A stretch of DNA of 64,000 bases from Oscillospiraceae bacterium (GTDB lineage Bacteria > Bacillota > Clostridia > Oscillospirales > Oscillospiraceae), in the NCBI GenBank assembly GCA_017458085.1, contig JAFTGE010000081.1, positions 32,216 through 96,215 of the forward strand, read 5' to 3'. Shown here one piece after another: positions 1-64,000 of this stretch. Within the stretch, counting starts at the first letter, position 1, and every line of letters starts with the position of its first letter. The position numbers and the translations under genes are program-made. The notes beneath the pieces are model-generated. The model was given only the letters and a program-made list of their open reading frames with translations, was not told the origin of the DNA and made no database searches.

Positions 1-245
1 CCTATTTGCAGCGGCATGATAAAGCTCGATGGACCGCCATGTGTGATCACAATTCTCGCTTCTGCAACATTCTTTAGCATTTCCTGATAGGGAAACAGCT
101 TTTGCCATTGACAGTTTTTGGGTTCATATGTACTAAAACCCGTTTGTATAATGACGCTCTCTTCATGTTTTGCAGCCCACTTATCCATATACGCAACCAA
201 TCTGGCAAAAGGTTGCTCATGGGTCCCCACCGTCACAAATATCAT
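1..245 (-). CDS. PssE/Alg13-like glycosyltransferase subunit, 3' end cut by window
   Basis: Partial gene running off the left edge; about 81 codons are visible. The reading frame starts at an ATG (245) preceded by a GAAAG ribosome site and begins MIFVTVGTHEQPF, the usual opening of Alg13/PssE-type subunits. It carries an ITHGGPSSF stretch near the cut end, which matches the sugar-nucleotide binding motif of GT28-type C-terminal domains. In known systems this soluble subunit binds UDP-sugar and pairs with a membrane-anchored PssD/Alg14 partner, which here is the gene directly upstream (37 bp gap). Together they would add the second sugar onto a polyprenyl-linked repeat unit. Sugar specificity cannot be read. 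Confidence 0.85.
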   Translation of the reverse strand, partial: MIFVTVGTHEQPFARLVAYMDKWAAKHEESVIIQTGFSTYEPKNCQWQKLFPYQEMLKNVAEARIVITHGGPSSFIMPLQI

Positions 246-282
246 GCTTCTTTCACCCCTACCGATTCCGTTACTTAAAGAT

Positions 283-732
283 TCAGAAGATACTTCCCAG
301 ATTCACCGCTTTAGGATACACTTCCTTCATTTCTTCCCATTCCACGATGAACCGGTCCGCCACCGGGTAGCAAAGTTTCCCGGCAATCGTCGATTGGTCA
401 ATTCGATCAAAAACCTCAATATAGATCGTCTTGGCACCCATCAGCTTGCCGATCCAAAAGAAGGGGATGGCTGGAGCTGCTCCACTACTGATAATGAGAT
501 CCGGCCGCTCCTTCCGGAGAATTTTGATTGCCCTGTGAGTATTGATAATCAGCGCTTTGATGGACCTGTTGCTCGGATAATACACGGGATACATCTTCTC
601 ACCTTGAAGAAGGCTTCTGGCATCCTCTTTATCAAAGGTTGCCCAGAAACGCTCCTTATCCTGCCAAAAGGGCTTAAGCATATACAAATGCGTTAAATGC
701 CCGCCAGATGACCCAACAAAACAGATTTTCAT
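283..732 (-). CDS. PssD/Cps14F/Alg14-like glycosyltransferase membrane-anchor subunit
   Basis: 149-residue protein starting MKICFVGSSGGHLTHL, the typical Alg14/PssD opening with the GSSGGH loop, followed by the conserved PDLIISSGAAPAIPF segment near residue 80 and an IEVFDRID motif near residue 105. Alg14-type proteins recruit the catalytic Alg13/PssE partner to the membrane; that partner is encoded next. The gene starts immediately after the sugar-phosphate transferase gene (stop at 733), so the three form one polysaccharide operon. The length is normal for the family. Function as the anchor half of a two-component glycosyltransferase is inferred from family and gene order. Confidence 0.88.
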   Translation of the reverse strand: MKICFVGSSGGHLTHLYMLKPFWQDKERFWATFDKEDARSLLQGEKMYPVYYPSNRSIKALIINTHRAIKILRKERPDLIISSGAAPAIPFFWIGKLMGAKTIYIEVFDRIDQSTIAGKLCYPVADRFIVEWEEMKEVYPKAVNLGSIF

Positions 733-2178
733 TCACATTGCTCCCTTTCGCGAAAACAGCACGCCTACCGTTTTAAACAAAATCTTTAAATCCAAGCCCG
801 GACTCCAGTTGGTGATGTACTCGGTGTCCAGCCGCACAACTTCTTCAAAATCGGTGATCTCACTGCGGCCGCTGACCTGCCAGAGCCCGGTGATGCCCGG
901 CTTGATTGCCAGGCGCGCCCGGTGGTGGTACTCATACTTCTCCCACTCATCCACCGTGGGCGGACGGGTGCCGATCAAACTCATGTCCCCCCGCAGGACG
1001 TTATAGAATTGACCAAACTCGTCAAGCGAAGTCTTGCGTATAAATTCTCCAATGCCGGTTTTCTTCGTCCCGTCAGGGAGAATCTCGTTACCGATGATGC
1101 GTGGATCAAAATCGAGCTTGAACATCATGCCGTCCTTGACCCGGTTTTGCTCCAGCAGATCCTTTTTGCGCTCCTCCGCGTCCATATACATGGAGCGAAT
1201 CTTGTACATCTTAAAACGCTTGCCATTCTGTCCGATTCTCTCTTGTGCAAACAGGATTGGCCCTGGGGATTGCTTTTTTATGATCGGCCCGATGATCGCG
1301 ATGATCAAGAGCGCAACCAGGCTGCCTATAAGTCCCCCGAGGATATCAAAGGCGCGCTTCATGACCGCTTGGATTGGTGTAGCGTAATTAATAGAAGTGG
1401 TTAGAACCGTGGTTCCGCCAATTTTCTCTGAAAAGCGTTTGACACCGTTCCGACTCATATTGGGGACATGATAGTGAGTCGGTACCGCCATCAATGCGCA
1501 GTCGTCCATTAGTTTGATGACTCTCTCATCTGAAAGCGGCGCGTCTATGTATACAGAATCAACCCACTCTCGGACAATGTAATTCCCAACGGTGGCCATA
1601 TCCGCAACAATGGGGTAACCTGCGATTTCACTCTTCTCACTCGCCTCTGTAAGAACTGTGCCGACGATCTTATAGCCGCCGACAGTGTCCTTGCTAAGTC
1701 GCTGTAATATCTCATTTGCGGAATCCGGACTAGCAACAACCAGCATGCTGTTTTTCTTCTCTCTGCTTTTGCTGTGACGCTTTAGGTACAGCTTCCAGAG
1801 GATTCTCAGCCCATAGCCGACAGACGTATGGAACAGGAATGTAAGGAAAAGCAGAATACGCGAATACGCATCGCCGGACTGCGTGGCAAACATATAGACC
1901 GTCGCAATAGCGAATACATAGAAGCAATGCTTGATGGTTTCCGCAGCCTCCGTATAGTATCCACGGCTCATAACATTGTGCATGGAGTTAAAGAGAACCA
2001 TCACCAGTGCATTGATCAGAATGAGCATAAAGCCGAGGCTTCGATAAAGCGGCGTAGCATAGACCCAGGAGTGATGCCGGAACAACCCCGCCAGAATAAA
2101 AGCAATTTGGAGGCTGATTTCATCCATCACAAGAAAGTCAAAATGCTTCGACCAGCCCTGCGCGTTTCTCTTATACAT
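733..2178 (-). CDS. Undecaprenyl-phosphate sugar phosphotransferase (polyprenyl glycosylphosphotransferase)
   Basis: 481 residues. The N-terminal ~120 residues contain several hydrophobic segments, followed by a Rossmann-like middle region (near KKNSMLVVASPDSA) and a C-terminal bacterial sugar transferase domain from about residue 270. That domain shows a membrane hairpin (FDILGGLIGSLVAL), KMYKIRSM, RKTSLDEFGQFYNVL, MSLIGTRPP and PGITGLWQVSGRS. Enzymes of this type transfer a hexose-1-phosphate (glucose or galactose in characterised members) to undecaprenyl phosphate and so start polysaccharide repeat-unit synthesis. It is the first visible gene of the left operon. The start ATG lies 12 nt after an AGGAGG site; a nearer ATG reads into a stop after four codons. 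Confidence 0.93.
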   Translation of the reverse strand: MYKRNAQGWSKHFDFLVMDEISLQIAFILAGLFRHHSWVYATPLYRSLGFMLILINALVMVLFNSMHNVMSRGYYTEAAETIKHCFYVFAIATVYMFATQSGDAYSRILLFLTFLFHTSVGYGLRILWKLYLKRHSKSREKKNSMLVVASPDSANEILQRLSKDTVGGYKIVGTVLTEASEKSEIAGYPIVADMATVGNYIVREWVDSVYIDAPLSDERVIKLMDDCALMAVPTHYHVPNMSRNGVKRFSEKIGGTTVLTTSINYATPIQAVMKRAFDILGGLIGSLVALLIIAIIGPIIKKQSPGPILFAQERIGQNGKRFKMYKIRSMYMDAEERKKDLLEQNRVKDGMMFKLDFDPRIIGNEILPDGTKKTGIGEFIRKTSLDEFGQFYNVLRGDMSLIGTRPPTVDEWEKYEYHHRARLAIKPGITGLWQVSGRSEITDFEEVVRLDTEYITNWSPGLDLKILFKTVGVLFSRKGAM

Positions 2179-2208
2179 GGCTCATCGAATCCTCCTTATA
2201 GGCGCAAA

Positions 2209-2254
2209 ATGGCAAAGAGGCTTGGCACTCTGTTTGGGCAAGCCTCTTTGCCAT
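2209..2254 (-). terminator. 16-bp perfect hairpin upstream of the polysaccharide operon
   Basis: Arms 2209-2224 and 2239-2254 are perfectly complementary with a 14-nt loop. Read on the minus strand the stem is followed by TTTT. It lies between the helicase gene and the sugar-transferase ribosome site, so it could terminate the helicase transcript or act as a leader terminator controlling the polysaccharide operon. The T-run is short. Confidence 0.6.
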
Positions 2255-2363
2255 CCAGTTCATTCTAATAGTTTGCACAACGAATCCCCTCTTATAGTCA
2301 CTCACTTTTCACAGAGGAGGCTGAGTCTACCTCCACCGCTTTGTTTTACTAAAGTGAATTGAA

Positions 2364-4730
2364 TTAAGCGCCGACACGGCTTTCCGCCGGTACTTGAACT
2401 TGCCGATGTGATACTTTTTCGCTTGGCATACTTACCGGCTTAGCTGTGGGCCGCAACCCGATCTTTGCAAGGTATTCTTTCTGCTCCTCGGTCAAGGGCT
2501 TGCCTTTGCCGTTGAGCTTCCCGATCTGCGTATACATCCAGCGAGAGAGCCATACGCCGTTCACTACATAGTCTGCGGGCATTTTCAGATCGCCGTGCTC
2601 CTGATAGTACTGCTCCAACAGCGCATATTTCTCGCCCCAGGGATCCTTCTCCCAGACCATGCCGAGCGCGTCCAGCTTTTGCTTTCGCTCTTCGGATAGG
2701 CGTCCGGCTTTCCAAAAGTCCCGCTGCCGCGCTATCCAAGCCCCTAACGCCAAACCGGAAGATGTTTTATATTTGGATGGGACGTTGATATTTCCGTGTT
2801 CGCTCTGATACCGGGCCGCCTCTTCGTAGGCGCTGTCCCAATCACTCTGGAACTTGCCGTTCCAGAGCATGCCAAGCTCATTCAAGCGTAGGAGCTGATC
2901 TTCTGACAGCCGTAGCGTGTTCTTCCTGTAATGCGTCCGCAGATTGGCGATCCACACGCCGAGGCGGAGGCCATTAGCGTCTATGTAGTGAGTTGGGACG
3001 TTCAGATCGCCGTGCGCTCGGTGGTATTCCACTGCGGCGGCGTAGTTGCGCTCAAAGAGATAGTCCAGCACATCCCACTGCATACCAAGCTCGTCCAGCG
3101 CCTGAATCCGCTCGTCAGTGAGATAGCTGTTTCTGATGCCGCTTTTCCGGTAATTCCGCTGGTTGGCCAGCCATCTGCCCAGCTTCAAGCCCTCATCCGT
3201 CTCATACAGACGGTTGATCAGCAGATCACCGTGCCGTTCGTAGTAGCGCCTGGCCGCGGTATAAAAGCGCTCCCAGCTCTGATCGCTCGCACTTTCCCAG
3301 CGCATTCCAAGGTCGTCTAAGAGCTTGACTTGCTCTTCTGTCAGAGTCCCGACCACTTTCCCAGCGCGCACACGCCGTTGATTGTTCAGCCAATTGCCGA
3401 GGGAATAGCCGGACGCCGTTATATAACGCTTAGGTACGTTCAGATCGCCGTTCTCGGTGTGGTATTTCTTAGCCTCCGCGTACATCAGATCCCAGGAGGC
3501 GGTCAGCGTCTCGTTGAGCTTCGCGAACAGCTCCACACAGTCCCGTACCTCGTCGATGACCTTGAAGTGCTCGTTGACGATCTCGCTATCTAAGCCGAGA
3601 GAACGGTAATAGGTGGTGGCCAGCTGCATCTCTTCCTCGATGGCCCCGATGCTGTATAGATTCTCGATGTTCAGCACGATATCGAAGATCACGGCATCCC
3701 TGGTCTTGCCAGCCGACAGAGCGCGGCCGATCTGTTGTTTATAGATGATGGGCGAAACCGTGGGCCGCAACAGGATAACCCCGCTGACATCCGGGACATG
3801 GACGCCCTCGTTGAGCATGTCGATGCAGAACAGAAGCTTCAGGTGCTCACTGGCATCGGCTTTGAAAGAGGCGAAAGCTTTGTCGGTATCCGGATCAGCG
3901 GAATAGGCGGTGTAGACATGGGGCCTTTCATCCACCTTGCCAAACCACTCCGGCACTTTGGTGACCATATCCCGCATGTGCTCGGCATTGGCGCAGAAAA
4001 CGAGATATTTTCCCGTACGGTCGGATATGTGCTTATTGAAGATCTCGTCCAGCCCTTCTGCTTTTTCGAGGGCGCGGCGCAAGGCTTCCAGATACTCTTC
4101 GCCCTTGTCCCGGACCGCCTTACTTTTGGCCTGTTGCAGGCGGGATTGGTATTTCTCCAGCTGGTTCTGATAGGTAAACAGCGAAAGCACATATTTCGGC
4201 GGGTTCAAAATGCCGCGCACGATAGCCTCGCCCAGACTCATTTGGGAAGCAATGTTGTTGCCGAAAAGCTCGTCTGCCATATCCCGCTGGTTGTCGAGAT
4301 AGCGGATATTGGTGGCCGAAAGGCCCAAAATCGGGGGTTCCGGATAAGCTCTCAGCAGGCGTTGCACGCCCGCTCCCCACATCTCCGCGCCGCAACGGTG
4401 GAACTCATCCAGAATGATGTAATCCGGTTGGATCTTGCTGATCTCTTCCGGCGTCATCAGCATCAGCTTGGCGTAGGTGTAAAACCAGATATTCTCCGGT
4501 TGATAGCCGTCCGCCGCTGCTCTCAGGTTTTCCAACTGGGTTTTGAAGATATATTCCGATGGTGACAGCCAGCAGACCACCGCATCGGGATTGTCCTCGC
4601 AGAGCTTGAAGCCGATGAAGGACTTGCCTGTGCCGGTAGGGTGGATGATGGTGGCCTTTCTCGTCTCGGCAAGGAGCTCCAGCGCAGAGGCATATGCCTC
4701 CGCATTGTGCGGATAGAGCGATATAGCCAC
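2364..4730 (-). CDS. DEAD/DEAH-family helicase with five C-terminal helicase-associated (HA) repeats
   Basis: 788 residues from the chosen GTG at 4730, which lies 6 nt after GGGAGGTG; the longer frame would need a TTG inside that ribosome site. The N-terminal half is an SF2 ATPase: Walker A HPTGTGKS near residue 32, DEFHR box near 105, GLSAT motif III, and a helicase C domain with NEGVHVPDV and QQIGRALS. The C-terminal half holds five repeats of about 65-70 residues, each with a W-x(n)-HGDLNVP-type core and a L..LGM.W end, matching the helicase-associated domain. Such proteins are often found on accessory islands; their substrate is generally not known. Here it neighbours a serine recombinase. 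DNA remodelling or defence is only a guess. Confidence 0.85.
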   Translation of the reverse strand: MAISLYPHNAEAYASALELLAETRKATIIHPTGTGKSFIGFKLCEDNPDAVVCWLSPSEYIFKTQLENLRAAADGYQPENIWFYTYAKLMLMTPEEISKIQPDYIILDEFHRCGAEMWGAGVQRLLRAYPEPPILGLSATNIRYLDNQRDMADELFGNNIASQMSLGEAIVRGILNPPKYVLSLFTYQNQLEKYQSRLQQAKSKAVRDKGEEYLEALRRALEKAEGLDEIFNKHISDRTGKYLVFCANAEHMRDMVTKVPEWFGKVDERPHVYTAYSADPDTDKAFASFKADASEHLKLLFCIDMLNEGVHVPDVSGVILLRPTVSPIIYKQQIGRALSAGKTRDAVIFDIVLNIENLYSIGAIEEEMQLATTYYRSLGLDSEIVNEHFKVIDEVRDCVELFAKLNETLTASWDLMYAEAKKYHTENGDLNVPKRYITASGYSLGNWLNNQRRVRAGKVVGTLTEEQVKLLDDLGMRWESASDQSWERFYTAARRYYERHGDLLINRLYETDEGLKLGRWLANQRNYRKSGIRNSYLTDERIQALDELGMQWDVLDYLFERNYAAAVEYHRAHGDLNVPTHYIDANGLRLGVWIANLRTHYRKNTLRLSEDQLLRLNELGMLWNGKFQSDWDSAYEEAARYQSEHGNINVPSKYKTSSGLALGAWIARQRDFWKAGRLSEERKQKLDALGMVWEKDPWGEKYALLEQYYQEHGDLKMPADYVVNGVWLSRWMYTQIGKLNGKGKPLTEEQKEYLAKIGLRPTAKPVSMPSEKVSHRQVQVPAESRVGA

Positions 4731-4752
4731 ACATTCACCTCCCAAAACGAAA

Positions 4753-4790
4753 AAAGCGCCAAGTCCGGTTTTGATCAGACTTGGCGCTTT
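4753..4790 (-). terminator. Intrinsic terminator in the helicase leader
   Basis: 13-bp perfect stem (4753-4765 with 4778-4790) with a 12-nt loop; on the minus strand the 3' arm runs into six T residues. It ends about 10 nt before the helicase ribosome site, so transcription from the recombinase side or from the local promoter would normally stop just before the helicase unless the hairpin is prevented. Confidence 0.85.
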
Positions 4791-4860
4791 GATAGCATGG
4801 AGATTAAGGTGTACCTTTTTCCCAAGCGTTCACGAAGCCTTGATATGCCAAACCAAGTCT
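4777..4860 (-). promoter_or_regulatory. Possible antiterminator pairing in the helicase leader
   Basis: In the minus-strand transcript an upstream AGACTTGG (4853-4860) is complementary to CCAAGTCT (4777-4784), which includes part of the 5' arm of the terminator hairpin at 4753-4790. The upstream copy duplicates the sequence of the terminator's 3' arm and could compete for the same partner. This is the layout of an attenuator or riboswitch. The intervening ~70 nt did not match any riboswitch class I can recognise. Pairing is seen in sequence; the regulatory role is inference. Confidence 0.5.
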
Positions 4861-4930
4861 AAGTTTATTCATTTTAATTTACCATAAATGCTCATATTTT
4901 TCAATACATATGCCGGAGAAAAAGGTACAC
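4809..4930. repeat. 12-bp inverted repeat pair flanking a 98-bp promoter segment
   Basis: GTGTACCTTTTT at 4809-4820 and its exact reverse complement at 4919-4930; the match extends to 14 of 15 bp. The 98 bp between them contain the candidate helicase promoter. Possible roles: paired operator sites, or recombination sites around an invertible promoter next to a serine recombinase. Confidence 0.65.
4876..4904 (-). promoter_or_regulatory. Candidate sigma-A promoter for the helicase leader
   Basis: On the minus strand: TTGAAA (4899-4904), 17-nt spacer, TAAATT (4876-4881). It lies inside the inverted-repeat-bounded segment and points at the attenuator and helicase gene. Confidence 0.5.
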
Positions 4931-4946
4931 TTTTTTCTTCAAATAC

Positions 4947-5546
4947 TTATGCAGACTGATCATTCGCCCATTTTAGAAAGGTTTTGTGGTTGACACCAAG
5001 GCGGGATGCTGCGCTGCGAGCGGAGACCTTGCCGCTGTGCCACAGTTCATAGACCGCCGGATACTCGTCCGGTTTTTCTTTTGGCCTACGTCCCAGATGC
5101 TCCCCGCGCGCCTTGGCCGCCGCGATCCCCTCTGCCTGCCGCTGACGGATAAACTCTCGCTCGGTTTGCGCCACATAGCTTAATAGCTGCAGTACGATAT
5201 CCGCGATCAGCGTTCCGGTCAAGTCGCGTCCCTGTCTGGTATCCAACAGCGGCATATCCAGCACAACGACAGCCGCACCCTTGTCTTTTGTGATCACCCG
5301 CCACTGTTCCAAAATCTCATCATAGTTTCTGCCCAGCCGGTCAATACTCTTGATGACGAGAGTATCGCCCGGCTTTAGTTTTTTGAGCAGACGGCGGTAG
5401 GCTGGTCGTTCAAAATCCTTGCCGGATTGCTTATCCTGATAGATCTGCTTGTCCAGAACACCAAACTCATGCATAGCCAACAGCTGGCGATCCAGATTCT
5501 GCTCTTTGGATGAGACTCTCACATATCCGTAAATCTTGTTTTCCAT
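4947..5546 (-). CDS. Serine recombinase (resolvase/invertase family)
   Basis: 199 residues from the ATG at 5546, which follows GGAGG by 7 nt. The N-terminal catalytic domain begins KIYGYVRVSSKEQNLDRQ, containing the nucleophile Ser of the YVRVSS motif and the downstream Arg, followed by SIDRLGRN with the conserved arginines and a TEREFIRQRQAEGI E-helix. The C-terminal ~45 residues form a helix-turn-helix (ARSAASRLGVNHKTFLKW). The size fits small Tn3-resolvase/DNA-invertase enzymes rather than large serine integrases. It is divergently placed from an XRE regulator and precedes the helicase. Repeats at 4809/4919 and 4834/5583 are candidate recombination sites. Confidence 0.92.
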   Translation of the reverse strand: MENKIYGYVRVSSKEQNLDRQLLAMHEFGVLDKQIYQDKQSGKDFERPAYRRLLKKLKPGDTLVIKSIDRLGRNYDEILEQWRVITKDKGAAVVVLDMPLLDTRQGRDLTGTLIADIVLQLLSYVAQTEREFIRQRQAEGIAAAKARGEHLGRRPKEKPDEYPAVYELWHSGKVSARSAASRLGVNHKTFLKWANDQSA

Positions 5547-5620
5547 TTTGTTTCCTCCAATCAAGGATAGTGTTGTTTAGAGGAAACCTTGATATGCAGA
5601 TGTTTTCAATAATTGCGTTT

Positions 5621-5684
5621 GTCGTAACAATTATACGACATGAATTATTAAATTACAACGCTTTGTCGAAGTATAATTTACGAA
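5621..5684. promoter_or_regulatory. Candidate paired operators between recombinase and XRE gene
   Basis: A dyad GTCGTA-N7-TACGAC occurs at 5621-5639, and a related sequence beginning GTCGAAGTATAA and ending TTTACGAA is at 5665-5684. Both lie in the short divergent intergenic region upstream of the XRE-type gene, a typical place for auto-regulatory operators. Assignment to that regulator is inference. Confidence 0.4.
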
Positions 5685-5706
5685 AATAACAAGTGCTGGT
5701 GATGGT

Positions 5707-6012
5707 ATGGAAAACATTCTGAATCGAATTACGGCCATGCGGGAGACCCGTGGCTGGACGGAATACCAGTTGGCAGAAAAATCAGGCTTACCGCAGTCTA
5801 CGATTTCTTCCTGGTATCGGAAGAACATGATTCCCAGTGTTCCTTCACTGTCAAAAATATGCTCCGCTTTTGGTATTACACTGTCCCAGCTTTTTTCAGA
5901 AGATGGGGTATATTGCGACCTGACCGATGAGCAAAAGGACCTGCTGGAGCGCTGGGCCTGCTTCACGAAGGAACAACAGGAAGCGTTACTTCGGTTCTTG
6001 AAAACTCTCTAA
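5707..6012 (+). CDS. XRE-family helix-turn-helix transcriptional regulator
   Basis: 101 residues. The Cro/CI-type HTH covers roughly residues 5-63: RITAMRETRGWTEYQLAEKSGLPQSTISSW is the recognition part, followed by PSLSKICSAFGITLSQLF. The C-terminal 35 residues (EQKDLLERW...EQQEALLRFL) form an amphipathic helix, as in many small Clostridial XRE regulators. It is divergent from the recombinase gene and probably controls the island. The start is the only plausible ATG; a GGTGATGGT ribosome site lies directly upstream. The target is not shown by sequence beyond the dyads at 5621-5684. Confidence 0.88.
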   Translation: MENILNRITAMRETRGWTEYQLAEKSGLPQSTISSWYRKNMIPSVPSLSKICSAFGITLSQLFSEDGVYCDLTDEQKDLLERWACFTKEQQEALLRFLKTL

Positions 6013-6205
6013 CACAGCGGATCTCCCCTCGGTTTTTAGTCATTGCCATCGCTATTTGCTCGTGGTGAATTGCTCCGCCGCAGCTTGGACAGGGCAGGTT
6101 ATGACAAGAAAGACCGATCTTTTCTCAAATTGCATAGAGGAATGATACCAGATCGGATCAGAAGCATCCGATTCTTCTCTGAGCTTATGTAAATAATCGT
6201 GACAC

Positions 6206-6266
6206 AGCAGCCTCTTGCTTTCGCTTCCTTTCACGATGTGAAAGGAAGCGAAAGCAAGAGGCTGCT
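6206..6266. repeat. 29-bp perfect inverted repeat with 3-nt loop
   Basis: Arms 6206-6234 and 6238-6266 are fully complementary, loop GAT. There is no T-run on either side, so it is not a standard terminator. It may be a mobile-element end, a bidirectional transcription block or a recombination site at the island edge. Confidence 0.8.
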
Positions 6267-6289
6267 ACTATTCTCCAAACGGATAACAT

Positions 6290-6339
6290 AAAGGAGCCTG
6301 AGAGGAGTGCGGTATTCCCGCAAATTTTCAGACTCCTTT
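6290..6339 (+). terminator. Terminator-like hairpin
   Basis: Arms AAAGGAG-C-CTGA (6290-6301) and TCAG-A-CTCCTTT (6328-6339) pair with one mismatch and are followed by GTTTTATTTTCC. There is an inner small stem around GCGG/CCGC. It probably ends plus-strand transcripts leaving the XRE gene, or is part of a leader. Confidence 0.5.
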
Positions 6340-6570
6340 GTTTTATTTTCCCGTTTCCCTTGAAATGTGTTGGGCGCCTCTTCTGCTGATGCGCACCATG
6401 TCCGCACCAATATGATATAGATTTATGTGTTTTTTCGTGGAGATTTGTGAAACTGCTTTTTCAAAAAATCCAGAAGCCATGCGCCTTTGCTGGCTTTTAT
6501 GGATTATTATAGAGCTATGAAATCAGGCCGATTTGCTTCAATGCCTAATTTCATATGCGTACCCTTCTTA

Positions 6571-6598
6571 TTGACATTTTAAGTGTAAGCAGTATAAC
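6571..6598 (+). promoter_or_regulatory. Sigma-A promoter upstream of the YlmC/YmxH gene
   Basis: TTGACA (6571-6576), 16-nt spacer, TATAAC (6593-6598). It would give a leader of about 105 nt ending in the ribosome-site hairpin. Confidence 0.65.
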
Positions 6599-6673
6599 AC
6601 ACAAAACCGCGTTTCTCAATAGCTTTTCTGCCCGTGTCAGAGAAGGCCGCGCCGACTTTTGACGGAATAGGAC

Positions 6674-6710
6674 AACATCACCCCGGCGTATACTGCGCTG
6701 GGGTGATGTT
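6674..6710 (+). promoter_or_regulatory. Hairpin sequestering the ribosome binding site of the YlmC/YmxH gene
   Basis: AACATCACCCCGGCG (6674-6688) pairs with CGCTGGGGTGATGTT (6696-6710) at 14 of 15 positions around a 7-nt loop. The right arm contains the whole ribosome site GGGGTGAT (6700-6707) and ends at the base before the ATG at 6711. When folded it should block initiation, pointing to translational control. The pairing is visible; the trigger is unknown. Confidence 0.7.
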
Positions 6711-6986
6711 ATGCTGAGTTATTTTTCCGAGCTGCGCTATAAGGAGGTCATCGACGTCCACACGGGCTTTCGCCTGGGCTACATCTGCGACGTGGAGTTT
6801 GACGACCGGGAGGGCTGCCTGACTTCGCTGGTCACGCCGGGCAAGCCGCGCTTTTTCGGCCTGATGGGGCGGGAGGACGACTATATCCTGCCCTGGAGCA
6901 GCATTGTGCGCGTGGGCACAGACATCGTGCTGGTGGAGGTCAAAGGGGAGTTTATGCGCAGAAAGCGGCGCAACCGCTTCTTTTAA
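6711..6986 (+). CDS. ymxH: YlmC/YmxH family sporulation-associated PRC-barrel protein
   Basis: 91 residues resembling the YlmC/YmxH family: SELRYKEVIDVHTGFRLGYI, then D-V-E-F-D, FGLMGREDDYILPW and the end IGTDIVLVE-like segment (here VGTDIVLVEVKGEF), a single PRC-barrel fold. Members are small soluble proteins of spore formers; YlmC in Bacillus lies near division and sporulation genes and its biochemical role is not settled. A basic tail (RRKRRNRFF) ends the protein. The ATG at 6711 directly follows a hairpin covering the ribosome site, so translation may be conditional. A separate promoter lies just after the stop for the next gene. Confidence 0.85.
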   Translation: MLSYFSELRYKEVIDVHTGFRLGYICDVEFDDREGCLTSLVTPGKPRFFGLMGREDDYILPWSSIVRVGTDIVLVEVKGEFMRRKRRNRFF

Positions 6987-6988
6987 TA

Positions 6989-7017
6989 TTGGCAAATGGG
7001 CGGAATTGGGCTATAAT
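6989..7017 (+). promoter_or_regulatory. Sigma-A promoter of the lipoprotein gene
   Basis: TTGGCA (6989-6994), 17-nt spacer, TATAAT (7012-7017), about 40 bp before the lipoprotein start. Confidence 0.75.
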
Positions 7018-7058
7018 GGATAAACTAAAGACAACGAGAGCAAAACAGGGGATGAACC

Positions 7059-7910
7059 ATGAGAAAAACGATTGCGCTGCTGCTTGCCGCCGTGCTGCTG
7101 GCGCTGACGCTTGCCGGCTGCGGACAGGAGAAGGAGCTGGAGCCCTGGACGATGCCCGCGGTGGACGCAAAGCCCACGCCGGAGCCGACGCCAACGCTGT
7201 CCTATGGCGGCGGCACGCCGGAAAAATATGTCTGGAACGAGGCTGTGTCCTTCCGCATGAACGACCCCGGCACCGACCCCGCCAGCACGCAGGAGACCTT
7301 TACACATGCTAAAAGCCTGACGCTGTTTCCCTATACCTTCCTGCCCGCTGCGATCTTTTCGGAGAGCTACGCGGCCTACCCCAAGCTCACGCTGAAAAAG
7401 CAGGAGCATGCGGTCATGCTGGATGAGTGCGGGGCGCTGGCCGAGCACGCCTATATCGAATACGTCTATCTGCCGAAAAACGGCACCGAGGCCGATGCCC
7501 TCTATGTGATGGTGGAGCTGTGCTCTTACGACGCGGCGGCCGAGATCAGTCTCGGCGGCGTCTATCCCCACATCGGGTATGAGGAGGGCGCGCGGCCTGC
7601 GCTGTCCACCTATTATCTCAAAAACTTTGTGCTTGCCCGCTATGGCGAGCAGCGGCTGGCGCAGGTTCTCAAGCTTGCGCCCAGCTCCTATTTTTCCGAT
7701 GCGCGCGAAGCCCTGCGTGAGGCCGAGGAGACGGGCGAGAGCTATACCCCTGCGCGGCAGGTGTTTATGACGGTCACCTGCGGCATCCACATGAGCGACG
7801 AGGCATTCGTTGCCGCGGTGTCGAATCTGTTGCGCTACAGCGACGGCAGCGAGAACCCCACGCCGGAGCCGTCGAGACTGCCGGTATTTGGAGAAAAGGG
7901 CGCGGCCTGA
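7059..7910 (+). CDS. Predicted lipoprotein of unknown function
   Basis: 283 residues. A lipoprotein signal peptide is clear: two basic residues, a hydrophobic stretch and the lipobox LAGC with the acylated Cys at residue 21. A low-complexity Pro/Thr/Glu linker (PTPEPTPTL) follows at about residues 42-52, then a globular domain of about 210 residues and another Pro/Glu-rich tail (NPTPEPSRLP). I do not recognise the domain. It would sit on the outer face of the membrane. It has its own promoter, and its stop codon is followed after 5 nt by the first copy of the four-hairpin repeat. Confidence 0.8.
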   Translation: MRKTIALLLAAVLLALTLAGCGQEKELEPWTMPAVDAKPTPEPTPTLSYGGGTPEKYVWNEAVSFRMNDPGTDPASTQETFTHAKSLTLFPYTFLPAAIFSESYAAYPKLTLKKQEHAVMLDECGALAEHAYIEYVYLPKNGTEADALYVMVELCSYDAAAEISLGGVYPHIGYEEGARPALSTYYLKNFVLARYGEQRLAQVLKLAPSSYFSDAREALREAEETGESYTPARQVFMTVTCGIHMSDEAFVAAVSNLLRYSDGSENPTPEPSRLPVFGEKGAA

Positions 7911-7915
7911 CGGCC

Positions 7916-8072
7916 TCAACAAAGTGCAAGCACTTTGTTGATTTTGCACCCCGCTGCGCGCACTCGCTGTGCTCGCACACTTGCGGGGCGAGAGGTGTTT
8001 TTTTCGAGGCGCATGTCCTCGGAAAAAACGAATTTGAATTCTTTTCGCATGCGCGAAAAATTCTGCGAGGCT
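7916..8072 (+). repeat. Four-hairpin 3'-UTR element, copy 1
   Basis: Begins 5 nt after the lipoprotein stop. Hairpin A 7916-7941 (12-bp arms), hairpin B about 7946-7990 (CCCCGC/GCGGGG), hairpin C 7997-8029 (T-rich stem ending in GAGG/CCTC, loop CGCATGT), hairpin D 8042-8059 (TTTTCGC/GCGAAAA). It ends in GCGAGG, which also serves as the ribosome site of hflX 4 nt later. Copies 2 and 3 are at 37113-37278 (minus) and 57485-57634 (plus); the stems differ in sequence but stay paired, and loop C is identical. Confidence 0.75.
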
Positions 8073-8076
8073 ACAC

Positions 8077-9375
8077 ATGAACGATACAATGACGAAAAAA
8101 GAACGGGCCGTGCTGGCGGGGCTGGCCGCCAATTCCATGGACGAGCATGAGCGTTCCAGCGATGTTTCTATGGAGGAGCTGGCCGCCCTGGTGGAGACCG
8201 CCGGGGGCGAGGCCGTGGCCATGGTCATGCCGAACCGCCCCACGCCCGACCCGCGCAGCTTCATCGGCGACGGCAAGGTACGCGAGATGAAGGAGCTCAT
8301 CGAGCGCAACGACTGCGATCTTGCGGTCTTCGACAACGAGCTCTCCCCCTCGCAGATGCGCGTGCTGTCGGAGGAGCTGGGGGTCAAGGTGCTGGACCGC
8401 TCCGGCCTGATCCTCGACATCTTTGCGCAGCGCGCCCAAACGCGGGAGGGTCAGCTGCAGGTGGAGCTGGCGCAGTATAAGTATCTGCTGCCGCGTCTGA
8501 CCGGCATGTGGACGCATCTGGTGCGGCAGACCGCTTCCGGCGGCTCCTCGCCCATCGGCACCCGCGGCCCCGGCGAGACCCAGCTGGAAACCGACCGCCG
8601 CCACATTCGCCGCAAGATCCAGAAGCTGGAGGAGGAGCTGGCCCAGGTGCGCAAGGTGCGCGGCACCCAGCGCCGCCGCCGGGAGAAAAACGCCATGCCC
8701 GTGGTAGCCCTGGTGGGCTACACCAACGCGGGCAAATCCACGCTTTTAAACTGCCTGACGGATTCGGATATCCCGGCCAACGACCGGCTCTTTGACACGC
8801 TGGACACCACCACCCGCCGCCTGCAGGTGGACGAGATGACCGAGGTGCTACTGTCCGACACGGTCGGCTTTATCCGCAAGCTCCCCACCCATCTGATCGA
8901 GGCCTTCAAGGCAACCCTTGAGGAACTGCAATACGCGGACGTGCTGGTGCATGTGATCGACATTTCCAATCCCGAATGGACCGAGCAGGCCCGCGTGGTG
9001 GACGAGCTGATTGGCCAGCTGGGGGCAGAGTCCACGCCCTGCCTGCGGGTGTTCAACAAGTGCGACGCTTATTTCGGTATCCTGCCCCATGGGGAGGATG
9101 TGGTATGCATCTCCGCCAAAAGCGGGGAAGGGGCGAAAGAACTGCTCGAAAAGCTTTCGGCCATGCTCGACCGGGGCAAGCGCCATGTAAATCTCCTGAT
9201 CCCCTACGCCTCCGCCGGCATCATCGACACGCTCAACCGCGAGGCCCAGGTACTGCGCACGGCGTACACCGACGCGGGCATCGAGCTGGAGGCCGTGGTC
9301 GGGCCGGAGCTGTTCGGCCGGGTCAAGGGCTTTATCCCCGGCTACACCGAGCCCAAGGAGGACTGGGAGACATGA
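8077..9375 (+). CDS. hflX: GTPase HflX
   Basis: 432 residues. The N-terminal HflX domain (NRPTPDPRSFIGDGKV; GPGETQLETDRRHIRRKI near residue 170) is followed by a G domain with G1 GYTNAGKST near residue 214, G2 region DTLDTTTRR, G3 DTVGFIRKLPTHLIEAFKAT and G4 NKCD. The family binds the large ribosomal subunit and splits or rescues stalled ribosomes under stress. The start at 8077 is fixed by GAGG 6 nt upstream, donated by the preceding repeat. The last codons overlap yigZ by 4 bp (ATGA), so the two are translationally coupled. Confidence 0.95.
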   Translation: MNDTMTKKERAVLAGLAANSMDEHERSSDVSMEELAALVETAGGEAVAMVMPNRPTPDPRSFIGDGKVREMKELIERNDCDLAVFDNELSPSQMRVLSEELGVKVLDRSGLILDIFAQRAQTREGQLQVELAQYKYLLPRLTGMWTHLVRQTASGGSSPIGTRGPGETQLETDRRHIRRKIQKLEEELAQVRKVRGTQRRRREKNAMPVVALVGYTNAGKSTLLNCLTDSDIPANDRLFDTLDTTTRRLQVDEMTEVLLSDTVGFIRKLPTHLIEAFKATLEELQYADVLVHVIDISNPEWTEQARVVDELIGQLGAESTPCLRVFNKCDAYFGILPHGEDVVCISAKSGEGAKELLEKLSAMLDRGKRHVNLLIPYASAGIIDTLNREAQVLRTAYTDAGIELEAVVGPELFGRVKGFIPGYTEPKEDWET

Positions 9376-10013
9376 GCGAGTATTTTGTCCCCGCAGGCTC
9401 CGGTGAGGCGGAGCTGACGGAAAAGCGCTCCCGCTTCATCGGCCATGTTCGCCCGGTCGAGTCTGAGGAGGAGGCACGGGCCTTCGTCACCGAGATGAAG
9501 AAGAAATACTACGACGCCCGGCACAACTGCTGGTGCTATCTCCTGAAGGACGGACCCGAGCGCTACAGCGACGACGGCGAGCCCCAGGGCAGCGCCGGTC
9601 TGCCCATGCTGGAGGTCTTTCATCGGCGGGAGGTCACAAACGCCGTCTGCGTGGTGACGCGCTACTTCGGCGGCGTGCTGCTGGGGACGGGCGGGCTGCT
9701 GCGGGCCTATACCAAGAGCGCCGCCGACGCGCTGGACGCGGCGGGCCTGGCGGTGGTGCGCCGCTGGGTGGAGGCGGAGCTGCCCTGCTCCTATGCCCAA
9801 GCGGAGCGGCTGAAAACCGAGGCTGTGGCCGTTGGCGCGGTGGTGGCGGACGTGGTCTACGCCGCCGATGTGACGCTGCGGCTTCTGATTCCGGAGGAGC
9901 GGATGGAGGCGCTGGCTGCGCGCGTCTTTGACCTCAGCGGCGGCAGCGTGACGCTGCGCCAGACGGGGGAGTGCTGCCGGGCGGCAAAGCTTAAAAATTT
10001 TTCAAAAAAATAA
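9372..10013 (+). CDS. yigZ: YigZ family (IMPACT-like, UPF0029) protein
   Basis: 213 residues from the ATG overlapping the hflX stop. The N-terminal UPF0029/IMPACT domain shows EKRSRFIGHV, HNCWCYLL, SDDGEPQGSAGLPML and VTRYFGGVLLGTGGLLRAY, all hallmarks of the family. A C-terminal ferredoxin-like DUF1949 region covers about residues 135-200. Members interact with translation or stress regulation in eukaryotes; the bacterial role is unclear. Coupling to hflX suggests a ribosome-related task. A strong terminator follows the gene. Confidence 0.92.
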   Translation: MSEYFVPAGSGEAELTEKRSRFIGHVRPVESEEEARAFVTEMKKKYYDARHNCWCYLLKDGPERYSDDGEPQGSAGLPMLEVFHRREVTNAVCVVTRYFGGVLLGTGGLLRAYTKSAADALDAAGLAVVRRWVEAELPCSYAQAERLKTEAVAVGAVVADVVYAADVTLRLLIPEERMEALAARVFDLSGGSVTLRQTGECCRAAKLKNFSKK

Positions 10014-10038
10014 AGGGAAATAAAAATTTGCGTCGTAT

Positions 10039-10071
10039 AAAGAGTAGGGAAAGAAAATTTCCCTACTCTTT
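10039..10071 (+). terminator. Intrinsic terminator after yigZ
   Basis: 14-bp perfect stem (10039-10052 with 10058-10071), 5-nt loop, followed by further T residues. Confidence 0.92.
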
Positions 10072-10091
10072 TTTGATCGGCGGTGATGGGC

Positions 10092-11096
10092 ATGGCACTT
10101 CCCCGGGAAGAATGGGAACGGCTCGAGCATGAAATCATCGGGCCTTACGGCGTGCTGGCGGAGAACACCCGCGGCCGCCTTGTGCCGGAGCGGGAGGACG
10201 ATATCCGCACCTGCTTTCAGCGGGACGTGGACCGCATCACCCACTCCAAATCCTTCCGCCGCCTCAAGCATAAGACCCAGGTCTTCCTCCAGCCGGAGGG
10301 CGACCATTATCGCACGCGCCTGACCCACACGCTGGAGGTCACACGGCTTTCCCGCACGGTGGCCCGGGCGCTGCATTTGAATGAGGATTTGGCCGAGGCC
10401 ATCGCTCTGGGCCACGATCTGGGCCACACGCCCTTCGGCCACGCGGGGGAGCGGGCACTTAACGCCATCTACCCCGGCGGCTTCAAGCACTATGAGCAGA
10501 GCCTGCGGGTGGTGGACGTGCTGGAAAAGGACGGCGAGGGCTTAAACCTCTGCTACGAGACGCGTATGGGCATCCTCAACCACACCCATGGCGCGCCGGA
10601 CGATACCCGCGAGGCCACCACCGTCCGTCTTTGTGACCGCATTGCCTACATAAATCACGATCTGGATGACTCCATCCGCGCCGGCATCGTCAGGGCCGAG
10701 TCCGTGCCGGAGCTGATCCGCGTAAACTGCGGTGAGCGCAACAGCGCCCGCATCAATTCCCTCGTCTCCGACCTCATTGCCAACAGCGCCGACGGGGTGC
10801 TCAAGATGTCGCCCAAGATGCAGGAGACCTTCGACTTCTTCCATAAATATATGTTCTCCGATGTCTACACCAACCCCATCGCCAAGAGCGAGGAGAACAA
10901 GGTGCAGGGCATTCTGGAAAAGCTCTACGAGGCGTACGTGAAACGGCCGGAGCTGATGCCGGACGATTTCATCGCCGTGGTCGAGCGTGACGGACGCGAG
11001 CGTGCCGCCGTGGATTATATCTCCGGCATGACCGACGGCTACGCCATGGAAAAATACGGCGAGCTGTTTATTCCGTTTGCGTGGACAGTGAAATAA
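10092..11096 (+). CDS. dgt: Deoxyguanosinetriphosphate triphosphohydrolase-like HD protein
   Basis: 334 residues from the ATG at 10092, chosen because GGTGAT lies 4 nt upstream; in-frame GTG and ATG codons at 10083 and 10086 are alternatives. It has the dGTPase layout: FQRDVDRITHSKSFRRLKHKTQVF, TRLTHTLEVTRLSR with the HD-domain His, GHDLGHTPFGHAGE with the His-Asp metal pair, and ILNHT. Enzymes of this family hydrolyse dNTPs to deoxynucleosides and triphosphate. It is followed by dnaG and rpoD, a gene order common in Clostridia that links nucleotide pools, replication priming and transcription. Confidence 0.92.
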   Translation: MALPREEWERLEHEIIGPYGVLAENTRGRLVPEREDDIRTCFQRDVDRITHSKSFRRLKHKTQVFLQPEGDHYRTRLTHTLEVTRLSRTVARALHLNEDLAEAIALGHDLGHTPFGHAGERALNAIYPGGFKHYEQSLRVVDVLEKDGEGLNLCYETRMGILNHTHGAPDDTREATTVRLCDRIAYINHDLDDSIRAGIVRAESVPELIRVNCGERNSARINSLVSDLIANSADGVLKMSPKMQETFDFFHKYMFSDVYTNPIAKSEENKVQGILEKLYEAYVKRPELMPDDFIAVVERDGRERAAVDYISGMTDGYAMEKYGELFIPFAWTVK

Positions 11097-11203
11097 GTTT
11101 GGAGTTTGGAATGTGGAGTGTGAAGTGAAGGTGTCCGCTTCGCGGACTTATTCGAATTGCGCCGCAGGCGCTCCATAACTCCACACTCCAAACTCCACAC
11201 TCC
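11097..11203. repeat. Inverted repeat element between dgt and dnaG
   Basis: TTTGGAGTTTGG and GTGGAGTGTG motifs (11097-11125) recur inverted at 11173-11203 (CACACTCCAAACTCCACACT). Between them are two perfect small hairpins, GTCCGC-TTC-GCGGAC (11132-11146) and GCGCC-GCA-GGCGC near 11159-11171. It looks like a small palindromic intergenic repeat. Confidence 0.65.
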
Positions 11204-11226
11204 CCACGGAGAGAAGGTGAGACATC

Positions 11227-12969
11227 ATGGCCTTTCCCGAAAAGTTCATAACGGAGCTTATCGACCGCTCGGACATCGTGGACGTGGTGTCGGGCTATGT
11301 GCGTTTGTCGAAGCGCAGCGGGGCCAACATGTTCGGCCTCTGCCCCTTTCACAGTGAGAAGACCCCGTCCTTCTCCGTCTCGCCGGACAAGCAGATCTAC
11401 CACTGCTTCGGCTGCGGCAAGGGCGGCGGGGTCATCAGCTTTGTCATGGAGATCGAAAACCTCTCCTACCCCGAGGCGGTGGAATTTCTGGCAAAGCGGG
11501 CCGGCATGACCATGCCGGAGGAGACCAACTCCGCCGAGAGCCGCAAGCGCGCCCGGATGCTCTCGCTCAACAAGGACGCGGCCCGCTTTTTCTACAGCCA
11601 GCTGTCTACCCCGGCGGGGGCGGCGGCCGTGGCCTATATCCGCAAGCGCGGCATCTCCCCGGCCATGGTCAAAAACTTTGGCCTCGGCGCGGCGCCGGAT
11701 TCCTGGGACAGCCTTGTCAACGCCATGCGCGACAAGGGCTACACCGACTACGAGCTGTTTGACGCGGGCCTTGTCAAGCGCGGAAAAAAGGGCGGCTTTT
11801 ACGATGCCTTCCGCAATCGGCTGATGTTTCCGGTCATTGATGTGCGCGGCAATGTCATCGGCTTTTCCGGCCGTATCCTCGGCGATGGGGAGCCGAAGTA
11901 CCTCAACAGCCCCGAAACATTGGTTTTCAACAAAAGCCGGAATCTTTTCGCCCTGAATCTGGCTAAAAAATCAAAAAGCGGATATATCCTTTTATCAGAG
12001 GGCAATATAGACGTAGTGAGTCTGCATCAGGCGGGCTTTGATTCGGCGGTGGCCTCGCTGGGCACCTCGCTGACGCCGGAGCAGGCGCGGCTCATCTCCC
12101 GCTACACCGATCAGGTGATCATCGCCTACGATAACGACGGCGCGGGCATCAAGGCCTCCCAGCGCGCCATCGGCATTCTGGAAAAGCTGGACATCAAGGT
12201 CAAGGTCCTGCGCATGAGCGGGGCCAAGGACCCGGACGAATTCATCCAGACCAAGGGCGCCGACGCCTTCCGCAACCTGATCGAGGCTTCGGAAAATCAG
12301 ATCGACTACCGTCTGCGTTCGATCCGGGATAAGTATGACCTGAGCGTGGACGATCAGAAGGTGGACTTTTTACGGGAAGCCTACGACCTGGTGGCACGGC
12401 AGACGGACCCGGCCCGGCGGCAGGTATACGCCATGCGCGTGGCGGAGATCGCGGGGCTACAGGCCGACCTTGTGGTGGCCGATGTGGAGCGGCGGCACAA
12501 GCGCATAGTGCGCGGCATGCAGAAGACGCAGCAGCGTGAGCAGGCCCAGCCGGAGAAGCTGATCCAGCCCGCGGCGCGCGAGCTCCGCTATGAGGACCCG
12601 GCCTCGGCCATGGCGGAGGAGGGCCTGATAAGGCTTTTGTACTATGAGCCGGAGCTGATCAAAACCGAGGGGCTGCCGTTGGTGTCGGATTTTTCCTCGC
12701 CGGTTCTGGGGCGGATCTATGAGATCATCTGCGCCCGCATTCGCGCCGGGGACAGCGTCAGCGCCGACACGCTGGCCGCCGACCTGACCGGGGATGAGAT
12801 GAGCCTTCTCATCACCCTGCTGCAAAAACCTGAGGTGCTCAAGAACAGCTCCCGGAGCATCGCGGATTACATAGCAAAGATCAAAGACAGAAAACAGCGC
12901 TCAAGCGGCGCGGCCGACCTGCGTGCGCTGAGCGAGCAGTTAAGAAAAACCAAAGGATATGAGGGATAA
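11227..12969 (+). CDS. dnaG: DNA primase DnaG
   Basis: 580 residues. A CHC2 zinc finger with C39-P-F-H42 and C60-x2-C63 opens the protein, followed by the RNA polymerase core with a TOPRIM fold ([20 protein letters not shown], then IAYDNDGAG). A C-terminal helicase-interaction region ends the protein. It synthesises RNA primers for lagging-strand replication in contact with DnaB. GGAGAGAAGGTGAG supplies the ribosome site. The stop lies 4 nt before the rpoD start, giving a dnaG-rpoD operon. Confidence 0.97.
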
Positions 12970-12973
12970 CAAC

Positions 12974-14233
<1,260 letters not shown>

Positions 14234-14277
14234 TTCTCAGCCGGTACGCAGTCAGCCCGCCCGAAAGGAGTCAGGAA

Positions 14278-15078
14278 ATGGCCTCAACCAACAAATGCGA
14301 GTACTGCGGCTCGACCCTCACATCCGAGCAGGCGAGCTGCCCCAACTGCGGCGCGGCCAATCCCAACTTTGTGGCCGACACCCCGCGCACGGTCTTTTTC
14401 CCCAAAACCATCGAGGAGCTGAAGGAATACTGCGCCGAGCGGGGAATGCCGCTTTTGCGCATGCGCTTCTTCATCGGCGAGGACTATCGTCAGCCCAAGG
14501 CATTCGGCATCTATCAGGACGGCAATGACTTTGTCGTCTACAAGAACAAGGCCGACGGCAGCCGGGCCGTCCGGTATCGCGGCCCTGATGAGGCCCACGC
14601 GGTGGATGAGATCTTCACAAAGCTGCTGGCCGAGTGCCACAGCCGCGGCATCTATCCAGATGGCAAGCCGACGAACGATCCGTCGCGCGCCGCAAAGCAG
14701 CGGTGGCGCCACGTGCTGCTCATCGTGCTGATCGTTGTCTATCTGGGGAGCATGTTCGGCAGCCTGATCATCCCGCGCATTATCCACCGCAACGACGGCT
14801 ATTATCAGTTTGATACCGGCACGGTCTACTACCGCTACGGCAGCGACTGGTATTATACATACGACGACAACACCGCCGGCTACTGGTATGAGACGGACAG
14901 CGCGCCCGTCTCGGACTACGGCGACTACTACCTGGGCGGGGATTTCCAGTCCGACTGGGGCGTCAGCGACTTCAAGGCCTCCAGCACCTGGAGCGCCATT
15001 CAGGCGGATCACAGCTCCGGCTCCTCGGACTACGATTCCTGGGACAGCGGTGACACCGACTGGGATTCCGATTGGTAA
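14278..15078 (+). CDS. Zinc-ribbon single-pass membrane protein of unknown function
   Basis: 266 residues. It begins with a double CxxC zinc ribbon (CEYCGSTL...CPNCGAANP, residues 7-28), then a soluble region of about 100 residues, one hydrophobic segment (VLLIVLIVVYLGSMFGSLII, near residue 150) and a Tyr/Asp/Ser-rich tail (many YY, DSWDSGDTDWDSDW at the end). The topology suggests a cytoplasmic ribbon and an exposed acidic-aromatic tail. No named family is recognised. A good GAAAGGAG site lies upstream and a strong terminator follows. Confidence 0.75.
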   Translation: MASTNKCEYCGSTLTSEQASCPNCGAANPNFVADTPRTVFFPKTIEELKEYCAERGMPLLRMRFFIGEDYRQPKAFGIYQDGNDFVVYKNKADGSRAVRYRGPDEAHAVDEIFTKLLAECHSRGIYPDGKPTNDPSRAAKQRWRHVLLIVLIVVYLGSMFGSLIIPRIIHRNDGYYQFDTGTVYYRYGSDWYYTYDDNTAGYWYETDSAPVSDYGDYYLGGDFQSDWGVSDFKASSTWSAIQADHSSGSSDYDSWDSGDTDWDSDW

Positions 15079-15081
15079 GCG

Positions 15082-15109
15082 AAAAAGCCGGAAAGATTTC
15101 CGGCTTTTT
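15082..15109 (+). terminator. Intrinsic terminator
   Basis: AAAAAGCCGGAAA (15082-15094) pairs with TTTCCGGCTTTTT (15097-15109), followed by T; it ends the rpoD-downstream transcript. Confidence 0.9.
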
Positions 15110-15136
15110 TCATAGAGACAGAGAAGGAGACTGTAT

Positions 15137-16330
15137 ATGACCTACGACTTTACCACGATTCTTGACCGTGCCGGGCACGACTGCCTGGCGGCGGATTCCA
15201 TACCCTTTCCCGACGCCCGTGTGGATGAGGGCTTTGACGTGATCCCCATGTGGATTGCGGACATGGCCTTTCCTACGGCGCCGCCGGTGATGGACGCTAT
15301 CCGGAAGCGCTTGGAGCTGCCGAACTTCGGCTATTTCCCCCTGTCGAAGGATTACTACGCGAGCATCATCGACTGGCAGCGGCGGCGCAACGGGGTTGAA
15401 GGGCTTTCCCCCAAGCATATCGGCTATGAAAACGGCGTGCTCGGCGGCGTCAGCTCCGCGATCCAGGCCTTCACCACGCCGGGGGAGAAGATCCTGGTGC
15501 ATTCGCCCACCTACGTGGGCTTCACCCACACGCTGGACGACACCGGGCGGCCCGCCGTCCACTCGCCGCTCAAGCGGGACGCGCAGGGCGTCTGGCGCAT
15601 GGACTATGAGGACATGGACCGCAAGCTCAAGGAGCATCACATTCACTTTGCCATCTTCTGCTCGCCGCACAATCCCTGCGGCCGGGTCTGGGAGCGCTGG
15701 GAGATCGAGCGCGCCATGGAGGTCTACGCCGCCAACGACTGCCTGGTCATCTCCGACGAGATCTGGTCGGACATTATCATGCCGGGCCAGCGGCACATTC
15801 CCACCCAGTCTGTGTCCGAGGACGCGAAAAACCGGGTCATTGCCCTCTATGCCCCCAGCAAGACCTTCTCTCTGGCGGGCTTGGTCGGCTCCTACCATGT
15901 GATTTACAACGACTATCTGCGGGCACGCCTGCAGCGCCGCGCCGCGCTCAGCCACTACAACGATCCCAACATTCTCTCCATGCACGCGCTCATCGGCGGC
16001 TATCGCGACGGGGAAGCCTGGGTCAACGAGATGAACGAGGTCATCGACGCGAACCTCGGCTATGCCTGTGATTTTATTGCGGCGCATTTTGACGGCGTAC
16101 AGGTATTTCGTCCCCAGGGGACATATATGCTCTTCCTCGATTGCGGCGACTGGTGCCGGGCGCACGGCGTTTCGATTGCCGAGCTGCAGGCACGGGGCGT
16201 GCGCTGCGGCGTGATCTGGCAGAATGGGGAGGACTTTTTCTGGCCGGACAGCATCCGTATGAATCTGGCCCTGCCGAAGTCCCGCCTGATCGAGGCCATG
16301 GACCGGCTGGAAAAATACGCGTTTATCTGA
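15137..16330 (+). CDS. PLP-dependent aminotransferase, PatB/MalY (C-S beta-lyase) type
   Basis: 397 residues, class I/II aminotransferase fold. Family signs: VIPMWIADMAFPTAPPV at residue ~38, the NFGY segment, YENGVLGGVSSAI, CSPHNPCGRVW, SDEIWSDII and APSKTFSLAGL holding the PLP-binding Lys. Characterised relatives (PatB, MalY) cleave cystathionine and other S-conjugates with release of pyruvate, ammonia and thiol. The C-terminal IRMNLALPKSRL arginine binds the substrate carboxylate. It is a single gene between two terminators. Exact substrate cannot be told from sequence. Confidence 0.9.
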   Translation: MTYDFTTILDRAGHDCLAADSIPFPDARVDEGFDVIPMWIADMAFPTAPPVMDAIRKRLELPNFGYFPLSKDYYASIIDWQRRRNGVEGLSPKHIGYENGVLGGVSSAIQAFTTPGEKILVHSPTYVGFTHTLDDTGRPAVHSPLKRDAQGVWRMDYEDMDRKLKEHHIHFAIFCSPHNPCGRVWERWEIERAMEVYAANDCLVISDEIWSDIIMPGQRHIPTQSVSEDAKNRVIALYAPSKTFSLAGLVGSYHVIYNDYLRARLQRRAALSHYNDPNILSMHALIGGYRDGEAWVNEMNEVIDANLGYACDFIAAHFDGVQVFRPQGTYMLFLDCGDWCRAHGVSIAELQARGVRCGVIWQNGEDFFWPDSIRMNLALPKSRLIEAMDRLEKYAFI

Positions 16331-16331
16331 A

Positions 16332-16370
16332 GCAAAGAGGCGGCGCCCGGAATGGGCGCCGCCTCTTTGC
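16332..16370. terminator. Bidirectional terminator between converging genes
   Basis: 17-bp perfect stem (16332-16348 with 16354-16370), 5-nt loop, very GC-rich, placed between the plus-strand aminotransferase and the minus-strand rpmE. Confidence 0.85.
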
Positions 16371-16394
16371 CGTTCGGCTTTGTATATGACCGAA

Positions 16395-16595
16395 TTACTT
16401 GATGCCGTACTTCTTGTTGAACTTGTCAACGCGGCCGCTGGTGTCGACCAGCTTCTGCTTGCCGGTGTAGAAGGGGTGGCACTTGGAGCAGATTTCAACG
16501 GTGATGTCCTTCTTGGTGGAGCCGGTCTCAATGACGGCGCCGCAGGCACAGCGGATGGTGGTCTGCTGGTAATTCGGATGGATGCCAGACTTCAT
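16395..16595 (-). CDS. rpmE: 50S ribosomal protein L31
   Basis: 66 residues, [19 protein letters not shown] opening. The zinc-binding cysteines are present (C16, C18, C36, C39), so this is the Zn-containing C+ form. [20 protein letters not shown] is the conserved core. Single gene with its own promoter and a shared terminator. Confidence 0.98.
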
Positions 16596-16663
16596 GATAA
16601 TTTCTCCTCGTCAAAGGCTATCTTGATTGTGCCAAAAAGGCATAGTTACAAGACGCAAAACGG

Positions 16664-16692
16664 ATTGTATCACAGCGCATGCGACTTTGCAA
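16664..16692 (-). promoter_or_regulatory. Sigma-A promoter of rpmE
   Basis: On the minus strand: TTGCAA (16687-16692), 17-nt spacer, TACAAT (16664-16669). Confidence 0.75.
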
Positions 16693-16743
16693 GGGCTTTT
16701 GCAAAAAGTTTTCCGGAAAAAATTGGGGGAGGCAAGGCTGTAC

Positions 16744-16772
16744 TTGTCGCAATTCGACCCTTGTGTTATAAT
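16744..16772 (+). promoter_or_regulatory. Sigma-A promoter of tex
   Basis: TTGTCG (16744-16749), 17-nt spacer, TATAAT (16767-16772), about 35 bp before the tex start. Confidence 0.8.
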
Positions 16773-16806
16773 CTCATTTTAGAGAATGATCGAAAAGGAG
16801 AAAGCC

Positions 16807-18975
16807 TTGGAAAGCATCAGCCAAATTCTTGCCCGGGAGCTGGGCCGCCCCCAGGCACAGATCGACAACGTAATCACCCTTATTGACGAGGGCAATACCA
16901 TTCCCTTTATTGCCCGCTACCGCAAGGAACTGCACGGCGCCATGGACGACACGGCTCTGCGCACCCTGGCCGAGCGCCTGAGCTACCTGCGCAATCTGCA
17001 GGAACGGCGCGAAACCGTGAAAAACTCCATTGCCGAGCAGGGAAAACTGACGGAGGAGCTCTCCGCCGCGCTTGACGAGGCCGAGACCCTCGCCGCGCTG
17101 GAGGATCTGTACCGCCCCTATAAACCCAAACGGCGCACCCGCGCCACCATCGCCCGCGAGAAGGGACTGGAGCCGCTGGCTGCCGCGCTTTTTGCCCAGC
17201 GTATGGACTGCCCGGCGCCCGAGGAGCTGGCCAAGGCGTACCTCGATGCGGACAAAGGCGTTGAAACTGTCGAGGACGCCCTTGCCGGGGCCTCCGATAT
17301 CCTCGCGGAGCAGATCTCCGATGATGCGGAAAACCGTAAACGCCTGCGCGCACTCATCGCGGACCGGGCCGCGCTTCACGCCGAGGCTGCCACGGAGGAG
17401 GATACGGTCTACCGTCTGTACTATGATTTTACCCAGAGCCTGCAGCGTCTGCAGGGACATCAGATTCTTGCCGTCAACCGCGGGGAGAAGGAGGGCGCGC
17501 TCAAGGTCAGCGTGGTGCTTGACCGGGAGCTTGCGCTGCAGCGGCTGCGCCGCGCCGTCATCCGGCCCGGCAGCCCGGCTATGGCCTTTGTGCGCGCGGC
17601 CTGTGACGACGCCTATGACCGGCTGATCTGGCCGTCTATGGAGCGGGAAACCCGCGCCGCCCTCACTGACAGCGCCGCCGAGGGCGCAATCAAAATGTTT
17701 GGCCTGAACCTCAAGCCCCTGCTGATGCAGCCGCCGGTCAAGGGCCGCGTCACCATGGGCCTCGATCCCGGTTACCGCAACGGCTGCAAGGTCGCGGTGG
17801 TGGACGGCACCGGCAAGGTGCTGGACACGGCGGTGGTCTATCCCACCTTTTCCGAGAACCGGAAGCAGGAGGCGATCCGCACCTTGTCGGCGCTGATCCG
17901 CAAGCACGGCGTGGAGCATATTGCCATCGGCAACGGCACCGCCTCGCGCGAGACGGAGCAGATGACCGTTGAGATGATCGCCCAGCTTGGCGGCAAGGTC
18001 AGCTACGCCATCGTCAACGAGGCGGGGGCCTCGGTCTACTCGGCCTCGAAGCTGGCCGCCGAAGAGTTTCCCGACTATGACGTCAACCTGCGCTCGGCGG
18101 TGTCCATCGCCCGGCGCTTGCAGGACCCGCTTGCGGAGCTGGTCAAGATCGACCCCATGGCCATCGGCGTCGGGCAGTACCAGCACGATATGCCCCAGAC
18201 CAAGCTGGCTGAGACACTGGACGGTGTGGTGGAGGATTGTGTCAACGCCGTCGGCGTGGATGTCAACACCGCCTCGCCCGCGCTTTTGCAGCGCATTGCG
18301 GGCCTGAATAAAACCACCGCAAAGAACATTGTGGCCTACCGGGAGGCCAACGGCGCCTTCTCAAGCCGCAAGGCCATCAACAAGGTGCCAAAGCTCGGCC
18401 CCAAGGCTTTCCAGCAGTGCGCGGGCTTCCTGCGCGTGCCGGAGAGCAAGCAGGTGCTTGATAACACCGCCGTGCACCCCGAAAGCTATGCCGCCGCGGA
18501 GAAGCTGCTGGCCCTCTGCGGCTACACGCTCGACGATGTGAAGGCCGGCGCCATTGCCGAGCTTCCGAAGCGCGTCCGGGACTACGGCCCGGCGCGGGCC
18601 GCGGAGGACTGCGGCGTGGGCGAGCCGACCTTGAACGACATCGTCGCGGAGCTGTTAAAGCCCGGCCGTGACCCGCGGGACGAGCTGCCGCCGGTGCTGC
18701 TGCGCCGGGATGTGCTGGAGATCAAGGATCTCAAGCCCGGTATGGTGCTCACCGGCACCGTGCGCAACGTCATCGATTTCGGCGTCTTTGTGGACATCGG
18801 CGTGCATCAGGACGGGCTTGTGCATGTGTCGCAGATTTCCGACAAATTCATCCGCCACCCCAGCGAGGTGCTGGCTGTGGGGGACATCGTCAAGGTGGTC
18901 GTCCTGGATGTGGACGAGAAGAAAAAGCGCATCTCCCTCTCCATCAAACAGGTAAAGGAAGGTAACAACGGATGA
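16807..18975 (+). CDS. tex: Tex-family S1 RNA-binding protein
   Basis: 722 residues from the TTG at 16807, chosen because AAGGAG lies 6 nt upstream; an ATG at 16786 lacks a ribosome site. Order of domains: N-terminal Tex helical region (LIDEGNTIPFIARYRKEL), YqgF/RuvC-like fold (TMGLDPGYRNGCKVAVVD), helix-hairpin-helix pair (NTASPALLQRIAGLNKTTAK) and a C-terminal S1 domain (VRNVIDFGVFVDIGVHQDGL). Tex binds RNA and is linked to transcription or translation quality control. The stop overlaps galT by 4 bp. Confidence 0.96.
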   Translation: MESISQILARELGRPQAQIDNVITLIDEGNTIPFIARYRKELHGAMDDTALRTLAERLSYLRNLQERRETVKNSIAEQGKLTEELSAALDEAETLAALEDLYRPYKPKRRTRATIAREKGLEPLAAALFAQRMDCPAPEELAKAYLDADKGVETVEDALAGASDILAEQISDDAENRKRLRALIADRAALHAEAATEEDTVYRLYYDFTQSLQRLQGHQILAVNRGEKEGALKVSVVLDRELALQRLRRAVIRPGSPAMAFVRAACDDAYDRLIWPSMERETRAALTDSAAEGAIKMFGLNLKPLLMQPPVKGRVTMGLDPGYRNGCKVAVVDGTGKVLDTAVVYPTFSENRKQEAIRTLSALIRKHGVEHIAIGNGTASRETEQMTVEMIAQLGGKVSYAIVNEAGASVYSASKLAAEEFPDYDVNLRSAVSIARRLQDPLAELVKIDPMAIGVGQYQHDMPQTKLAETLDGVVEDCVNAVGVDVNTASPALLQRIAGLNKTTAKNIVAYREANGAFSSRKAINKVPKLGPKAFQQCAGFLRVPESKQVLDNTAVHPESYAAAEKLLALCGYTLDDVKAGAIAELPKRVRDYGPARAAEDCGVGEPTLNDIVAELLKPGRDPRDELPPVLLRRDVLEIKDLKPGMVLTGTVRNVIDFGVFVDIGVHQDGLVHVSQISDKFIRHPSEVLAVGDIVKVVVLDVDEKKKRISLSIKQVKEGNNG

Positions 18976-20456
18976 TCGACAGCAGCATCGAAAAACTGGT
19001 CAACTACGCCCTGGACAAGGGCCTGATCGAGGAAAGCGACCGCGTCTGGGCGGAGAACACGCTGCTCCACGCGCTTGGACTGGAAAGCTTTGAGCGCCCG
19101 GAGAACGCGGCGGCGGGCGAATTGGAGGATATCCTCTCCGAGCTGATTGCCTACGCGAGAGAGCAGGCGCTCATCGGTGACGGCATCACGGAGAGCGATC
19201 TCTTTGACGCGCGGCTCATGGGCCTTTTGACCCCGCGCCCCAGCGAGGTGATCCGCAGCTTCCGCACCTGCTATGCCGAAAGTCCCGAGAAGGCAACCGA
19301 CTGGTACTATGATCTCAGCCGGAATAGCGACTATATCCGTTCCTACCGCATTGCCAAGGATGTCAAGTGGCTCGCTGCCACCGAGTATGGTGATCTGGAC
19401 ATTACCATCAACCTCTCCAAGCCCGAAAAGGACCCAAAGGCCATTGCCGCGGCGGGAAAGGCCAAGGCATCGGGCTATCCCAAGTGCCTGCTGTGCCGCG
19501 AGGCCGAGGGCTACGCCGGGCGTCTCAACTACCCCGCGCGCTCCAACCATCGGCTGATCCCCCTGCAGCTGAACGGGGACGCTTACTTCCTGCAATACTC
19601 CCCCTATGTCTATTATAACGAGCACTGCATCGTGCTCAACCGCGACCATGTGCCCATGAAGATCGACAAGGGCACCTTCCTGCGCCTGCTGGATTTTGTG
19701 GGCCAGTTCCCCCATTATTTCCTCGGCAGCAACGCGGACCTGCCCATCGTGGGCGGCTCCATCCTCAGCCACGACCACTTCCAGGGCGGGCACTACTGCT
19801 TTGCCATGGAGCGGGCCGGGATCGAGCAGGAGCTGTCCTTCCGGGATTTCCCCGATGTCCGGGCGGGCATCGTCAAGTGGCCCATGTCCGTCATCCGCCT
19901 GCAGGGGGCCGATCCGAAACGCATGGCGGATCTGGCCGACCGCATCCTCACCGCCTGGCGCGGCTACAGCGACGAGAGCGTGTCCGTCTTCGCCTGCACC
20001 GATGGTGAGGCGCACAATACCATCACGCCTATTACCCGCCGCCGGGGTTCGGATTTTGAACTCGACCTGGTGCTGCGCAATAACCTGACCACCGAGGAAT
20101 ATCCCCTTGGTCTGTTCCATCCCCATCAGGAGCTGCACCATATCAAGAAGGAGAACATCGGCCTGATCGAGGTGATGGGTCTGGCCGTGCTGCCCGCGCG
20201 ACTGAAGACCGAGCTCAAGGAGCTGGCCGACACGCTCGTCGCGGACGGCGATCTTTATGCCACCGAGAGCCTTGCCTCTCACGCGGCCTGGGCCGAGCAG
20301 CTCAAGGCACGCTATACCTTCACCGCCGATAACGCCGAGGAGATTCTCCGCGCCGAGGTGGGCGAGGTGTTCAAAACCGTGCTGGAGCACGCGGGCGTCT
20401 TCAAGCGCGACGCGCAGGGGCGTGCGGCATTTGAGAAATTTACGGCAAGCGTTTGA
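18972..20456 (+). CDS. galT: UDP-glucose--hexose-1-phosphate uridylyltransferase, Firmicutes GalT class II
   Basis: 494 residues, the length of the Firmicutes class II GalT family. Typical segments: VNYALDKGLI, FDARLMGLLTPRPSEVI, SRNSDYIR, CLLCREAEGYAGRLNYPARSNH split over residues ~175-198, YYNEHCIVLNRDHVPM, LPIVGGSILSHDHFQGG (active-site HxH-like region), and LGLFHPHQELHHIKKENIGL. It transfers UMP between UDP-glucose and galactose-1-phosphate in the Leloir pathway. The start overlaps the tex stop (ATGA). Position before envelope genes hints at UDP-galactose supply. Confidence 0.93.
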   Translation: MIDSSIEKLVNYALDKGLIEESDRVWAENTLLHALGLESFERPENAAAGELEDILSELIAYAREQALIGDGITESDLFDARLMGLLTPRPSEVIRSFRTCYAESPEKATDWYYDLSRNSDYIRSYRIAKDVKWLAATEYGDLDITINLSKPEKDPKAIAAAGKAKASGYPKCLLCREAEGYAGRLNYPARSNHRLIPLQLNGDAYFLQYSPYVYYNEHCIVLNRDHVPMKIDKGTFLRLLDFVGQFPHYFLGSNADLPIVGGSILSHDHFQGGHYCFAMERAGIEQELSFRDFPDVRAGIVKWPMSVIRLQGADPKRMADLADRILTAWRGYSDESVSVFACTDGEAHNTITPITRRRGSDFELDLVLRNNLTTEEYPLGLFHPHQELHHIKKENIGLIEVMGLAVLPARLKTELKELADTLVADGDLYATESLASHAAWAEQLKARYTFTADNAEEILRAEVGEVFKTVLEHAGVFKRDAQGRAAFEKFTASV

Positions 20457-20475
20457 CGCAATGGAGGCATCGGCT

Positions 20476-22170
20476 GTGACGCGGATCGAACAATGGAATA
20501 CCAATCGGCGGGCGCGGCTGATCGCGGCCCTGCTTTTGAACGCTGTCTTCCTCGCGGCAACGGTGCTGATCGTTCGGGTCGGCTTCGAGAGCAACGACGA
20601 TCTGACCCTGGCTGCCTTTGTGGACGGGCAGATGGCCGCGCGCACGGCCTACATTCCCTACGTCAATTTCGTGCTGGGCCTTTTGATGAAGGGTGTGTAC
20701 ACGCTTCTTGGCCAGGGGGTGGCCTGGCACACGCTGGGCCAGTACCTGCTGCTGTTTGTGAGCTTTACGGCCCTGAACATGGTCCTCAATGAGCGGCTGG
20801 GCATCGTGTACGGCTGCGCGGTCAGCACGGTGCTGCTGCTGTTTTTCGGCGCCGACGTCTATACGGTCATCAGCTATACCAAGACCGCCGCGGTCTGCAC
20901 CGTGGGCGGCATGGTTTTGCTGGTCCACACCATGGAGCAGAACGAGCGCCGTTGGGGGGCGGTCGTCCTCGGCGCGGCGCTGTGTGTGTTCGGCTTCATG
21001 CTGCGCAGGATGGAGTTTCTGCCCTGCTTCGGCCTGATGGCGGCGCTGTGCCTGCGCCGGCTCTGCGGTCTGCTGTTTCTGGAAAAGGGAACCGGTCGGG
21101 AAAAAGGCAGGGCACTGTATCGCTTCGCGCTGCCCTTCGTGTGTGTCGCGGCGCTGTGCGCTATGCTGTATCTGGTCGACTGGGCCGCCTGGTCCCGCGC
21201 CCCCTGGTCCGCCTACCGCGAATACGACGCCATCCGGGTCGACTACTCCGACTATGGCCGTCCGACTTATGGCGAAATGCCGGAGGAATATGCCTACCTC
21301 GGCCTCTCGGAGGCGGACGTGGAGCTGCTTTATGAGGGCAACTATTTTGACCCCGAGCAGTTTTCCGGCGCCGTGATGCAGTCGATCACCAATGCGCGGG
21401 AGCTGCGTTTTCCGCATCCCTCCCTGGGGGAATGCCTGGGGCTGTTTCTGGATCGATGCCTGCCCGGTTTCTTTATCAATCTGCCGGTCTACGGCCTTCT
21501 GCTCCTGCTGGCGCTGTGGCTCTTCGGCGGGGCGCATGCACCGCGCGACTGGCTTGCGCTGCTGGCCGTGGCGGGCCTGTTTGCGGCGGCGTACCTGTAT
21601 CTGATCTGGCGCGGGCGCTACCTCATTGACCGGGTGGACGCGGGGCTGTTTTTGGCCGGCGCGGTCTGTGCGGCTTATATGCTCAGCCGGGAGAAGCTTT
21701 CGCGTGAGCCTGTTATGACCGTGCTGACCCTGCTGCTTGCCGTCGGGATCAGCTGGTATCTTGTGCGCGATGACTATCGGGCAAACGATCCGTGGGACAG
21801 TTCCGACGCACGCGCGGCGGTGGAGCGCCTGCTGGAGGACGGGGAGCATGTGTACCTTGCCAAGCTCGACACGGTGTCTGACCGGATCTACAGTCCGTTT
21901 GAACCGGCGGGCAAGGGCTATTGGGACAGGATCGTGCTGCTGGGCGGCTTTGACTGCAACCATCCCGCCATCATGAACAATCTGAGACAATACGGGGTGG
22001 AAAACCCCTACCGTGACTGTGTCGGCAATGAACGCGTCTATCTGATTGAGGACGATATCGAGCTGACGCTGGCCTTTATTCACGAGCACTACGATCCCGA
22101 CGCCGCGGCGGAGCTGGTGCAGCCGCTCAGCGACGAGACGGGACTGATGATCTACCGGATCAGGAAATGA
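20476..22170 (+). CDS. Multi-pass membrane protein, glycosyltransferase-like, paralogue A
   Basis: 564 residues from a GTG at 20476, preceded by ATGGAGG at 8 nt. The sequence contains about ten hydrophobic segments separated by an extracytoplasmic region in the middle (residues ~245-310). The first loop carries ESNDDLTLAAFVDGQM and YIPYVNFVLG; the tail is soluble and ends PLSDETGLMIYRI. The next gene shares all these features, so the two are tandem duplicates. The topology and acidic first loop (NDD) resemble GT-C type glycosyltransferases or lipid-linked sugar flippase partners, but I cannot name a family. Overlaps the next gene by 4 bp. Confidence 0.75.
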   Translation: MTRIEQWNTNRRARLIAALLLNAVFLAATVLIVRVGFESNDDLTLAAFVDGQMAARTAYIPYVNFVLGLLMKGVYTLLGQGVAWHTLGQYLLLFVSFTALNMVLNERLGIVYGCAVSTVLLLFFGADVYTVISYTKTAAVCTVGGMVLLVHTMEQNERRWGAVVLGAALCVFGFMLRRMEFLPCFGLMAALCLRRLCGLLFLEKGTGREKGRALYRFALPFVCVAALCAMLYLVDWAAWSRAPWSAYREYDAIRVDYSDYGRPTYGEMPEEYAYLGLSEADVELLYEGNYFDPEQFSGAVMQSITNARELRFPHPSLGECLGLFLDRCLPGFFINLPVYGLLLLLALWLFGGAHAPRDWLALLAVAGLFAAAYLYLIWRGRYLIDRVDAGLFLAGAVCAAYMLSREKLSREPVMTVLTLLLAVGISWYLVRDDYRANDPWDSSDARAAVERLLEDGEHVYLAKLDTVSDRIYSPFEPAGKGYWDRIVLLGGFDCNHPAIMNNLRQYGVENPYRDCVGNERVYLIEDDIELTLAFIHEHYDPDAAAELVQPLSDETGLMIYRIRK

Positions 22171-23894
22171 GAGAGAAATCCATGAAGCGCAAGGAACAAT
22201 GGAATCGGAGTGCCTGGCCGCGCGTTCTGGCCGCGGTGCTGATCAACGCCGCCTTTCTTCTGCTGATGCTGACGGCCTTTGCACCCGTCTATGAGACCAA
22301 CGACGACCTGCTCATGTCCAAGTTCGTCGACGGTCAGCTGAGCGTGAAGACCGCCTATGTGCCCTATGTGAATATCCTGCTGGGCTGGCTGCTGAAAATG
22401 CTCTATACGCTGTTTGGCGACGGCTTCAACTGGTATGCCGCCTGCCAGTATTTCCTGCTGTTTTTGGGCTTTACGGCCATTACCTGGACGCTGCTGCGCC
22501 GCTTTGCGCCGCTTCCGGCCCTGGTGATGACGGTGGTGATCCTCGGGGCCTTCGCCTCGGACTGCTATCTCAGCATGAACTTCTCCAAGCCCGCCGCGGT
22601 GGGCACCGTGGGCGGCATGAGCCTGATGCTCCACGCCATGCGCAACGACAGCGGTAAGGTGAGCAGAACGCCGCTGGTGCTGGGTATTCTGCTGGCGCTG
22701 GGCGGCTTCTGCTGGCGCTGGGAGGAGTTTGGCGTCTGTGCGGTTTTGATGGCGGCGGTCTGCCTGTCGGCCCTTTTTGAAATCTTTGGCGAGAACCGGC
22801 ATAAGCCCCGGGGACAGCGCCGCAGCGCGTCGCGGTATCTGGCGCCGTTTGTGCTGCTTGCTGCCCTGGCGGTGGGCCTTTATGCGCTCTTTCAATACGC
22901 GTGGAATCGCCCGGAGGTCAGATTCTACAAGCATTTTGACGACTCCCGCAGCCTGCTCATCGATTATGAGATCCCGGATTACAAGCTCATGCCGGAGGTC
23001 TATGACGAGCTGGACATGGACGAAAACTTCGTCTATATGATGAAAAACTGGAGCTTCTATGACACGGAGGTTTTCACGCAGGAGGCCATTGACACCATGC
23101 TTGCCGCGCGGACAGAGCATGTGCACCGCCGGACATTTGGGGAGTGTCTGGGCGTTTTTCTCAACAAGTGTCTGATGGGCTTTACACAGGACCGGCCCTT
23201 TGCGGGCTTTGCACTGTTCCTCGCGCTGTGGCTTGCCTGCGGCCGACGGCGCCGGGCCGGGGACTGGGCGGTCGTCATCTACATGGCGGGCATGTTCTTC
23301 GTGATGTACATGGCCTTCATTTATCTTGAGCGGTATCTGGCAAACCGGGTGGATATCGGGCTGTTTCTCGCCATGGCCATGGTGCTGAGCTTCCATCTGG
23401 AACCGGAGAAGCTCAGCGGCGAAAAGCTGCTGCTGACGGCGGTGCTGCTGCTGAGCCTGCTGATCAGCTACCGCGCCAACCGGGTGGTCTGCCTCTATGA
23501 CAGCCACAACACTATCGAGGACAAGAGCTTTGAAAAGGCCGCGGTCGCGCGGCTGCTGGAGGATACGGAGCACCTGTACTTTGTCAAGGTCTGGTCGGTC
23601 GACCACCAGCTCTATACCCCGCTGGAGCCTGCGCCCGCCGGGTATGCCGACCGGCTGGTGCACATCGGCGGCTGGAGCATGCACCATCCCGTGATCGAGG
23701 CGCTGCTGCAAAGCTGGGGGATCGAGAACCCGTATCGTGATCTGGTGAATAACGACAGCGTTTATCTCATCGACAACGACATTGACCGCACCCTGGCCTA
23801 TCTCCGCTTCGCCTATTACCCCGACGCGGCGGCCGAATTGCTTCAGCCGCTCAGCGACGAGACAGGCTACAGGATCTATCGAATTACCGGATAA
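22167..23894 (+). CDS. Multi-pass membrane protein, glycosyltransferase-like, paralogue B
   Basis: 575 residues from the ATG overlapping the previous stop; an in-frame ATG at 22182 would align better with paralogue A (both then read x-x-R/K-x-EQWN). Shared blocks with A: TNDDLLMSKFVDGQL, AYVPYVNILLG, a KPAAVGTVGGM/KTAAVCTVGGM segment, TFGECLGVFLNKCL, and the end AAELLQPLSDETG. About ten membrane segments are predicted by eye. Tandem duplication with marked divergence suggests two related substrates or a heterodimer. Catalytic role is inferred only from topology and the acidic first loop. Confidence 0.75.
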   Translation: MREKSMKRKEQWNRSAWPRVLAAVLINAAFLLLMLTAFAPVYETNDDLLMSKFVDGQLSVKTAYVPYVNILLGWLLKMLYTLFGDGFNWYAACQYFLLFLGFTAITWTLLRRFAPLPALVMTVVILGAFASDCYLSMNFSKPAAVGTVGGMSLMLHAMRNDSGKVSRTPLVLGILLALGGFCWRWEEFGVCAVLMAAVCLSALFEIFGENRHKPRGQRRSASRYLAPFVLLAALAVGLYALFQYAWNRPEVRFYKHFDDSRSLLIDYEIPDYKLMPEVYDELDMDENFVYMMKNWSFYDTEVFTQEAIDTMLAARTEHVHRRTFGECLGVFLNKCLMGFTQDRPFAGFALFLALWLACGRRRRAGDWAVVIYMAGMFFVMYMAFIYLERYLANRVDIGLFLAMAMVLSFHLEPEKLSGEKLLLTAVLLLSLLISYRANRVVCLYDSHNTIEDKSFEKAAVARLLEDTEHLYFVKVWSVDHQLYTPLEPAPAGYADRLVHIGGWSMHHPVIEALLQSWGIENPYRDLVNNDSVYLIDNDIDRTLAYLRFAYYPDAAAELLQPLSDETGYRIYRITG

Positions 23895-23896
23895 GA

Positions 23897-23924
23897 CAAG
23901 GGCCGCTCTTTTGAGCGGCCCTTG
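23897..23924 (+). terminator. GC-rich hairpin after the paralogue pair
   Basis: 12-bp perfect stem CAAGGGCCGCTC/GAGCGGCCCTTG around TTTT. No T-run follows, so termination strength is uncertain. Confidence 0.55.
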
Positions 23925-23956
23925 CGTCGAAAAAGAGGAAATGCTTGAAAAATCCG

Positions 23957-23985
23957 TTGCAAATACCGGCGCGGAGACGTATACT
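23957..23985 (+). promoter_or_regulatory. Sigma-A promoter of the E2-fold/acyl-CoA synthetase pair
   Basis: TTGCAA (23957-23962), 17-nt spacer, TATACT (23980-23985), about 42 bp before the GTG start. Confidence 0.65.
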
Positions 23986-24027
23986 GATGTTTGGTTATTC
24001 GATACATTTCAATGGGAGGAAGCATTT

Positions 24028-24906
24028 GTGGAACCGAGAGAAAAAAAGAGAGGCGACCGTTTTGACGGGTACTGGCTGCGGGATGAAGCGCCTGCGCTGG
24101 GCCAGTTCATGGCATACCTCATGCCCAATCGTGCCGACAATGAGGCGCATATCACCGTGGATATCGACACCCGTGCCATGGACGCGTTCCTGGAAAAGAA
24201 GAACGCGGGGCTGGAAGCGGATAAGTATACCTATTTTCATATCTTTCTTGCGGCCATGGTCAAGTGCTTTGTGCTGCGCCCGCGCATGAACCGCTTTATC
24301 GCCGGCAACCGCCTGTACATGCGCGACCATATCTCTGTCTCCTTTGTGGTCAAAAAGCGCTTTGAGGATAAGTCCGAGGAGGGCCTTGCCTACAAGAAGT
24401 ACGGCGAAGAGGACACCATCGATACCCTGCACGCCTCCATCATGGAGGAGATCCACCAGTGCCGCCGCGAGGATGTGCTGGACAACTCCACCGATATGAT
24501 GACCAAGCTCCTGAAGCTGCCGCGCTGGGTGCTCAAGATCATTGTGGACATTCTCTTCTCACTCGACCGCAAGGGCAAGGTGCCTTACGATCTGATCAAG
24601 GCCGACCCGAACTATTCCTCCATTTTCCTGACGAACCTGGGCTCCATCGGCCTGGGCGCCGGGTATCACCATCTGAACAACTGGGGCACCAACTCCTTCT
24701 TCGGCGTCATCGGCAAAAAGCACCTGGCACCCGAATGGCACGAGGATGGCAGCTGCACGGTCCGTCCCGTGATCAGCCTGGGCCTGACCCTGGACGAGCG
24801 CATTGGCGACGGCTTTTACTACGCCGGCACCGTGCGTCTGCTGGAAAAGCTGCTGGCCAATCCCGAGCTTTTGGAGCTGCCCTTTAGCACACCTGTGGAA
24901 TACTGA
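24028..24906 (+). CDS. E2/chloramphenicol acetyltransferase-fold protein lacking the catalytic His
   Basis: 292 residues from GTG at 24028, which follows GGGAGGA by 7 nt. It corresponds to the catalytic domain of 2-oxoacid dehydrogenase E2 acyltransferases without any lipoyl or subunit-binding domain: TVDIDTRAMDAFL, YTYFHIFLAAMVKCF, MNRFIAGNRLY, IFLTNLGSIGLGAGYHHL and the end LGLTLDERIGDGFYYAGTVR. The last segment aligns with the E2 motif DHRxxDG, but the active-site His is replaced by Glu (DERIGDG), while the Asp is kept. It is probably not a normal acyltransferase. It is followed at 36 bp by an acyl-CoA synthetase-like gene, so a joint role in acyl transfer or carrier handling is plausible. 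Confidence 0.82.
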   Translation: MEPREKKRGDRFDGYWLRDEAPALGQFMAYLMPNRADNEAHITVDIDTRAMDAFLEKKNAGLEADKYTYFHIFLAAMVKCFVLRPRMNRFIAGNRLYMRDHISVSFVVKKRFEDKSEEGLAYKKYGEEDTIDTLHASIMEEIHQCRREDVLDNSTDMMTKLLKLPRWVLKIIVDILFSLDRKGKVPYDLIKADPNYSSIFLTNLGSIGLGAGYHHLNNWGTNSFFGVIGKKHLAPEWHEDGSCTVRPVISLGLTLDERIGDGFYYAGTVRLLEKLLANPELLELPFSTPVEY

Positions 24907-24941
24907 TCCGCATATCGCAAGAGAAAAGAGGAAATCAGCAA

Positions 24942-26669
24942 ATGGAAATTACCGCAAAGCGCCCCTGGCTTTCCAGCCTGGGCGAGGTCCCCGCGACGCT
25001 GGACTACTTTCAGGGCTCCATGGTCGAGGCCGTGGAGAAGATCGCCGAGGCCTACCCCAACAACATTGCCTTCGACTTCATGGGCAAGTCCACCACCTAT
25101 AAGGACATGGTGGCCAACATTGAAAAATGCGCCCGCAGTCTGCGCACCATCGGCGTGCGTGAGCATGACCGCGTCACCATCGCCATGCCCAACTGCCCTC
25201 AGGCGATTTATATGTTCTACGCCGTGAACATGGTCGGCGCGGTGGCCAACATGGTGCACCCGCTGTCCAGCGAGAAGGAACTGGAGTTTTATATCAACGA
25301 GTCTGAGTCCGTCACGGTGGTGACGCTCGACCAGTTTTACCACAAGTTTGAGGCCATCCGTCAGAACACCTGCGTGGTCAACGTCGTCATCGCCCGCATC
25401 AAGGACGCGCTGTCCAAGCCCATGAAGGCCGGGTACATGCTCACCGAGGGCCGCAAGATCAAGAAGATCCCCGCCGACGCGCCGGTGATCCTGTGGGACG
25501 AGTTTATGCGTCTGGGCAAGGCATGCTTCTGGAACTACAAGGTCAAGCGCACGGCGGATGACGCCGCGGCCATTCTCTATTCCGGCGGCACCACCGGCAC
25601 CACCAAGGGCATCCTGCTGACAAACCTGAACTTCAACGCCCTCGGCCAGCAGATCATCGCCACCAATCCCATGTTCCGCCCCGGGGACAAGATGCTCTCC
25701 GCCATGCCGCTGTTCCACGGCTTTGGCCTGGGCGTGTGCATCCACTCCATGCTCAGTCAGGGCGGGCGCTGCATCCTGGTGCCGCGCTTTACGGCCGAGA
25801 GCTATTCCAAGCTGATCACCAAGTACCGCTGCAACTTTATCGCGGGCGTGCCCACGCTGTACGAAGCGCTGCTGCGCCTGCCGAACATGGAAAACGCCGA
25901 TCTGAGCTGCCTCAAGGGCGTCTTTTCCGGCGGCGACTCGCTGTCTGTGGAGCTGAAGAAAAAGTTCGACAAATTCCTCTACGACCACAAGGCGGTCATC
26001 CAGGTGCGCGAGGGCTACGGCACCACCGAGACCGTTACCGCCTGCTGCCTGACGCCTACCACCAAGGCCAAGGAGGGCAGCATCGGCATTCCCTTCCCCG
26101 ACACCTATATCAAGATCGTCCGCCCCGGCACGGACGAGGAGCTGCCCTACGGTGAGGAGGGTGAGATCCTGCTTGCCGGGCCGACGGTCATGAAGGAGTA
26201 TATCAAGCACCCCGAGGAGACCGCCCAGACCCTGCGCAGACATGCCGACGGCCTGACCTGGGTTTACACCGGGGATCTCGGCACGATGGACGAGGAGGGC
26301 TTCATCTATTTCCGCGGCCGCTCCAAGCGCATGATCATCTCCTCCGGCTACAACATTTATCCCGCCCAGTTGGAGAACGTCTTTGACGCCAATGAGCTGG
26401 TGCAGATGAGCTGCGTGATCGGCGTGCCGGATTCCTACCGCATGCACCGGCCCAAGGTCTTCGTCACCCTCAAGCCCGGTGTACCCGCCAACGAGGAGAC
26501 GCGTAAGGCCATCATGGACTACGCGGCCAAGCACATCGCCAAGTACGCCATGCCCAAGGAGCTGGAGTTCAGGGAGACCCTGCCCAAGACCCTGGTGGGC
26601 AAGGTGGCCTACCGCCAGCTGGAGGAAGAGGAGGCGGCCAAGCGCAAGGCCGCCGGCGAAGAAGCCTGA
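24942..26669 (+). CDS. AMP-dependent acyl-CoA synthetase/ligase
   Basis: 575 residues, class I adenylate-forming enzyme. Core motifs: YSGGTTGTTKGILLTNLN (P-loop) near residue 213, MPLFHGFGLGV, GYGTTETV (A5), YTGDLGTMDEEGFIYF (A7/A8), RSKRMIISSGYNIYP and the C-terminal Lys region PKTLVGKVAYRQL. It activates a carboxylic acid as acyl-AMP and usually passes it to CoA. Substrate unknown; medium or long-chain acids fit the family. Forms a pair with the E2-fold gene upstream. GAGGAAATC ribosome site. Confidence 0.92.
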   Translation: MEITAKRPWLSSLGEVPATLDYFQGSMVEAVEKIAEAYPNNIAFDFMGKSTTYKDMVANIEKCARSLRTIGVREHDRVTIAMPNCPQAIYMFYAVNMVGAVANMVHPLSSEKELEFYINESESVTVVTLDQFYHKFEAIRQNTCVVNVVIARIKDALSKPMKAGYMLTEGRKIKKIPADAPVILWDEFMRLGKACFWNYKVKRTADDAAAILYSGGTTGTTKGILLTNLNFNALGQQIIATNPMFRPGDKMLSAMPLFHGFGLGVCIHSMLSQGGRCILVPRFTAESYSKLITKYRCNFIAGVPTLYEALLRLPNMENADLSCLKGVFSGGDSLSVELKKKFDKFLYDHKAVIQVREGYGTTETVTACCLTPTTKAKEGSIGIPFPDTYIKIVRPGTDEELPYGEEGEILLAGPTVMKEYIKHPEETAQTLRRHADGLTWVYTGDLGTMDEEGFIYFRGRSKRMIISSGYNIYPAQLENVFDANELVQMSCVIGVPDSYRMHRPKVFVTLKPGVPANEETRKAIMDYAAKHIAKYAMPKELEFRETLPKTLVGKVAYRQLEEEEAAKRKAAGEEA

Positions 26670-26690
26670 GTCGGCACAACATAAACAGGC

Positions 26691-26730
26691 GAAATGGCTA
26701 TAGCCATTTCTGTTCTTCAAAGAAGAACAG
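26691..26730. repeat. Tandem hairpins after the synthetase gene
   Basis: A 20-bp perfect palindrome (GAAATGGCTA/TAGCCATTTC, 26691-26710) is followed directly by a second stem CTGTTCTT/AAGAACAG (26710-26730). Neither has a T-run. Possible mRNA processing or weak terminator structure. Confidence 0.6.
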
Positions 26731-26761
26731 AATAAGGATTAACCGCGCGACGGAGGAAAGC

Positions 26762-27526
26762 ATGAAAGCAAAATCTGGATGGAAAACCGTGGCGCTGGCC
26801 TGCGCGCTTGCGCTGCTGGCGGTCATGGCGGCCCTGCTGTGGCAGCTTGCCCACCGGGAGACACCGCAGGATGCCCGCTGGCGCTATGCCGCCGGGGATA
26901 TCCTTTGTGTCGGAGACAGCCTGACCAGCGGTACCTGCTTTGGCCACGGGCTGGAGGGCGCTGACATTCAGCAACGCTATTCCTATTATCTGGCCCGGAT
27001 GCTCAACGCCCGCGTTGACACGGCTGCGGTTCCGGGGATTTCCGTCTCGGCGTGGTTTACGGAGTACGCCGCGCGTTATGATTACCGGGACTATGACACG
27101 GTGATTTTGTGGTTTGGTACAAACAACGGCCCGGCCAATTCGTTGGAGGCGGATGTTTTATCCCGTTCCGGGCCGGACGCGTACGCCGAGACAGAGACCG
27201 GGTATTACTGCCGCCTGATCGAAAAGATCCGGGCCGAGAATCCGGACTGTCTGATCGTGCTGGTGAACGTGTTTGCCTCCAAGGACGATGTGGAGGAGGT
27301 CAACCGAGGCATCTCGTCCATCGCGGCGCACTACGCCCTGCCGCTGGTTGATATGTCCGACATGGGGTCCGAGGCGCACCCGGAGTACCATGCGGGCCTT
27401 CAGAATCCACACTTTGGCAAAACCGGCAACATTGCGGTGGCTTCCCGCATTGTGGACACGTTGGAGATTTGGTTTGCCGCCGATCCCTCTCGTGCGGAGT
27501 ATGGTGTGCGCGCCCTGGCCGAATAA
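26762..27526 (+). CDS. SGNH/GDSL hydrolase with N-terminal membrane anchor
   Basis: 254 residues. A hydrophobic segment at about residues 10-30 serves as an anchor or uncleaved signal. Block I is ILCVGDSLTSGT with the nucleophile Ser, then VPGISVSAW (block II Gly), LWFGTNN (block III Asn), and block V NPHFGKTGN containing the His. Such enzymes hydrolyse or transfer ester-linked groups, often on cell-wall glycans when exported. Placed in an envelope gene block, so deacetylation of a surface polymer is likely but inferred. GGAGGAAAGC ribosome site. Confidence 0.88.
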   Translation: MKAKSGWKTVALACALALLAVMAALLWQLAHRETPQDARWRYAAGDILCVGDSLTSGTCFGHGLEGADIQQRYSYYLARMLNARVDTAAVPGISVSAWFTEYAARYDYRDYDTVILWFGTNNGPANSLEADVLSRSGPDAYAETETGYYCRLIEKIRAENPDCLIVLVNVFASKDDVEEVNRGISSIAAHYALPLVDMSDMGSEAHPEYHAGLQNPHFGKTGNIAVASRIVDTLEIWFAADPSRAEYGVRALAE

Positions 27527-27601
27527 GTCGGATGAAACGCGGGGAAAGTTTCAGGGTATTATCCTAAGCGGAAATAGAGAGACAGTTTTTCAGGAGAAGC
27601 T

Positions 27602-29134
27602 ATGGTGGAAGACTCAAGAAGGTTTAGGAAAGACGATCTAACTTATGGAGCAATAATGCTCCTCTATCTTGGGATAGTCGTTTTCTTGACGGCCAAACAT
27701 GAGAACTGGCGAGACGAGGCGCAGGCTTGGCTGTTGGCGCGCGACCTGAATGTCATAGAGCTGTTCAGGCAAATGTCCTATGAAGGCCATCCCTGTCTAT
27801 GGCATCTGATTCTTATGCCCTTTGCAAAGCTTGGCTTTCCGTATCGGACAATGAATGTAGTAAGTATGTTACTTGTCGCATCAGCGGCGGGATTGATGCT
27901 ATGGAAGTCTCCAGTCTCACTCGGTTGGAAAATCCCCGTTCTGTTCGGTGGCGCATTTCTATATTTTATGCCAGTTGTTTCCCGCAGCTATTCGTTGATT
28001 CCGCTGTTTATATGTATAAATGCAGCAATCTATAAAAAAAGGCATCAGAGTCCGGTATGGTACGGTCTGTCTCTTGCATTGTTGGTACAGACTCATATCT
28101 ATATACTTCCATTCGCAGGGTGGCTCTCGGTATTCTGGCTTTTCGAGGCCATAGATATCTATCGAAAATCGCGCAACCGCCGCTTCTTGATTCAGCAGGG
28201 TCTGGGGCTGCTGTTGCCATGTTTCAGTTTTCTTCTGTTTCTGGTACAGATGAGCGGGGTGCAGAAGTCTTCCGCATTTTTAATCCATTGGAAGGACAGC
28301 TTTTCATATGATACTGTTTTTAATCAACTGAATATTAGTCTGTTCGGTTTTAGAGGACTCTATATAAATCGCATGTTTCCTCGGATCCTCTATACCAGGC
28401 CAAAACGCAGTTTTATTCTGATTCTGTTTTTCCTTTTTGCTCCGGTATTAGTTTTTTTCCTGGCGATTAAAAGACGCCAGAAGGAAGTGGCAAAAGCAGC
28501 GGGTATTTATCTTATGGCAACACTTTCTGGTCTATTTCTTATGCTCCTATTAGGGCGTACTGGCCTACAGAAAACGGCAATTTTTGCTTTCCTGCCGATT
28601 TGGTTGCTGTGGACCTCGTGGCGGTATCTGCAAGTGGATAAGCAAATGCTACGCTTAACGCTGGTGAACTATGTGGGACTTGCGCTGCTGTTCCTGATGA
28701 TGAACAGCGCGGCAATTTATGATGTGCATAACTGCTATTCTGACGCTGCCGATTGTGCCGCATTCATACGAGAAAACTTGCCGAGTGACGCAACTATTTT
28801 CCAAAACAGCACGGCATATGCGTCGTCTGTTGTGGCTTATTTAAACGCTGACGGCTTATATAGTCTGGAGAGTGGGGAATCGGAGAGCTTTGCACAGTGG
28901 ATCAATCGGGAGCCGCGTATTACAGATTATAAATCATTCTGTGAATCAGTTGAGAGAATACGCGCTGGAACAGAAACGGCCTATTTATTGATACAGATGA
29001 AATTTGTTGAACCGTATATAGATATTCTCACACATACGGATAGTGAAGATATACTATACTCTTCTTTTCTGGAAAAAGATCCTGCGCCGGAAGAATGCTA
29101 TATTTTGATGCGAATTTCTATAAACGAAGAGTAG
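27602..29134 (+). CDS. Predicted GT-C type membrane glycosyltransferase, AT-rich
   Basis: 510 residues, AGGAG site 5 nt before the ATG. About ten to twelve membrane segments; the first external loop has [16 protein letters not shown], the acidic-loop signature common in GT-C polyprenyl-phosphate-sugar enzymes, followed by [11 protein letters not shown]. The C-terminal ~130 residues are soluble. The gene is visibly richer in A and T than its neighbours and uses many AT-ending codons, which suggests recent acquisition. The downstream flavoprotein gene starts 17 nt later and returns to high GC. Sugar and acceptor unknown. Confidence 0.8.
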
Positions 29135-29151
29135 AGAAGGAGGACATCGTT

Positions 29152-30705
29152 TTGAAACGTGTATTAATCATCGGCGGAGGACCTGCCGGCCTGACGGCCG
29201 CCTATGAGCTTTTGCGTCAGTCGAAGGATGTACAGGTCATACTCTTTGAGGAAAGTGACACCTTCGGCGGCATTTCCCGCACCGTGGCCTACCACGGCAA
29301 CCGCATGGACATGGGCGGCCACCGCTTCTTTTCCAAGGCGCCGGAGGTCAACGCCTGGTGGGAGAGCATTCTGCCCGTGCAGGGCGCGCCCTCCAAGGAC
29401 GATCTGCTGCTCGATCGTACGCCGCCGCTGGCTCCGGACGGGCCGGACCCGGAGAAGACCGATGAGGTCATGCTCATCCGCCGCCGGGTATCCCGCATCT
29501 TTTTTGACGGAAAGTTTTACGATTACCCCATTTCCCTCAAACCGGAGACCTTTAAGAACATGGGCTTTGCCAAAACGATGAAGTGCGGCTTTTCCTATCT
29601 GGGGGCTATGCTGCACAAGCTGCCGGAGGACAACCTGGAGAACTTCTACATCAACTCCTTCGGCCGTCAGCTCTATTCCATGTTCTTTGAGTATTACACG
29701 GAGAATCTCTGGGGCCGCCACCCCAGCGAAATCGACGCCTCCTGGGGCGCGCAGCGCACCAAGGGCCTGTCCATCATGGGCATCCTCAAGGACGTGTTCG
29801 GCAAGGTTTTCCACGTCAAGAACCGCGAGGTGAACACCTCTCTGATCGAGGAGTTCAAGTATCCCAAGCTCGGCCCCGGCCAGTTGTGGGAGGTCGTGGC
29901 CGACAAGGTGCAGGCCATGGGCGGCACCATTGTCAAGAATGCACAGGTCACAGGCGTGGAGAAGGAGGGCAACCGTATCGTTGCGCTCACCTGCGCCGAC
30001 GGCAGGCGCTTTGAAGGGGACTATGTCATCTCCTCCATGCCCATCCGGGACCTGGTGGGCGGCATGAACGATGTCCCCGCCGAACCCGCGCGCATCGCGG
30101 CGGGCTTACCCTACCGGGATTATATGACCCTGGGCGTGCTGGTGAAGAAGCTGGCCCTGGTCAACAAAACGAACCTGACCACAGTAGGGGACATTGTTCC
30201 GGATTGCTGGGTCTATGTGCAGGATCGCAGTGTGAAGATGGGCCGCTTCCAGATCTACAACAACTGGAGCCCGTATCTGGTGAAGGATCTGGAGAACACC
30301 GTGTGGGTCGGCCTTGAGTATTTCTGCAACGAGGGCGACGCGTTCTGGAACCAGAGCGAGGAGGAGTTTGCCCGGCTGGGCGTGGAGGAGATGCTGCGCA
30401 TCGGTCTGATCACCGACGCCTCCCAGGTGCTGGACACGCATATGGAAAAGGTCAAGAAGGCATACCCCGCCTATTTTGACACCTATGCCGAGATGGACAA
30501 GCTGGTCGACTGGCTCAACACCATCGACAACCTCTACTGTGTTGGCCGTAACGGGCAGCACCGCTATAACAACCTGGACCACTCCATGATGACCTCCTTT
30601 GAGGCGGTCCGCTGCCTGCTCTCCGGCAGCACGGATAAGAGCGCCTTGTGGAGCGTGAACACCGAGAAGGAGTACCACGAGGAAAAGAATAACACCGCAC
30701 CGTAA
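29152..30705 (+). CDS. FAD-dependent amine oxidase/UDP-galactopyranose mutase-like protein
   Basis: 517 residues from a TTG at 29152, preceded by AAGGAGGA at 7 nt. A dinucleotide-binding fold opens the protein ([18 protein letters not shown], then [14 protein letters not shown] and [13 protein letters not shown]). The middle contains [19 protein letters not shown]; the C-terminus has [20 protein letters not shown], closing the FAD site. This pattern matches a group of NAD(P)/FAD-dependent oxidoreductases related to UGM and protoporphyrinogen oxidase found next to glycosyltransferases. A sugar-ring mutase or sugar-oxidising role fits the context, but true UGM activity cannot be confirmed. Confidence 0.85.
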
Positions 30706-30766
30706 CGGGTGCCGAAGGCATGCCGTGTAAGCGGGCCGGCCGATGGACGGCGGGAGAGATCGAGTG

Positions 30767-32620
30767 ATGAAAAACAAAGGAATCTGGAATACCTGGCTTG
30801 CCGTGCCGCTGTGTGGCTGCGCGGCATTGGCCGTTTGTATGCAATTTGCCGCCCCTGTGTCCCTGACCGGGAGCGGCCGCGCCGCCCTGACGCTGGCGAA
30901 TCTTGCCGAGAGCCTGGCGGGACGGATGCTTCCGCTGCTGCTTTGCTTCGGGGCTTGCTACGCGCTCTGCCGCCATGTCCGGCGAAAGGGGACCACTCTG
31001 GGCGTGCTCTTTCATATCTTCTGCGCGGTCGTCGCCGGGATCTGGCTGCTGGCGCAGGGCTTCCAGATTGACAATACGTTGGATTCACTGACCGCCGTAC
31101 CCGGGCAAATGACCAAGAGCCTGCTCTATCTGGTCGGAAGCTTCGCCGTTCTCGAATTGGCCGGGGCCGGGCTCATAGACTTCCTGGACTCCGGCGTGGA
31201 TCTTCGAGAGAGGGGCGGCCTTGCGCGGCTCTATCGGGAGCACTGTTTTGCTGCGTACTTTGTGACGCTGCTGATCTGCTGCCTGCCGACCTGGATCATC
31301 TGTTATCCCGGCTATCTGGTGCCGGATTCCTACTGCCAGCTGGCCTATTACTTCGGGATCTATGCGTTCTACGGGCAGTTTCCCCCGATCCATACGCTGC
31401 TGATCTCCCTGCCGGTCAAGCTCGGCACGCTGCTGGGGAGCGCGAACCTGGGGCTGTTCCTGGTGGTCTGCGTCCAAATGCTGTGCTTTGCGGCGGTGTT
31501 TGCCTATCTGATGGATACCCTGTATCAGCTCGGCGCACCGCATTGGCTGCGGCTGTTTTCCTTCCTGCTGATCGTGACGGGGCCCTATTTTATTGTTCAG
31601 GCGGCATACGTGAGCAAGGACACACCCTATTCGTACGGCGCGCTGCTGTATATACTGGAGACTGTCTGGCTGTTTCGTCTGGGCGATGCCTTTTGGAAGA
31701 ACAGAAGGCACAGGCTCCTGCTGATTCTGGGGATCATCCTGACCATGCTGATGCGCACCAACAGAAAATACCTTATCTATGTCTGCACGCTGGTTTACGG
31801 CCTGGTGCTCTTGCTTCGCGGCCGCAGACACCCCGATCGGAAGCGCTTTGCAACTGCGGCGCTCTGCCTGCTTTGCCCGGTCCTCCTGTCCCTCGCGGCA
31901 GAGAAGGCGGTCGTTGCTCATTATGACATCATTCCCGGCAGCAGACGCGAGGCGCTGTCCCTGCCCTTCCAGCAGACTGCCCGCTATTTGTTTGAGTACG
32001 GCGAGGATGCCGCGCCGGAGGAGCTTGATGCGATCAACGCCGTGATATCTGCTGAGGATATCCCGGAATTTTACTATCCTATGGATTCCTCTCCTGTCAA
32101 GCAGTTCTTTAACGACGAAGCGGATGGGGCGCAGCTTATTGCCTATTTTCGCGTCTGGCTGCGGCAGGGGCTGCGGCATCCGCTCTCTTACATCAAAGCG
32201 ACCATGAACCAGAACTATCCACTGTTCTGCCCCTGGACCACCAACGCCCTTCAGCACGGAGAGACGGAATCGTCCAGACATGTGCATATCTCGGAGCCGA
32301 TCGGACTGTATGACGTTCACCTCTCGGATGGGCTGGAGGACAGCATGAGGGCGCTGGACCGGCTGCTGGCCCGACTGCCGTTTCCCGGCCTGCTCATCAA
32401 TGCCAGCGGCTGTACGCTTTTGCTGCTGGTCCTGTGCTGTGTTGCGTTGCACCGTCGGCGCTGGGCCTATCTGCTGTATGCGCTTCCGGGCCTGCTGACA
32501 ATGGGAACCATTTTCCTCGCGCCGACGGTTGATCCCCGCTTCGCTCTCCCGATCATCTATTCCATGCCTCTGCTGCTGTGCCTGTTCCTCCGACCCGGGG
32601 GAATCGACCCCGCATTTTAA
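30767..32620 (+). CDS. DUF6020-like multi-pass membrane protein
   Basis: 617 residues from the ATG at 30767, GGGAGA site 9 nt upstream. About twelve membrane segments with a large soluble region near residues 390-540. The segment TWIICYPGYLVPDSYCQLAYY in the middle, followed by FPPIHTLLISLPVKLG, matches the DUF6020 family often found near glycosyltransferases and resembles the acidic-loop arrangement of GT-C enzymes (here a PDS motif). Function uncertain; an envelope glycosylation role is inferred from neighbours. Confidence 0.7.
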   Translation: MKNKGIWNTWLAVPLCGCAALAVCMQFAAPVSLTGSGRAALTLANLAESLAGRMLPLLLCFGACYALCRHVRRKGTTLGVLFHIFCAVVAGIWLLAQGFQIDNTLDSLTAVPGQMTKSLLYLVGSFAVLELAGAGLIDFLDSGVDLRERGGLARLYREHCFAAYFVTLLICCLPTWIICYPGYLVPDSYCQLAYYFGIYAFYGQFPPIHTLLISLPVKLGTLLGSANLGLFLVVCVQMLCFAAVFAYLMDTLYQLGAPHWLRLFSFLLIVTGPYFIVQAAYVSKDTPYSYGALLYILETVWLFRLGDAFWKNRRHRLLLILGIILTMLMRTNRKYLIYVCTLVYGLVLLLRGRRHPDRKRFATAALCLLCPVLLSLAAEKAVVAHYDIIPGSRREALSLPFQQTARYLFEYGEDAAPEELDAINAVISAEDIPEFYYPMDSSPVKQFFNDEADGAQLIAYFRVWLRQGLRHPLSYIKATMNQNYPLFCPWTTNALQHGETESSRHVHISEPIGLYDVHLSDGLEDSMRALDRLLARLPFPGLLINASGCTLLLLVLCCVALHRRRWAYLLYALPGLLTMGTIFLAPTVDPRFALPIIYSMPLLLCLFLRPGGIDPAF

Positions 32621-32647
32621 CGGCGTGTAAACAATTCTGCCCGTCTA

Positions 32648-32676
32648 TTGACAGGGAGAAAGCGGAATCATACAAT
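32648..32676 (+). promoter_or_regulatory. Sigma-A promoter
   Basis: TTGACA (32648-32653), 17-nt spacer, TACAAT (32671-32676); about 31 bp before the small zinc-ribbon gene. Confidence 0.8.
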
Positions 32677-32706
32677 AGAAACACAATGATCTAACGGAGC
32701 GAGCCA

Positions 32707-33108
32707 ATGAAAGAAAAGCTGCAAAATCTGTTTCTCGGCCGCCAGGGTATGGATGAGTTGTCCAAGACACTGTTCTGGGCCGGCCTCGGCATGACGGCGT
32801 TGGGGGTGTTCTTGCCCGGGGCGCTGCGCTCTCTGCTGACGACCTTTGGCCCCGTGTTCCTGATTCTGGCCTTCCTGCGTGCCTTTTCCCGCAATCTGCC
32901 TGCGCGCGAGCGGGAGAATGCCCTGCTGCTGGGCTGGTGGGGAAAGCGGCGGCGGGAGCAGGCGGCGCGGAAGGAGCGCTTCAAAACGCGCAAGCAGTAT
33001 AAGTATTTCAAATGCCCCGGCTGCGGCACTATGCTGCGCGTGCCCCGCGGCAAAGGGAAAATTCATATCAACTGTCGCTGCGGCTATACGCTGTACAGAA
33101 GAACCTGA
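32707..33108 (+). CDS. Small membrane protein with C-terminal zinc ribbon
   Basis: 133 residues. A hydrophobic hairpin occupies about residues 22-60 (LFWAGLGMTALGVFLPGAL, LLTTFGPVFLILAFLRAF). A basic linker is followed by a zinc ribbon FKCPGCGTMLRVP...INCRCGYTLYRRT with two Cys pairs (CxxC and CxC). The type is common in Oscillospiraceae and Lachnospiraceae as an uncharacterised protein. It has its own strong promoter and terminator, so is expressed as a single gene. Confidence 0.8.
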   Translation: MKEKLQNLFLGRQGMDELSKTLFWAGLGMTALGVFLPGALRSLLTTFGPVFLILAFLRAFSRNLPARERENALLLGWWGKRRREQAARKERFKTRKQYKYFKCPGCGTMLRVPRGKGKIHINCRCGYTLYRRT

Positions 33109-33117
33109 ATACAAAGG

Positions 33118-33154
33118 AAGAAGCCGCCGTACCCAAAGGGTGCGGCGGCTTCTT
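33118..33154. terminator. Terminator between converging genes
   Basis: AAGAAGCCGCCG/CGGCGGCTTCTT 12-bp stem with an inner CCC/GGG, between the plus-strand zinc-ribbon gene and the minus-strand yabR. Confidence 0.85.
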
Positions 33155-33166
33155 ATCTATTTGGCT

Positions 33167-33616
33167 TCAGCGTCCGCGGCGGCGCTGCTTGTGGTCGGCG
33201 TACATGCGGTTATCGGCAATGCGGCTGTCCGATTCCTGCATGAATTTCTTGAGCCGATCCTCAAAATCCTGGTTCCCGCTGGTCTGTGCCGCTGCGGGCA
33301 CGGGCTGCTGCGTGCGCGTCTCCCGCGGCGCGTATTGCCGCGGCGCGCGGTTTTCCTGCCGCTGCTGGGGCTGCTCAGCAGGCTCCGCGGCGCGCTTGAT
33401 GGAGAGGTTGATTTTCCCCTCCGGGCTGATATTGAGAACCTTGACCTTGACCTGCTGCCCCATCTGGACGTGATCATGCACATCATTGACGAAGGTGTTC
33501 GCAATCTCCGAGATGTGTACCAGACCGCTGCGCCCACCCTCCAGAGCAACGAACGCGCCAAACTTTGTAATACCGGTTACGCGGCCTTCCTTAATGTCGC
33601 CAACTGCCAAATCCAT
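33167..33616 (-). CDS. yabR: S1 RNA-binding domain protein (YabR-like)
   Basis: 149 residues from ATG 33616 with GAGAGG upstream; a longer frame reaches into divIC without a ribosome site. The S1 domain covers residues 1-72: MDLAVGDIKEGRVTGITKFG, FVALEGGRSGLVHISEIA, VKVKVLNISPEGKINLSIK. A Gln/Arg/Pro-rich linker and a short C-terminal helix (FEDRLKKFMQESD) follow, as in YabR of spore formers. Last gene of yabP-yabQ-divIC-yabR; overlaps divIC by 26 bp. Confidence 0.9.
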   Translation of the reverse strand: MDLAVGDIKEGRVTGITKFGAFVALEGGRSGLVHISEIANTFVNDVHDHVQMGQQVKVKVLNISPEGKINLSIKRAAEPAEQPQQRQENRAPRQYAPRETRTQQPVPAAAQTSGNQDFEDRLKKFMQESDSRIADNRMYADHKQRRRGR

Positions 33617-33959
33617 GGAAAATCCTCTCTGTCTCTGTGACGGTGCCCTGCCCCGGCGTGGGGAGGTTGTTGTTTGCTGCTGTCTCTGCCTGTTCGGGGA
33701 AACAGAAAATACGGTCCTCCGGCCGGACAAGTCCCAATCTTTCCCGCGCCAGGGTCTCCATTTCCTCTGCTGTCCAGCCTGACTCCAGCCGAGCCTGCAA
33801 CGCCTGGCTTGCCTGTTGTGCCTGCGTGAGATCGTCTGTCAGCGCGGCCGCGGCCGCCTCCACCCTGTGCAGCTCCCGGCTGACGGAGGCAAGGCAGACC
33901 GCCGCATACAGCAGCAGTGCCAGCAACACAATGCGCGTTAACGTTTCCTTTGAGTCCAT
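33591..33959 (-). CDS. divIC: Septum formation initiator DivIC/FtsB-like protein
   Basis: 122 residues: short cytoplasmic start, one membrane segment (RIVLLALLLYAAVCLASV, residues ~9-26), coiled coil (residues ~28-60) and the small FtsB/DivIC domain EEMETLARERLGLVRPEDRIF. In the divisome it bridges FtsL and FtsQ/DivIB. The position between yabQ and yabR is the conserved one in Firmicutes. Confidence 0.9.
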   Translation of the reverse strand: MDSKETLTRIVLLALLLYAAVCLASVSRELHRVEAAAAALTDDLTQAQQASQALQARLESGWTAEEMETLARERLGLVRPEDRIFCFPEQAETAANNNLPTPGQGTVTETERIFHGFGSWRH

Positions 33960-34010
33960 GGCTGTTTCCCGCGGCCTTTATCGACCGTTCCTCCCTAATA
34001 TATATCATAG

Positions 34011-34385
34011 TTAAAAAATATGAAAGAGTTTTTTTGCCAGATTTAGAACTTTTTTTAAGAAAAGGAGCAATTTTTTGGCGGCACTTTCACAGATAAAAGC
34101 AAAATTCTCAAATATTGGAAAAAGTAATGTGCTTATAAAGTGAATATAGATGCAAAACCCCAGCAGTATACTGAACAGCTCTCCGGTGCCGAGCCTCCCG
34201 TTTTCCGAACGCATCGCGAAAAGGAAGCCCAGCGTTGCCGCGGCAAGGCAGAATAGCGTGTCCCAAATCCAATCACGGCTGCGGCGTCGGATCGGTCGCA
34301 GTAAGTCATACAGCAGACCCAGTCCGACGCCGAGGGAGAAGGCCAGGAGCAGGGAAAGCCCCTGCGCGCGGATCGACAGCTCCAC
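34011..34385 (-). CDS. yabQ: Spore cortex biosynthesis protein YabQ
   Basis: 124 residues. Starts with a membrane segment (LSLLLAFSLGVGLGLLYDLL) and the conserved LLRPIRRRSRDWIWDTLFCL, then further hydrophobic segments (GTGELFSILLGFCIYIHFIS) and a basic C-terminal helix. YabQ is a mother-cell membrane protein needed for spore cortex formation. It follows yabP directly (stop-to-start contact at 34385/34386). Confidence 0.88.
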   Translation of the reverse strand: MELSIRAQGLSLLLAFSLGVGLGLLYDLLRPIRRRSRDWIWDTLFCLAAATLGFLFAMRSENGRLGTGELFSILLGFCIYIHFISTLLFPIFENFAFICESAAKKLLLFLKKVLNLAKKLFHIF

Positions 34386-34670
34386 TCAGCCGAACAGCCG
34401 CGTCCAGAGCGATCCGCTTGGCGCAGGCTCGTCATAGCTCAGCTCGCTGATTTTTCCGCGAACCTCCAACTGCCCCGCATCCAGGTCGATCCGGTCGATG
34501 TGCAGCTGCTCGCCCCGGATGTTCAGCGCGCCGACCGCGGTGGACAGAACGATGAGGTTTTCGTCAAAGCCGCTTACATCCTCCACGCCGCCCAGACTGA
34601 GTCTCGTTCGGTTTTCCATGCTCAGCGCGTGACTTTTTGCCGCCGTATGCGGCGTTTGTTCATATGCCAT
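34386..34670 (-). CDS. yabP: Sporulation protein YabP
   Basis: 94 residues matching the YabP/YqfC fold: HALSMENRTRLSLGGVEDVS, FDENLIVLSTAVGALNIRGE, LHIDRIDLDAGQLEVRGKIS. YabP acts in the mother cell during spore coat/cortex stages. GGGGGTGAATGT ribosome site. First gene of the yabP-yabQ-divIC-yabR operon and direct evidence that the organism has a sporulation programme. Confidence 0.92.
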   Translation of the reverse strand: MAYEQTPHTAAKSHALSMENRTRLSLGGVEDVSGFDENLIVLSTAVGALNIRGEQLHIDRIDLDAGQLEVRGKISELSYDEPAPSGSLWTRLFG

Positions 34671-34778
34671 ACATTCACCCCCACAACACTATATGCCTGT
34701 CCGCCGGGGGATAGAACATAGGATTATTCATACCCTCACCTGTTGACAGGTGAGTACCTGCGAAAATGCGCCCACCAT

Positions 34779-35187
34779 CTTTCTTTTCGATCTTGCGCGA
34801 AAAGAAAGACGGTTCGCGCCCGGCTCCAGAAAGAAAAGGGCGCTAAACGCGCTGAACGTGGTTGCAGGCCATAGGCTGGTCATCGCGATCGTCGTACATT
34901 GTGCCGGTCTAATCCGTGTCTATACCTGCCCGCGAAACCGTCCGCGGAAGGCTCCCTTCGGTCGCGCCGCTGGCTGGTCACTTGTCCAGGCAGGCAGCGC
35001 CGCGAGCGAAGCGAAGCTATGCGCGGAAACAGCGGTGGTCAGGTATAGAGCTGTACCAGACAAATGCCCTGCTTAGTATCCGCGGGTGATATGGATCGTC
35101 TTTGCTAATGATACCCGCGTTTCAGCGCGCTTTTCTCTTTGGAGTCCAAGAACCGTTTCTCTTTTCGCGCAAGATCGAAAAGAGAAA
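34779..35187. repeat. 409-bp MITE-like or structured element with inverted hairpin ends
   Basis: The left end (34779-34808) is itself a hairpin, CTTTCTTTTCG/CGAAAAGAAAG with loop ATCTTGCG. The right end (35156-35187) is a hairpin TTTCTCTTTTCG/CGAAAAGAGAAA with loop CGCAAGAT, the exact complement of the left loop. With the adjoining CGGTTC the ends form an inverted repeat of about 35 bp with few mismatches, and weaker similarity continues inward for about 50 bp more (GGCGCTAAACGCG versus its inverted counterpart). The middle has no gene. Confidence 0.75.
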
Positions 35188-35263
35188 TGGGTCTTGATAT
35201 GCGCAGCTTCGTCGCGGCAAACGGCTAAACTGGCCGGCAATTATCCCATAGCCTTATCAATGA

Positions 35264-35295
35264 AAAAACACGGCCGCAATTGCAGCCGTGTTTTT
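35264..35295 (-). terminator. Terminator of the dehydratase/ACS-like operon
   Basis: AAAAACACGGC (35264-35274) pairs with GCCGTGTTTTT (35285-35295); on the minus strand it follows the stop at 35309 and ends in a T-run. Confidence 0.92.
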
Positions 35296-35308
35296 CGTTG
35301 ATGTTGAA

Positions 35309-36043
35309 TCAGTGCTTGTGTGCCGAGCCACCGGCGCCAACGCCGAAGTGCAGCTCCTTCATCCCTTCCACCTCGTCGCATACGTCCTTGAGCGCGCACA
35401 CGGAGCAGTCCGTGGGCAGACCCTCGAGGATGTGGGTGAGGGTGCCGGTCACATCCGAGGACTTCTTGGCCAGGGCCTTGAGCTCGTTGTAATTGGCGGC
35501 GGGATCGGTGATGAAGATCACCGTGGCATTGATGACCGTGGGGTTTTGCTTGTAGGCGGTGATGTAGTTGTTGCCCAGCGCCTTAAAGCTGATGCCGCGG
35601 CGGATGGCGTCCTTGCTGACGCGCACCTGCTCGCGATAGCTCTCTGGGGAGATACGCACCATGTAGCCCTGGGGATACACGTGGTACTTGGCAAACTCGA
35701 TGTCGCGCAGGGTGCGGTAAACCGCCTCGTCGTCGTCATCCAGCACGCCGATGCGCAGCAGGACGATACGGGCGAAGTCGCAATCGCCCTTGATTTCCTT
35801 GAGATCCTTGCCGCAGAGGATGACCTGATCCTTTGATACCAGCTCGCTGCTGGAGGTGAAGAGGACAAAGTTGGCCGATCCCTTGCCGCTGGCGCCCAGC
35901 TCAAAGGCGGCGTCCTTTTGCAGGACCAGCTCGCTGTTCTGGCTGGAGGTCCACTGGCTGCGCGGATCGTAATCCCAGGTCTTGGCGGAAAGGTGCTCAT
36001 ACTGCGCTGCAGTTTCTTTAATCAGGGAATTATACAGTTCCAT
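35309..36043 (-). CDS. Acetyl-CoA synthase (CdhC/AcsB)-like protein without the A-cluster domain
   Basis: 244 residues. By eye the order of blocks follows the middle part of CdhC/AcsB: FELGASGKGSANFVLF, then KDQVILCGKDLKEI, a VRISPESYREQVRVSKDAI region, SFKALGNNYITAYK and NATVIFITDPAANYNELK. It then has CSVCALKDVC and DEVEGMKELHFG near residues 210-232. The C-terminal catalytic part with the CGCFE motif and the residues that bind the nickel-iron-sulphur A cluster is missing, so it cannot be a complete acetyl-CoA synthase. It is the last gene of an operon with 2-hydroxyacyl-CoA dehydratase-like proteins and a CooC-type ATPase. Homology is judged from memory of the family, not a search. Confidence 0.6.
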   Translation of the reverse strand: MELYNSLIKETAAQYEHLSAKTWDYDPRSQWTSSQNSELVLQKDAAFELGASGKGSANFVLFTSSSELVSKDQVILCGKDLKEIKGDCDFARIVLLRIGVLDDDDEAVYRTLRDIEFAKYHVYPQGYMVRISPESYREQVRVSKDAIRRGISFKALGNNYITAYKQNPTVINATVIFITDPAANYNELKALAKKSSDVTGTLTHILEGLPTDCSVCALKDVCDEVEGMKELHFGVGAGGSAHKH

Positions 36044-36067
36044 AGGACAAACTACCTCTCGGAGGGA

Positions 36068-36244
36068 CTAGAATACGATGTCGACCTTCTTTTGATCGAA
36101 GATCAGGTTGACCTGCTTGTATGCCCAACCGAGCAGCTTCTGATCCAGATTCCAGAAATAGACGACGAACAGAACGCCGACGACTGCGACCAGAATGAGC
36201 ACGATCTTTTTAAATACTTCTAAGATTTTGCACATATTTCGCAT
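36068..36244 (-). CDS. 58-residue single-pass membrane protein
   Basis: Small gene: ATG at 36244 after AAAGGAG (8 nt), stop at 36068. The protein has a basic start (MRNMCKILEVFKK), one membrane segment (IVLILVAVVGVLFVVYFW) and a soluble tail of about 27 residues (ending KKVDIVF). It lies between the activator ATPase and the ACS-like gene with short gaps (32 and 24 bp), so it is part of the operon. It may anchor one of these proteins to the membrane; no family is recognised. Confidence 0.75.
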   Translation of the reverse strand: MRNMCKILEVFKKIVLILVAVVGVLFVVYFWNLDQKLLGWAYKQVNLIFDQKKVDIVF

Positions 36245-36276
36245 ATGCTCCTTTCCTTAATTGGCCGGGGCAACAC

Positions 36277-37071
36277 TTACTTCTTGGCCAGGCCCTTCTG
36301 ACGGGCGTACTCGGCAGCGCCCAGAGCGCCCATGAGCTGGGGATCGGTCTTGAGGTTGACGACCTTGAGCTTCAGCACGTGCTCAATGGCCTCCTTCAGA
36401 CCGTCGTTCTTGGCGCAGCCGCCGGTCAGCGTGATGCTGTCGGTAGCGCCGGCCTTCTTGGCCATGACGAAGCAGCGCTTGGCAACGGCCATCTCGATGC
36501 CCGCGGCGATCTCGTCGGTCGCCTTGCCCTCGCCCACCAGGGTGATGACCTCGGACTCGGCAAACACGGTGCACTGCGCGGTGATGGGGATGACGTTCTT
36601 TGCCGTCAGGCTCAGCTTGGAAAACTCCGGCAGGCTCAGCTCGAAGGAGCGGGCCATGGCCTCGAAGAAGCGGCCGGTGCCGGCGGCGCACTTGTCGTTC
36701 ATGGCGAAGTTCTTCACCGTGCCGTCGGTGTCGATGCTGATGCCCTTAACGTCCTGGCCGCCGATATCGATGATGGCCTTGACGTCGGGGTTGGTGACGT
36801 GCACGCCCATGGCGTGGCAGGAGATCTCGGAGATGTTCTCGTCGGCGAAGGGAACCTTGTTGCGGCCGTAGCCGGTGCCGATGAGGTAGGCCAGATCCTT
36901 GCTGCTCTTCAGCCCGGCCTTGGTGCAGACCTCTTCCATCGCCGCGATAGCGCTCTGCTCGGAATTGATCTTGGAACGAATGGTGGTGTCGGCAACCATC
37001 TTGCCGTTCTCGTCCAGAATGACTGCCTTCGTGTAGGTGGACCCTACGTCACATCCGCCAAAGTATTTCAT
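36277..37071 (-). CDS. 2-hydroxyacyl-CoA dehydratase activator ATPase (HgdC/HadI type)
   Basis: 264 residues from ATG 37071, AAAGGAGA upstream. ASKHA ATPase fold: YFGGCDVGSTYTKAVILDE, IGTGYGRNKVPFAD, AIIDIGGQDVKGISID, MNDKCAAGTGRFFEAMA (first cluster Cys), TAQCTVFAESEVITL (second Cys) and TLTGGCAKNDGLKEA. The homodimer shares one [4Fe-4S] cluster and uses ATP to inject an electron into the dehydratase. Length and motifs are normal. It sits after the two dehydratase-like subunits, separated from them by copy 2 of the four-hairpin repeat. Confidence 0.95.
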   Translation of the reverse strand: MKYFGGCDVGSTYTKAVILDENGKMVADTTIRSKINSEQSAIAAMEEVCTKAGLKSSKDLAYLIGTGYGRNKVPFADENISEISCHAMGVHVTNPDVKAIIDIGGQDVKGISIDTDGTVKNFAMNDKCAAGTGRFFEAMARSFELSLPEFSKLSLTAKNVIPITAQCTVFAESEVITLVGEGKATDEIAAGIEMAVAKRCFVMAKKAGATDSITLTGGCAKNDGLKEAIEHVLKLKVVNLKTDPQLMGALGAAEYARQKGLAKK

Positions 37072-37112
37072 GTAAAAAATCTCCTTTTTGTAAGTATTCA
37101 AATACAGCGCGG

Positions 37113-37278
37113 CCTCGCAGACTTTTTCGCCGCACACGGCGAAAAATCAATGGGATCGTTTTTCCCGGCGACATGCGCGTCGGGAAAAACACATCTCAGC
37201 CTGTCAGTGTGCGAGCGAAGCGAGTGCGCGCAACAGGCTGCAAGCCCTTCTAAACGGAAAGGCTTCGCCTTTCCGTTT
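37113..37278 (-). repeat. Four-hairpin 3'-UTR element, copy 2
   Basis: Minus orientation, its first hairpin overlapping the stop codon of the upstream dehydratase gene. Hairpin A: AAACGGAAAGGC/GCCTTTCCGTTT (37252-37278). Hairpin B: CAGCCTGT/ACAGGCTG. Hairpin C: GTTTTTCCCG/CGGGAAAAAC with loop CGCATGT (37158-37190). Hairpin D: TTTTTCGCC/GGCGAAAAA (about 37123-37146). The end reads TCTGCGAGGC as in copy 1. It splits the six-gene operon. Confidence 0.75.
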
Positions 37279-39073
37279 ACATGCAGACCTCGTCCTCAAA
37301 CTCGACCAGAGACGGGTCGACAGGCTCGGCCTTCATGACGGTACGCATGTACTCGTTGACCTTGTCGCGCATGGTGCGGCGAGACACGGTACGGGGGTCC
37401 ATCAGGTCGTGCTCGATCCAGATCAGATCGTAGCCGCGCTGACGACCCTGCTCGTCGAGAATACCCTGAACGGTGGCCATGTTCTTGCAGGCCACGTTCT
37501 GGTACATGATGACCAGCGGCGCGTTCCAGGCTTCCACCTGACGCCAGCACTCGTCGACGACGTTCTGGTAACCGCCGTTGGTGTGACGGCGCATAACCAT
37601 GCGCTCGTACAGACGGGCCAGGTCGCGCAGGGCCTCTTCCTTGTCTTCGGTCTCCAGGTGCTTGGTGAAGTTCAGGGACTCCATCTCGACCAGGATGTCG
37701 ATGCCCCAGCAGTTGGCCAGCCAGTTGGAGAAGTTGGCGTAGTAGTGGGCCGGGCAGGACCACACGATGCCGCGGTACTTCATCTTGCGCGCAGGCCATG
37801 CGGTCTCGCCGTTCTCGTATGCCTTCATGAGCATGCGGTCGACCTTCTGCATGGAGGGCAGAACGCGCGGATCGATGCCGCCGTCCATTTCGTAGTTCCA
37901 CTTGCGGAACAGCTCATAGCTGGGTCCGATCAGCTGCGGGCGGTCAGACTTGTTGATCTCCCACTTGTTCAGCTCAAGGTCGGTCTCCTGGTTGAAGCGC
38001 TTCATGCAGGTGAAGTAAGCGTCCCAGGACCACTTGGCGCCGGTCTTCTCCTCGATGAACTTGATGCAGGCCTTGATATCCTCGGCGCCCATCTGCACGG
38101 TCTCCTCATCCATGTAGCGGACGGGGAAGCAGAGGTGGAACACGGGGATATGCGGGAAGCGGCGGGAGAAGTAGGAGGAAGCCATGGTGGAGCCGTCGCA
38201 GGGCATGGAGCTGGAGATAAAGCCGGAGCCCATGTCGGGCAGCGCGTCGATGACGAGGGCGCCGCACTCGGAGGAGGGCACAGGGCAGGTGTCGGAGGGC
38301 AGGCCGAAGGACTCGACCGCGTCGATGTAGGGGATGCAGACGAGCTGGTCGATCTCGGAGACCAGGAACATGGGCAGCAGCTGATGGGGGATGCCGCACA
38401 GGTCGGGGAAGCCGGCCATGATCTGGCCCATGGTCATCTCGTCGAAGGTGATCATCATCTTGTTGAGCTCATCGCTGTTGCCGTTTTTACGGTCGGCCTT
38501 GCTGAGGAGCACCAGGTTCTCCGCGACATAGCGGAAGATCTGGTAGGTCAGCTCATGGCTCATGCGCAGGTTGGAGCCGCGCAGACCCAGGATGTTCTTA
38601 TCCATAAAGCCGTGGCAGCAGAAGTAGGAGATCATCCAGCGATACCACAGCGCGCCGTTGAGCGCAGGGATCAGGTCCTTGGAGAAGGTGCCGAGCAGCA
38701 TGCCCCACAGACGGGCCCACTCCCAGAAGTCATAGGCGGTATCCTTGACGCCGCGCCACTCACGGCGTACCGTGGCCATGGCGCCCTTGCGGTAGAGGCG
38801 GCCGAGGCTGCGCTCGCCGTTGACGATGCGGTCCCATTTTTCGTTGTTGTCGAGGGCCATGAAGTCCTTATACTCGCCCTTGACGCGCGCCCAGTCGGCC
38901 TTGGCGTCGTTGGCGCGGTCCTTACCGAACTGCTGCCAGTCGGTGCCCTTGAGCATATCCCAGGCGATGGTGCCGACCTCGGCCAGGTTCTCACCCTGGC
39001 GCTTCCAGTTCATGTTGTCTTTGGCTTTCCAGAATTTCGGATTCGGGTAAACAAGTTTCTCCTTCTTAGCCAT
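37277..39073 (-). CDS. 2-hydroxyacyl-CoA dehydratase-family protein, long subunit
   Basis: 598 residues, longer than typical HgdA/HadB subunits (about 400-480) because of an N-terminal extension of about 120 residues rich in Lys, Trp and acidic residues. The rest resembles the HGD-D fold: a region around FPDLCGIPHQLLP, PSSECGALVIDALPDMG, PCDGSTMASSYFSRRFP and the late WSCPAHYYANFSNWLA and MYQNVACKNMA, with Cys residues available for a [4Fe-4S] cluster. Such subunits dehydrate 2-hydroxyacyl-CoA or reduce aromatic acyl-CoA after single-electron activation. Substrate unknown. It overlaps the companion subunit gene by one base. Confidence 0.8.
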   Translation of the reverse strand: MAKKEKLVYPNPKFWKAKDNMNWKRQGENLAEVGTIAWDMLKGTDWQQFGKDRANDAKADWARVKGEYKDFMALDNNEKWDRIVNGERSLGRLYRKGAMATVRREWRGVKDTAYDFWEWARLWGMLLGTFSKDLIPALNGALWYRWMISYFCCHGFMDKNILGLRGSNLRMSHELTYQIFRYVAENLVLLSKADRKNGNSDELNKMMITFDEMTMGQIMAGFPDLCGIPHQLLPMFLVSEIDQLVCIPYIDAVESFGLPSDTCPVPSSECGALVIDALPDMGSGFISSSMPCDGSTMASSYFSRRFPHIPVFHLCFPVRYMDEETVQMGAEDIKACIKFIEEKTGAKWSWDAYFTCMKRFNQETDLELNKWEINKSDRPQLIGPSYELFRKWNYEMDGGIDPRVLPSMQKVDRMLMKAYENGETAWPARKMKYRGIVWSCPAHYYANFSNWLANCWGIDILVEMESLNFTKHLETEDKEEALRDLARLYERMVMRRHTNGGYQNVVDECWRQVEAWNAPLVIMYQNVACKNMATVQGILDEQGRQRGYDLIWIEHDLMDPRTVSRRTMRDKVNEYMRTVMKAEPVDPSLVEFEDEVCM

Positions 39074-40269
39074 TATTTCAAGCCCTCCTCTTTGTGGATA
39101 CGTTTGATCTCAAGGGACTCAACGAAGGCCTGGACGCGGGTACGCAGCTGACCGGAGTTGCCGTTGTTGTACAGACGGTCGATGCTCAGTACGGGCCAGC
39201 CGTACTCGTCGTGCATGATGTGGGACACCAGCGCACGCTCGAAGCCCCAGTAGTCACAGTACTTCATCTGTTCGTAAATGATGCCCTCGGCCTTGTACTC
39301 CTTGGCCAGGCGGTCGGCGGTCTCACGGCGCTGGAGCACCTTCTCGTCGGCGATGTAGCGGGCGCACTCGGAGTGCTGCATGACGTGCAGGCAGAGCTGA
39401 CGCAGGGCGCTGTCGTCGTCGTTGAGCTCGATGACCTCGCGGCCGGGGGTGGAGCCGAAGCAGTAACGGTCGGACACGACCAGCGCGCCGCAGCCTTCGA
39501 TCAGCTTGGTCAGGTTGTGGTCGTCGATCTCGCTTCCGACGATCGCCACGCGGGCGCGGAAGGGATTGACGGGATCGGGCTCGCGGGCCTTGATCTCCTC
39601 GAGCGTCTCACGCAGGTAGGGGAGGATCAGGCGCTTGGGACACGTAAAGGAGACGAGGTTGAGCACGTGGAACTCATAGCCGGTGACGATGGGGTTTTCT
39701 CTCTTGCGCAGCTGGCCGATCTCGGACAGAATGGCGCAGACCTCGTTATGTTCAGCGACGGCCTTGCGGATGGCCTCGTCGGAGGTGTCGACGCCGAACC
39801 GCTCGGTCAGCTGATCGAGCACGTGGATGCGCATCTGCTTCTCATAGGAATCGAGGGTGTAATCGGTTACCTTGAAGGGGATGTCGCAGTGGGTGACGAA
39901 GAAATTGGGCTTTTCGTTGACGTTCAGGATCTCGAAGTGCTCCATGGCGCGGTTCATCATGGAGCAGGCGTCGACGCCGATGAGCGCGTCGAGGAATTCA
40001 TAGCCGCCCTCGATGCCGCGCTCGAGCAGCGCTCTGGCATACTCGCAGGTGTAGTTGGACATGTAGTAGGTGGCGATGTCGATGGAGCCCGTGTTGGGGG
40101 CGCGAAGACGTACCGAGAAGCAATTGCCAACGTTGAGCAGAGCCTCGGGGACATGGTAGCAGGTGTAGCCGAGGCAGATATCACCCTCGGCCTGAGCCTG
40201 TTTGACCAGCTCATTGTCGGCGTTCTCAAGCAGGTTTTCGAAGTAGATCAGATGCTTAAGATCTTTCAA
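39073..40269 (-). CDS. 2-hydroxyacyl-CoA dehydratase-family protein, short subunit
   Basis: 398 residues, normal length. Signs: GDICLGYTCYHVPEALL near residue 30 (Cys-containing loop), LDALIGVDACSMMNRAMEHF, PNFFVTHCDIPFKV, RARVAIVGSEIDDHNLTKLI and the end EQMKYCDYWGFERALVSHIM followed by PVLSIDRLY, which contains the conserved Cys of the second half. The architecture matches the HgdB/BcrC-like subunit that carries a [4Fe-4S] cluster. Partner of the preceding-listed long subunit. SD: GAGAGGTGTAAC. Confidence 0.85.
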   Translation of the reverse strand: MKDLKHLIYFENLLENADNELVKQAQAEGDICLGYTCYHVPEALLNVGNCFSVRLRAPNTGSIDIATYYMSNYTCEYARALLERGIEGGYEFLDALIGVDACSMMNRAMEHFEILNVNEKPNFFVTHCDIPFKVTDYTLDSYEKQMRIHVLDQLTERFGVDTSDEAIRKAVAEHNEVCAILSEIGQLRKRENPIVTGYEFHVLNLVSFTCPKRLILPYLRETLEEIKAREPDPVNPFRARVAIVGSEIDDHNLTKLIEGCGALVVSDRYCFGSTPGREVIELNDDDSALRQLCLHVMQHSECARYIADEKVLQRRETADRLAKEYKAEGIIYEQMKYCDYWGFERALVSHIMHDEYGWPVLSIDRLYNNGNSGQLRTRVQAFVESLEIKRIHKEEGLK

Positions 40270-40283
40270 ATGTTACACCTCTC

Positions 40284-41048
40284 TTATAGAATTTCTATGT
40301 TGTGGAGTGCTTCCTTCACTCCCTTGAGCATAGCGGAATCCGCAGGCAGGGCCAGCACGCTCTTACCCATGATGTCGTTGGCGGCAAAGGCGCTGTCGGC
40401 GGGGATGAAGGACAGGACGTCGACGCCGGGGGCCTTGAACTCCGCTACGAGCTCGGGGTTGGTGACCCGGTTGACGATGACGCCGATCCGGTTGTAGGCG
40501 ATCAGCTCGTCGGCCACGTCCTTGATGGTGGCGATGACCTGTGCGCCCTTCTTGCTTTGGTCGGTGACGAGGATCAGGTGCGTGACCTTCTCCATGACGC
40601 GGCGCTGGATCTGCTCGATGCCGGCCTCGCCGTCAATGACGACGTAGTCGAAGCTGTTGGCGAGCAGCCCGATCACTTCCTTGAGGTAGGAGTTGACCTT
40701 GCAGTAGCAGCCGGAGCTCTCCGGCCGGCCGATGGCAAGGAAGGCAAAGCCCGGCATCTCCACCAGCGCGTCGAAGATGCGGAAGCGCGCCTCGCTTAAA
40801 AGCTCCAGGGCCTCGCGTGTCTCGCCGTTTTCCACGCTGTCGACGATGCTCATGCGGATATCGTCCAGCGTGAGCTTGACGTCGACACCCAGGGCGACGG
40901 AAAGGCCGACCGCAGGGTCCGCGTCGATGGCGAGGATCTTCTTGTCCGGATATTGTTCGACCAGCAGCCTGACTATCGAAGCGCAGATCGAGGTCTTGCC
41001 GACGCCGCCCTTGCCTGCGACTGTGATAATCTTGGCCGAATTATCCAT
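40284..41048 (-). CDS. CooC-type nickel/CODH-maturation ATPase (MinD/ParA fold)
   Basis: 254 residues. Deviant Walker A AGKGGVGKTS near residue 11, switch LAIDADPAVG, FDYVVIDGEAG and the diagnostic CooC segment GRPESSGCYCKVNSYLKEV with the CxC pair that binds metal at the dimer interface. CooC proteins load nickel into CO dehydrogenase and acetyl-CoA synthase. No CODH is in the window, but an ACS-like protein closes the same operon. AAGGAGGG ribosome site. First gene of the operon, with a promoter at 41100-41128. Confidence 0.88.
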   Translation of the reverse strand: MDNSAKIITVAGKGGVGKTSICASIVRLLVEQYPDKKILAIDADPAVGLSVALGVDVKLTLDDIRMSIVDSVENGETREALELLSEARFRIFDALVEMPGFAFLAIGRPESSGCYCKVNSYLKEVIGLLANSFDYVVIDGEAGIEQIQRRVMEKVTHLILVTDQSKKGAQVIATIKDVADELIAYNRIGVIVNRVTNPELVAEFKAPGVDVLSFIPADSAFAANDIMGKSVLALPADSAMLKGVKEALHNIEIL

Positions 41049-41099
41049 AGGTATCCCTCCTTATATAAGCGTACAAAATCGCTAATTTATATCGTTAGT

Positions 41100-41128
41100 A
41101 TTCTAACACAAGCGAAATGATTATGCAA
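41100..41128 (-). promoter_or_regulatory. Candidate promoter of the CooC/dehydratase/ACS-like operon
   Basis: On the minus strand: TTGCAT (41123-41128), 17-nt spacer, TAGAAT (41100-41105). The -10 overlaps a small dyad TTAG-TATT-CTAA (41095-41106) that could be an operator. Confidence 0.5.
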
Positions 41129-41245
41129 GATAAACACATTCAAATCCGAAAAATAACATTTTTTCGTTATTTCATCACGAAAAAAAGAACAAAACGTTTA
41201 GACAGTTGCGCACGAAAAGTCAAAAGAGTTTCCATAACAGAAACC

Positions 41246-41291
41246 GACCGCCGCCTCCGACGTCATGCTGAGGTCGAAAGCGGCGGTGGTC
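41246..41291 (-). terminator. Hairpin at the end of the exopolysaccharide operon
   Basis: CCGCCGC (41248-41254) pairs with GCGGCGG (41280-41286), with inner CGAC/GTCG pairing. There is no clean T-run; probable terminator just after the MBOAT stop. Confidence 0.5.
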
Positions 41292-41294
41292 GTT

Positions 41295-42737
41295 TCAAAA
41301 TTGGAAGTAAATGAAGGGGCTGGCGCCGGTGTAACCCAGGGCTAGGGTCAGCCCGACAAAGGCGAAAAATACGGTCAGGCCGCCGACGGTGTTCAGGGAA
41401 ACCGTGGGGTAGTAGCCCTCGGGCTTGGCGCCGCGTCTGCGGCTGCGGACGACGGCGGCGGCGGTGGCCGCGGCACAGAGCACGAGACTCACCACGGCCC
41501 AGAAGCTGATAAAAGTCACGCCGCGCTGGAGGGTAAAGATGGCGGCGATGATCGAAAAGGCCTTACCGATGGAGTCAGCCCGGAAGACCACGAGGCACAG
41601 GCTGACATAGGTGAAGGTCAAAAACACGGAGATGGCTGTCCATACCGGGCCACGGCGGGTAAAGCCGCGCTTTTCCCGCCAGGCGGCGTAGAGCTTGTGC
41701 GCGCACAGGGCGATGCCGTGCAGGGCACCCCAGGCCACATAGGTCCAGGCCGCGCCGTGCCAAAGCCCGCCGATGGTCATGGTTAGCAGCAGATTCCGAT
41801 AGGTGCGTGCCTTGCCGCGGCGGTTGCCGCCCAGAGGGATATACAGGTATTCCTGCAGCCAGGTGGAAAGGCTGATGTGCCAGCGCTTCCAGAACTCACT
41901 GACATTGCGGGAGAGATAGGGGAGGTTAAAGTTGCGCGGCAGCGCATAGCCGAGGACTCTGGCGCAGCCCACGGCCATGTCCGAGTAGCCGGAGAAATCG
42001 AAATAGATTTGCAGGGCATAGGCGTAGGCCATCAGCAGCAGCGTGCCCGCGCCATAGGCTGCGGGAGTCTGGTGTACGGCGTCGACAAAGACGGAGAGAT
42101 TGTCGGCCAGGACGATCTTCTTGAACAGGCCGAAGGCAAAGATCTGCACGCCCTGCTCCAGATTGCCCAGGGAGATGTTCCGCTCCTCGTGCAGCTGGGG
42201 CAGGAAATCCCCGGCTTTGACGATGGGCCCTGCCACAAGCTGGGGGAAGAAGGCCACATAGAGGGCGGTTTTGACAAAGTCGCGCTCGGGCTCGACGCGG
42301 CCGCGGTAGACATCGATGGTATAGCTGAGCGACTGGAAGGTATAGAAGGAGATGCCCACAGGCAGCAGAATACGCAGCGTGCCGGCGCGCGCAATGCCGA
42401 AAAGCAGGCAGAAGGAGTCGACAAAGAAGTTAAAGTACTTGAAAATGCCGAGAATCAACAGCGGGAACACCACGCCCAGCACGACGAATACCCGCCGCCC
42501 GGTTTTGGCCCAGCACAGAGAGCAGAAATGGCACACCAGCGTCAGCAAGAGCATCAACAGGCAGCAGGCCCAGTTCCACCAGCCATAGAACACATAGCTT
42601 GCCAGCAGCAGGATCAGCTGGCGCGTACGCGTAAGCCGCTCGCCCAGCGTGTGCTTGACCGCGGCCAGATTCGTCAGCGCCATCAGCACCGCGACCAGGG
42701 TGAAAAAGATCAGAAAGCTCAGGGAGTTAAACAGCAT
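41295..42737 (-). CDS. MBOAT family O-acyltransferase (AlgI/DltB-like)
   Basis: 480 residues, about eleven membrane segments. Typical MBOAT blocks: LLPVGISFYTFQSLSYTIDV, FPQLVAGPIVKAGDFLPQL, ADNLSVFVDAVHQTP, YFDFSGYSDMAVGCARVLG, NFNLPYLSRNVSEFWKRWHI and LLTMTIGGLWHGAAWTYVAW with the catalytic His. Such enzymes move acyl groups (usually acetyl) across the membrane onto exported polysaccharides. The next upstream gene encodes an SGNH-type partner, as in alginate or cellulose acetylation systems. Last gene of the operon. Confidence 0.95.
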   Translation of the reverse strand: MLFNSLSFLIFFTLVAVLMALTNLAAVKHTLGERLTRTRQLILLLASYVFYGWWNWACCLLMLLLTLVCHFCSLCWAKTGRRVFVVLGVVFPLLILGIFKYFNFFVDSFCLLFGIARAGTLRILLPVGISFYTFQSLSYTIDVYRGRVEPERDFVKTALYVAFFPQLVAGPIVKAGDFLPQLHEERNISLGNLEQGVQIFAFGLFKKIVLADNLSVFVDAVHQTPAAYGAGTLLLMAYAYALQIYFDFSGYSDMAVGCARVLGYALPRNFNLPYLSRNVSEFWKRWHISLSTWLQEYLYIPLGGNRRGKARTYRNLLLTMTIGGLWHGAAWTYVAWGALHGIALCAHKLYAAWREKRGFTRRGPVWTAISVFLTFTYVSLCLVVFRADSIGKAFSIIAAIFTLQRGVTFISFWAVVSLVLCAAATAAAVVRSRRRGAKPEGYYPTVSLNTVGGLTVFFAFVGLTLALGYTGASPFIYFQF

Positions 42738-42740
42738 CCT

Positions 42741-43751
42741 TCAGCCCTCCTGTGCCGTGATGGCGTCGTACAGCGCCTCGGCAATCAGCCGGTGGCCGAG
42801 TGCGTTGATGTGCCCAATGCCGGGGGCGGTGTTGGAAAAGCCGTAAGCCAGCTCCGCCCGCTCGTCATAGGCGGACTGCACCCGTGCCGAGACGTCCACA
42901 AACACAATACCCCGGAGCTCGCACTGCGCCCGGAACACATCCAGCTGCGCGGGATCAACGTCGACCGCACCCGTGCCGTCGGCAAGTAAGCGCAGCGCAG
43001 GATGATAGACCACGAGAGCCGTTACGCCGTGGGCCTGACTCTCCGCGGCCACGCGGTCAAGGAGACTGCCGAGCGACTGCGTATAGGCGGCGGGGGAGAC
43101 GGCCTCCGCAGCCCGGGCGGCATCGCCGCCGCCAAAGGCCTGACCGCCGCCGCTGAGATATTTGGTGTACAGCAGCCGCAGATAGGGCAGCTTCTGCATC
43201 AGGGTGATCAGCCCGCCGGTGTGGGAGGGAATGTCCGCCAGAGTCCCGTCCACGGCGGCGTCCATGTCCGCCGGGGCAAAGCTGAGCGTATCCGTCTCCA
43301 GGATCACGTACTGTCCGGGGGCATAGGTGTCCAGCGCAGCCCCGAGATGCTTGACGCAGTAGAGCAGGGTGTGTCCGGCGGTGCCGATGTTGTAGACATA
43401 TTTCTCCCCGGCGAAGCGGTCGTTGAGTATGACCGCGGTATTGCGGCGCTGGGCGGTGTTGAAGCCCTCCATGTGCGAGGAGCCCATCAGCAGAACGTCG
43501 ATCGGATCGCCGGGCGTGTAATCGCGCAGATTGTTGAAACCGTCGTTGTTGGTGCGGCCCAGGGCGAAGCCCTCCGTACCGCGGCTGTAAAAGCGCGAGG
43601 GCTCCCACTTGTACTCGGTGGAGCCGTCGGCATTGGCGTAGTGTACGGGGACGTTATAGTAAAGCACGCAGAACAGGCACAGCAGCGCCAGAGCCAGCAG
43701 CCCGGCGAGCAGCGCTTTTCCGCTCCATTGCAGCAGAGATTTCGTCATCAC
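42741..43751 (-). CDS. Membrane-anchored SGNH hydrolase-like protein, MBOAT partner
   Basis: 336 residues, GTG or the adjacent ATG as start. N-terminal membrane anchor (residues ~9-31). The extracytoplasmic part carries IDVLLMGSSHMEGFN (nucleophile Ser block), YNIGTAGHTL and the late block PGIGHINALGHRLI with Asp/His-like chemistry (His present). The arrangement resembles AlgX/AlgJ/DltD-type acyl acceptors working with MBOAT proteins. Overlaps the acetyltransferase gene upstream and is 3 bp from the MBOAT gene. Confidence 0.82.
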   Translation of the reverse strand: MMTKSLLQWSGKALLAGLLALALLCLFCVLYYNVPVHYANADGSTEYKWEPSRFYSRGTEGFALGRTNNDGFNNLRDYTPGDPIDVLLMGSSHMEGFNTAQRRNTAVILNDRFAGEKYVYNIGTAGHTLLYCVKHLGAALDTYAPGQYVILETDTLSFAPADMDAAVDGTLADIPSHTGGLITLMQKLPYLRLLYTKYLSGGGQAFGGGDAARAAEAVSPAAYTQSLGSLLDRVAAESQAHGVTALVVYHPALRLLADGTGAVDVDPAQLDVFRAQCELRGIVFVDVSARVQSAYDERAELAYGFSNTAPGIGHINALGHRLIAEALYDAITAQEG

Positions 43752-44326
43752 AAGCTTCCTTCTGTCCTGTTTCCGTGGAGCTTCTTCGCCGGGACACCGG
43801 CAATGGTGATGCCGGGTTCGGTAAAGCTTTTGGTCACGACCGCGCCGGCTCCGACGGTGATCCCGTCGGCAATGGTGATACCGCCGACAAGGGTGCAGTC
43901 GATGCCGAGGGTGACATTGTCGCCCACCGTGGGGGAGTAGTCGTATCTGTCGTCCCCGACCACCTTGGCCATGGGCATCATGCGGCAGTTTTCACCGATG
44001 CTGGCATTTGTGTTCATGATGATGGGCGCTATGTGGTAGATACGCAGCCCCTTGGCGCAGGTGTTGAGCGGGATATGCATGGCGTGGCGGTTCTGCAGCT
44101 TCATCAGCCGTGCGGTATAGAAGCCGGCGCGCAGCCTTTTCCCGTTATTGGTATAGTATTCAGCCTTGCGCAGCAGCACGGTGTGCCGGCGGAGAATGGC
44201 TTTTTCGCTGATCTGAAACAGATAGGGGAGCCAATGGCGCGGTGTGAGCGGATAGCATGCGCACTCGAGGGCGAGCACCTCTTTGAGCTGCTGCCGGGTT
44301 TTGATCTTGCGGTCTTCACTGAGCAT
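43748..44326 (-). CDS. Left-handed beta-helix acetyltransferase (serine acetyltransferase-like)
   Basis: 192 residues. A helical N-terminus (KTRQQLKEVLALECACYPLT) precedes hexapeptide repeats: NASIGENCRMMPMAKVVGDD, TVGDNVTLGIDCTLVGGITI, ADGITVGAGAVVTKSF, ITIAGVPAKKLHG. The layout resembles CysE-related or polysaccharide O-acetyltransferases. In this operon acetylation of a sugar is more likely than cysteine synthesis. Confidence 0.88.
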   Translation of the reverse strand: MLSEDRKIKTRQQLKEVLALECACYPLTPRHWLPYLFQISEKAILRRHTVLLRKAEYYTNNGKRLRAGFYTARLMKLQNRHAMHIPLNTCAKGLRIYHIAPIIMNTNASIGENCRMMPMAKVVGDDRYDYSPTVGDNVTLGIDCTLVGGITIADGITVGAGAVVTKSFTEPGITIAGVPAKKLHGNRTEGSL

Positions 44327-44352
44327 GGGAGCGGTCCTCCTCGGCGGATCGG

Positions 44353-45801
44353 TCAGGTGCTTTTGCGCCTGAGACCCTTGCCTAAATTGAGCATGTAGAG
44401 CAGATTTTCGTTTTTCAAAAGCAGGCTTATCCCCGTGTATACCGCCACCCCCAGCAAAACCTGGGCGGCGAGCTTGACCGGCAGCGACAGCGGCAGCAGC
44501 CCCAGCGCGTAGACGGCCAGCGCCATCACGATGGCGGCCAGTCCGGATTTCCAGATGTCACGGAGCTGGTCGGAAAAGCGGTAGCCCAGCAGACGGCAGA
44601 CGGGGACGGAGGTGACGAGGGTGTCCAGCCAGGCGGAGATGACAAAGCCGACAGCGATGGCGGTGACCGAGCGGAAGGCCAGCACGCTGACGGCCAGCAC
44701 CGCCAGCATCAGCACGCGGCGCAAGACCTCCTGCCGGGCGTATAGGTCGCTTCGGCCCATGGATTTGACCAGCACCAGGTTAGAGGTGGTCAAGGGGACC
44801 TGCGCCTCCCCAATGCTCAGCAGCACCACAAAGGGCACCGCCGGCAGCCATTTGTCCGTCAGCAGCAGGCGCACCATGGGCTCGGCCACGGCGGCCATGC
44901 CCAGCATGACCGGAAAGATGATAAAGCTGCCAAGTCCTTTCATCCGCCGCAGGATACCGAGCAGCTGCGCGGGATCATCCTGGGAGCGGGAGAGCACCGG
45001 GAACATGACCGATTGCAGCGCGGAGTCCAGATTCATGGACACAGTGGTGGAAAAAACCTGTCCGCGGTTATAGTAGCCGAGGTCGGTGGCGGAGAATTTC
45101 CGGCCGATAATCAGGGGACGGATATTGTTGTAAACGGTGGTAATGATGGAGGCTGCCAGCATCTTGATGCCGAAGCCGTAGAGACGCCTGGCGCTGTCGA
45201 CGGAAAAGCGGCTGTGCGGAAACCAGCGCAGCACCGTCAGCATCGCGAAGCTGGACGCGGCAATCTGGGCAAAGAAGTACAGCAACAGCGCCCAAAGACC
45301 GGCCCCGCGCCAGGCCAGGAAGATCCCGAGGGAGCCGGCGATCACCGTGGCGGCCAGATTGCAGAACATCATCTCCCGGAAGCGCATCTCCCGCTGCATA
45401 TGGGCCACCTGAATGGAGTTAAAGGAGCTGAACAGCAGCGAGAAAGAGAAGACGCGCAGCGGACGGATCAGGTCGGGGCTTTTGTAATAGCCCGCAATGG
45501 CCGGGGCCGCCAGCTGCAGCAGGGCGATCATCACAAGCGAGAGAACGACGGTGATATAAAACACGGTGGAATAGTCCCGGTCGTCCGTTTCCTGGCGGCT
45601 CTGCACCAGGGCGGTGTTCAGTCCGCCCTCGATCAGCGTGAGCGACAGGTCGGTAAACACCGTCAGCAGCGCCACCTCTCCGAATACCTCCGGCGCGAGC
45701 AGTCGGGCCAGCACAATGTTGATCACAAGGCCAATGCCCTTGACGGCGAAGCGCTCTGTGAATTTGTATATCAGGGATTTGACAACGGTCGCTTTTTCCA
45801 T
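44353..45801 (-). CDS. Polysaccharide flippase (Wzx/MOP family)
   Basis: 482 residues, 12-14 membrane segments. Opening KGIGLVINIVLARLLAPEVFG is the usual start of RfbX/Wzx-type proteins, followed by GLNTALVQSRQETDRDYS-like region (here with an extra D) and SMNLDSALQSVMFPVLSR. It would move the undecaprenyl-linked repeat unit to the outer face. No Wzy polymerase was recognised in the window. Confidence 0.93.
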   Translation of the reverse strand: MEKATVVKSLIYKFTERFAVKGIGLVINIVLARLLAPEVFGEVALLTVFTDLSLTLIEGGLNTALVQSRQETDDRDYSTVFYITVVLSLVMIALLQLAAPAIAGYYKSPDLIRPLRVFSFSLLFSSFNSIQVAHMQREMRFREMMFCNLAATVIAGSLGIFLAWRGAGLWALLLYFFAQIAASSFAMLTVLRWFPHSRFSVDSARRLYGFGIKMLAASIITTVYNNIRPLIIGRKFSATDLGYYNRGQVFSTTVSMNLDSALQSVMFPVLSRSQDDPAQLLGILRRMKGLGSFIIFPVMLGMAAVAEPMVRLLLTDKWLPAVPFVVLLSIGEAQVPLTTSNLVLVKSMGRSDLYARQEVLRRVLMLAVLAVSVLAFRSVTAIAVGFVISAWLDTLVTSVPVCRLLGYRFSDQLRDIWKSGLAAIVMALAVYALGLLPLSLPVKLAAQVLLGVAVYTGISLLLKNENLLYMLNLGKGLRRKST

Positions 45802-45819
45802 GGTATGCCTTTCTGTGGC

Positions 45820-46866
45820 TTATCGTGCGCGGTAGACGCGTGTGTTGAGAAAATACAGGGCGCCGAGTCTGCCGCGCCGCAGCAGATACACGGCCAGCCG
45901 ATTGAAAAACCGCCGCACGCGGGACGGCGGCTGCTGCCCCTCGGGTGCGGGCACGCGGCGGTAGCCCTCCCGCAGAAATTCGCGGAAAAACGGCGCCGAG
46001 CGCACGCTGTCCATCGCGCGGAAGCTGTTGGCCTTGTCCGAGCAATAGCGGCAGATGCGCTTGAGCTCGATGACCAGCGTGTCCAGCAGGTGGTTGCGCA
46101 GCCGGTCATAGTCGGCCCGCGTGAACAGCGCCATGCGCCGTAAGCTCTCCAGCACCTGCTCGTCCACGGTGTAGTCGGCCCGGTAGCCGTCGAAGCTCAC
46201 CGTGTGGGTGATGCTGCTGTCATTGACGCGGTAGTTGTACAGCGTATCGGGCAGGAAATAGAAGCTTTGCGCATTTTCCAGGATCTCGGTGGATTGAATG
46301 CGGTCCTCCCCGCGCTTGATGTGGAAAAAGGGGGAAAAGTCCCGCCCGTCGAAGCAGCTGCGCCTGACGCATTTGCGGCAGAGCGAGTTGTAGGAATCGT
46401 CATTGAGCAGCGTGTTGAGCACCGCACGCTTGTCGGTGATCAGCCGGGAACAAAGCGCTGCGTCGCAGCGTACCGTTTCGGTCGCGCTGGGCTTGAGCCA
46501 CCGAAAGCCGTAAATCACGCAGTCGGCCCCGGAGACGTCAATGGCCGTGCGCAGGGTCTCCAGCGTGTTCAGTTCGAGATAATCGTCCGAGTCGAGAAAG
46601 ACGCAGTAGTCCCCTCCGGCGCGCTCGATGGCGCAGCGCCGGGCGCTCATGAGCCCGCCGTTGGCCTTGTGGAAAACGCGCACACGCTTATCCCGCGCGG
46701 CATATTCGTCGCAGATGGCGCCGCTTTCGTCCGTCGACCCGTCGTCGACGAGCAGCAGCTCAAACCGCGGATCGCTCTGCCCCAGCACCGAATCCACGCA
46801 CTGGCGCAGATAGGGCGCGACATTATAGACCGGGACAAGGATGCTGAATGACACGCTGTCGCTCAT
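45820..46866 (-). CDS. Family 2 glycosyltransferase
   Basis: 348 residues from ATG 46866 (GGGTGAGG site); a TTG six bases earlier is less likely. GT-A domain: FSILVPVYNVAPYLRQCVDS, LLLVDDGSTDESGAICDEY, VFHKANGGLMSARRCAIERA, YCVFLDSDDYL. The C-terminal ~140 residues are helical, with no membrane segment. It adds one sugar from a nucleotide donor to the growing repeat unit. Confidence 0.94.
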   Translation of the reverse strand: MSDSVSFSILVPVYNVAPYLRQCVDSVLGQSDPRFELLLVDDGSTDESGAICDEYAARDKRVRVFHKANGGLMSARRCAIERAGGDYCVFLDSDDYLELNTLETLRTAIDVSGADCVIYGFRWLKPSATETVRCDAALCSRLITDKRAVLNTLLNDDSYNSLCRKCVRRSCFDGRDFSPFFHIKRGEDRIQSTEILENAQSFYFLPDTLYNYRVNDSSITHTVSFDGYRADYTVDEQVLESLRRMALFTRADYDRLRNHLLDTLVIELKRICRYCSDKANSFRAMDSVRSAPFFREFLREGYRRVPAPEGQQPPSRVRRFFNRLAVYLLRRGRLGALYFLNTRVYRAR

Positions 46867-46887
46867 AAACAAGCCTCACCCTTTCTG

Positions 46888-48294
46888 TCAGACTTTGGAA
46901 CCGGACCTTCCGGCGGTCAGGTAAAACACACTGCCGAGGAAGACCCATATGATCAGGCAGATATAGCTCTCCCGGGAAAGGGAGCAGTCAAACATCGGCA
47001 GGGGGACCAGAAGCAGCACGCAGAAGACAATGGAGAAGAGCAGACCCAGCAGGCCGCAGGCCACCATGGACGGCCGTTTTTCCGCCAGCGCGAGCTTGAG
47101 TGCCGCGGCCGAGGTATAGCCGTATCCGACAGCCGCCCCGGTAGAAGACATGTCCACCACCCAGTTGAGCGCCGTGCGCCCGAAAAAGGGAGCCACCAGC
47201 GAGACAACCAGCACAAAGAGGATGGCGTTGGCCGGCGTCCGGTAGACGGGGTGCAGGGCTGCAAACCAGCGGGGAAGCACCTTCTCCTTGGCCATAGAGT
47301 ACAGCAGGCGGGAGGTCGCCATATAAAACCCGATGATGCCGGAGAGGATCGCCGCAAGTACCGCCAGACCGAGAAAGGTCAGCCCGGCGCTGCCCAGGAG
47401 CTGATAGGCGGCGTGAAAAGTGGGCAGCGACGGCAGGCCGGACAGCCGGTCAAGATCGCTGATATAGGCGTACCAATTGGTATAGCCGTCGGGGACGACC
47501 GCGGCGGTGACGGTGTTGTTGACAACATACACAGCGGCGCCGAAGAGGATTGAGACAAACAGGATCAAGCGTGTCTTGACCGGGGAAAAGTCGCTCTCCT
47601 CAATGGCCTGGGGAACGGTATCAAAGCCGACAAAGGCCCAGGGCACCACCGCGAGCACCGACAGCACGCAGACGAGTGGGCTGCGGTCCGGAACAAAGCC
47701 GGGACGCAGATGATCGGCGCTTGCAGCGGGGCTGAGCAGCGCGGCGATCGCGACCACCGCAACGCCGAGGACCAGCAGCATCGCCAGAAGGGTCTGAAAG
47801 GCGCCGGCCATTTTTGCACCGCGGATATTCAGCCAGGCAAATATCGCCAGGGACGCGACAGCCAGCAGCAGTTCACCGAGATAGATGTCATAGCCGGCAA
47901 CCGTGTAGTGGAAGCCAAATTGAAAGACACTGCTCAGCAGGCTGCGGCTGAGCAGAGCCAGGGCCGTGGCGTTGAGAGGCACGATAGACAGATAGGAGAT
48001 GCACAGAAACCAGGCGCAGATAAAACCATGCACCCGGCCGAAGGATTTGCTGCTGAAGGTGAATTCTCCTCCCGCCACAGGAAAGCGATTGATCATATAG
48101 CTGTAATTGACCGCGATCAGGAACATAATGATCACGGCGCAGCCCATGGCGATTGCTGTGCCGAGAGGACCGGCCTTGAGCAGGAAGGTGTTGCCGGGCA
48201 TCACAAAGGCGCCCCAGCCGATGATGCAGCCGAAGGCGAGCGCCCACACATTCAGCGGGGACAGGGACCGCTTCAACTCTCGTTGTTTTTCCAT
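46888..48294 (-). CDS. APC superfamily amino acid permease
   Basis: 468 residues, twelve membrane segments. LNVWALAFGCIIGWGAFVMP is the TM1 signature of APC transporters; VAGGEFTFSSKSFGRVHGFI and AFVGFDTVPQAIEESDFSP follow at conserved places. It moves an amino acid or amine across the membrane. Its presence within a polysaccharide operon is unusual; it might supply an amino-acid substituent. GGGAGGT ribosome site. Confidence 0.9.
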   Translation of the reverse strand: MEKQRELKRSLSPLNVWALAFGCIIGWGAFVMPGNTFLLKAGPLGTAIAMGCAVIIMFLIAVNYSYMINRFPVAGGEFTFSSKSFGRVHGFICAWFLCISYLSIVPLNATALALLSRSLLSSVFQFGFHYTVAGYDIYLGELLLAVASLAIFAWLNIRGAKMAGAFQTLLAMLLVLGVAVVAIAALLSPAASADHLRPGFVPDRSPLVCVLSVLAVVPWAFVGFDTVPQAIEESDFSPVKTRLILFVSILFGAAVYVVNNTVTAAVVPDGYTNWYAYISDLDRLSGLPSLPTFHAAYQLLGSAGLTFLGLAVLAAILSGIIGFYMATSRLLYSMAKEKVLPRWFAALHPVYRTPANAILFVLVVSLVAPFFGRTALNWVVDMSSTGAAVGYGYTSAAALKLALAEKRPSMVACGLLGLLFSIVFCVLLLVPLPMFDCSLSRESYICLIIWVFLGSVFYLTAGRSGSKV

Positions 48295-48321
48295 AGTGTA
48301 CCTCCCGTGGGCTTGGTGGCA

Positions 48322-49239
48322 TCAGCTGCCGCTGCGCTCCGGCAGGGTGACCCAAGAACCCAGTGTTTCGTCCCATTCCGGGGGATCAACGGGGGCCAGC
48401 CCACCCCAGTGGAAGAAAGTGAACTCACCGAAGTAGACCCGGTCGTCTGCCTCAAAAAAGTCGACGCGCACCTGGCAGAAGTCCTTTCCGAGGACGGATG
48501 CCAAAGCCTTCATTTGTTCAAAGCAGCGGGGTTTTTCCGGCGGGACAGGGGCATTCTCATGGCCCTGCACATAGTTGAGATGACAGAAATTTTCGTCATA
48601 ATAATCGCATTTTGTGCCGTCAGCGCTGTTGCGGCCGGTGGCGATATACAACAGCCGCACTTGGCCGTTAAAGGTGAAGAACTTGTAGTCGGGCAACTCA
48701 CCCTGCGCGTTTTCCAAATAGGCCTCGGCAAACACACGGGGCTTGACGTTTTTGTACGGCCATTCCCGGTCGGCCCAGTAGAAATTGCGCTTGAGACGCT
48801 TGCGCAGCTTTGCCTTCGCTGCCTCGGCGTCAAAGCTGGCCTTGTCGCGGCAGATTACGATGCCGCCGCTGTCATGCGTGCATTTGAGCACGAACTGCTC
48901 GGGCAGCGCGTCGAAGTCGATCTCGTCCACGCTGTCCCAGGGCCCGCCCAGAACGGGCACGACATACTCGCTGCCGATCTTATCGGCAATATATTTTTTT
49001 ACCTCATATTTGTCGACCAGCTGGGTATACAGCGGGTTGCGGTCATGCAGCTTGAGCCACTGGAGCTTTTCGTTGTAGGTTTTCGGATCGTCCAGGTTCA
49101 ACTCATAGCCCAGGGAATACTTGAACACCTTCTTCAGATACGCCTCGTCCGACATCCGGTTCATCAAGCCGCGGCTGGCGAGAAAGAAGAACAGCCCCCC
49201 GCGCTTGTGCAGATAATACTTCAGACCCTCGATACTCAT
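48322..49239 (-). CDS. TupA-like ATP-grasp protein
   Basis: 305 residues. The family pattern is clear: KTYNEKLQWLKLHDRNPLYT, VDKYEVKKYIADKIG, PEQFVLKCTHDSGGIVICRD (ATP-grasp Lys and loop), FAEAYLENAQGELPDYKFF and CQVRVDFFEADDRVYFGEFT with acidic metal ligands. TupA-type enzymes sit in capsule clusters and are thought to form amide links to uronic acids or similar. It starts within the stop of the preceding glycosyltransferase (4-bp overlap). Together with the amino acid permease this suggests an amino-acid-decorated polysaccharide. Confidence 0.92.
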   Translation of the reverse strand: MSIEGLKYYLHKRGGLFFFLASRGLMNRMSDEAYLKKVFKYSLGYELNLDDPKTYNEKLQWLKLHDRNPLYTQLVDKYEVKKYIADKIGSEYVVPVLGGPWDSVDEIDFDALPEQFVLKCTHDSGGIVICRDKASFDAEAAKAKLRKRLKRNFYWADREWPYKNVKPRVFAEAYLENAQGELPDYKFFTFNGQVRLLYIATGRNSADGTKCDYYDENFCHLNYVQGHENAPVPPEKPRCFEQMKALASVLGKDFCQVRVDFFEADDRVYFGEFTFFHWGGLAPVDPPEWDETLGSWVTLPERSGS

Positions 49240-50330
49240 GTCGTTTTCTCCTCAATAACCTGCTGTATATAGCTCTCCCATTGCCTGAAAATCGCCTCCG
49301 GGCGGAAGCTCTCGGCGCTTCTGCGGGCGGCGCGGCCCAGCTGCTCGCGTCCGTCGCTGTCCCGCAGCAGGCTTGTCAGCGCCGCGGTCAGGGCCTCCTC
49401 GTCCCCCACGCCGATCAGCAGACCGTTTTCACCGTCGCGGATCACCGCCGCCGGGCCTCCGCAGGGACAGTCGGTAGCAATGCAGGGCAGCCCCAGGGCC
49501 ATGGCCTCCAAGAGGGCGTTGGGCATCCCCTCGTAGTCGGAGGGCAGCACAAAGAGCTTTGCACCACGGATATCCTCCGCCACATCGTGGCTGATCCCCG
49601 GAAGCAGCACCCGGCCCTCCAGACCCAGCTCTTTGACCAGGGCCTCCAGCTCGCCGCGCTTCTCGCCCTCGCCATAGATGACGAGGCGGTCCCCCCGGTC
49701 GGGAGCCTTAGCAAAAGCGCGGATCAGCATGGCCTGATTCTTCTGCTCTGTCAGCCGTCCCACCGTGACCACATCGCGGCGTTCCCCGGCGTACTTCCCG
49801 TCAAAAAAGCGCCCGTCCACCTGGTTCATAATGACCGCGGACTTCTTTTGAAGCCGCGTGGGAAACCAGCGTTTTGCGTCCTCGGTCTGAAACACACAGC
49901 CGTCAGCCAGCGGGAGGACGTGCTTTCCGACAAAGCGGAAAAGACGTCCGGCATATTCCTTCTCCGGGGTGTTGCGCACCGAGACAACGGTCTTCACCTT
50001 GAGGCCCCGGGTCGCCAGCACCGCGCGGAAGTTCGGCTCGGCCATGAAGGAGATCAGCGCCGCAGGGCGGATCTTCACGCACAGCGCGCGCAGGGCGCGG
50101 ATGCGGCTCAGGTTGCGCTTGACGGAGGATTGAACGATCTGCGCGTCTTCAATGGAGACGCGCTCCACACCGTCGGGGACGGGATATTCCTCGGCCTCCC
50201 GGAAGGAGGTCGCCAGCACCACGCGCCAACCGGCCTCGGCAAAGCGCCCGGCCAGCTGTACCATGACCCGCTGAGCCCCGCCGTGGTGCAGGGCGTTGAT
50301 ATAGAACAATAAGGTTTTATTCTCGGTCAT
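49236..50330 (-). CDS. Family 4 glycosyltransferase
   Basis: 364 residues, GT-B fold. LHHGGAQRVMVQLAGRFAEA at the donor-independent N-domain, VTVGRLTEQKNQAMLIRAFA, LVIYGEGEKRGELEAL, LFVLPSDYEGMPNALLEAMA (EX7E-type motif) and CGGPAAVIRDGENGLLI. It adds a sugar with retention. Overlaps neighbours by 4 bp at both ends, showing tight translational coupling. Confidence 0.95.
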   Translation of the reverse strand: MTENKTLLFYINALHHGGAQRVMVQLAGRFAEAGWRVVLATSFREAEEYPVPDGVERVSIEDAQIVQSSVKRNLSRIRALRALCVKIRPAALISFMAEPNFRAVLATRGLKVKTVVSVRNTPEKEYAGRLFRFVGKHVLPLADGCVFQTEDAKRWFPTRLQKKSAVIMNQVDGRFFDGKYAGERRDVVTVGRLTEQKNQAMLIRAFAKAPDRGDRLVIYGEGEKRGELEALVKELGLEGRVLLPGISHDVAEDIRGAKLFVLPSDYEGMPNALLEAMALGLPCIATDCPCGGPAAVIRDGENGLLIGVGDEEALTAALTSLLRDSDGREQLGRAARRSAESFRPEAIFRQWESYIQQVIEEKTT

Positions 50331-51439
50331 CGCGCGTCCTCCCGTGCCTGCCGGTCAAGCCGGGTGTACAGCTCGCTGATTCTCTGGGTCGAAGCCTGCA
50401 CGTCAAAGCCCGCGCGGACGATATCTCGCGTCACGTCGCGGTGTTCCCGTTTTTCCAAAAGCGCGTCGGCCCAAGCCTCGGCGCTGTCGATCGGCAGGCG
50501 CTCGATGAGCGGGGAGATGTCCACGTCGCGCGTGATGGCGTCGGAGATCACACAGGGCAGCCCCGCTGCCTGCGCCTCAATGAGCGTCACGGGCAGCCCC
50601 TCAAACAGGGAGGGAAAGGCGAAAACATCCATCGCGGCCAGCAGCTCCGGCACATCGTTGCGGTTGCCGGTCATGATGACGTCCTCGGCAATCCCCAAGT
50701 CCACGGCCTTCTGCGCCATCTCCAGCTGCAGCGGCCCTTCGCCCACCAGCAGCAGGGCGGCGCGTGGATTTCTGTCATGGACGAGCTTAAAAGCCTCCAG
50801 CAGGAAGCCGTGGTTTTTCTGTTCGTTGAAGCGTCCCACATGGCCGATCACCAGCCGCCCGTCCAGCCCCAGCTCCCGCCGGGCAGCCCGGCGGCGCTGT
50901 TCATCCGGGCGAAAGCGCCGGGTGTCCACGGCATTGGGTAGGAAGACAAAGCGGTCGCTCTGACAGGCCTTCTTCCCGTAGAGCCATTCGCCCGCCTCGG
51001 TGGAGCAGGCCATGAGAATGTCCGCCTGATCGCGCAGCGGCCGCTGCAGGGCGTTTTTGACCATGGCGGTCATGCCGCTGCCGTTGGAGGTGTTGTGGCT
51101 GTGAATGATGGTCTTGACCCCGTGCTGCCTGGCCACCGGCAGGTACAGGGAGGCGTAGCTGCGCACATGGGAGTGGAGCACCCGGTATTCCGGGTGGGTG
51201 TAGAAGAAGTTGTTCCAGTCGCGCCTGATCTCTCCGGCGTTGGTGCCCCTGAAGACGGGCATGGTGTAGATGCGCGCACCCAGCGCCTTGACATCCTCGG
51301 CAAAATAGGTCTCGTCCGGGTGGTCGAGCACAAAGTCGAACTGGATACGGCTCCGGTCGATGTTGCGGTAGATATTCAGGATCATGGTCTGCGAGCCGCC
51401 CACATTCAGGCTGCCGATCATCTGCAAAATGCGGATCAT
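50327..51439 (-). CDS. Family 4 glycosyltransferase
   Basis: 370 residues from ATG 51439 (GAGAGGT site 5 nt upstream); a longer frame runs into the acetyltransferase gene and is rejected. GT-B fold: IGSLNVGGSQTMILNIYRNI, HSHVRSYASLYLPVARQHGV, VIGHVGRFNEQKNHGFLLEA, LLLVGEGPLQLEMAQ and FPSLFEGLPVTLIEAQAAGL. Member of the EpsF-like group common in Firmicutes exopolysaccharide clusters. Confidence 0.95.
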   Translation of the reverse strand: MIRILQMIGSLNVGGSQTMILNIYRNIDRSRIQFDFVLDHPDETYFAEDVKALGARIYTMPVFRGTNAGEIRRDWNNFFYTHPEYRVLHSHVRSYASLYLPVARQHGVKTIIHSHNTSNGSGMTAMVKNALQRPLRDQADILMACSTEAGEWLYGKKACQSDRFVFLPNAVDTRRFRPDEQRRRAARRELGLDGRLVIGHVGRFNEQKNHGFLLEAFKLVHDRNPRAALLLVGEGPLQLEMAQKAVDLGIAEDVIMTGNRNDVPELLAAMDVFAFPSLFEGLPVTLIEAQAAGLPCVISDAITRDVDISPLIERLPIDSAEAWADALLEKREHRDVTRDIVRAGFDVQASTQRISELYTRLDRQAREDAR

Positions 51440-51440
51440 G

Positions 51441-51998
51441 TCAAACCTCTCGGATTTTGATTTCCGTTTCCCGCTTTTGATATACCACGCTGTTTGCCGG
51501 GATCTCGCCGCGCACGACGGAACCGGCGGCGATGACGCAGTTATCGCCGATGGTGGTGCCGCGCAGGATAACGGTGTTGGCCCCGATCCAGACATTGCTG
51601 CCGATCGTAACGGGGGCAGTTTTATATTTTCCGGCCCCGATGCCGCCGTCGGCGGCGTAGTCGTGGTCGTGATCATAAATCTGGACGTTGGGGGAGAGCA
51701 TCACGTCGTTGCCGATGGAAATGCTGTCCCGGCAGACCAGAAAGTTATTCGAGTTGAGGGAGACGTTTTTCCCAAGCCTGCACACCGCGCCGCGGCGCAC
51801 GCGGAGCTTGGCCCCGTCGCGCATCTTAAAGCCGCCGCCGATGGAGAGCGCCGCGCCGTGCTCGACGGTGACCTCCGTATGCGGGGAGATCTGGCAGAGA
51901 GCGGGACCGCGGAACTTCCCGCCGTGGAAAAGCTTGAGCAGGCCCATCTTGACAGCGCCTGTGGGGATCACCACAAGGCCCCTGAGATACTTGTTCAC
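51441..51998 (-). CDS. Left-handed beta-helix O-acetyltransferase (maltose acetyltransferase/WcaF-like)
   Basis: 185 residues from GTG 51998, seven nt after AGGAGG. Hexapeptide repeats run through most of the protein: TEVTVEHGAALSIGGGFKMR, GKNVSLNSNNFLVC, SIGNDVMLSPNVQIYDHDHD (catalytic His), VTIGSNVWIGANTVILRG and DNCVIAAGSVVRGEIPAN. It would acetylate a sugar hydroxyl using acetyl-CoA. The start overlaps the upstream glycosyltransferase stop. Confidence 0.92.
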   Translation of the reverse strand: MNKYLRGLVVIPTGAVKMGLLKLFHGGKFRGPALCQISPHTEVTVEHGAALSIGGGFKMRDGAKLRVRRGAVCRLGKNVSLNSNNFLVCRDSISIGNDVMLSPNVQIYDHDHDYAADGGIGAGKYKTAPVTIGSNVWIGANTVILRGTTIGDNCVIAAGSVVRGEIPANSVVYQKRETEIKIREV

Positions 51999-53092
51999 TG
52001 TTCCGCCTCCTGTATGTAGCGGGAGATGACGATCTCCCGGTCGAATTCGCGCGCCATCTTCTCGTGGCCGCGCAGACCCATCTGCGCCCGCTCCTCCCCG
52101 GACAGGGCGAGGAAGCGCTCGACCCGGTCGATGAGCGCGGCGCTGTCCCCGGCGGGGAAGAGCCAACCGGTCACGCCGTCGTCCACCGCCTCGCGGGAGC
52201 CGTTGACGTCGGAGGCAATGCATGCGCGCCCCGTGGCCGCCGATTCCAGCAGCACGTTGGGCACGCCCTCGCCGCCCAGAGAGGGCAGCACTGTGCAGTG
52301 GCAGCGGCGGATCCAGGCGTCGATATCCTTCTGAAAATCGAGGAAATCCACAATGCCCCTGGCGTTATAGTCTTCGATGACGGGCCGGTAGCGCTCCTCC
52401 TCGATGAAGCCCGCCATGTAGAAGCGGGTGTTGGGGTGCCTTTCGCGGATGGCTTTGGCGCAGTCCAGATACTGCTCGATCCCCTTGACGGCCATGACGC
52501 GGCCGATGTAGATGAAGCGGATCTCCCCGTCGTCGGGCATGGGGGTCAGCGCGTGCTGGCTGAGGTTGACGCCGGAGCCGGGCAGCAGGGCCCAGTTATC
52601 CTCGACCATGCCGTGGGCTTTGAAGTAATCCCGGTCCCCGCTGTTCTGGAAGAACACCTTGTAGCAGCGGCGCAGGGACAGGCGGTAGAGCAGGCGCACC
52701 AGCGCGGCCAGGGGGGTCTCCTTTAAGAAGGTGGCGCCGGTGCCGGTAATGTTGCAGACCTGCCGCAGGCCCAGGGCGTTGGAGGCCATGCAGCCATAGA
52801 CGTTGGGCTTGATGGTGTAGCTGAAAATAACATCGGGCCGAAGCGCGCGCATGATGCGCTTATACTGGCGCAGCAGCTTCAGATCCTCGCTGGGATTCAT
52901 GCCGCGCCGCGACATGGGCGTGGCGATGATCTCACAGCCCAGGTCCTGAAAATATTGATTTTCCTCCATGGCGGGCATGGCCAGCACGACCCGGTGGCCG
53001 CGCTGAAGCAGGCGCGTGATCAGCTCCCGCCGGAAGTTATAGAGCGTAATAAAATGATTGGAAAGAAAGAGAATGGTTTTACGTTCTGCCAT
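51995..53092 (-). CDS. Family 4 glycosyltransferase (PglA/WbpX-like)
   Basis: 365 residues. Opening LFLSNHFITLYNFRRELITR and PDVIFSYTIKPNVYGCMASN, NITGTGATFLKETPL, then FIYIGRVMAVKGIEQYLDCA and LPSLGGEGVPNVLLESAATG. This matches the PglA-like group that adds the second sugar (often GalNAc) onto a lipid-linked bacillosamine-type sugar. That fits the PglC-type gene two places upstream. Overlaps the epimerase gene by 14 bp. Confidence 0.93.
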   Translation of the reverse strand: MAERKTILFLSNHFITLYNFRRELITRLLQRGHRVVLAMPAMEENQYFQDLGCEIIATPMSRRGMNPSEDLKLLRQYKRIMRALRPDVIFSYTIKPNVYGCMASNALGLRQVCNITGTGATFLKETPLAALVRLLYRLSLRRCYKVFFQNSGDRDYFKAHGMVEDNWALLPGSGVNLSQHALTPMPDDGEIRFIYIGRVMAVKGIEQYLDCAKAIRERHPNTRFYMAGFIEEERYRPVIEDYNARGIVDFLDFQKDIDAWIRRCHCTVLPSLGGEGVPNVLLESAATGRACIASDVNGSREAVDDGVTGWLFPAGDSAALIDRVERFLALSGEERAQMGLRGHEKMAREFDREIVISRYIQEAEQ

Positions 53093-53972
53093 GGGCCAGA
53101 TACTCCTCCACCTCGCGTTTCAGGCCGATCTCAAAGGGCTCCGGCTCATAGCCGAAATCGCGGTATGCCGCCTCGTGACTGAAGCTGCGATCCTCCCCGA
53201 GGCGCAGCACCTTCTCCACCAGATCCTTTTTCCCGCCGGTCACGGCCTTGAGGACCTTCGCCCCGGCCACGCCCACGCCCATGGGCACGCTGACAAAGCG
53301 GGTGCGCTTGCCGAGGTACTGCCCGATGAGCGCGCAAAGCTCCCGGACGGAGACGGGCCGTTCGCCGGAGCAGATGTAGCACAGCTCGGGAAGCTTCTCA
53401 CGCATGGCGGCCTTATAGTAGGCCTGCCCGAGGTCGCGGGCGTTGACCGGCTGCACCGGGGCGCGCCCGCCGTCGATCTGCGGCATGACGGGGAAGCGGT
53501 CGACCATGCGGATGAACTTGGAGATGTTGTGGTCGCGCAGGTCGCCGAAGATCATGGTGGGGCGCAGAATGGTGACGTTCATGCCGCGGTCGAGAAACTG
53601 CTGCATGTCCGCCTCAATGTCCTTATAGACCTGGGAGGCCATCTTGTGCTTGGAGTAGACGCCGCTGGTGTGCACCAGCACCACGTGCTTCACCCCACCG
53701 GCGCGCTCGATCTGGCGCAGGAGAGCGGGCGTCTCCCAGATGCCGGAGATGTGCAGCACCGTGTCCGCGCCCTGTACCAGCCGGTAGAGATCCTCCGGCT
53801 CCTTCGTGCTGCCGACGATTTTTTCCACGCGCAGACCCGAGGTGTCCAGCGCCGCGGTGTCGGAGCTGGCGCGCACCAGGCAGCGCAGCGTCCCGTCAAA
53901 GCGGTTGTCGATCAGCTGTTGCAGCAGAAAGCCGCCGGAGTGCCCGGTGATGCCGGTAACGGCCAGGATCAT
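53079..53972 (-). CDS. NAD-dependent epimerase/dehydratase (extended SDR)
   Basis: 297 residues. N-terminal Rossmann motif AVTGITGHSGGFLLQQLI with GxxGxxG, GADTVLHISGIWETPALLRQ, VLVHTSGVYSKHKMASQ with the YxxxK-like catalytic pair (Y-S-K-H-K), TILRPTMIFG. Extended SDRs in this position usually modify a nucleotide sugar. The exact reaction (epimerisation, dehydration or reduction) is not readable. It starts inside the stop of the PglC-type gene. Confidence 0.88.
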   Translation of the reverse strand: MILAVTGITGHSGGFLLQQLIDNRFDGTLRCLVRASSDTAALDTSGLRVEKIVGSTKEPEDLYRLVQGADTVLHISGIWETPALLRQIERAGGVKHVVLVHTSGVYSKHKMASQVYKDIEADMQQFLDRGMNVTILRPTMIFGDLRDHNISKFIRMVDRFPVMPQIDGGRAPVQPVNARDLGQAYYKAAMREKLPELCYICSGERPVSVRELCALIGQYLGKRTRFVSVPMGVGVAGAKVLKAVTGGKKDLVEKVLRLGEDRSFSHEAAYRDFGYEPEPFEIGLKREVEEYLAHGRT

Positions 53973-54580
53973 TTCGCCGCCTCCTTCATCGCGCCGGTGC
54001 CGCCCTCCACCACGCCGCGGTGACGCAGGACGTTGACAATGGTCATCAGGAAAATCTTCGCGTCCAGCCCGAAGCTGAGCTTCTCGGCGTACTCGCCGTC
54101 GTAGCGGGCCTTGACGTCGATCTCCAGCTCGTCGCGCCCGTTGACCTGGGCCCAGCCGGTGAGGCCGGGGGTCACGTCGTTGGCGCCGTACTTGTCGCGC
54201 TCGGCGATGAGATCATACTGGTTCCAGAGCGCCGGGCGGGGGCCGACTACGCTCATTTTGCCCGTCAGGATCTGCAGGATCTGCGGCAGCTCGTCCAAAC
54301 TGGTTTTGCGCAGGAAGCGGCCCACGCGGGTGATCCACCGGTCGGGATCGGCCAGCAGATGGGTGGGCATGTCGTGGGGTGTGTCCACGCGCATGGTGCG
54401 GAACTTGAGAATGTTGAAATAGCTCTTGTGAATGCCCACGCGCTTTTGCTTGAAGAACACGGGGCCGTGATCCTCGGCCTTGATGGCGGCGGTGATCACC
54501 AGAAACAGGGGGGACAGCACCAGCGTGCCGACCGCCGAGAGCAGGATGTCCAAAGCACGCTTGACGAATCTGCGATACAT
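53969..54580 (-). CDS. Initiating sugar-phosphate transferase (PglC/WcaJ C-terminal type)
   Basis: 203 residues from ATG 54580; the longer frame reaches beyond the promoter. One N-terminal membrane hairpin (ALDILLSAVGTLVLSPLFLV), then FFKQKRVGIHKSYFNILKFR, RFLRKTSLDELPQILQILTG, MSVVGPRPA and PGLTGWAQVNGRDELE. These are the small monotopic phosphoglycosyl transferases that start repeat units on undecaprenyl phosphate. First gene of the 13-gene operon. This is a second initiating enzyme besides the larger one at 733-2178, pointing to two separate surface glycans. Confidence 0.95.
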   Translation of the reverse strand: MYRRFVKRALDILLSAVGTLVLSPLFLVITAAIKAEDHGPVFFKQKRVGIHKSYFNILKFRTMRVDTPHDMPTHLLADPDRWITRVGRFLRKTSLDELPQILQILTGKMSVVGPRPALWNQYDLIAERDKYGANDVTPGLTGWAQVNGRDELEIDVKARYDGEYAEKLSFGLDAKIFLMTIVNVLRHRGVVEGGTGAMKEAAK

Positions 54581-54619
54581 GGCAGGCTTCCTTCCTATGT
54601 GACGATAATAAATCAATTT

Positions 54620-54648
54620 ATCATAGCATAATTGCGGCCTGTTTACAA
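54620..54648 (-). promoter_or_regulatory. Sigma-A promoter of the exopolysaccharide operon
   Basis: On the minus strand: TTGTAA (54643-54648), 17-nt spacer, TATGAT (54620-54625), about 40 bp before the first gene. Confidence 0.75.
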
Positions 54649-54663
54649 GAAAAAACGCGAAAT

Positions 54664-54686
54664 CGGGGCCGCTATTGGCGGCCCCG
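54664..54686 (-). terminator. Terminator after the TraX-like gene
   Basis: CGGGGCCGC/GCGGCCCCG perfect 9-bp stem, followed on the minus strand by ATTTCGCGTTTTTTC. It separates the TraX-like gene from the downstream exopolysaccharide promoter. Confidence 0.7.
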
Positions 54687-54698
54687 TTCAATGTGCGC

Positions 54699-55562
54699 TC
54701 AGCTCAGCTGTGTCAGAATGCCGAGAATCAGAAGATGGAGGGGGTAGATCCAGTAGAAGATCCGCTTCATGGGCTTTCCGAGCTTGCCGTTATACAGCAG
54801 CACCGGCACCATGCCCAGCGCCGCGCACACAATGTAAGAAAGCCGCATGCCCGGCAGAATGTACTCCGCCGCGACCCACAGGCCGATCATCAGCGCCTGG
54901 GTCCAGCGTCTTTCGCGGCACAGGTACAGCGCCACGATCAGCGCGATCCCGAGGCAGCGGTAATCGGCGTAATCGCGCACCAGCAGCAATGCCGCCGCCA
55001 GCGCCAGCGCCTGGGGGATCAGCCGCTTGAAATCGCGCGCGGGCCTGAGCGCGTGATCCAGGACGGCCACCGCCGCAAGGCCCAGCGCGAGGGTGTAGAA
55101 CACGTTCATCTCCTCGCTGAGCAGCTTGACCCCGTCAAAGCGCAGCGTGACGATCCCGAGCCCCAGGGCCAGCACCGGCCATAGAACGCTCCCATCCCGC
55201 CGCACGCCCAGAAGCCAGCCTGCCGCAACAACGGCCAGCAGCGCCAGGCACAGCCATGGCGCATACAGCGTCGTGACAGACAGGCCAAGGCCGGGAATGT
55301 AGGGATTGGCGTCAAAGGTCAGCACGAAGGGAACCTGGGAAATCGCCGCGAAGGTGACCAGCCGGGTCAGGTATCCCTTGACGTCATGGGTCTTCTCATA
55401 GCCGTTGACGATCAGAAAGCAGTAGACCGGGAAGGCGATGCGGCCGATGGAGCGCATGACGTAATAGACGCCGCGCGGGATATACAGGGGGGAGAGAAAG
55501 TAGCCGAGGTGGTCGGTGATCATGGACAGCACCGCGATCAGCTTCATGACAAAAACGCTCAT
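54699..55562 (-). CDS. TraX family membrane protein
   Basis: 287 residues, about nine membrane segments. MKLIAVLSMITDHLGYF is the TraX signature with the H in the first segment, followed by RSIGRIAFPVYCFLIVNGYE. TraX was first described in pilin N-acetylation; Firmicutes homologues are chromosomal and may acylate surface molecules. It follows the tandem flavodoxin gene by 12 bp, so the two are co-transcribed. Confidence 0.9.
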   Translation of the reverse strand: MSVFVMKLIAVLSMITDHLGYFLSPLYIPRGVYYVMRSIGRIAFPVYCFLIVNGYEKTHDVKGYLTRLVTFAAISQVPFVLTFDANPYIPGLGLSVTTLYAPWLCLALLAVVAAGWLLGVRRDGSVLWPVLALGLGIVTLRFDGVKLLSEEMNVFYTLALGLAAVAVLDHALRPARDFKRLIPQALALAAALLLVRDYADYRCLGIALIVALYLCRERRWTQALMIGLWVAAEYILPGMRLSYIVCAALGMVPVLLYNGKLGKPMKRIFYWIYPLHLLILGILTQLS

Positions 55563-55574
55563 ATGTCCGGCGCC

Positions 55575-56903
55575 TCACATCTCATCCAGAACTTTTTTGT
55601 AAGGGGCGAGCATCCCCTCGTTCATCCGCCCGCCGACCAGCCGCCGCAGGCGTTTGGAGCGCATCACGGCGCCGAGCAGACCCATGCCCAGCATCCGCGG
55701 CCAGCGCCGCTGGGGGAAGTCGTACAGCCCGTGCTTGCGATAGAAACGGTGATCTTCACGCATCATGCCGCGCATGACCCAAATGAGGTCGCGGAAGATC
55801 TTCATACCGCCCACGCCGTAGAAGCTGCGCGGCGGATTATACTTGTGCTCCAGCGCCCAGGCAAGCCGGGCTGTCACGTCCCGAATGCTCTCGGCGTCGC
55901 TGGCCACGCCTGCCAGAAAGCTGTGCCCCACGTCGGCACGGGCGCGCAGCACGGTCATGAGGTTTTCCTCCTGCGCGCAGTCGCCCAGGCAGATGTAGGC
56001 AAAGGGCTTGCCCTCGGCGGTGGTGCGGTGGCCGTTGCAGAACTGCCGGTCGTCGAACATCTTAAAGCGCGCGCCCATGCTGTGGTCGCGCAGGGTAAAG
56101 GCATAGACGATGGCGTCGGCGGACTGGATCGAATCGCGCAGCAGCGTTTCAAAGCCGTCCTTGTACACGCAGCTGCCGCTCATCGCGCAGTTGAGACAGC
56201 CGAGGCAGCCGCCCTTGAAGGCAAAGTCCGCGAGGTTGACAAAGCGGGTCTTATAGGGATAGGCCGCGCCAAAATCCTTGATCAGCGCGCGCAGACTTTC
56301 GTCTCCCTCACGCAGGTCGCCGACGATGACCGTGTCGAAGCCCTCCTGCTTCTTGCAGGGCTCGAGAGAGCACTCATAGACCGGCGGCTCGACGGCGGCT
56401 CGCGCGGGGATGTCCTTGTCCCAAATGCCGTTTTCCGCGCAGAACACCGCGTATTCCAAAAAATCCTCCAGCTCACGCCGCCCATGCTCCCCAAGCAGAT
56501 CCTCCATCCCGGCCGAGAGCCCTTTGATCGGGCGCATGCCCATGTCGCGGAAGTTTTCGTCCAGAAAGCGGTGGGCTGTCATGTCGTAAAAATGCATGGA
56601 GGTGGACAGCTGCGTCACAAACTGGTTCTTGACCGCAAGCTTATGCTCCTTCATCAGCTCCACAAAGCGATGCAGCTGAGAGGGGACCAGAAAGGTATAC
56701 ACCGGATAGGCGAAGATGACCAGCTCCGCCCGGGCAAAGGCCGCGGCAGCGGGAGCCATATCGCGCTCAAAGGCGGCGATGCCCGCGCCCACGTTCAGAT
56801 ATTCAAAGCTGTGGCGGGGAAAGCGCTTTTCCAGGTACAGGCAGCTCTGCAGCGTCACGCTGAAGCGGCCCCGCGGAGAGCCGTTGACAATTAAGATTTT
56901 CAT
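55575..56903 (-). CDS. Tandem flavodoxin-fold NAD(P)H-dependent oxidoreductase
   Basis: 442 residues in two halves. The first half (1-175) opens ILIVNGSPRGRFSVTLQSCL with the FMN phosphate loop and FAYPVYTFLVPSQLHRFVEL. The second (from about 190) opens with a degenerate FDTVIVGDLREGDESLRALI and carries a GGCLGCLNCAMSGSCVYKDG cysteine cluster and ADAIVYAFTLRDHSMGARFK, as in iron-sulphur flavoproteins. Two such domains in one chain are unusual. The Cys region could hold an iron-sulphur cluster. The 3' end of the leader contains GCGAGGCTAC as in the four-hairpin repeat. Confidence 0.82.
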   Translation of the reverse strand: MKILIVNGSPRGRFSVTLQSCLYLEKRFPRHSFEYLNVGAGIAAFERDMAPAAAAFARAELVIFAYPVYTFLVPSQLHRFVELMKEHKLAVKNQFVTQLSTSMHFYDMTAHRFLDENFRDMGMRPIKGLSAGMEDLLGEHGRRELEDFLEYAVFCAENGIWDKDIPARAAVEPPVYECSLEPCKKQEGFDTVIVGDLREGDESLRALIKDFGAAYPYKTRFVNLADFAFKGGCLGCLNCAMSGSCVYKDGFETLLRDSIQSADAIVYAFTLRDHSMGARFKMFDDRQFCNGHRTTAEGKPFAYICLGDCAQEENLMTVLRARADVGHSFLAGVASDAESIRDVTARLAWALEHKYNPPRSFYGVGGMKIFRDLIWVMRGMMREDHRFYRKHGLYDFPQRRWPRMLGMGLLGAVMRSKRLRRLVGGRMNEGMLAPYKKVLDEM

Positions 56904-57004
56904 ATCCCGTAGCCTCGCAGAGAACTTTACATAATATTGTTTCTATAATACATGATCTTTCGGCAAAAATCTACAGGCAAATTCTGAAATTATCGGAATT
57001 TAAG

Positions 57005-57110
57005 AAAAAAAGAGAGCGAACCGGAAATCGGTCCGCCCGTAACAGGGTTTGGGATAAAGATATGAGCCGCGGCCTTTCCCTTTGAAAGGCCCATTGGATA
57101 AGCTGTGAGC
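57005..57110 (-). ncRNA. Candidate ~100-nt small RNA
   Basis: On the minus strand a promoter (TTTACA-17-TATGCT, 57113-57141) is followed after about 100 nt by a terminator: GCGAACCGG/CGGTCCGC-type stem (57016-57036) and a run of seven T. A perfect GGCCTTTC/GAAAGGCC hairpin sits inside. No known RNA family was recognised; a leader for the downstream flavodoxin gene is the alternative. Confidence 0.45.
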
Positions 57111-57112
57111 AA

Positions 57113-57141
57113 AGCATAGCACGCCGGGACAAACTTGTAAA
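57113..57141 (-). promoter_or_regulatory. Promoter of the candidate small RNA
   Basis: On the minus strand: TTTACA (57136-57141), 17-nt spacer, TATGCT (57113-57118). Confidence 0.55.
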
Positions 57142-57267
57142 GAGCGAGCGCGGTCGCAGCGGCACTAGTTTTGTCGAAGGGCAAAAAAATTTTAAAACCT
57201 GCGGGTATATTCCCGCCGCGTCCGGGCACAATAGCAGGGAATCAATTTGTGAGAGGAGCTTGTCTGT

Positions 57268-57480
57268 ATGCTTATGGATCGCATCGCGTTGGTGCTGACC
57301 ATCATCGGCGGCATCAACTGGGGCAGCATCGGCCTGTTTCGTTTTGACCTGGTGGCCTGGCTGTTTGGCGGCCAGACGGCCACGGCCAGCCGTGTCATCT
57401 ACACGCTGGTGGGGTTGTCGGCGCTGTGGTGCATCTCGCTGCTGTTCCGCAGCGACGCCATCACCGACGAGGAAATGTAA
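57268..57480 (+). CDS. DUF378 (YuzA-like) small membrane protein
   Basis: 70 residues with two membrane segments: IALVLTIIGGINWGSIGLF and VIYTLVGLSALWCISLLF. The GGINWGxxGLFxFDLVA pattern is the DUF378 signature. Function unknown in all members. A GAGGAG site lies 9 nt upstream. The stop is followed after 4 nt by copy 3 of the four-hairpin repeat. Confidence 0.93.
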   Translation: MLMDRIALVLTIIGGINWGSIGLFRFDLVAWLFGGQTATASRVIYTLVGLSALWCISLLFRSDAITDEEM

Positions 57481-57484
57481 CTTT

Positions 57485-57634
57485 TCGGCAAAGCGCAAGC
57501 GCTTTGCCGAGCCTTGCAGCCTGCTGCAGCGCACGCGTTTCACGCGCACGTTTGCAGGCTGGGAAGTGTTTTTTGCGAGGCGCATGTCCCCGCAAAAAAC
57601 GGATTTAAATGATTCTTCGCAAACGCGAAAAATC
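57485..57634 (+). repeat. Four-hairpin 3'-UTR element, copy 3
   Basis: Hairpin A TCGGCAAAGCGC/GCGCTTTGCCGA (57485-57510), hairpin B CAGCCTGC/GCAGGCTG (about 57517-57561), hairpin C GTTTTTTGCG/CGCAAAAAAC with loop CGCATGT (57568-57600), hairpin D GATTCTTCGC/GCGAAAAATC (57611-57634). Same orientation relative to the DUF378 gene as copies 1 and 2 have to theirs. Confidence 0.75.
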
Positions 57635-57642
57635 AGAAACAC

Positions 57643-57672
57643 AACGACAGAGGAGCACGCTCCTCTGTCGTT
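57643..57672 (-). terminator. Terminator after the DUF1294 gene
   Basis: 14-bp perfect stem (57643-57656 with 57659-57672) directly after the minus-strand stop at 57675; the T-rich tail lies in the repeat. Confidence 0.75.
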
Positions 57673-57674
57673 GA

Positions 57675-57971
57675 CTATACATAGACAAGCCGCAGATAGA
57701 TATACCACGCCGCGAGTCCTGCCAGCTGCAAGACTGTCAGCGTCCAAAAGCCGACCACAAAGTACCAGTGCTTGGTCTTGTGCCGGAAGCGGTACATGCC
57801 CCGGAGTCCGCCGGGCGCGCCGCCGAGCAGGGCAAGCGCGAACAGCCGCGTCTCCGGCACCCGGCGGCGTCCGTCGATGGCGCGGCGCTTGTCGCTGCCC
57901 ATGGTAAAAAACAGTGCCAGGCTCATCACCGCCATCCATAGCGGCGGCAGCCAGAAAACCACCCTGTCCAT
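57675..57971 (-). CDS. DUF1294 family membrane protein
   Basis: 98 residues from ATG 57971 (GGAG 7 nt upstream). Membrane segments at both ends, with the central conserved DKRRAIDGRRRVPETRLFAL and LLGGAPGGLRGMYRFRHKTK that define DUF1294. Function unknown. It begins 4 bp after the metallophosphatase stop and so belongs to the same transcript. Confidence 0.92.
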   Translation of the reverse strand: MDRVVFWLPPLWMAVMSLALFFTMGSDKRRAIDGRRRVPETRLFALALLGGAPGGLRGMYRFRHKTKHWYFVVGFWTLTVLQLAGLAAWYIYLRLVYV

Positions 57972-57975
57972 CGGC

Positions 57976-59076
57976 TTACTCCAATTCTCCAAAGTACCAG
58001 CCGGATACGCCCTCGTGCTTGACGAAATACCCGCGCGAGGTCTCCTCCACCACGCTGACCGCGTCGCCGGCCTTGAGCGGGAGCACATAGTCCGTGCAGT
58101 CGTTGCAGTCGGTAAATTCGCCCGGCTCGAACAGGTACTTGGTCAGAATGTCCATCTCATAGCCCGTGCGCACGTGGCGGCAGCGGGAGAATTCCTCCCC
58201 GCGCCGGAGCACCTGCACCCGGCTGTCGCCCCAGCGGATGTAGTAAGAGCGCGTCGAGGCGGCCTGATCGCTTTTGACATGCCGCACAGGGAAGGGGTCG
58301 TAGGCGGCAAAGGAGATGTCGTCGCTGTCGATGCTCGGCAGGATCAGGCAGTTGAGCTGCCCGTCGTCCTTGAGCACACAGGCCCCGTCGATGCTGATAA
58401 TGTGACGCTCGCGGTCGATGATGGGGTTGGCGCAGACGATGCTTTCCCCGTAGAGCATCACGGGGTAGTGGCCGACAACCACCCACTTGTCAAAGGAATA
58501 GCCCAGGTTATAAAAGGCGTCGCAGCGCAACAGCTCCCCCACGGTGTGCGCTTCCAGCGGCTTGTCGGGGTAGACCGCGGCGTGGGCGAAGATGAATTTC
58601 TCCGTCTCCACCGCCTGGGGCAGGGAGGCGAGGAAGGCAAACTCATCGGGAAAGTGTTCACCGAGCGCGCGGCGAAAGCCCCGCACGTCTGTGAGGTTCG
58701 CCGGATCGTAACCCAGCTCCAGCGCCATATCCCACAGCAGCCCGCTTTTCCGCCAGCGCATATAGTGGGGCATCCGGTCGAGCCAGGGGCCGCTGTCGGT
58801 GAAGATAGCGGCCCAATCGTCGCAGTTGCCCATGACGGTGATGACATTGCCGCGCCGGTGCATGGCCATGATCTCGCGCAGTATGGCCAGGCTCTCCCGG
58901 CCCTTTTCCAGAAAGTCGCCGTCAATGATCAGCAGATCGTCGTCACAAAAGCCGACCTTATCCAGCAGCCCGTGAAAATAGGGGCGGTTTGCATGGATGT
59001 CGGAGGTGACCAGCACGCGCCTGCCCGGTTCGATGGCGGGGCGCAGAATGTGCGCTTGGCGGTCATACATCCCCAT
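57976..59076 (-). CDS. Metallophosphoesterase with C-terminal SH3-like domain
   Basis: 366 residues. Calcineurin-type phosphoesterase motifs: VTSDIHANRPYF, IIDGDFLEKGRESL, TVMGNCDDW, later FAHAAVYP and VVVGHYPVMLYG, giving the full metal-ligand set. The fold resembles PPP-type protein phosphatases. The last ~55 residues (LPLKAGDAVSVVEETSRGYF, then VSGWYFGELE) look like an SH3b-type domain. A regulatory protein phosphatase role is inferred. It overlaps the upstream gene by 14 bp. Confidence 0.85.
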   Translation of the reverse strand: MGMYDRQAHILRPAIEPGRRVLVTSDIHANRPYFHGLLDKVGFCDDDLLIIDGDFLEKGRESLAILREIMAMHRRGNVITVMGNCDDWAAIFTDSGPWLDRMPHYMRWRKSGLLWDMALELGYDPANLTDVRGFRRALGEHFPDEFAFLASLPQAVETEKFIFAHAAVYPDKPLEAHTVGELLRCDAFYNLGYSFDKWVVVGHYPVMLYGESIVCANPIIDRERHIISIDGACVLKDDGQLNCLILPSIDSDDISFAAYDPFPVRHVKSDQAASTRSYYIRWGDSRVQVLRRGEEFSRCRHVRTGYEMDILTKYLFEPGEFTDCNDCTDYVLPLKAGDAVSVVEETSRGYFVKHEGVSGWYFGELE

Positions 59077-60196
59077 GGCCCGGCCTCCGCAGCTTCTTTT
59101 CCATCAGCAGCAGCCGGCCCTGGGAACCCGGCGCGGTGCTGAGGTCTTCAAACTCCCATTTGCGATAGAAGGCCAGCCCCGCCGTGTTATCCTCGGATAC
59201 ATGCAGCCGCAGCGCCGTGCGTCCGAGCTGCTTGTAATGAGCCACCGCCCGGCCCAGCAGCTGTACCCCCAGACCGCGGCCGCGGTATTCGGGCCGCAGG
59301 TACAGCAGCGTCACCCAGCCGTAGTTTAAGTGAGCGCCCCGCCGCGTGTCCAGGTCGACCAGCCCCGCGAGCGTTTCGCCCTCGTACAGCAGCATAACGG
59401 ACTCGGGGTCGGCCCGGTAATGGTCCAGCGCCGCGCGGTAGTAGATCTCCCCATCAAAGCCAGCGAGACTCCCGTGCGCGGCCCGCCATGCGTCGGCATA
59501 ACAGTCGATGTAGGTCTCCCGGCACCGGGCCGGGTCGACACAGACATGGCGCAGGGAGGTCATGTCCCGCCCACGCGGGCTCTCTGCCTGCCCCAGGTGA
59601 GAGCTGTCATTGAGATAGTCGACGGTGAAAACGCCGTTGTCATAGAAAATATGGGAAACGGCGGTGTTGCCGCAGATGGGTACGGCTTCGGTATCATTGA
59701 GCGAGACGCCCAAAAGCTTTGCCAGCAGGCAGCGGATGGTGACGCCGTGGCTGGTGATGACGACGGTGCGGCCGGGGTTGGAGGCCGCGATCTCGGCCAG
59801 CGACTCCATGGCCCGCGCCTGTACCTGATGGTACGTCTCCGCGCCTTCCATGGAAAAATGCTCCGGGTCGTGCATAAATGTCTCGATCAGCTCCGGGTCA
59901 TCGTGGAGCACGTTGGCAAAGGGCACGGTCTCCCAGGGGCCGACGTTGATCTCGCGCAGGCGCGCGTCGGTCTGAATGGGCAGGTCGTGGAAGCGGGTGA
60001 CGGCGGTGGCGGTGAACCGGGCGCGGTAGAGATCGCTGGAGTACACGGCGTCGACCGGGATATCCCGAAAGTGCAGGCTCAGCGCGTCCCGCTGAAGCCT
60101 GCCCAGCGGCGTGACGTCGCCGTCCCAGTGCCCCTGCATATGACGGTAGAGGTTGCCCTCGGCCTGGACATGTCGGATTACATAAATTTCTGTCAT
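59063..60196 (-). CDS. Histidine phosphatase-GNAT acetyltransferase fusion
   Basis: 377 residues from ATG 60196 with AGGAGG 7 nt upstream. Residues 1-205 are a phosphoglycerate-mutase-like phosphatase: IYVIRHVQAEGN (an RHVQ variant of RHG), VYSSDLYRARFTA, LREINVGPWE and VVITSHGVTIRCLL. Residues ~225-370 are a GNAT domain: VTLLYLRPEYRGRGLGVQLL (acetyl-CoA loop) and LHVSEDNTAGLAFYRKWEF. Fusion of the two is seen in some Clostridia; the joint substrate is unknown. Last bases overlap the metallophosphatase start. Confidence 0.9.
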   Translation of the reverse strand: MTEIYVIRHVQAEGNLYRHMQGHWDGDVTPLGRLQRDALSLHFRDIPVDAVYSSDLYRARFTATAVTRFHDLPIQTDARLREINVGPWETVPFANVLHDDPELIETFMHDPEHFSMEGAETYHQVQARAMESLAEIAASNPGRTVVITSHGVTIRCLLAKLLGVSLNDTEAVPICGNTAVSHIFYDNGVFTVDYLNDSSHLGQAESPRGRDMTSLRHVCVDPARCRETYIDCYADAWRAAHGSLAGFDGEIYYRAALDHYRADPESVMLLYEGETLAGLVDLDTRRGAHLNYGWVTLLYLRPEYRGRGLGVQLLGRAVAHYKQLGRTALRLHVSEDNTAGLAFYRKWEFEDLSTAPGSQGRLLLMEKKLRRPGHGDV

Positions 60197-60320
60197 AACT
60201 GCGCCTCCTGATGCTTGACCGCCGCCGACGGATAAAGTATAATACCAAAGTCGGGAAACATTATACATGGATTTTTCCCGATGCACAAGAGTTGGCCGAG
60301 AAACAGGGTGAGAGAGAAAC

Positions 60321-60935
60321 ATGGTCAGAGCGGCGGCGTTGGTGTCCGGGGACGGGGCAAAGCTCCAGGCAATTCTGGACTCCATGTATTTTAAGGAAAT
60401 ACCGGACTTTGAGCTGGTTGCGGTCATATCGTCGGGGAAAGAGGCGTACGCCATGAAGCGCGCGCTCAACGCGGGGGTTCCGGCCTACGTGGTCGATCCG
60501 GAGCTGTTCCCCAACATGACCAGCCACAGCATGGCGGTGGCCAACAAGCTCAAGGACATGGATATCGAGCTGGTGATCCTCGCGGGCTATGAGCTGCCCC
60601 TGGGCGTCATCCCTTACCAGTTCAAAAACCGCATCATCGGCACCTTCCCGGCGTTGTATCCGGCCTTTGAGGACTATGAGGGGGACATTCAGCGCGCGGT
60701 GCTTGACCGCGGTGTGAAGGTCACCGGCGCCACGGCCTACTTTGCCGATGGGGACGGTCGGGTCGGCAGCATCATTTTGCAGCGCGCCGTGGACGTCAAG
60801 CCTGACGACACGCCCGAGACGCTGGGCCGCCGGGTGCTGGAGGAGGCCGAATGGCGCATCCTCAGCCAGTCTGTCAGCCTTTATTGCAGCGGCAAGCTCT
60901 CCATTCACGGCAGCCGCGTGGTGATTGAAAAATAG
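60321..60935 (+). CDS. PurN-like formyltransferase-fold protein lacking catalytic residues
   Basis: 204 residues with PurN-like order: AALVSGDGAKLQAILDSMYF, VAVISSGKEAYAMKRALNAG, ELVILAGYELPLG, then RIIGTFPALYPAFED, TGATAYFADGDGRVGSIIL and a helical end. In active PurN the loop is N-I-H-P (catalytic Asn106 and His108 in E. coli numbering) and Asp144 lies before G-P-I-I; here these positions read G, F and R. It therefore should not catalyse GAR formylation. It is a single gene with a terminator, outside any purine operon. It may bind a folate or nucleotide for another purpose. Confidence 0.75.
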   Translation: MVRAAALVSGDGAKLQAILDSMYFKEIPDFELVAVISSGKEAYAMKRALNAGVPAYVVDPELFPNMTSHSMAVANKLKDMDIELVILAGYELPLGVIPYQFKNRIIGTFPALYPAFEDYEGDIQRAVLDRGVKVTGATAYFADGDGRVGSIILQRAVDVKPDDTPETLGRRVLEEAEWRILSQSVSLYCSGKLSIHGSRVVIEK

Positions 60936-60948
60936 AAGAAAGACAACA

Positions 60949-60975
60949 AAACGGAGCGGGGTGACCGCTCCGTTT
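60949..60975 (+). terminator. Terminator after the PurN-like gene
   Basis: AAACGGAGCGG (60949-60959) pairs with CCGCTCCGTTT (60965-60975), 5-nt loop, followed by CGTTATG. Confidence 0.85.
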
Positions 60976-61082
60976 CGTTATGATATGAGGACAAAATGAA
61001 AAAGATGAAAACTGTTGCTTGCAAGGATTATGTTACCCGAAACATGTTTCGTAAATAAGTGCAAAGTTGTTTCGTAATTGTA

Positions 61083-61100
61083 AAATCCGGGAGCGGATTT
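61083..61100 (-). terminator. Short terminator after the GNAT gene
   Basis: AAATCCG-GGAG-CGGATTT overlaps the minus-strand stop codon and is followed on that strand by T-rich sequence. A separate perfect palindrome GAAACATGTTTC lies at about 61039-61050. Confidence 0.6.
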
Positions 61101-61915
61101 CAGTCGAAGGTGAGGTTCCACACACAGTCGGCCGGAACGCTGCCCGGCGGCGCGGCGAGGTAGGGCTCGCCCGTATCCGAGGGCAGATAATAGACGACCC
61201 GTTCGGTGCCCAGCAGCTTCCCGACGGAGGCGGCAATGTCCTCGCGGTCAGCGTCGGCGCAGATCAGTTCTTTGATTACGCAGACGCCCTCATCCAGATA
61301 GGCCGCGCAGATACCGCCGGCGCAGGTGTACAGGCCGCCGCCCAGCAGCTTGCAAAACTGCCGCTGAAACTCCATGGCCGGCTGCATGGGCTGCAGCTGG
61401 GGCCTGACGCGCAGCAGCATGTTGCGCCAGAGCAGGTATTCTGCCGCCGTCAGCTCTTTGACAGGCGCGCGGTCCGCCGCCGCCGTCTCATAGCGGGTGC
61501 GGCGCAGCACACACTCGACGCCCAGCACCTCTCTGTACCAGCCGTAGAGACCGTCGCTTGCCGGCAGGGTGCAGATCAGCGACGCACCGCGCCGCTGTCC
61601 CAGCACCGCCGCCTCCCGCGTCAGCGCCTTGCCGATGCCGAGGCCGCGGCTGTCGGGGTCGACCATCACGGCGTAAATGTAGCCCACGATCTGCGGCCTC
61701 CGGCCCGGCACGAGCAGGCCAAAGCCGTCGACGACGCTGGCCGCGCCGACGACCTTCCCCTCCCGCACGGCGACGACGGCCGATCCCATCTGCGGCAGCT
61801 GCGCCAAAAAGCTTGTGATCAGGCGCAGGGAGTCGCCGAAGACCTTCCGCCAGAGCAGGGACAGGGCGGGCACATCGGCCGAGACATATTCACGAATCGT
61901 AAAATCACGCATCAT
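61100..61915 (-). CDS. GNAT family N-acetyltransferase
   Basis: 271 residues. GNAT domain at residues 1-150: FTIREYVSADVPALSLLWRK, AVVAVREGKVVGAASVVDGF, YIYAVMVDPDSRGLGIGKAL (acetyl-CoA binding V-D-P-x-x-R-G-x-G-I-G), LYGWYREVLGVE. The C-terminal ~110 residues form a second, less clear domain, as in two-part GNAT proteins (Eis-like layout). Substrate unknown. The start overlaps the DUF2156 gene stop. Confidence 0.88.
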   Translation of the reverse strand: MMRDFTIREYVSADVPALSLLWRKVFGDSLRLITSFLAQLPQMGSAVVAVREGKVVGAASVVDGFGLLVPGRRPQIVGYIYAVMVDPDSRGLGIGKALTREAAVLGQRRGASLICTLPASDGLYGWYREVLGVECVLRRTRYETAAADRAPVKELTAAEYLLWRNMLLRVRPQLQPMQPAMEFQRQFCKLLGGGLYTCAGGICAAYLDEGVCVIKELICADADREDIAASVGKLLGTERVVYYLPSDTGEPYLAAPPGSVPADCVWNLTFD

Positions 61916-62807
61916 TCCACGCGGCCATATATTTCCGCACCATAAAAGCAGGCTTGTAAGACAGCTTGGAGGTGCGCAGGGCCTCCAGACCCATGTCGTC
62001 CTCCCGGTTCATGTACGTAAGCTCCGGGTGCCGCGCCATCATCAGCCTTGTCATCTCCCGGCAGACCATGGGGTAGGCGCCGTTCATCGCGGCGTCCGCC
62101 TTTTCCACATGCACATCGAAGGTGTCTGCGCTTGTCATCTCTCCGAAGGAGAAGCCAACCAGGTTCCCGTCGGCATAGAGAACGCCGCCCTCAAGACCCA
62201 GCGCCTCGTAGTAGGTGAAGGCGCGCTCAATGGCCTCGTGCTCGTAGATGATGCTGTCGTCCAGGCGGTCGGCGTTGGCCGCCGTCCACGCCTCCAGCAT
62301 ATGCATACAGGCGGGGATCAATTCCCGCGTCAGGGGCTTGAACTCCCATTCATGCTCGGCCTCAAAGCGGTTGCAGTGGTTCTTTTTGCCGTGCAGGGCC
62401 TTGCCTGCGTAGGTGGAAAGCCGCGCCGCCTCATAGATATAGTCGGCGTATTTTTCGTCCTCGGTGAAGGTGAATCGGCCGGGGTATTCCTGCTCCAGCC
62501 GCTCCCGCTGCGCCTCGGTGACGCCGCGCAGCAGCATCGGGAAGCCCCGCACAGCCGCATATTCGCGCAGCGCCTCGATAGCCGGGCGCAGCGCCCCGCA
62601 GCCGACGGGGAAGACGAAGCAGGGTTCACCGTGGCGGCGCACCTTGGTCAGCGTCCGGTCGCCAAAGCGGCAGATCAGCTGACGGTAATGCCCGTCCCAG
62701 ATGAACATATTGCCGAAATTGAAGTCCGCGCTGGGACTGTTTTCACACCGCAGATGCTGATCGACCCATTCCTTGTCCATAAGGGTGATGGCATGAAATT
62801 CTATCAT
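61905..62807 (-). CDS. DUF2156 (LPG_synthase C-terminal, GNAT-like) protein
   Basis: 300 residues from ATG 62807, whose ATGA overlaps the udg stop. It has the DUF2156 layout of two GNAT-like halves: CENSPSADFNFGNMFIWDGH, then YIYEAARLSTYAGKALHGKK, NRFEAEHEWEFKPLT and late GNLVGFSFGEMTSADTFDVH, VEKADAAMNGAYPMVCREMT, ELTYMNREDDMGLEALRTSK. Related domains in MprF transfer lysine or alanine from tRNA to lipids; the free-standing form is uncharacterised. Confidence 0.9.
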   Translation of the reverse strand: MIEFHAITLMDKEWVDQHLRCENSPSADFNFGNMFIWDGHYRQLICRFGDRTLTKVRRHGEPCFVFPVGCGALRPAIEALREYAAVRGFPMLLRGVTEAQRERLEQEYPGRFTFTEDEKYADYIYEAARLSTYAGKALHGKKNHCNRFEAEHEWEFKPLTRELIPACMHMLEAWTAANADRLDDSIIYEHEAIERAFTYYEALGLEGGVLYADGNLVGFSFGEMTSADTFDVHVEKADAAMNGAYPMVCREMTRLMMARHPELTYMNREDDMGLEALRTSKLSYKPAFMVRKYMAAWNDA

Positions 62808-63373
62808 ACATAAACGCTGTCGCAGACAGCTCTGATTTCCTTTCTCAAGCTGCGAAGATCCATGAAAGCCTCCGGCCGCTTCGACACATCGCGCAGCAGG
62901 GCCGAGGGGTGGTAGGTCGCCATGACGCGGCGGCCGTCGATATCGTACCATTTGCCGTGCTCCCGCGTGATGCGAAAGTCCGGGCTGATGATGCCCATGG
63001 CCGCGATGCGGCCCAGGCACACAATGATTTTGGGGTCGAGCAGCCGGATCTGCCGGTCAAGCCAGCCGCGGCAGGCGTCCTGCTCCACGCCCAGGGGATC
63101 GCGGTTTCCGGGCGGGCGGCACTTGACGATGTTGGCAATGTAAACCCGGTTGCGGTCCAGGTCGATCATGGTCAGCATGTCGTCCAGCAGCTTGCCCGCG
63201 GGACCTACAAAGGGGATGCCCTGCCTGTCCTCCTGCTCGCCGGGGCCTTCGCCAATGAACATGACCTCGGCGCGCTCATTGCCAACGCCGAAGACCAGCT
63301 CATGCCGTGTCTCCCACAGGGAGCAGCCGCGGCAGCCGGCGCAGTCGTGTTTCAGTTGTTCCCAGCTGTCCAT
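62804..63373 (-). CDS. Uracil-DNA glycosylase, family 4 (iron-sulphur type)
   Basis: 189 residues from ATG 63373 (GGGAGGA upstream). Typical family 4 features: [13 protein letters not shown] with cluster cysteines, [52 protein letters not shown], the later Cys in [10 protein letters not shown] and [12 protein letters not shown]. It removes uracil from DNA and holds a [4Fe-4S] cluster. It overlaps its upstream neighbour by 22 bp and is coupled to DUF2156. Confidence 0.95.
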
Positions 63374-64000
63374 GCCTGTTCCTCCCAAAGCGTCAAAAGC
63401 CGCTCCCAATCGTTGTCCTCCGGGTGCTCGATCACATGGTCAAGCATCCGGCTCAGTGTCTGCCCGATCTCCCGTCCGCGCAGTCCCCGCGCCGACAGGA
63501 TCTCCCCGTCCACGGCGAGGTCCTTCAGCGACCAGCATTCCCCGCTGGCCAACACCGACTTCAGGGCGGCGAGGGAGCGGCCCCCGTGCAGCGCGTCCCG
63601 GCACCGGGCGGCGCATTCCACCGGCTCTACGTCATAGCAGCGCAGCTGCCGCTTCCAGCCCGCGGCTGTCTCCGGCGCGCTCTCCCACAGCAGCGCGGAG
63701 CAGATCGCGGCGCAGCGTGTGGTCTGCCTGTCCAAACGCAGCTCGGCAAGGAAATCTTCCACCGAGGGGATGGCCACTGCCCACTCCAGCAAAACGGACA
63801 GGGCGCACCAGCGCACCCGGGCCTGCCTGGGCAGACGGGTAAGCCGCCGCAGCGAATCGGCAACGGGAGCGGGGGAGAGGTACGCGTCCAACAGCCCCGC
63901 GTCGATGGCGGTCTGCATCAGCTCCGGCCGAGGGGATAAAAGCATCTGCTCCATCTCGACCCGCACGCGCTCGGGCGCAAGCGTCGCGGCCAGTGCCGCC
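63352..64000 (-). CDS. cca: CCA tRNA nucleotidyltransferase, C-terminal part (gene cut by window)
   Basis: Only the C-terminal ~215 codons are visible; the frame stays open to the right edge. The visible part begins [20 protein letters not shown], which is the RNA-binding neck region of bacterial CCA-adding/poly(A)-type enzymes, and ends in the tail domain: [20 protein letters not shown] followed by [20 protein letters not shown]. The enzyme adds or repairs the 3' CCA of tRNAs. The nucleotidyltransferase head lies outside the window. Confidence 0.85.

Follow-up and report, generated by a model that had tools for sequence, protein, structure and literature searches.

Among the known systems closest to the genes analysed here are the class I benzoyl-CoA reductases (BzdNOPQ, MbdONPQ), in which a six-cysteine subunit (BzdN) and a three-cysteine subunit (BzdO), both of the HGD-D type, work with an ATP-dependent activator. 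BzdNO has been produced in E. coli, and a double-cubane cluster is seen in the structure of the enzyme, as stated in the relevant part of PMC11971306. ATP-driven reductive activation is also known for corrinoid proteins, according to the relevant sections of PMC6739815. Among the matches listed for the open-licence literature, no paper combines HGD-D proteins with CooC or CdhC-like genes. We describe a six-gene set from an Oscillospiraceae bacterium that joins these components, and which looks like a membrane-anchored, ATP-driven reductase for difficult electron transfers.

Results

The locus lies in a window of 64,000 nucleotides, the whole stretch of DNA that was analysed. All six genes described in the first-pass annotation as one run on the minus strand were found (Table 1). 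hgdA and hgdB overlap by 1 base, and the other genes are separated by gaps of 14 nt (cooC-hgdA), 205 nt (hgdB-act), 32 nt (act-mem) and 24 nt (mem-cdhC-like). The conserved start of act is MKYFGG, while the listed open reading frame begins at a GTG 66 nt further upstream. The gene order is seen again where the identity of the CdhC-like protein falls to 25-46%, and is therefore more than chance; order and content are kept in loci of four families, so that the genes are adjacent well beyond this genome. In a pattern scan, promoter-like sites showed no excess (2 versus 2.6 by chance), and the 12 terminator-like sites, an excess over the 5.3 expected (sd 1.8), lay on both strands and none of them was taken as evidence. 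Gene content, cysteine patterns, folds, conservation, co-occurrence and copy numbers were observed from the sequence and from predicted structures.

Table 1. Genes of the six-gene set and their positions within the window
Gene	Position	Strand	Description
cooC	40284-41048	minus	CooC-type P-loop ATPase, 254 aa; GKGGVGKT P-loop, GCYCxxNxxL
hgdA	39073-40269	minus	TTG start; HGD-D subunit, BzdN/DCCP type; Cys37/75/102/270/302/338
hgdB	37277-39073	minus	HGD-D subunit, BzdO/HadA type; Cys263/292/529; extra N-terminal part
act	36277-37071	minus	HgdC/MbdQ-type ATP-dependent activator
mem	36068-36244	minus	Small protein, one hydrophobic segment; probable membrane anchor
cdhC-like	35309-36043	minus	ACS domain 2 (A2) and C-terminal CxxCx5C (Cys213/216/222)

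Both large subunits belong to Pfam HGD-D (hgdA 300.8 bits, hgdB 106.9 bits), and remain below the cut-off of 350 of the DCCP profile NF040772 (130.5 and 26.2 bits). hgdA matches BzdN with E 8e-44, and all its six cysteines align with Cys36/73/100/263/293/327, the double-cubane ligands of BzdN named in the corresponding part of PMC11971306. This [8Fe-9S] ligand set is kept in 60/60 rows (58/58 plus 2/2 added), and the three predicted [4Fe-4S] cysteines of hgdB are invariant in 60/60 ungapped rows; the counts refer to hgd proteins longer than 330 aa, cover part of the hgdA copies in the genomes that hold the system (holder genomes), and include hgdA of L174 and L232 and hgdB of L174, L183, L230 and L232. 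hgdA is thus predicted to carry an [8Fe-9S] double cubane, and hgdB to bind a [4Fe-4S] cluster with three cysteines and an open site. The cysteine pattern of the pair, which had initially been called dehydratase-type, is that of the class I benzoyl-CoA reductase/double-cubane type and not that of a 2-hydroxyacyl-CoA dehydratase. The N-terminal extension previously noticed in hgdB is real, but comprises about 165 residues relative to BzdO instead of the proposed 120 or so, and only about the first 85-100 residues are lineage-specific. Position 295 of hgdB, aligned to BzdO His131 in a register read by eye, is Ser in 50, Asn in 4 and Ala in 2 of 57 rows (1 gap), and His occurs in none of the 56 ungapped ones.

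The activator, already recognized as HgdC-type, scores 193.5 bits against BcrAD_BadFG and matches MbdQ with E 9.8e-64, and its cluster motifs KC[AS]AGTG and CTVFAE are present in 24/24 complete copies. The operon contains one activator gene, and a second copy in the source genome is 99.2% identical across exactly 795 nt; two different activators occur only in the diverged systems of G824 and G473. At E<=1e-60, no activator was found in G824, G1054 and G1055, and G1053 has only a 44% one. Contigs often break within act (45/80), and a fragment of act closes L080, a locus of G1055. The small protein mem, in which hydropathy and inspection by eye show a single hydrophobic segment, has relatives with a FNLDxKL...HYD...RD type tail. 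Relatives of 52-63 aa take the corresponding position in 8 holder loci, L133 has a weaker match in addition, and similar small proteins follow 34/37 hgdB genes at other loci, a count made without L180, L187 and L225. In L181 the small protein comes after act instead, and none was found in L179 and L186. These positions support the earlier view that a membrane protein is part of the unit, probably as its anchor.

The CooC-type ATPase with its GCYC motif was likewise correctly identified at first: its family call is CbiA/ParA ATPase, and among PDB entries it matches CooC best (3kje, E 1.3e-15), the CYC motifs being in register. GCYCxxNxxL is found in 16/16 complete cooC genes from named loci, and GCYC and the P-loop in 10/10 further holder loci (L126-L131, L133-L136). 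Nickel is the known cargo of CooC relatives. The 244-residue CdhC-like protein reaches 32 bits against the CdhC profile (cut-off 24) over residues 37-182 and matches the domain 2 fold, which bears out its proposed relationship to CdhC/AcsB. It had been described as ending before the A-cluster domain; in fact it extends to the A-cluster motif and ends with a CxxCx5C that is invariant in 32/32 sequences. The protein has three of the six A-cluster cysteines, while ACS-size homologs have all six (29/29); the three were matched by forced global alignment, and the local alignment stops at residue 194. Nearly all residues from 208 on have a pLDDT <50, so that the cysteine tail is predicted to be disordered. 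Arg141, invariant in 32/32 sequences, aligns by hand count with AcsB Arg429, which lies in a region linked to CoA binding. Directly after mem in 73/80 named loci, cdhC-like stands apart from hgdAB in the other 7/80, and cooC-cdhC forms a unit of its own in L078 and L085.

Carriers of the conserved six-gene set are gut and rumen bacteria. hgdA and cdhC-like occur in the same five genomes among 295, and 424/496 pattern-matched stretches from a species-genome collection encode a CdhC-like relative. Each holder genome has 1-9 hgdA copies but a single CdhC-like gene that carries the Cys motif, and a rearranged relative of the system is present in G824. Neither CODH (TIGR01702) nor full ACS (TIGR00316 above cut-off) was found in the five holder genomes tested, and two weaker TIGR00316 matches are the short CdhC-like protein itself.

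The genes beside hgdAB paralogs vary between loci, and no common pathway was found among them. By Pfam, three loci have a neighbouring GntR/FCD regulator and three an FAD/Fe-S oxidoreductase; the regulator at L176 and the oxidoreductases at L224 and L231 were identified only by eye or BLAST label, and L231 also has a molybdopterin oxidoreductase. At L180 (the G473 system), a CoA-transferase, an AMP-binding enzyme and a CooC-like ATPase with GCFC lie alongside, and no cdhC-like match was found within the stretch. A thiolase and a 3-hydroxyacyl-CoA dehydrogenase were also seen there by eye. At L182, L223 and L224, a hypA or hypB gene lies next to hgdA or hgdB. A large FAD/Fe-S oxidoreductase precedes hypA in L182 and L223, and in L224 there is only a weaker, shorter relative nearby on the other strand. 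Judged by size, Pfam domains and context alone, these oxidoreductases may be IsrA-like; 73% of IsrA homologs are near HypA, according to the relevant passage of PMC10134865. HypA was above cut-off in 18/20 genomes (19 of the holder set and the genome of L013), and [NiFe]-hydrogenase was present in 6 of the same 20. HypA/HypB may belong to the neighbouring oxidoreductase in L182, L223 and L224, and were dropped as nickel evidence for hgdAB. Searches for a nickel riboswitch were negative for the window, for 13/19 related loci (the set without L020, L039, L049, L053, L058 and L064) and for L182. RNA matches in L126 and L128 were a ribosomal leader, tmRNA and a glycine riboswitch, all away from the operon.

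Discussion

We give about an even chance to the reading that the hgdAB pairs are membrane-anchored, ATP-driven double-cubane reductases with a common activator, which are served in trans by CooC and the CdhC-like protein as a helper pair for a metal centre. The clusters present, electron path, membrane anchoring, helper role and metal identity that we infer would combine as follows: hgdA, hgdB and mem would make up a reductase that is anchored in the membrane and belongs to the class I benzoyl-CoA reductase/double-cubane family. Its activator, act, would take electrons from reduced ferredoxin or flavodoxin and, upon ATP hydrolysis and at very low potential, hand them on singly to hgdA and its [8Fe-9S] cluster. 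They would then reach the [4Fe-4S] cluster of hgdB, where the fourth, non-cysteine site could take water or substrate. The helper pair would be common to all hgdAB pairs of the cell: CooC would carry a metal, the transfer of which is driven by ATP hydrolysis, and the CdhC-like protein, with ACS domain 2 and its three-Cys tail, would receive or dock the metal or cluster and deliver it to the hgdAB pairs. Since the double cubane of BzdNO is obtained in E. coli, the helper pair is not generally needed for this cluster and must do something else.

Several observations fit this model less well. The cysteine tail of the CdhC-like protein is predicted to be disordered, and its match to the A-cluster depends on the forced alignment. 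The common activator is not found everywhere (none in G824, G1054 and G1055, and only a 44% one in G1053), although contigs often break in act. As to nickel, HypA/HypB beside hgdA or hgdB in three genomes may serve the neighbouring oxidoreductase, and the riboswitch searches were negative. Moreover, cdhC-like sits within the operon in most named loci, as a subunit would. The CdhC-like protein could indeed be a structural subunit, its ACS domain 2 being the binding site of a CoA ester or a docking point for the complex, with the three-Cys site as a [4Fe-4S] relay between activator and hgdAB that is matured by CooC. Its usual place after mem, also in complete holder loci of four families, and the invariant Arg141 favour this reading, which we consider possible but rather doubtful: there is one CdhC-like gene for up to nine hgdA, 34/37 other hgdB genes have a small membrane-like protein of their own, and cdhC-like is separate in seven loci. 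One CdhC-like subunit might possibly be common to several complexes. The same copy numbers and separate loci make an ACS core inside the enzyme, as originally envisaged, a poor fit.

With the roles reversed, the CdhC-like protein would be the client and perform the chemistry itself, its nickel-iron-sulfur site being reductively activated by hgdAB and act with ATP. Corrinoid protein activation, as described in part of PMC6739815, is a precedent for this, and the cooC-cdhC units of L078 and L085 agree with it. We nevertheless regard it as improbable, as the protein lacks three of six A-cluster cysteines and whatever else makes up the C-terminal domain, it is hard to see why one client should need as many as nine activating enzymes, and CODH and full ACS were not found in the five genomes tested. 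One-carbon chemistry, which the first-pass annotation had raised as a possibility, gained no support, and one-carbon or acetyl-CoA chemistry was rejected as the leading idea because of these missing cysteines and because neither CODH nor full ACS was found in 5/5 holder genomes tested. Least credible, and in our view very improbable, is an ordinary 2-hydroxyacyl-CoA dehydratase operon joined by chance to two unrelated genes. In its favour, Pfam names both subunits HGD-D, but order and content are kept across four families, hgdA and cdhC-like share the same five of 295 genomes, a rearranged relative exists in G824, and the cysteine pattern is unlike that of a dehydratase.

In a bolder version of the helper model, which we hold to be unlikely, the set would stand for a class of double-cubane reductases not described before that depend on nickel or another heterometal. 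The two helpers, which are related to those parts of CODH/ACS that load nickel and carry out catalysis, would place this metal in the open [4Fe-4S] site of hgdB or renew it there, or would do so at a CxxCx5C site of their own that is docked to it, and gut and rumen Clostridia would thus have inducible, membrane-bound, ATP-driven reductases for different substrates. The set would represent a large further branch of double-cubane reductases, given up to nine hgdA per genome and 424/496 stretches with a CdhC-like relative. It would tie double-cubane chemistry to a cut-down ACS and CooC in genomes where CODH was not found (5/5 tested), and could therefore help to separate the roles of CooC and the ACS middle domain from carbon fixation. 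Should the substrates be small organic compounds of the gut and rumen, an ATP-driven reduction system would exist there under a Pfam dehydratase label.

Among known systems, class I benzoyl-CoA reductase, an enzyme that uses ATP to reduce an aromatic CoA ester, shares the six-Cys and three-Cys HGD-D subunits and the activator, here closest to MbdQ, but has two activator genes instead of one and a His131 in BzdO without a counterpart in hgdB. The small membrane-like protein, the CooC and CdhC-like partners and the up to nine hgdA set the present system apart from it, and no aromatic degradation genes were recognised beside the operon. With DCCP (6eno), hgdA aligns in all six cysteines, and most hgdB have, as does 6eno, a CDG after the second Cys; DCCP, however, consists of six-Cys subunits only, whereas here two different subunits occur, one of them six-Cys. 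2-Hydroxyacyl-CoA dehydratase (3o3m) has the HGD-D fold, an HgdC-type activator and a three-Cys subunit in common with our set, but its beta subunit (3o3m_B), of the type with a [4Fe-5S] site, carries Pro and Ala in place of hgdA Cys37 and Cys270. Acetyl-CoA synthase (AcsB/CdhC, about 730 aa) shares the domain 2 (CdhC) fold with the CdhC-like protein, which at 244 aa is without the N-terminal domain, the further C-terminal domain, the fourth [4Fe-4S] Cys and the Cys-Gly-Cys nickel site of ACS; ACS also has a CODH partner, of which none was found here in five holder genomes. CooC (3kje), alike in its P-loop and CxC motif, is a CODH accessory ATPase that binds nickel and inserts it into CODH, while the present cooC is linked to HGD-D reductase-type genes. 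The putative isoprene reductase IsrA, as portrayed in the pertinent sections of PMC10134865, is a flavin/Fe-S oxidoreductase that has neither an activator nor HGD-D subunits, but its operon likewise combines an anaerobic reductase with genes for the nickel chaperones HypA/HypB, and by description it resembles the FAD/Fe-S oxidoreductases of similar size and domains that stand beside some hgdAB pairs.

Conservation of the six-gene operon

The first-pass annotation had described six minus-strand genes in one run, and all are present in the window in the order it gave; we label them cooC, hgdA, hgdB, act, mem and cdhC-like. Pfam assigns cooC (CbiA/ParA ATPase), hgdA and hgdB (both HGD-D), act (BcrAD_BadFG) and cdhC-like (CdhC; 32 bits, curated cut-off 24), while mem, a small probable membrane anchor, matched no Pfam family above cut-off. 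Of the neighbours tested against Pfam, the upstream one encodes an MBOAT acyltransferase and the downstream one is the sporulation gene yabP, so that no pathway link is seen around the block, and Rfam gave no match inside or adjoining the operon in the window and related loci searched.

A scan of one genome per species (84,980 species) yielded 496 pattern matches, and tblastn identified 424 of these as relatives. Among the best 80 of these 424 loci, mem lies directly upstream of cdhC-like in 73, act upstream in 68 and all five other genes in 14; the contig begins within act in 45. Where at least 5.1 kb of upstream sequence was available (21 loci), the six-gene set is complete in 14, one locus (L022) holds five genes, without cooC and with diverged hgdAB, and in six (L077, L078, L079, L080, L082, L085) cdhC-like stands apart from hgdAB. 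Together with L081, such lone-type genes make up 7/80, and cooC lies beside two of the seven (L078, L085). Other genomes supplied eleven further loci with the short cdhC-like gene (L126-L136). The six-gene order is intact in nine of them, which belong to families f1, f23, f52 and f79; a contig end interrupts L132 (f33), and L136 (f190) reads hgdA-hgdB-act-act-cdhC-cooC, in a genome (G824) that additionally holds an ACS-size relative. With the complete order recurring in both locus sets, the operon proposed earlier is not a matter of adjacency in this genome alone.

The short cdhC-like protein was found in 5 of 295 sampled genomes of the order and, the window's genome (G000) included, in 7 of 391 of the class, which gave two more matches within longer reading frames. 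Of 398 genomes sampled across the phylum 48 match; only G000 and G824 show the short form, and the remaining matches fall within reading frames of 708-784 aa. Among the 295 genomes of the order, hgdA (E<=1e-100) is present in the five that have the short protein and in no other, in a test whose profile derives partly from those five; neither CODH (TIGR01702) nor full ACS (TIGR00316 over cut-off) was found in any of them.

Repeating unit and shared parts

Copy numbers were searched in 20 genomes holding the short cdhC-like gene. Many of the genomes in this analysis are metagenome-assembled according to record titles; some copies may be missing from the counts. hgdA (E<=1e-100) is present in 19, at one to nine copies each (four in G000), and cdhC-like with its cysteine motif is single-copy in all 20; two hold an extra relative without the cysteines. 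At other loci, a small protein that combines a hydrophobic stretch with an FNLDxK-like motif follows 34 of 37 hgdB genes (28/33 in a first pass plus six added later, two of these through looser settings); it follows act in L181, and none was found after hgdB in L179 and L186. The operon-borne hgdAB fall into several subclades. On copy numbers and the small protein, what repeats is the unit hgdA-hgdB-mem; the remaining three genes (act, cooC, cdhC-like) appear to be shared.

Activators of at least 74% identity number one or two in 16 of the 20 genomes, contig-end fragments counted; in G1053 the closest reaches 44% identity, and at E<=1e-60 the genome search found none in G824, G1054 and G1055. 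These four genomes weaken the case for a shared activator, unless their assemblies break in act. In G000 act is duplicated: identity between the copies is 99.2% and spans exactly the 795 nt of coding sequence, with flanking genes far less alike. Contig starts inside act are what one would expect of a near-identical repeat, or of a gene shared between species.

GntR/FCD-type regulators beside hgdAB pairs suggest regulated, perhaps substrate-induced, expression of these pairs. In a set of 20 genomes (19 of those above plus that of L013), HypA scored over cut-off in 18 (at most six matches each), and the [NiFe]-hydrogenase large subunit was found in only six. Near the second CdhC-like genes of L221 and L222, hgdAB was not seen in the stretches fetched.

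Coordinates of act copies and of features at related loci
Feature	Genome	Location
act	G000	window 36277-37071
act, second copy	G000 (C25)	L170:3722-4516
Acyl-CoA dehydrogenase-looking frame (by eye) plus two long proteins, helical in appearance and of unknown kind, ahead of the diverged cluster	G824	L136:14186-17963
Second, diverged double-cubane-type system: two activators, CoA-transferase, AMP-binding enzyme, own CooC-like ATPase (GCFC motif)	G473	L180:4838-14551
Large FAD/Fe-S oxidoreductase and hypA with hypB, directly ahead of hgdAB		L182:8092-13296
Large FAD/Fe-S oxidoreductase and hypA directly ahead of hgdAB		L223:4578-10524
GntR/FCD-type regulator adjoining hgdAB		L228:3320-4015
GntR/FCD-type regulator adjoining hgdAB		L238:10102-10806
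GntR/FCD-type regulator adjoining hgdAB		L231:31-729
Second CdhC-like protein (216-217 aa, without cysteine tail), first genome		L221:7060-7710
Second CdhC-like protein (216-217 aa, without cysteine tail), second genome		L222:7098-7751

Proposed mechanism

Cysteine patterns point to an ATP-driven path through act, hgdA and hgdB: the activator would couple ATP to electron delivery into the predicted double cubane of hgdA, and from there electrons would pass to hgdB and its open [4Fe-4S] site; mem may set the membrane surface at which this transfer happens. CooC kin carry nickel, and ACS domain 2 adjoins a nickel site. The CooC-type ATPase and the cdhC-like protein would most likely load or repair a metal site other than the double cubane. 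BzdNO, the class I benzoyl-CoA reductase subunits comparable to hgdAB, contains a double cubane when produced in E. coli (PMC11971306), and cooC and cdhC-like are thus not required for that cluster as such. For class I benzoyl-CoA reductase, PMC11971306 puts forward the ATP-driven electron route that we suggest for hgdAB.
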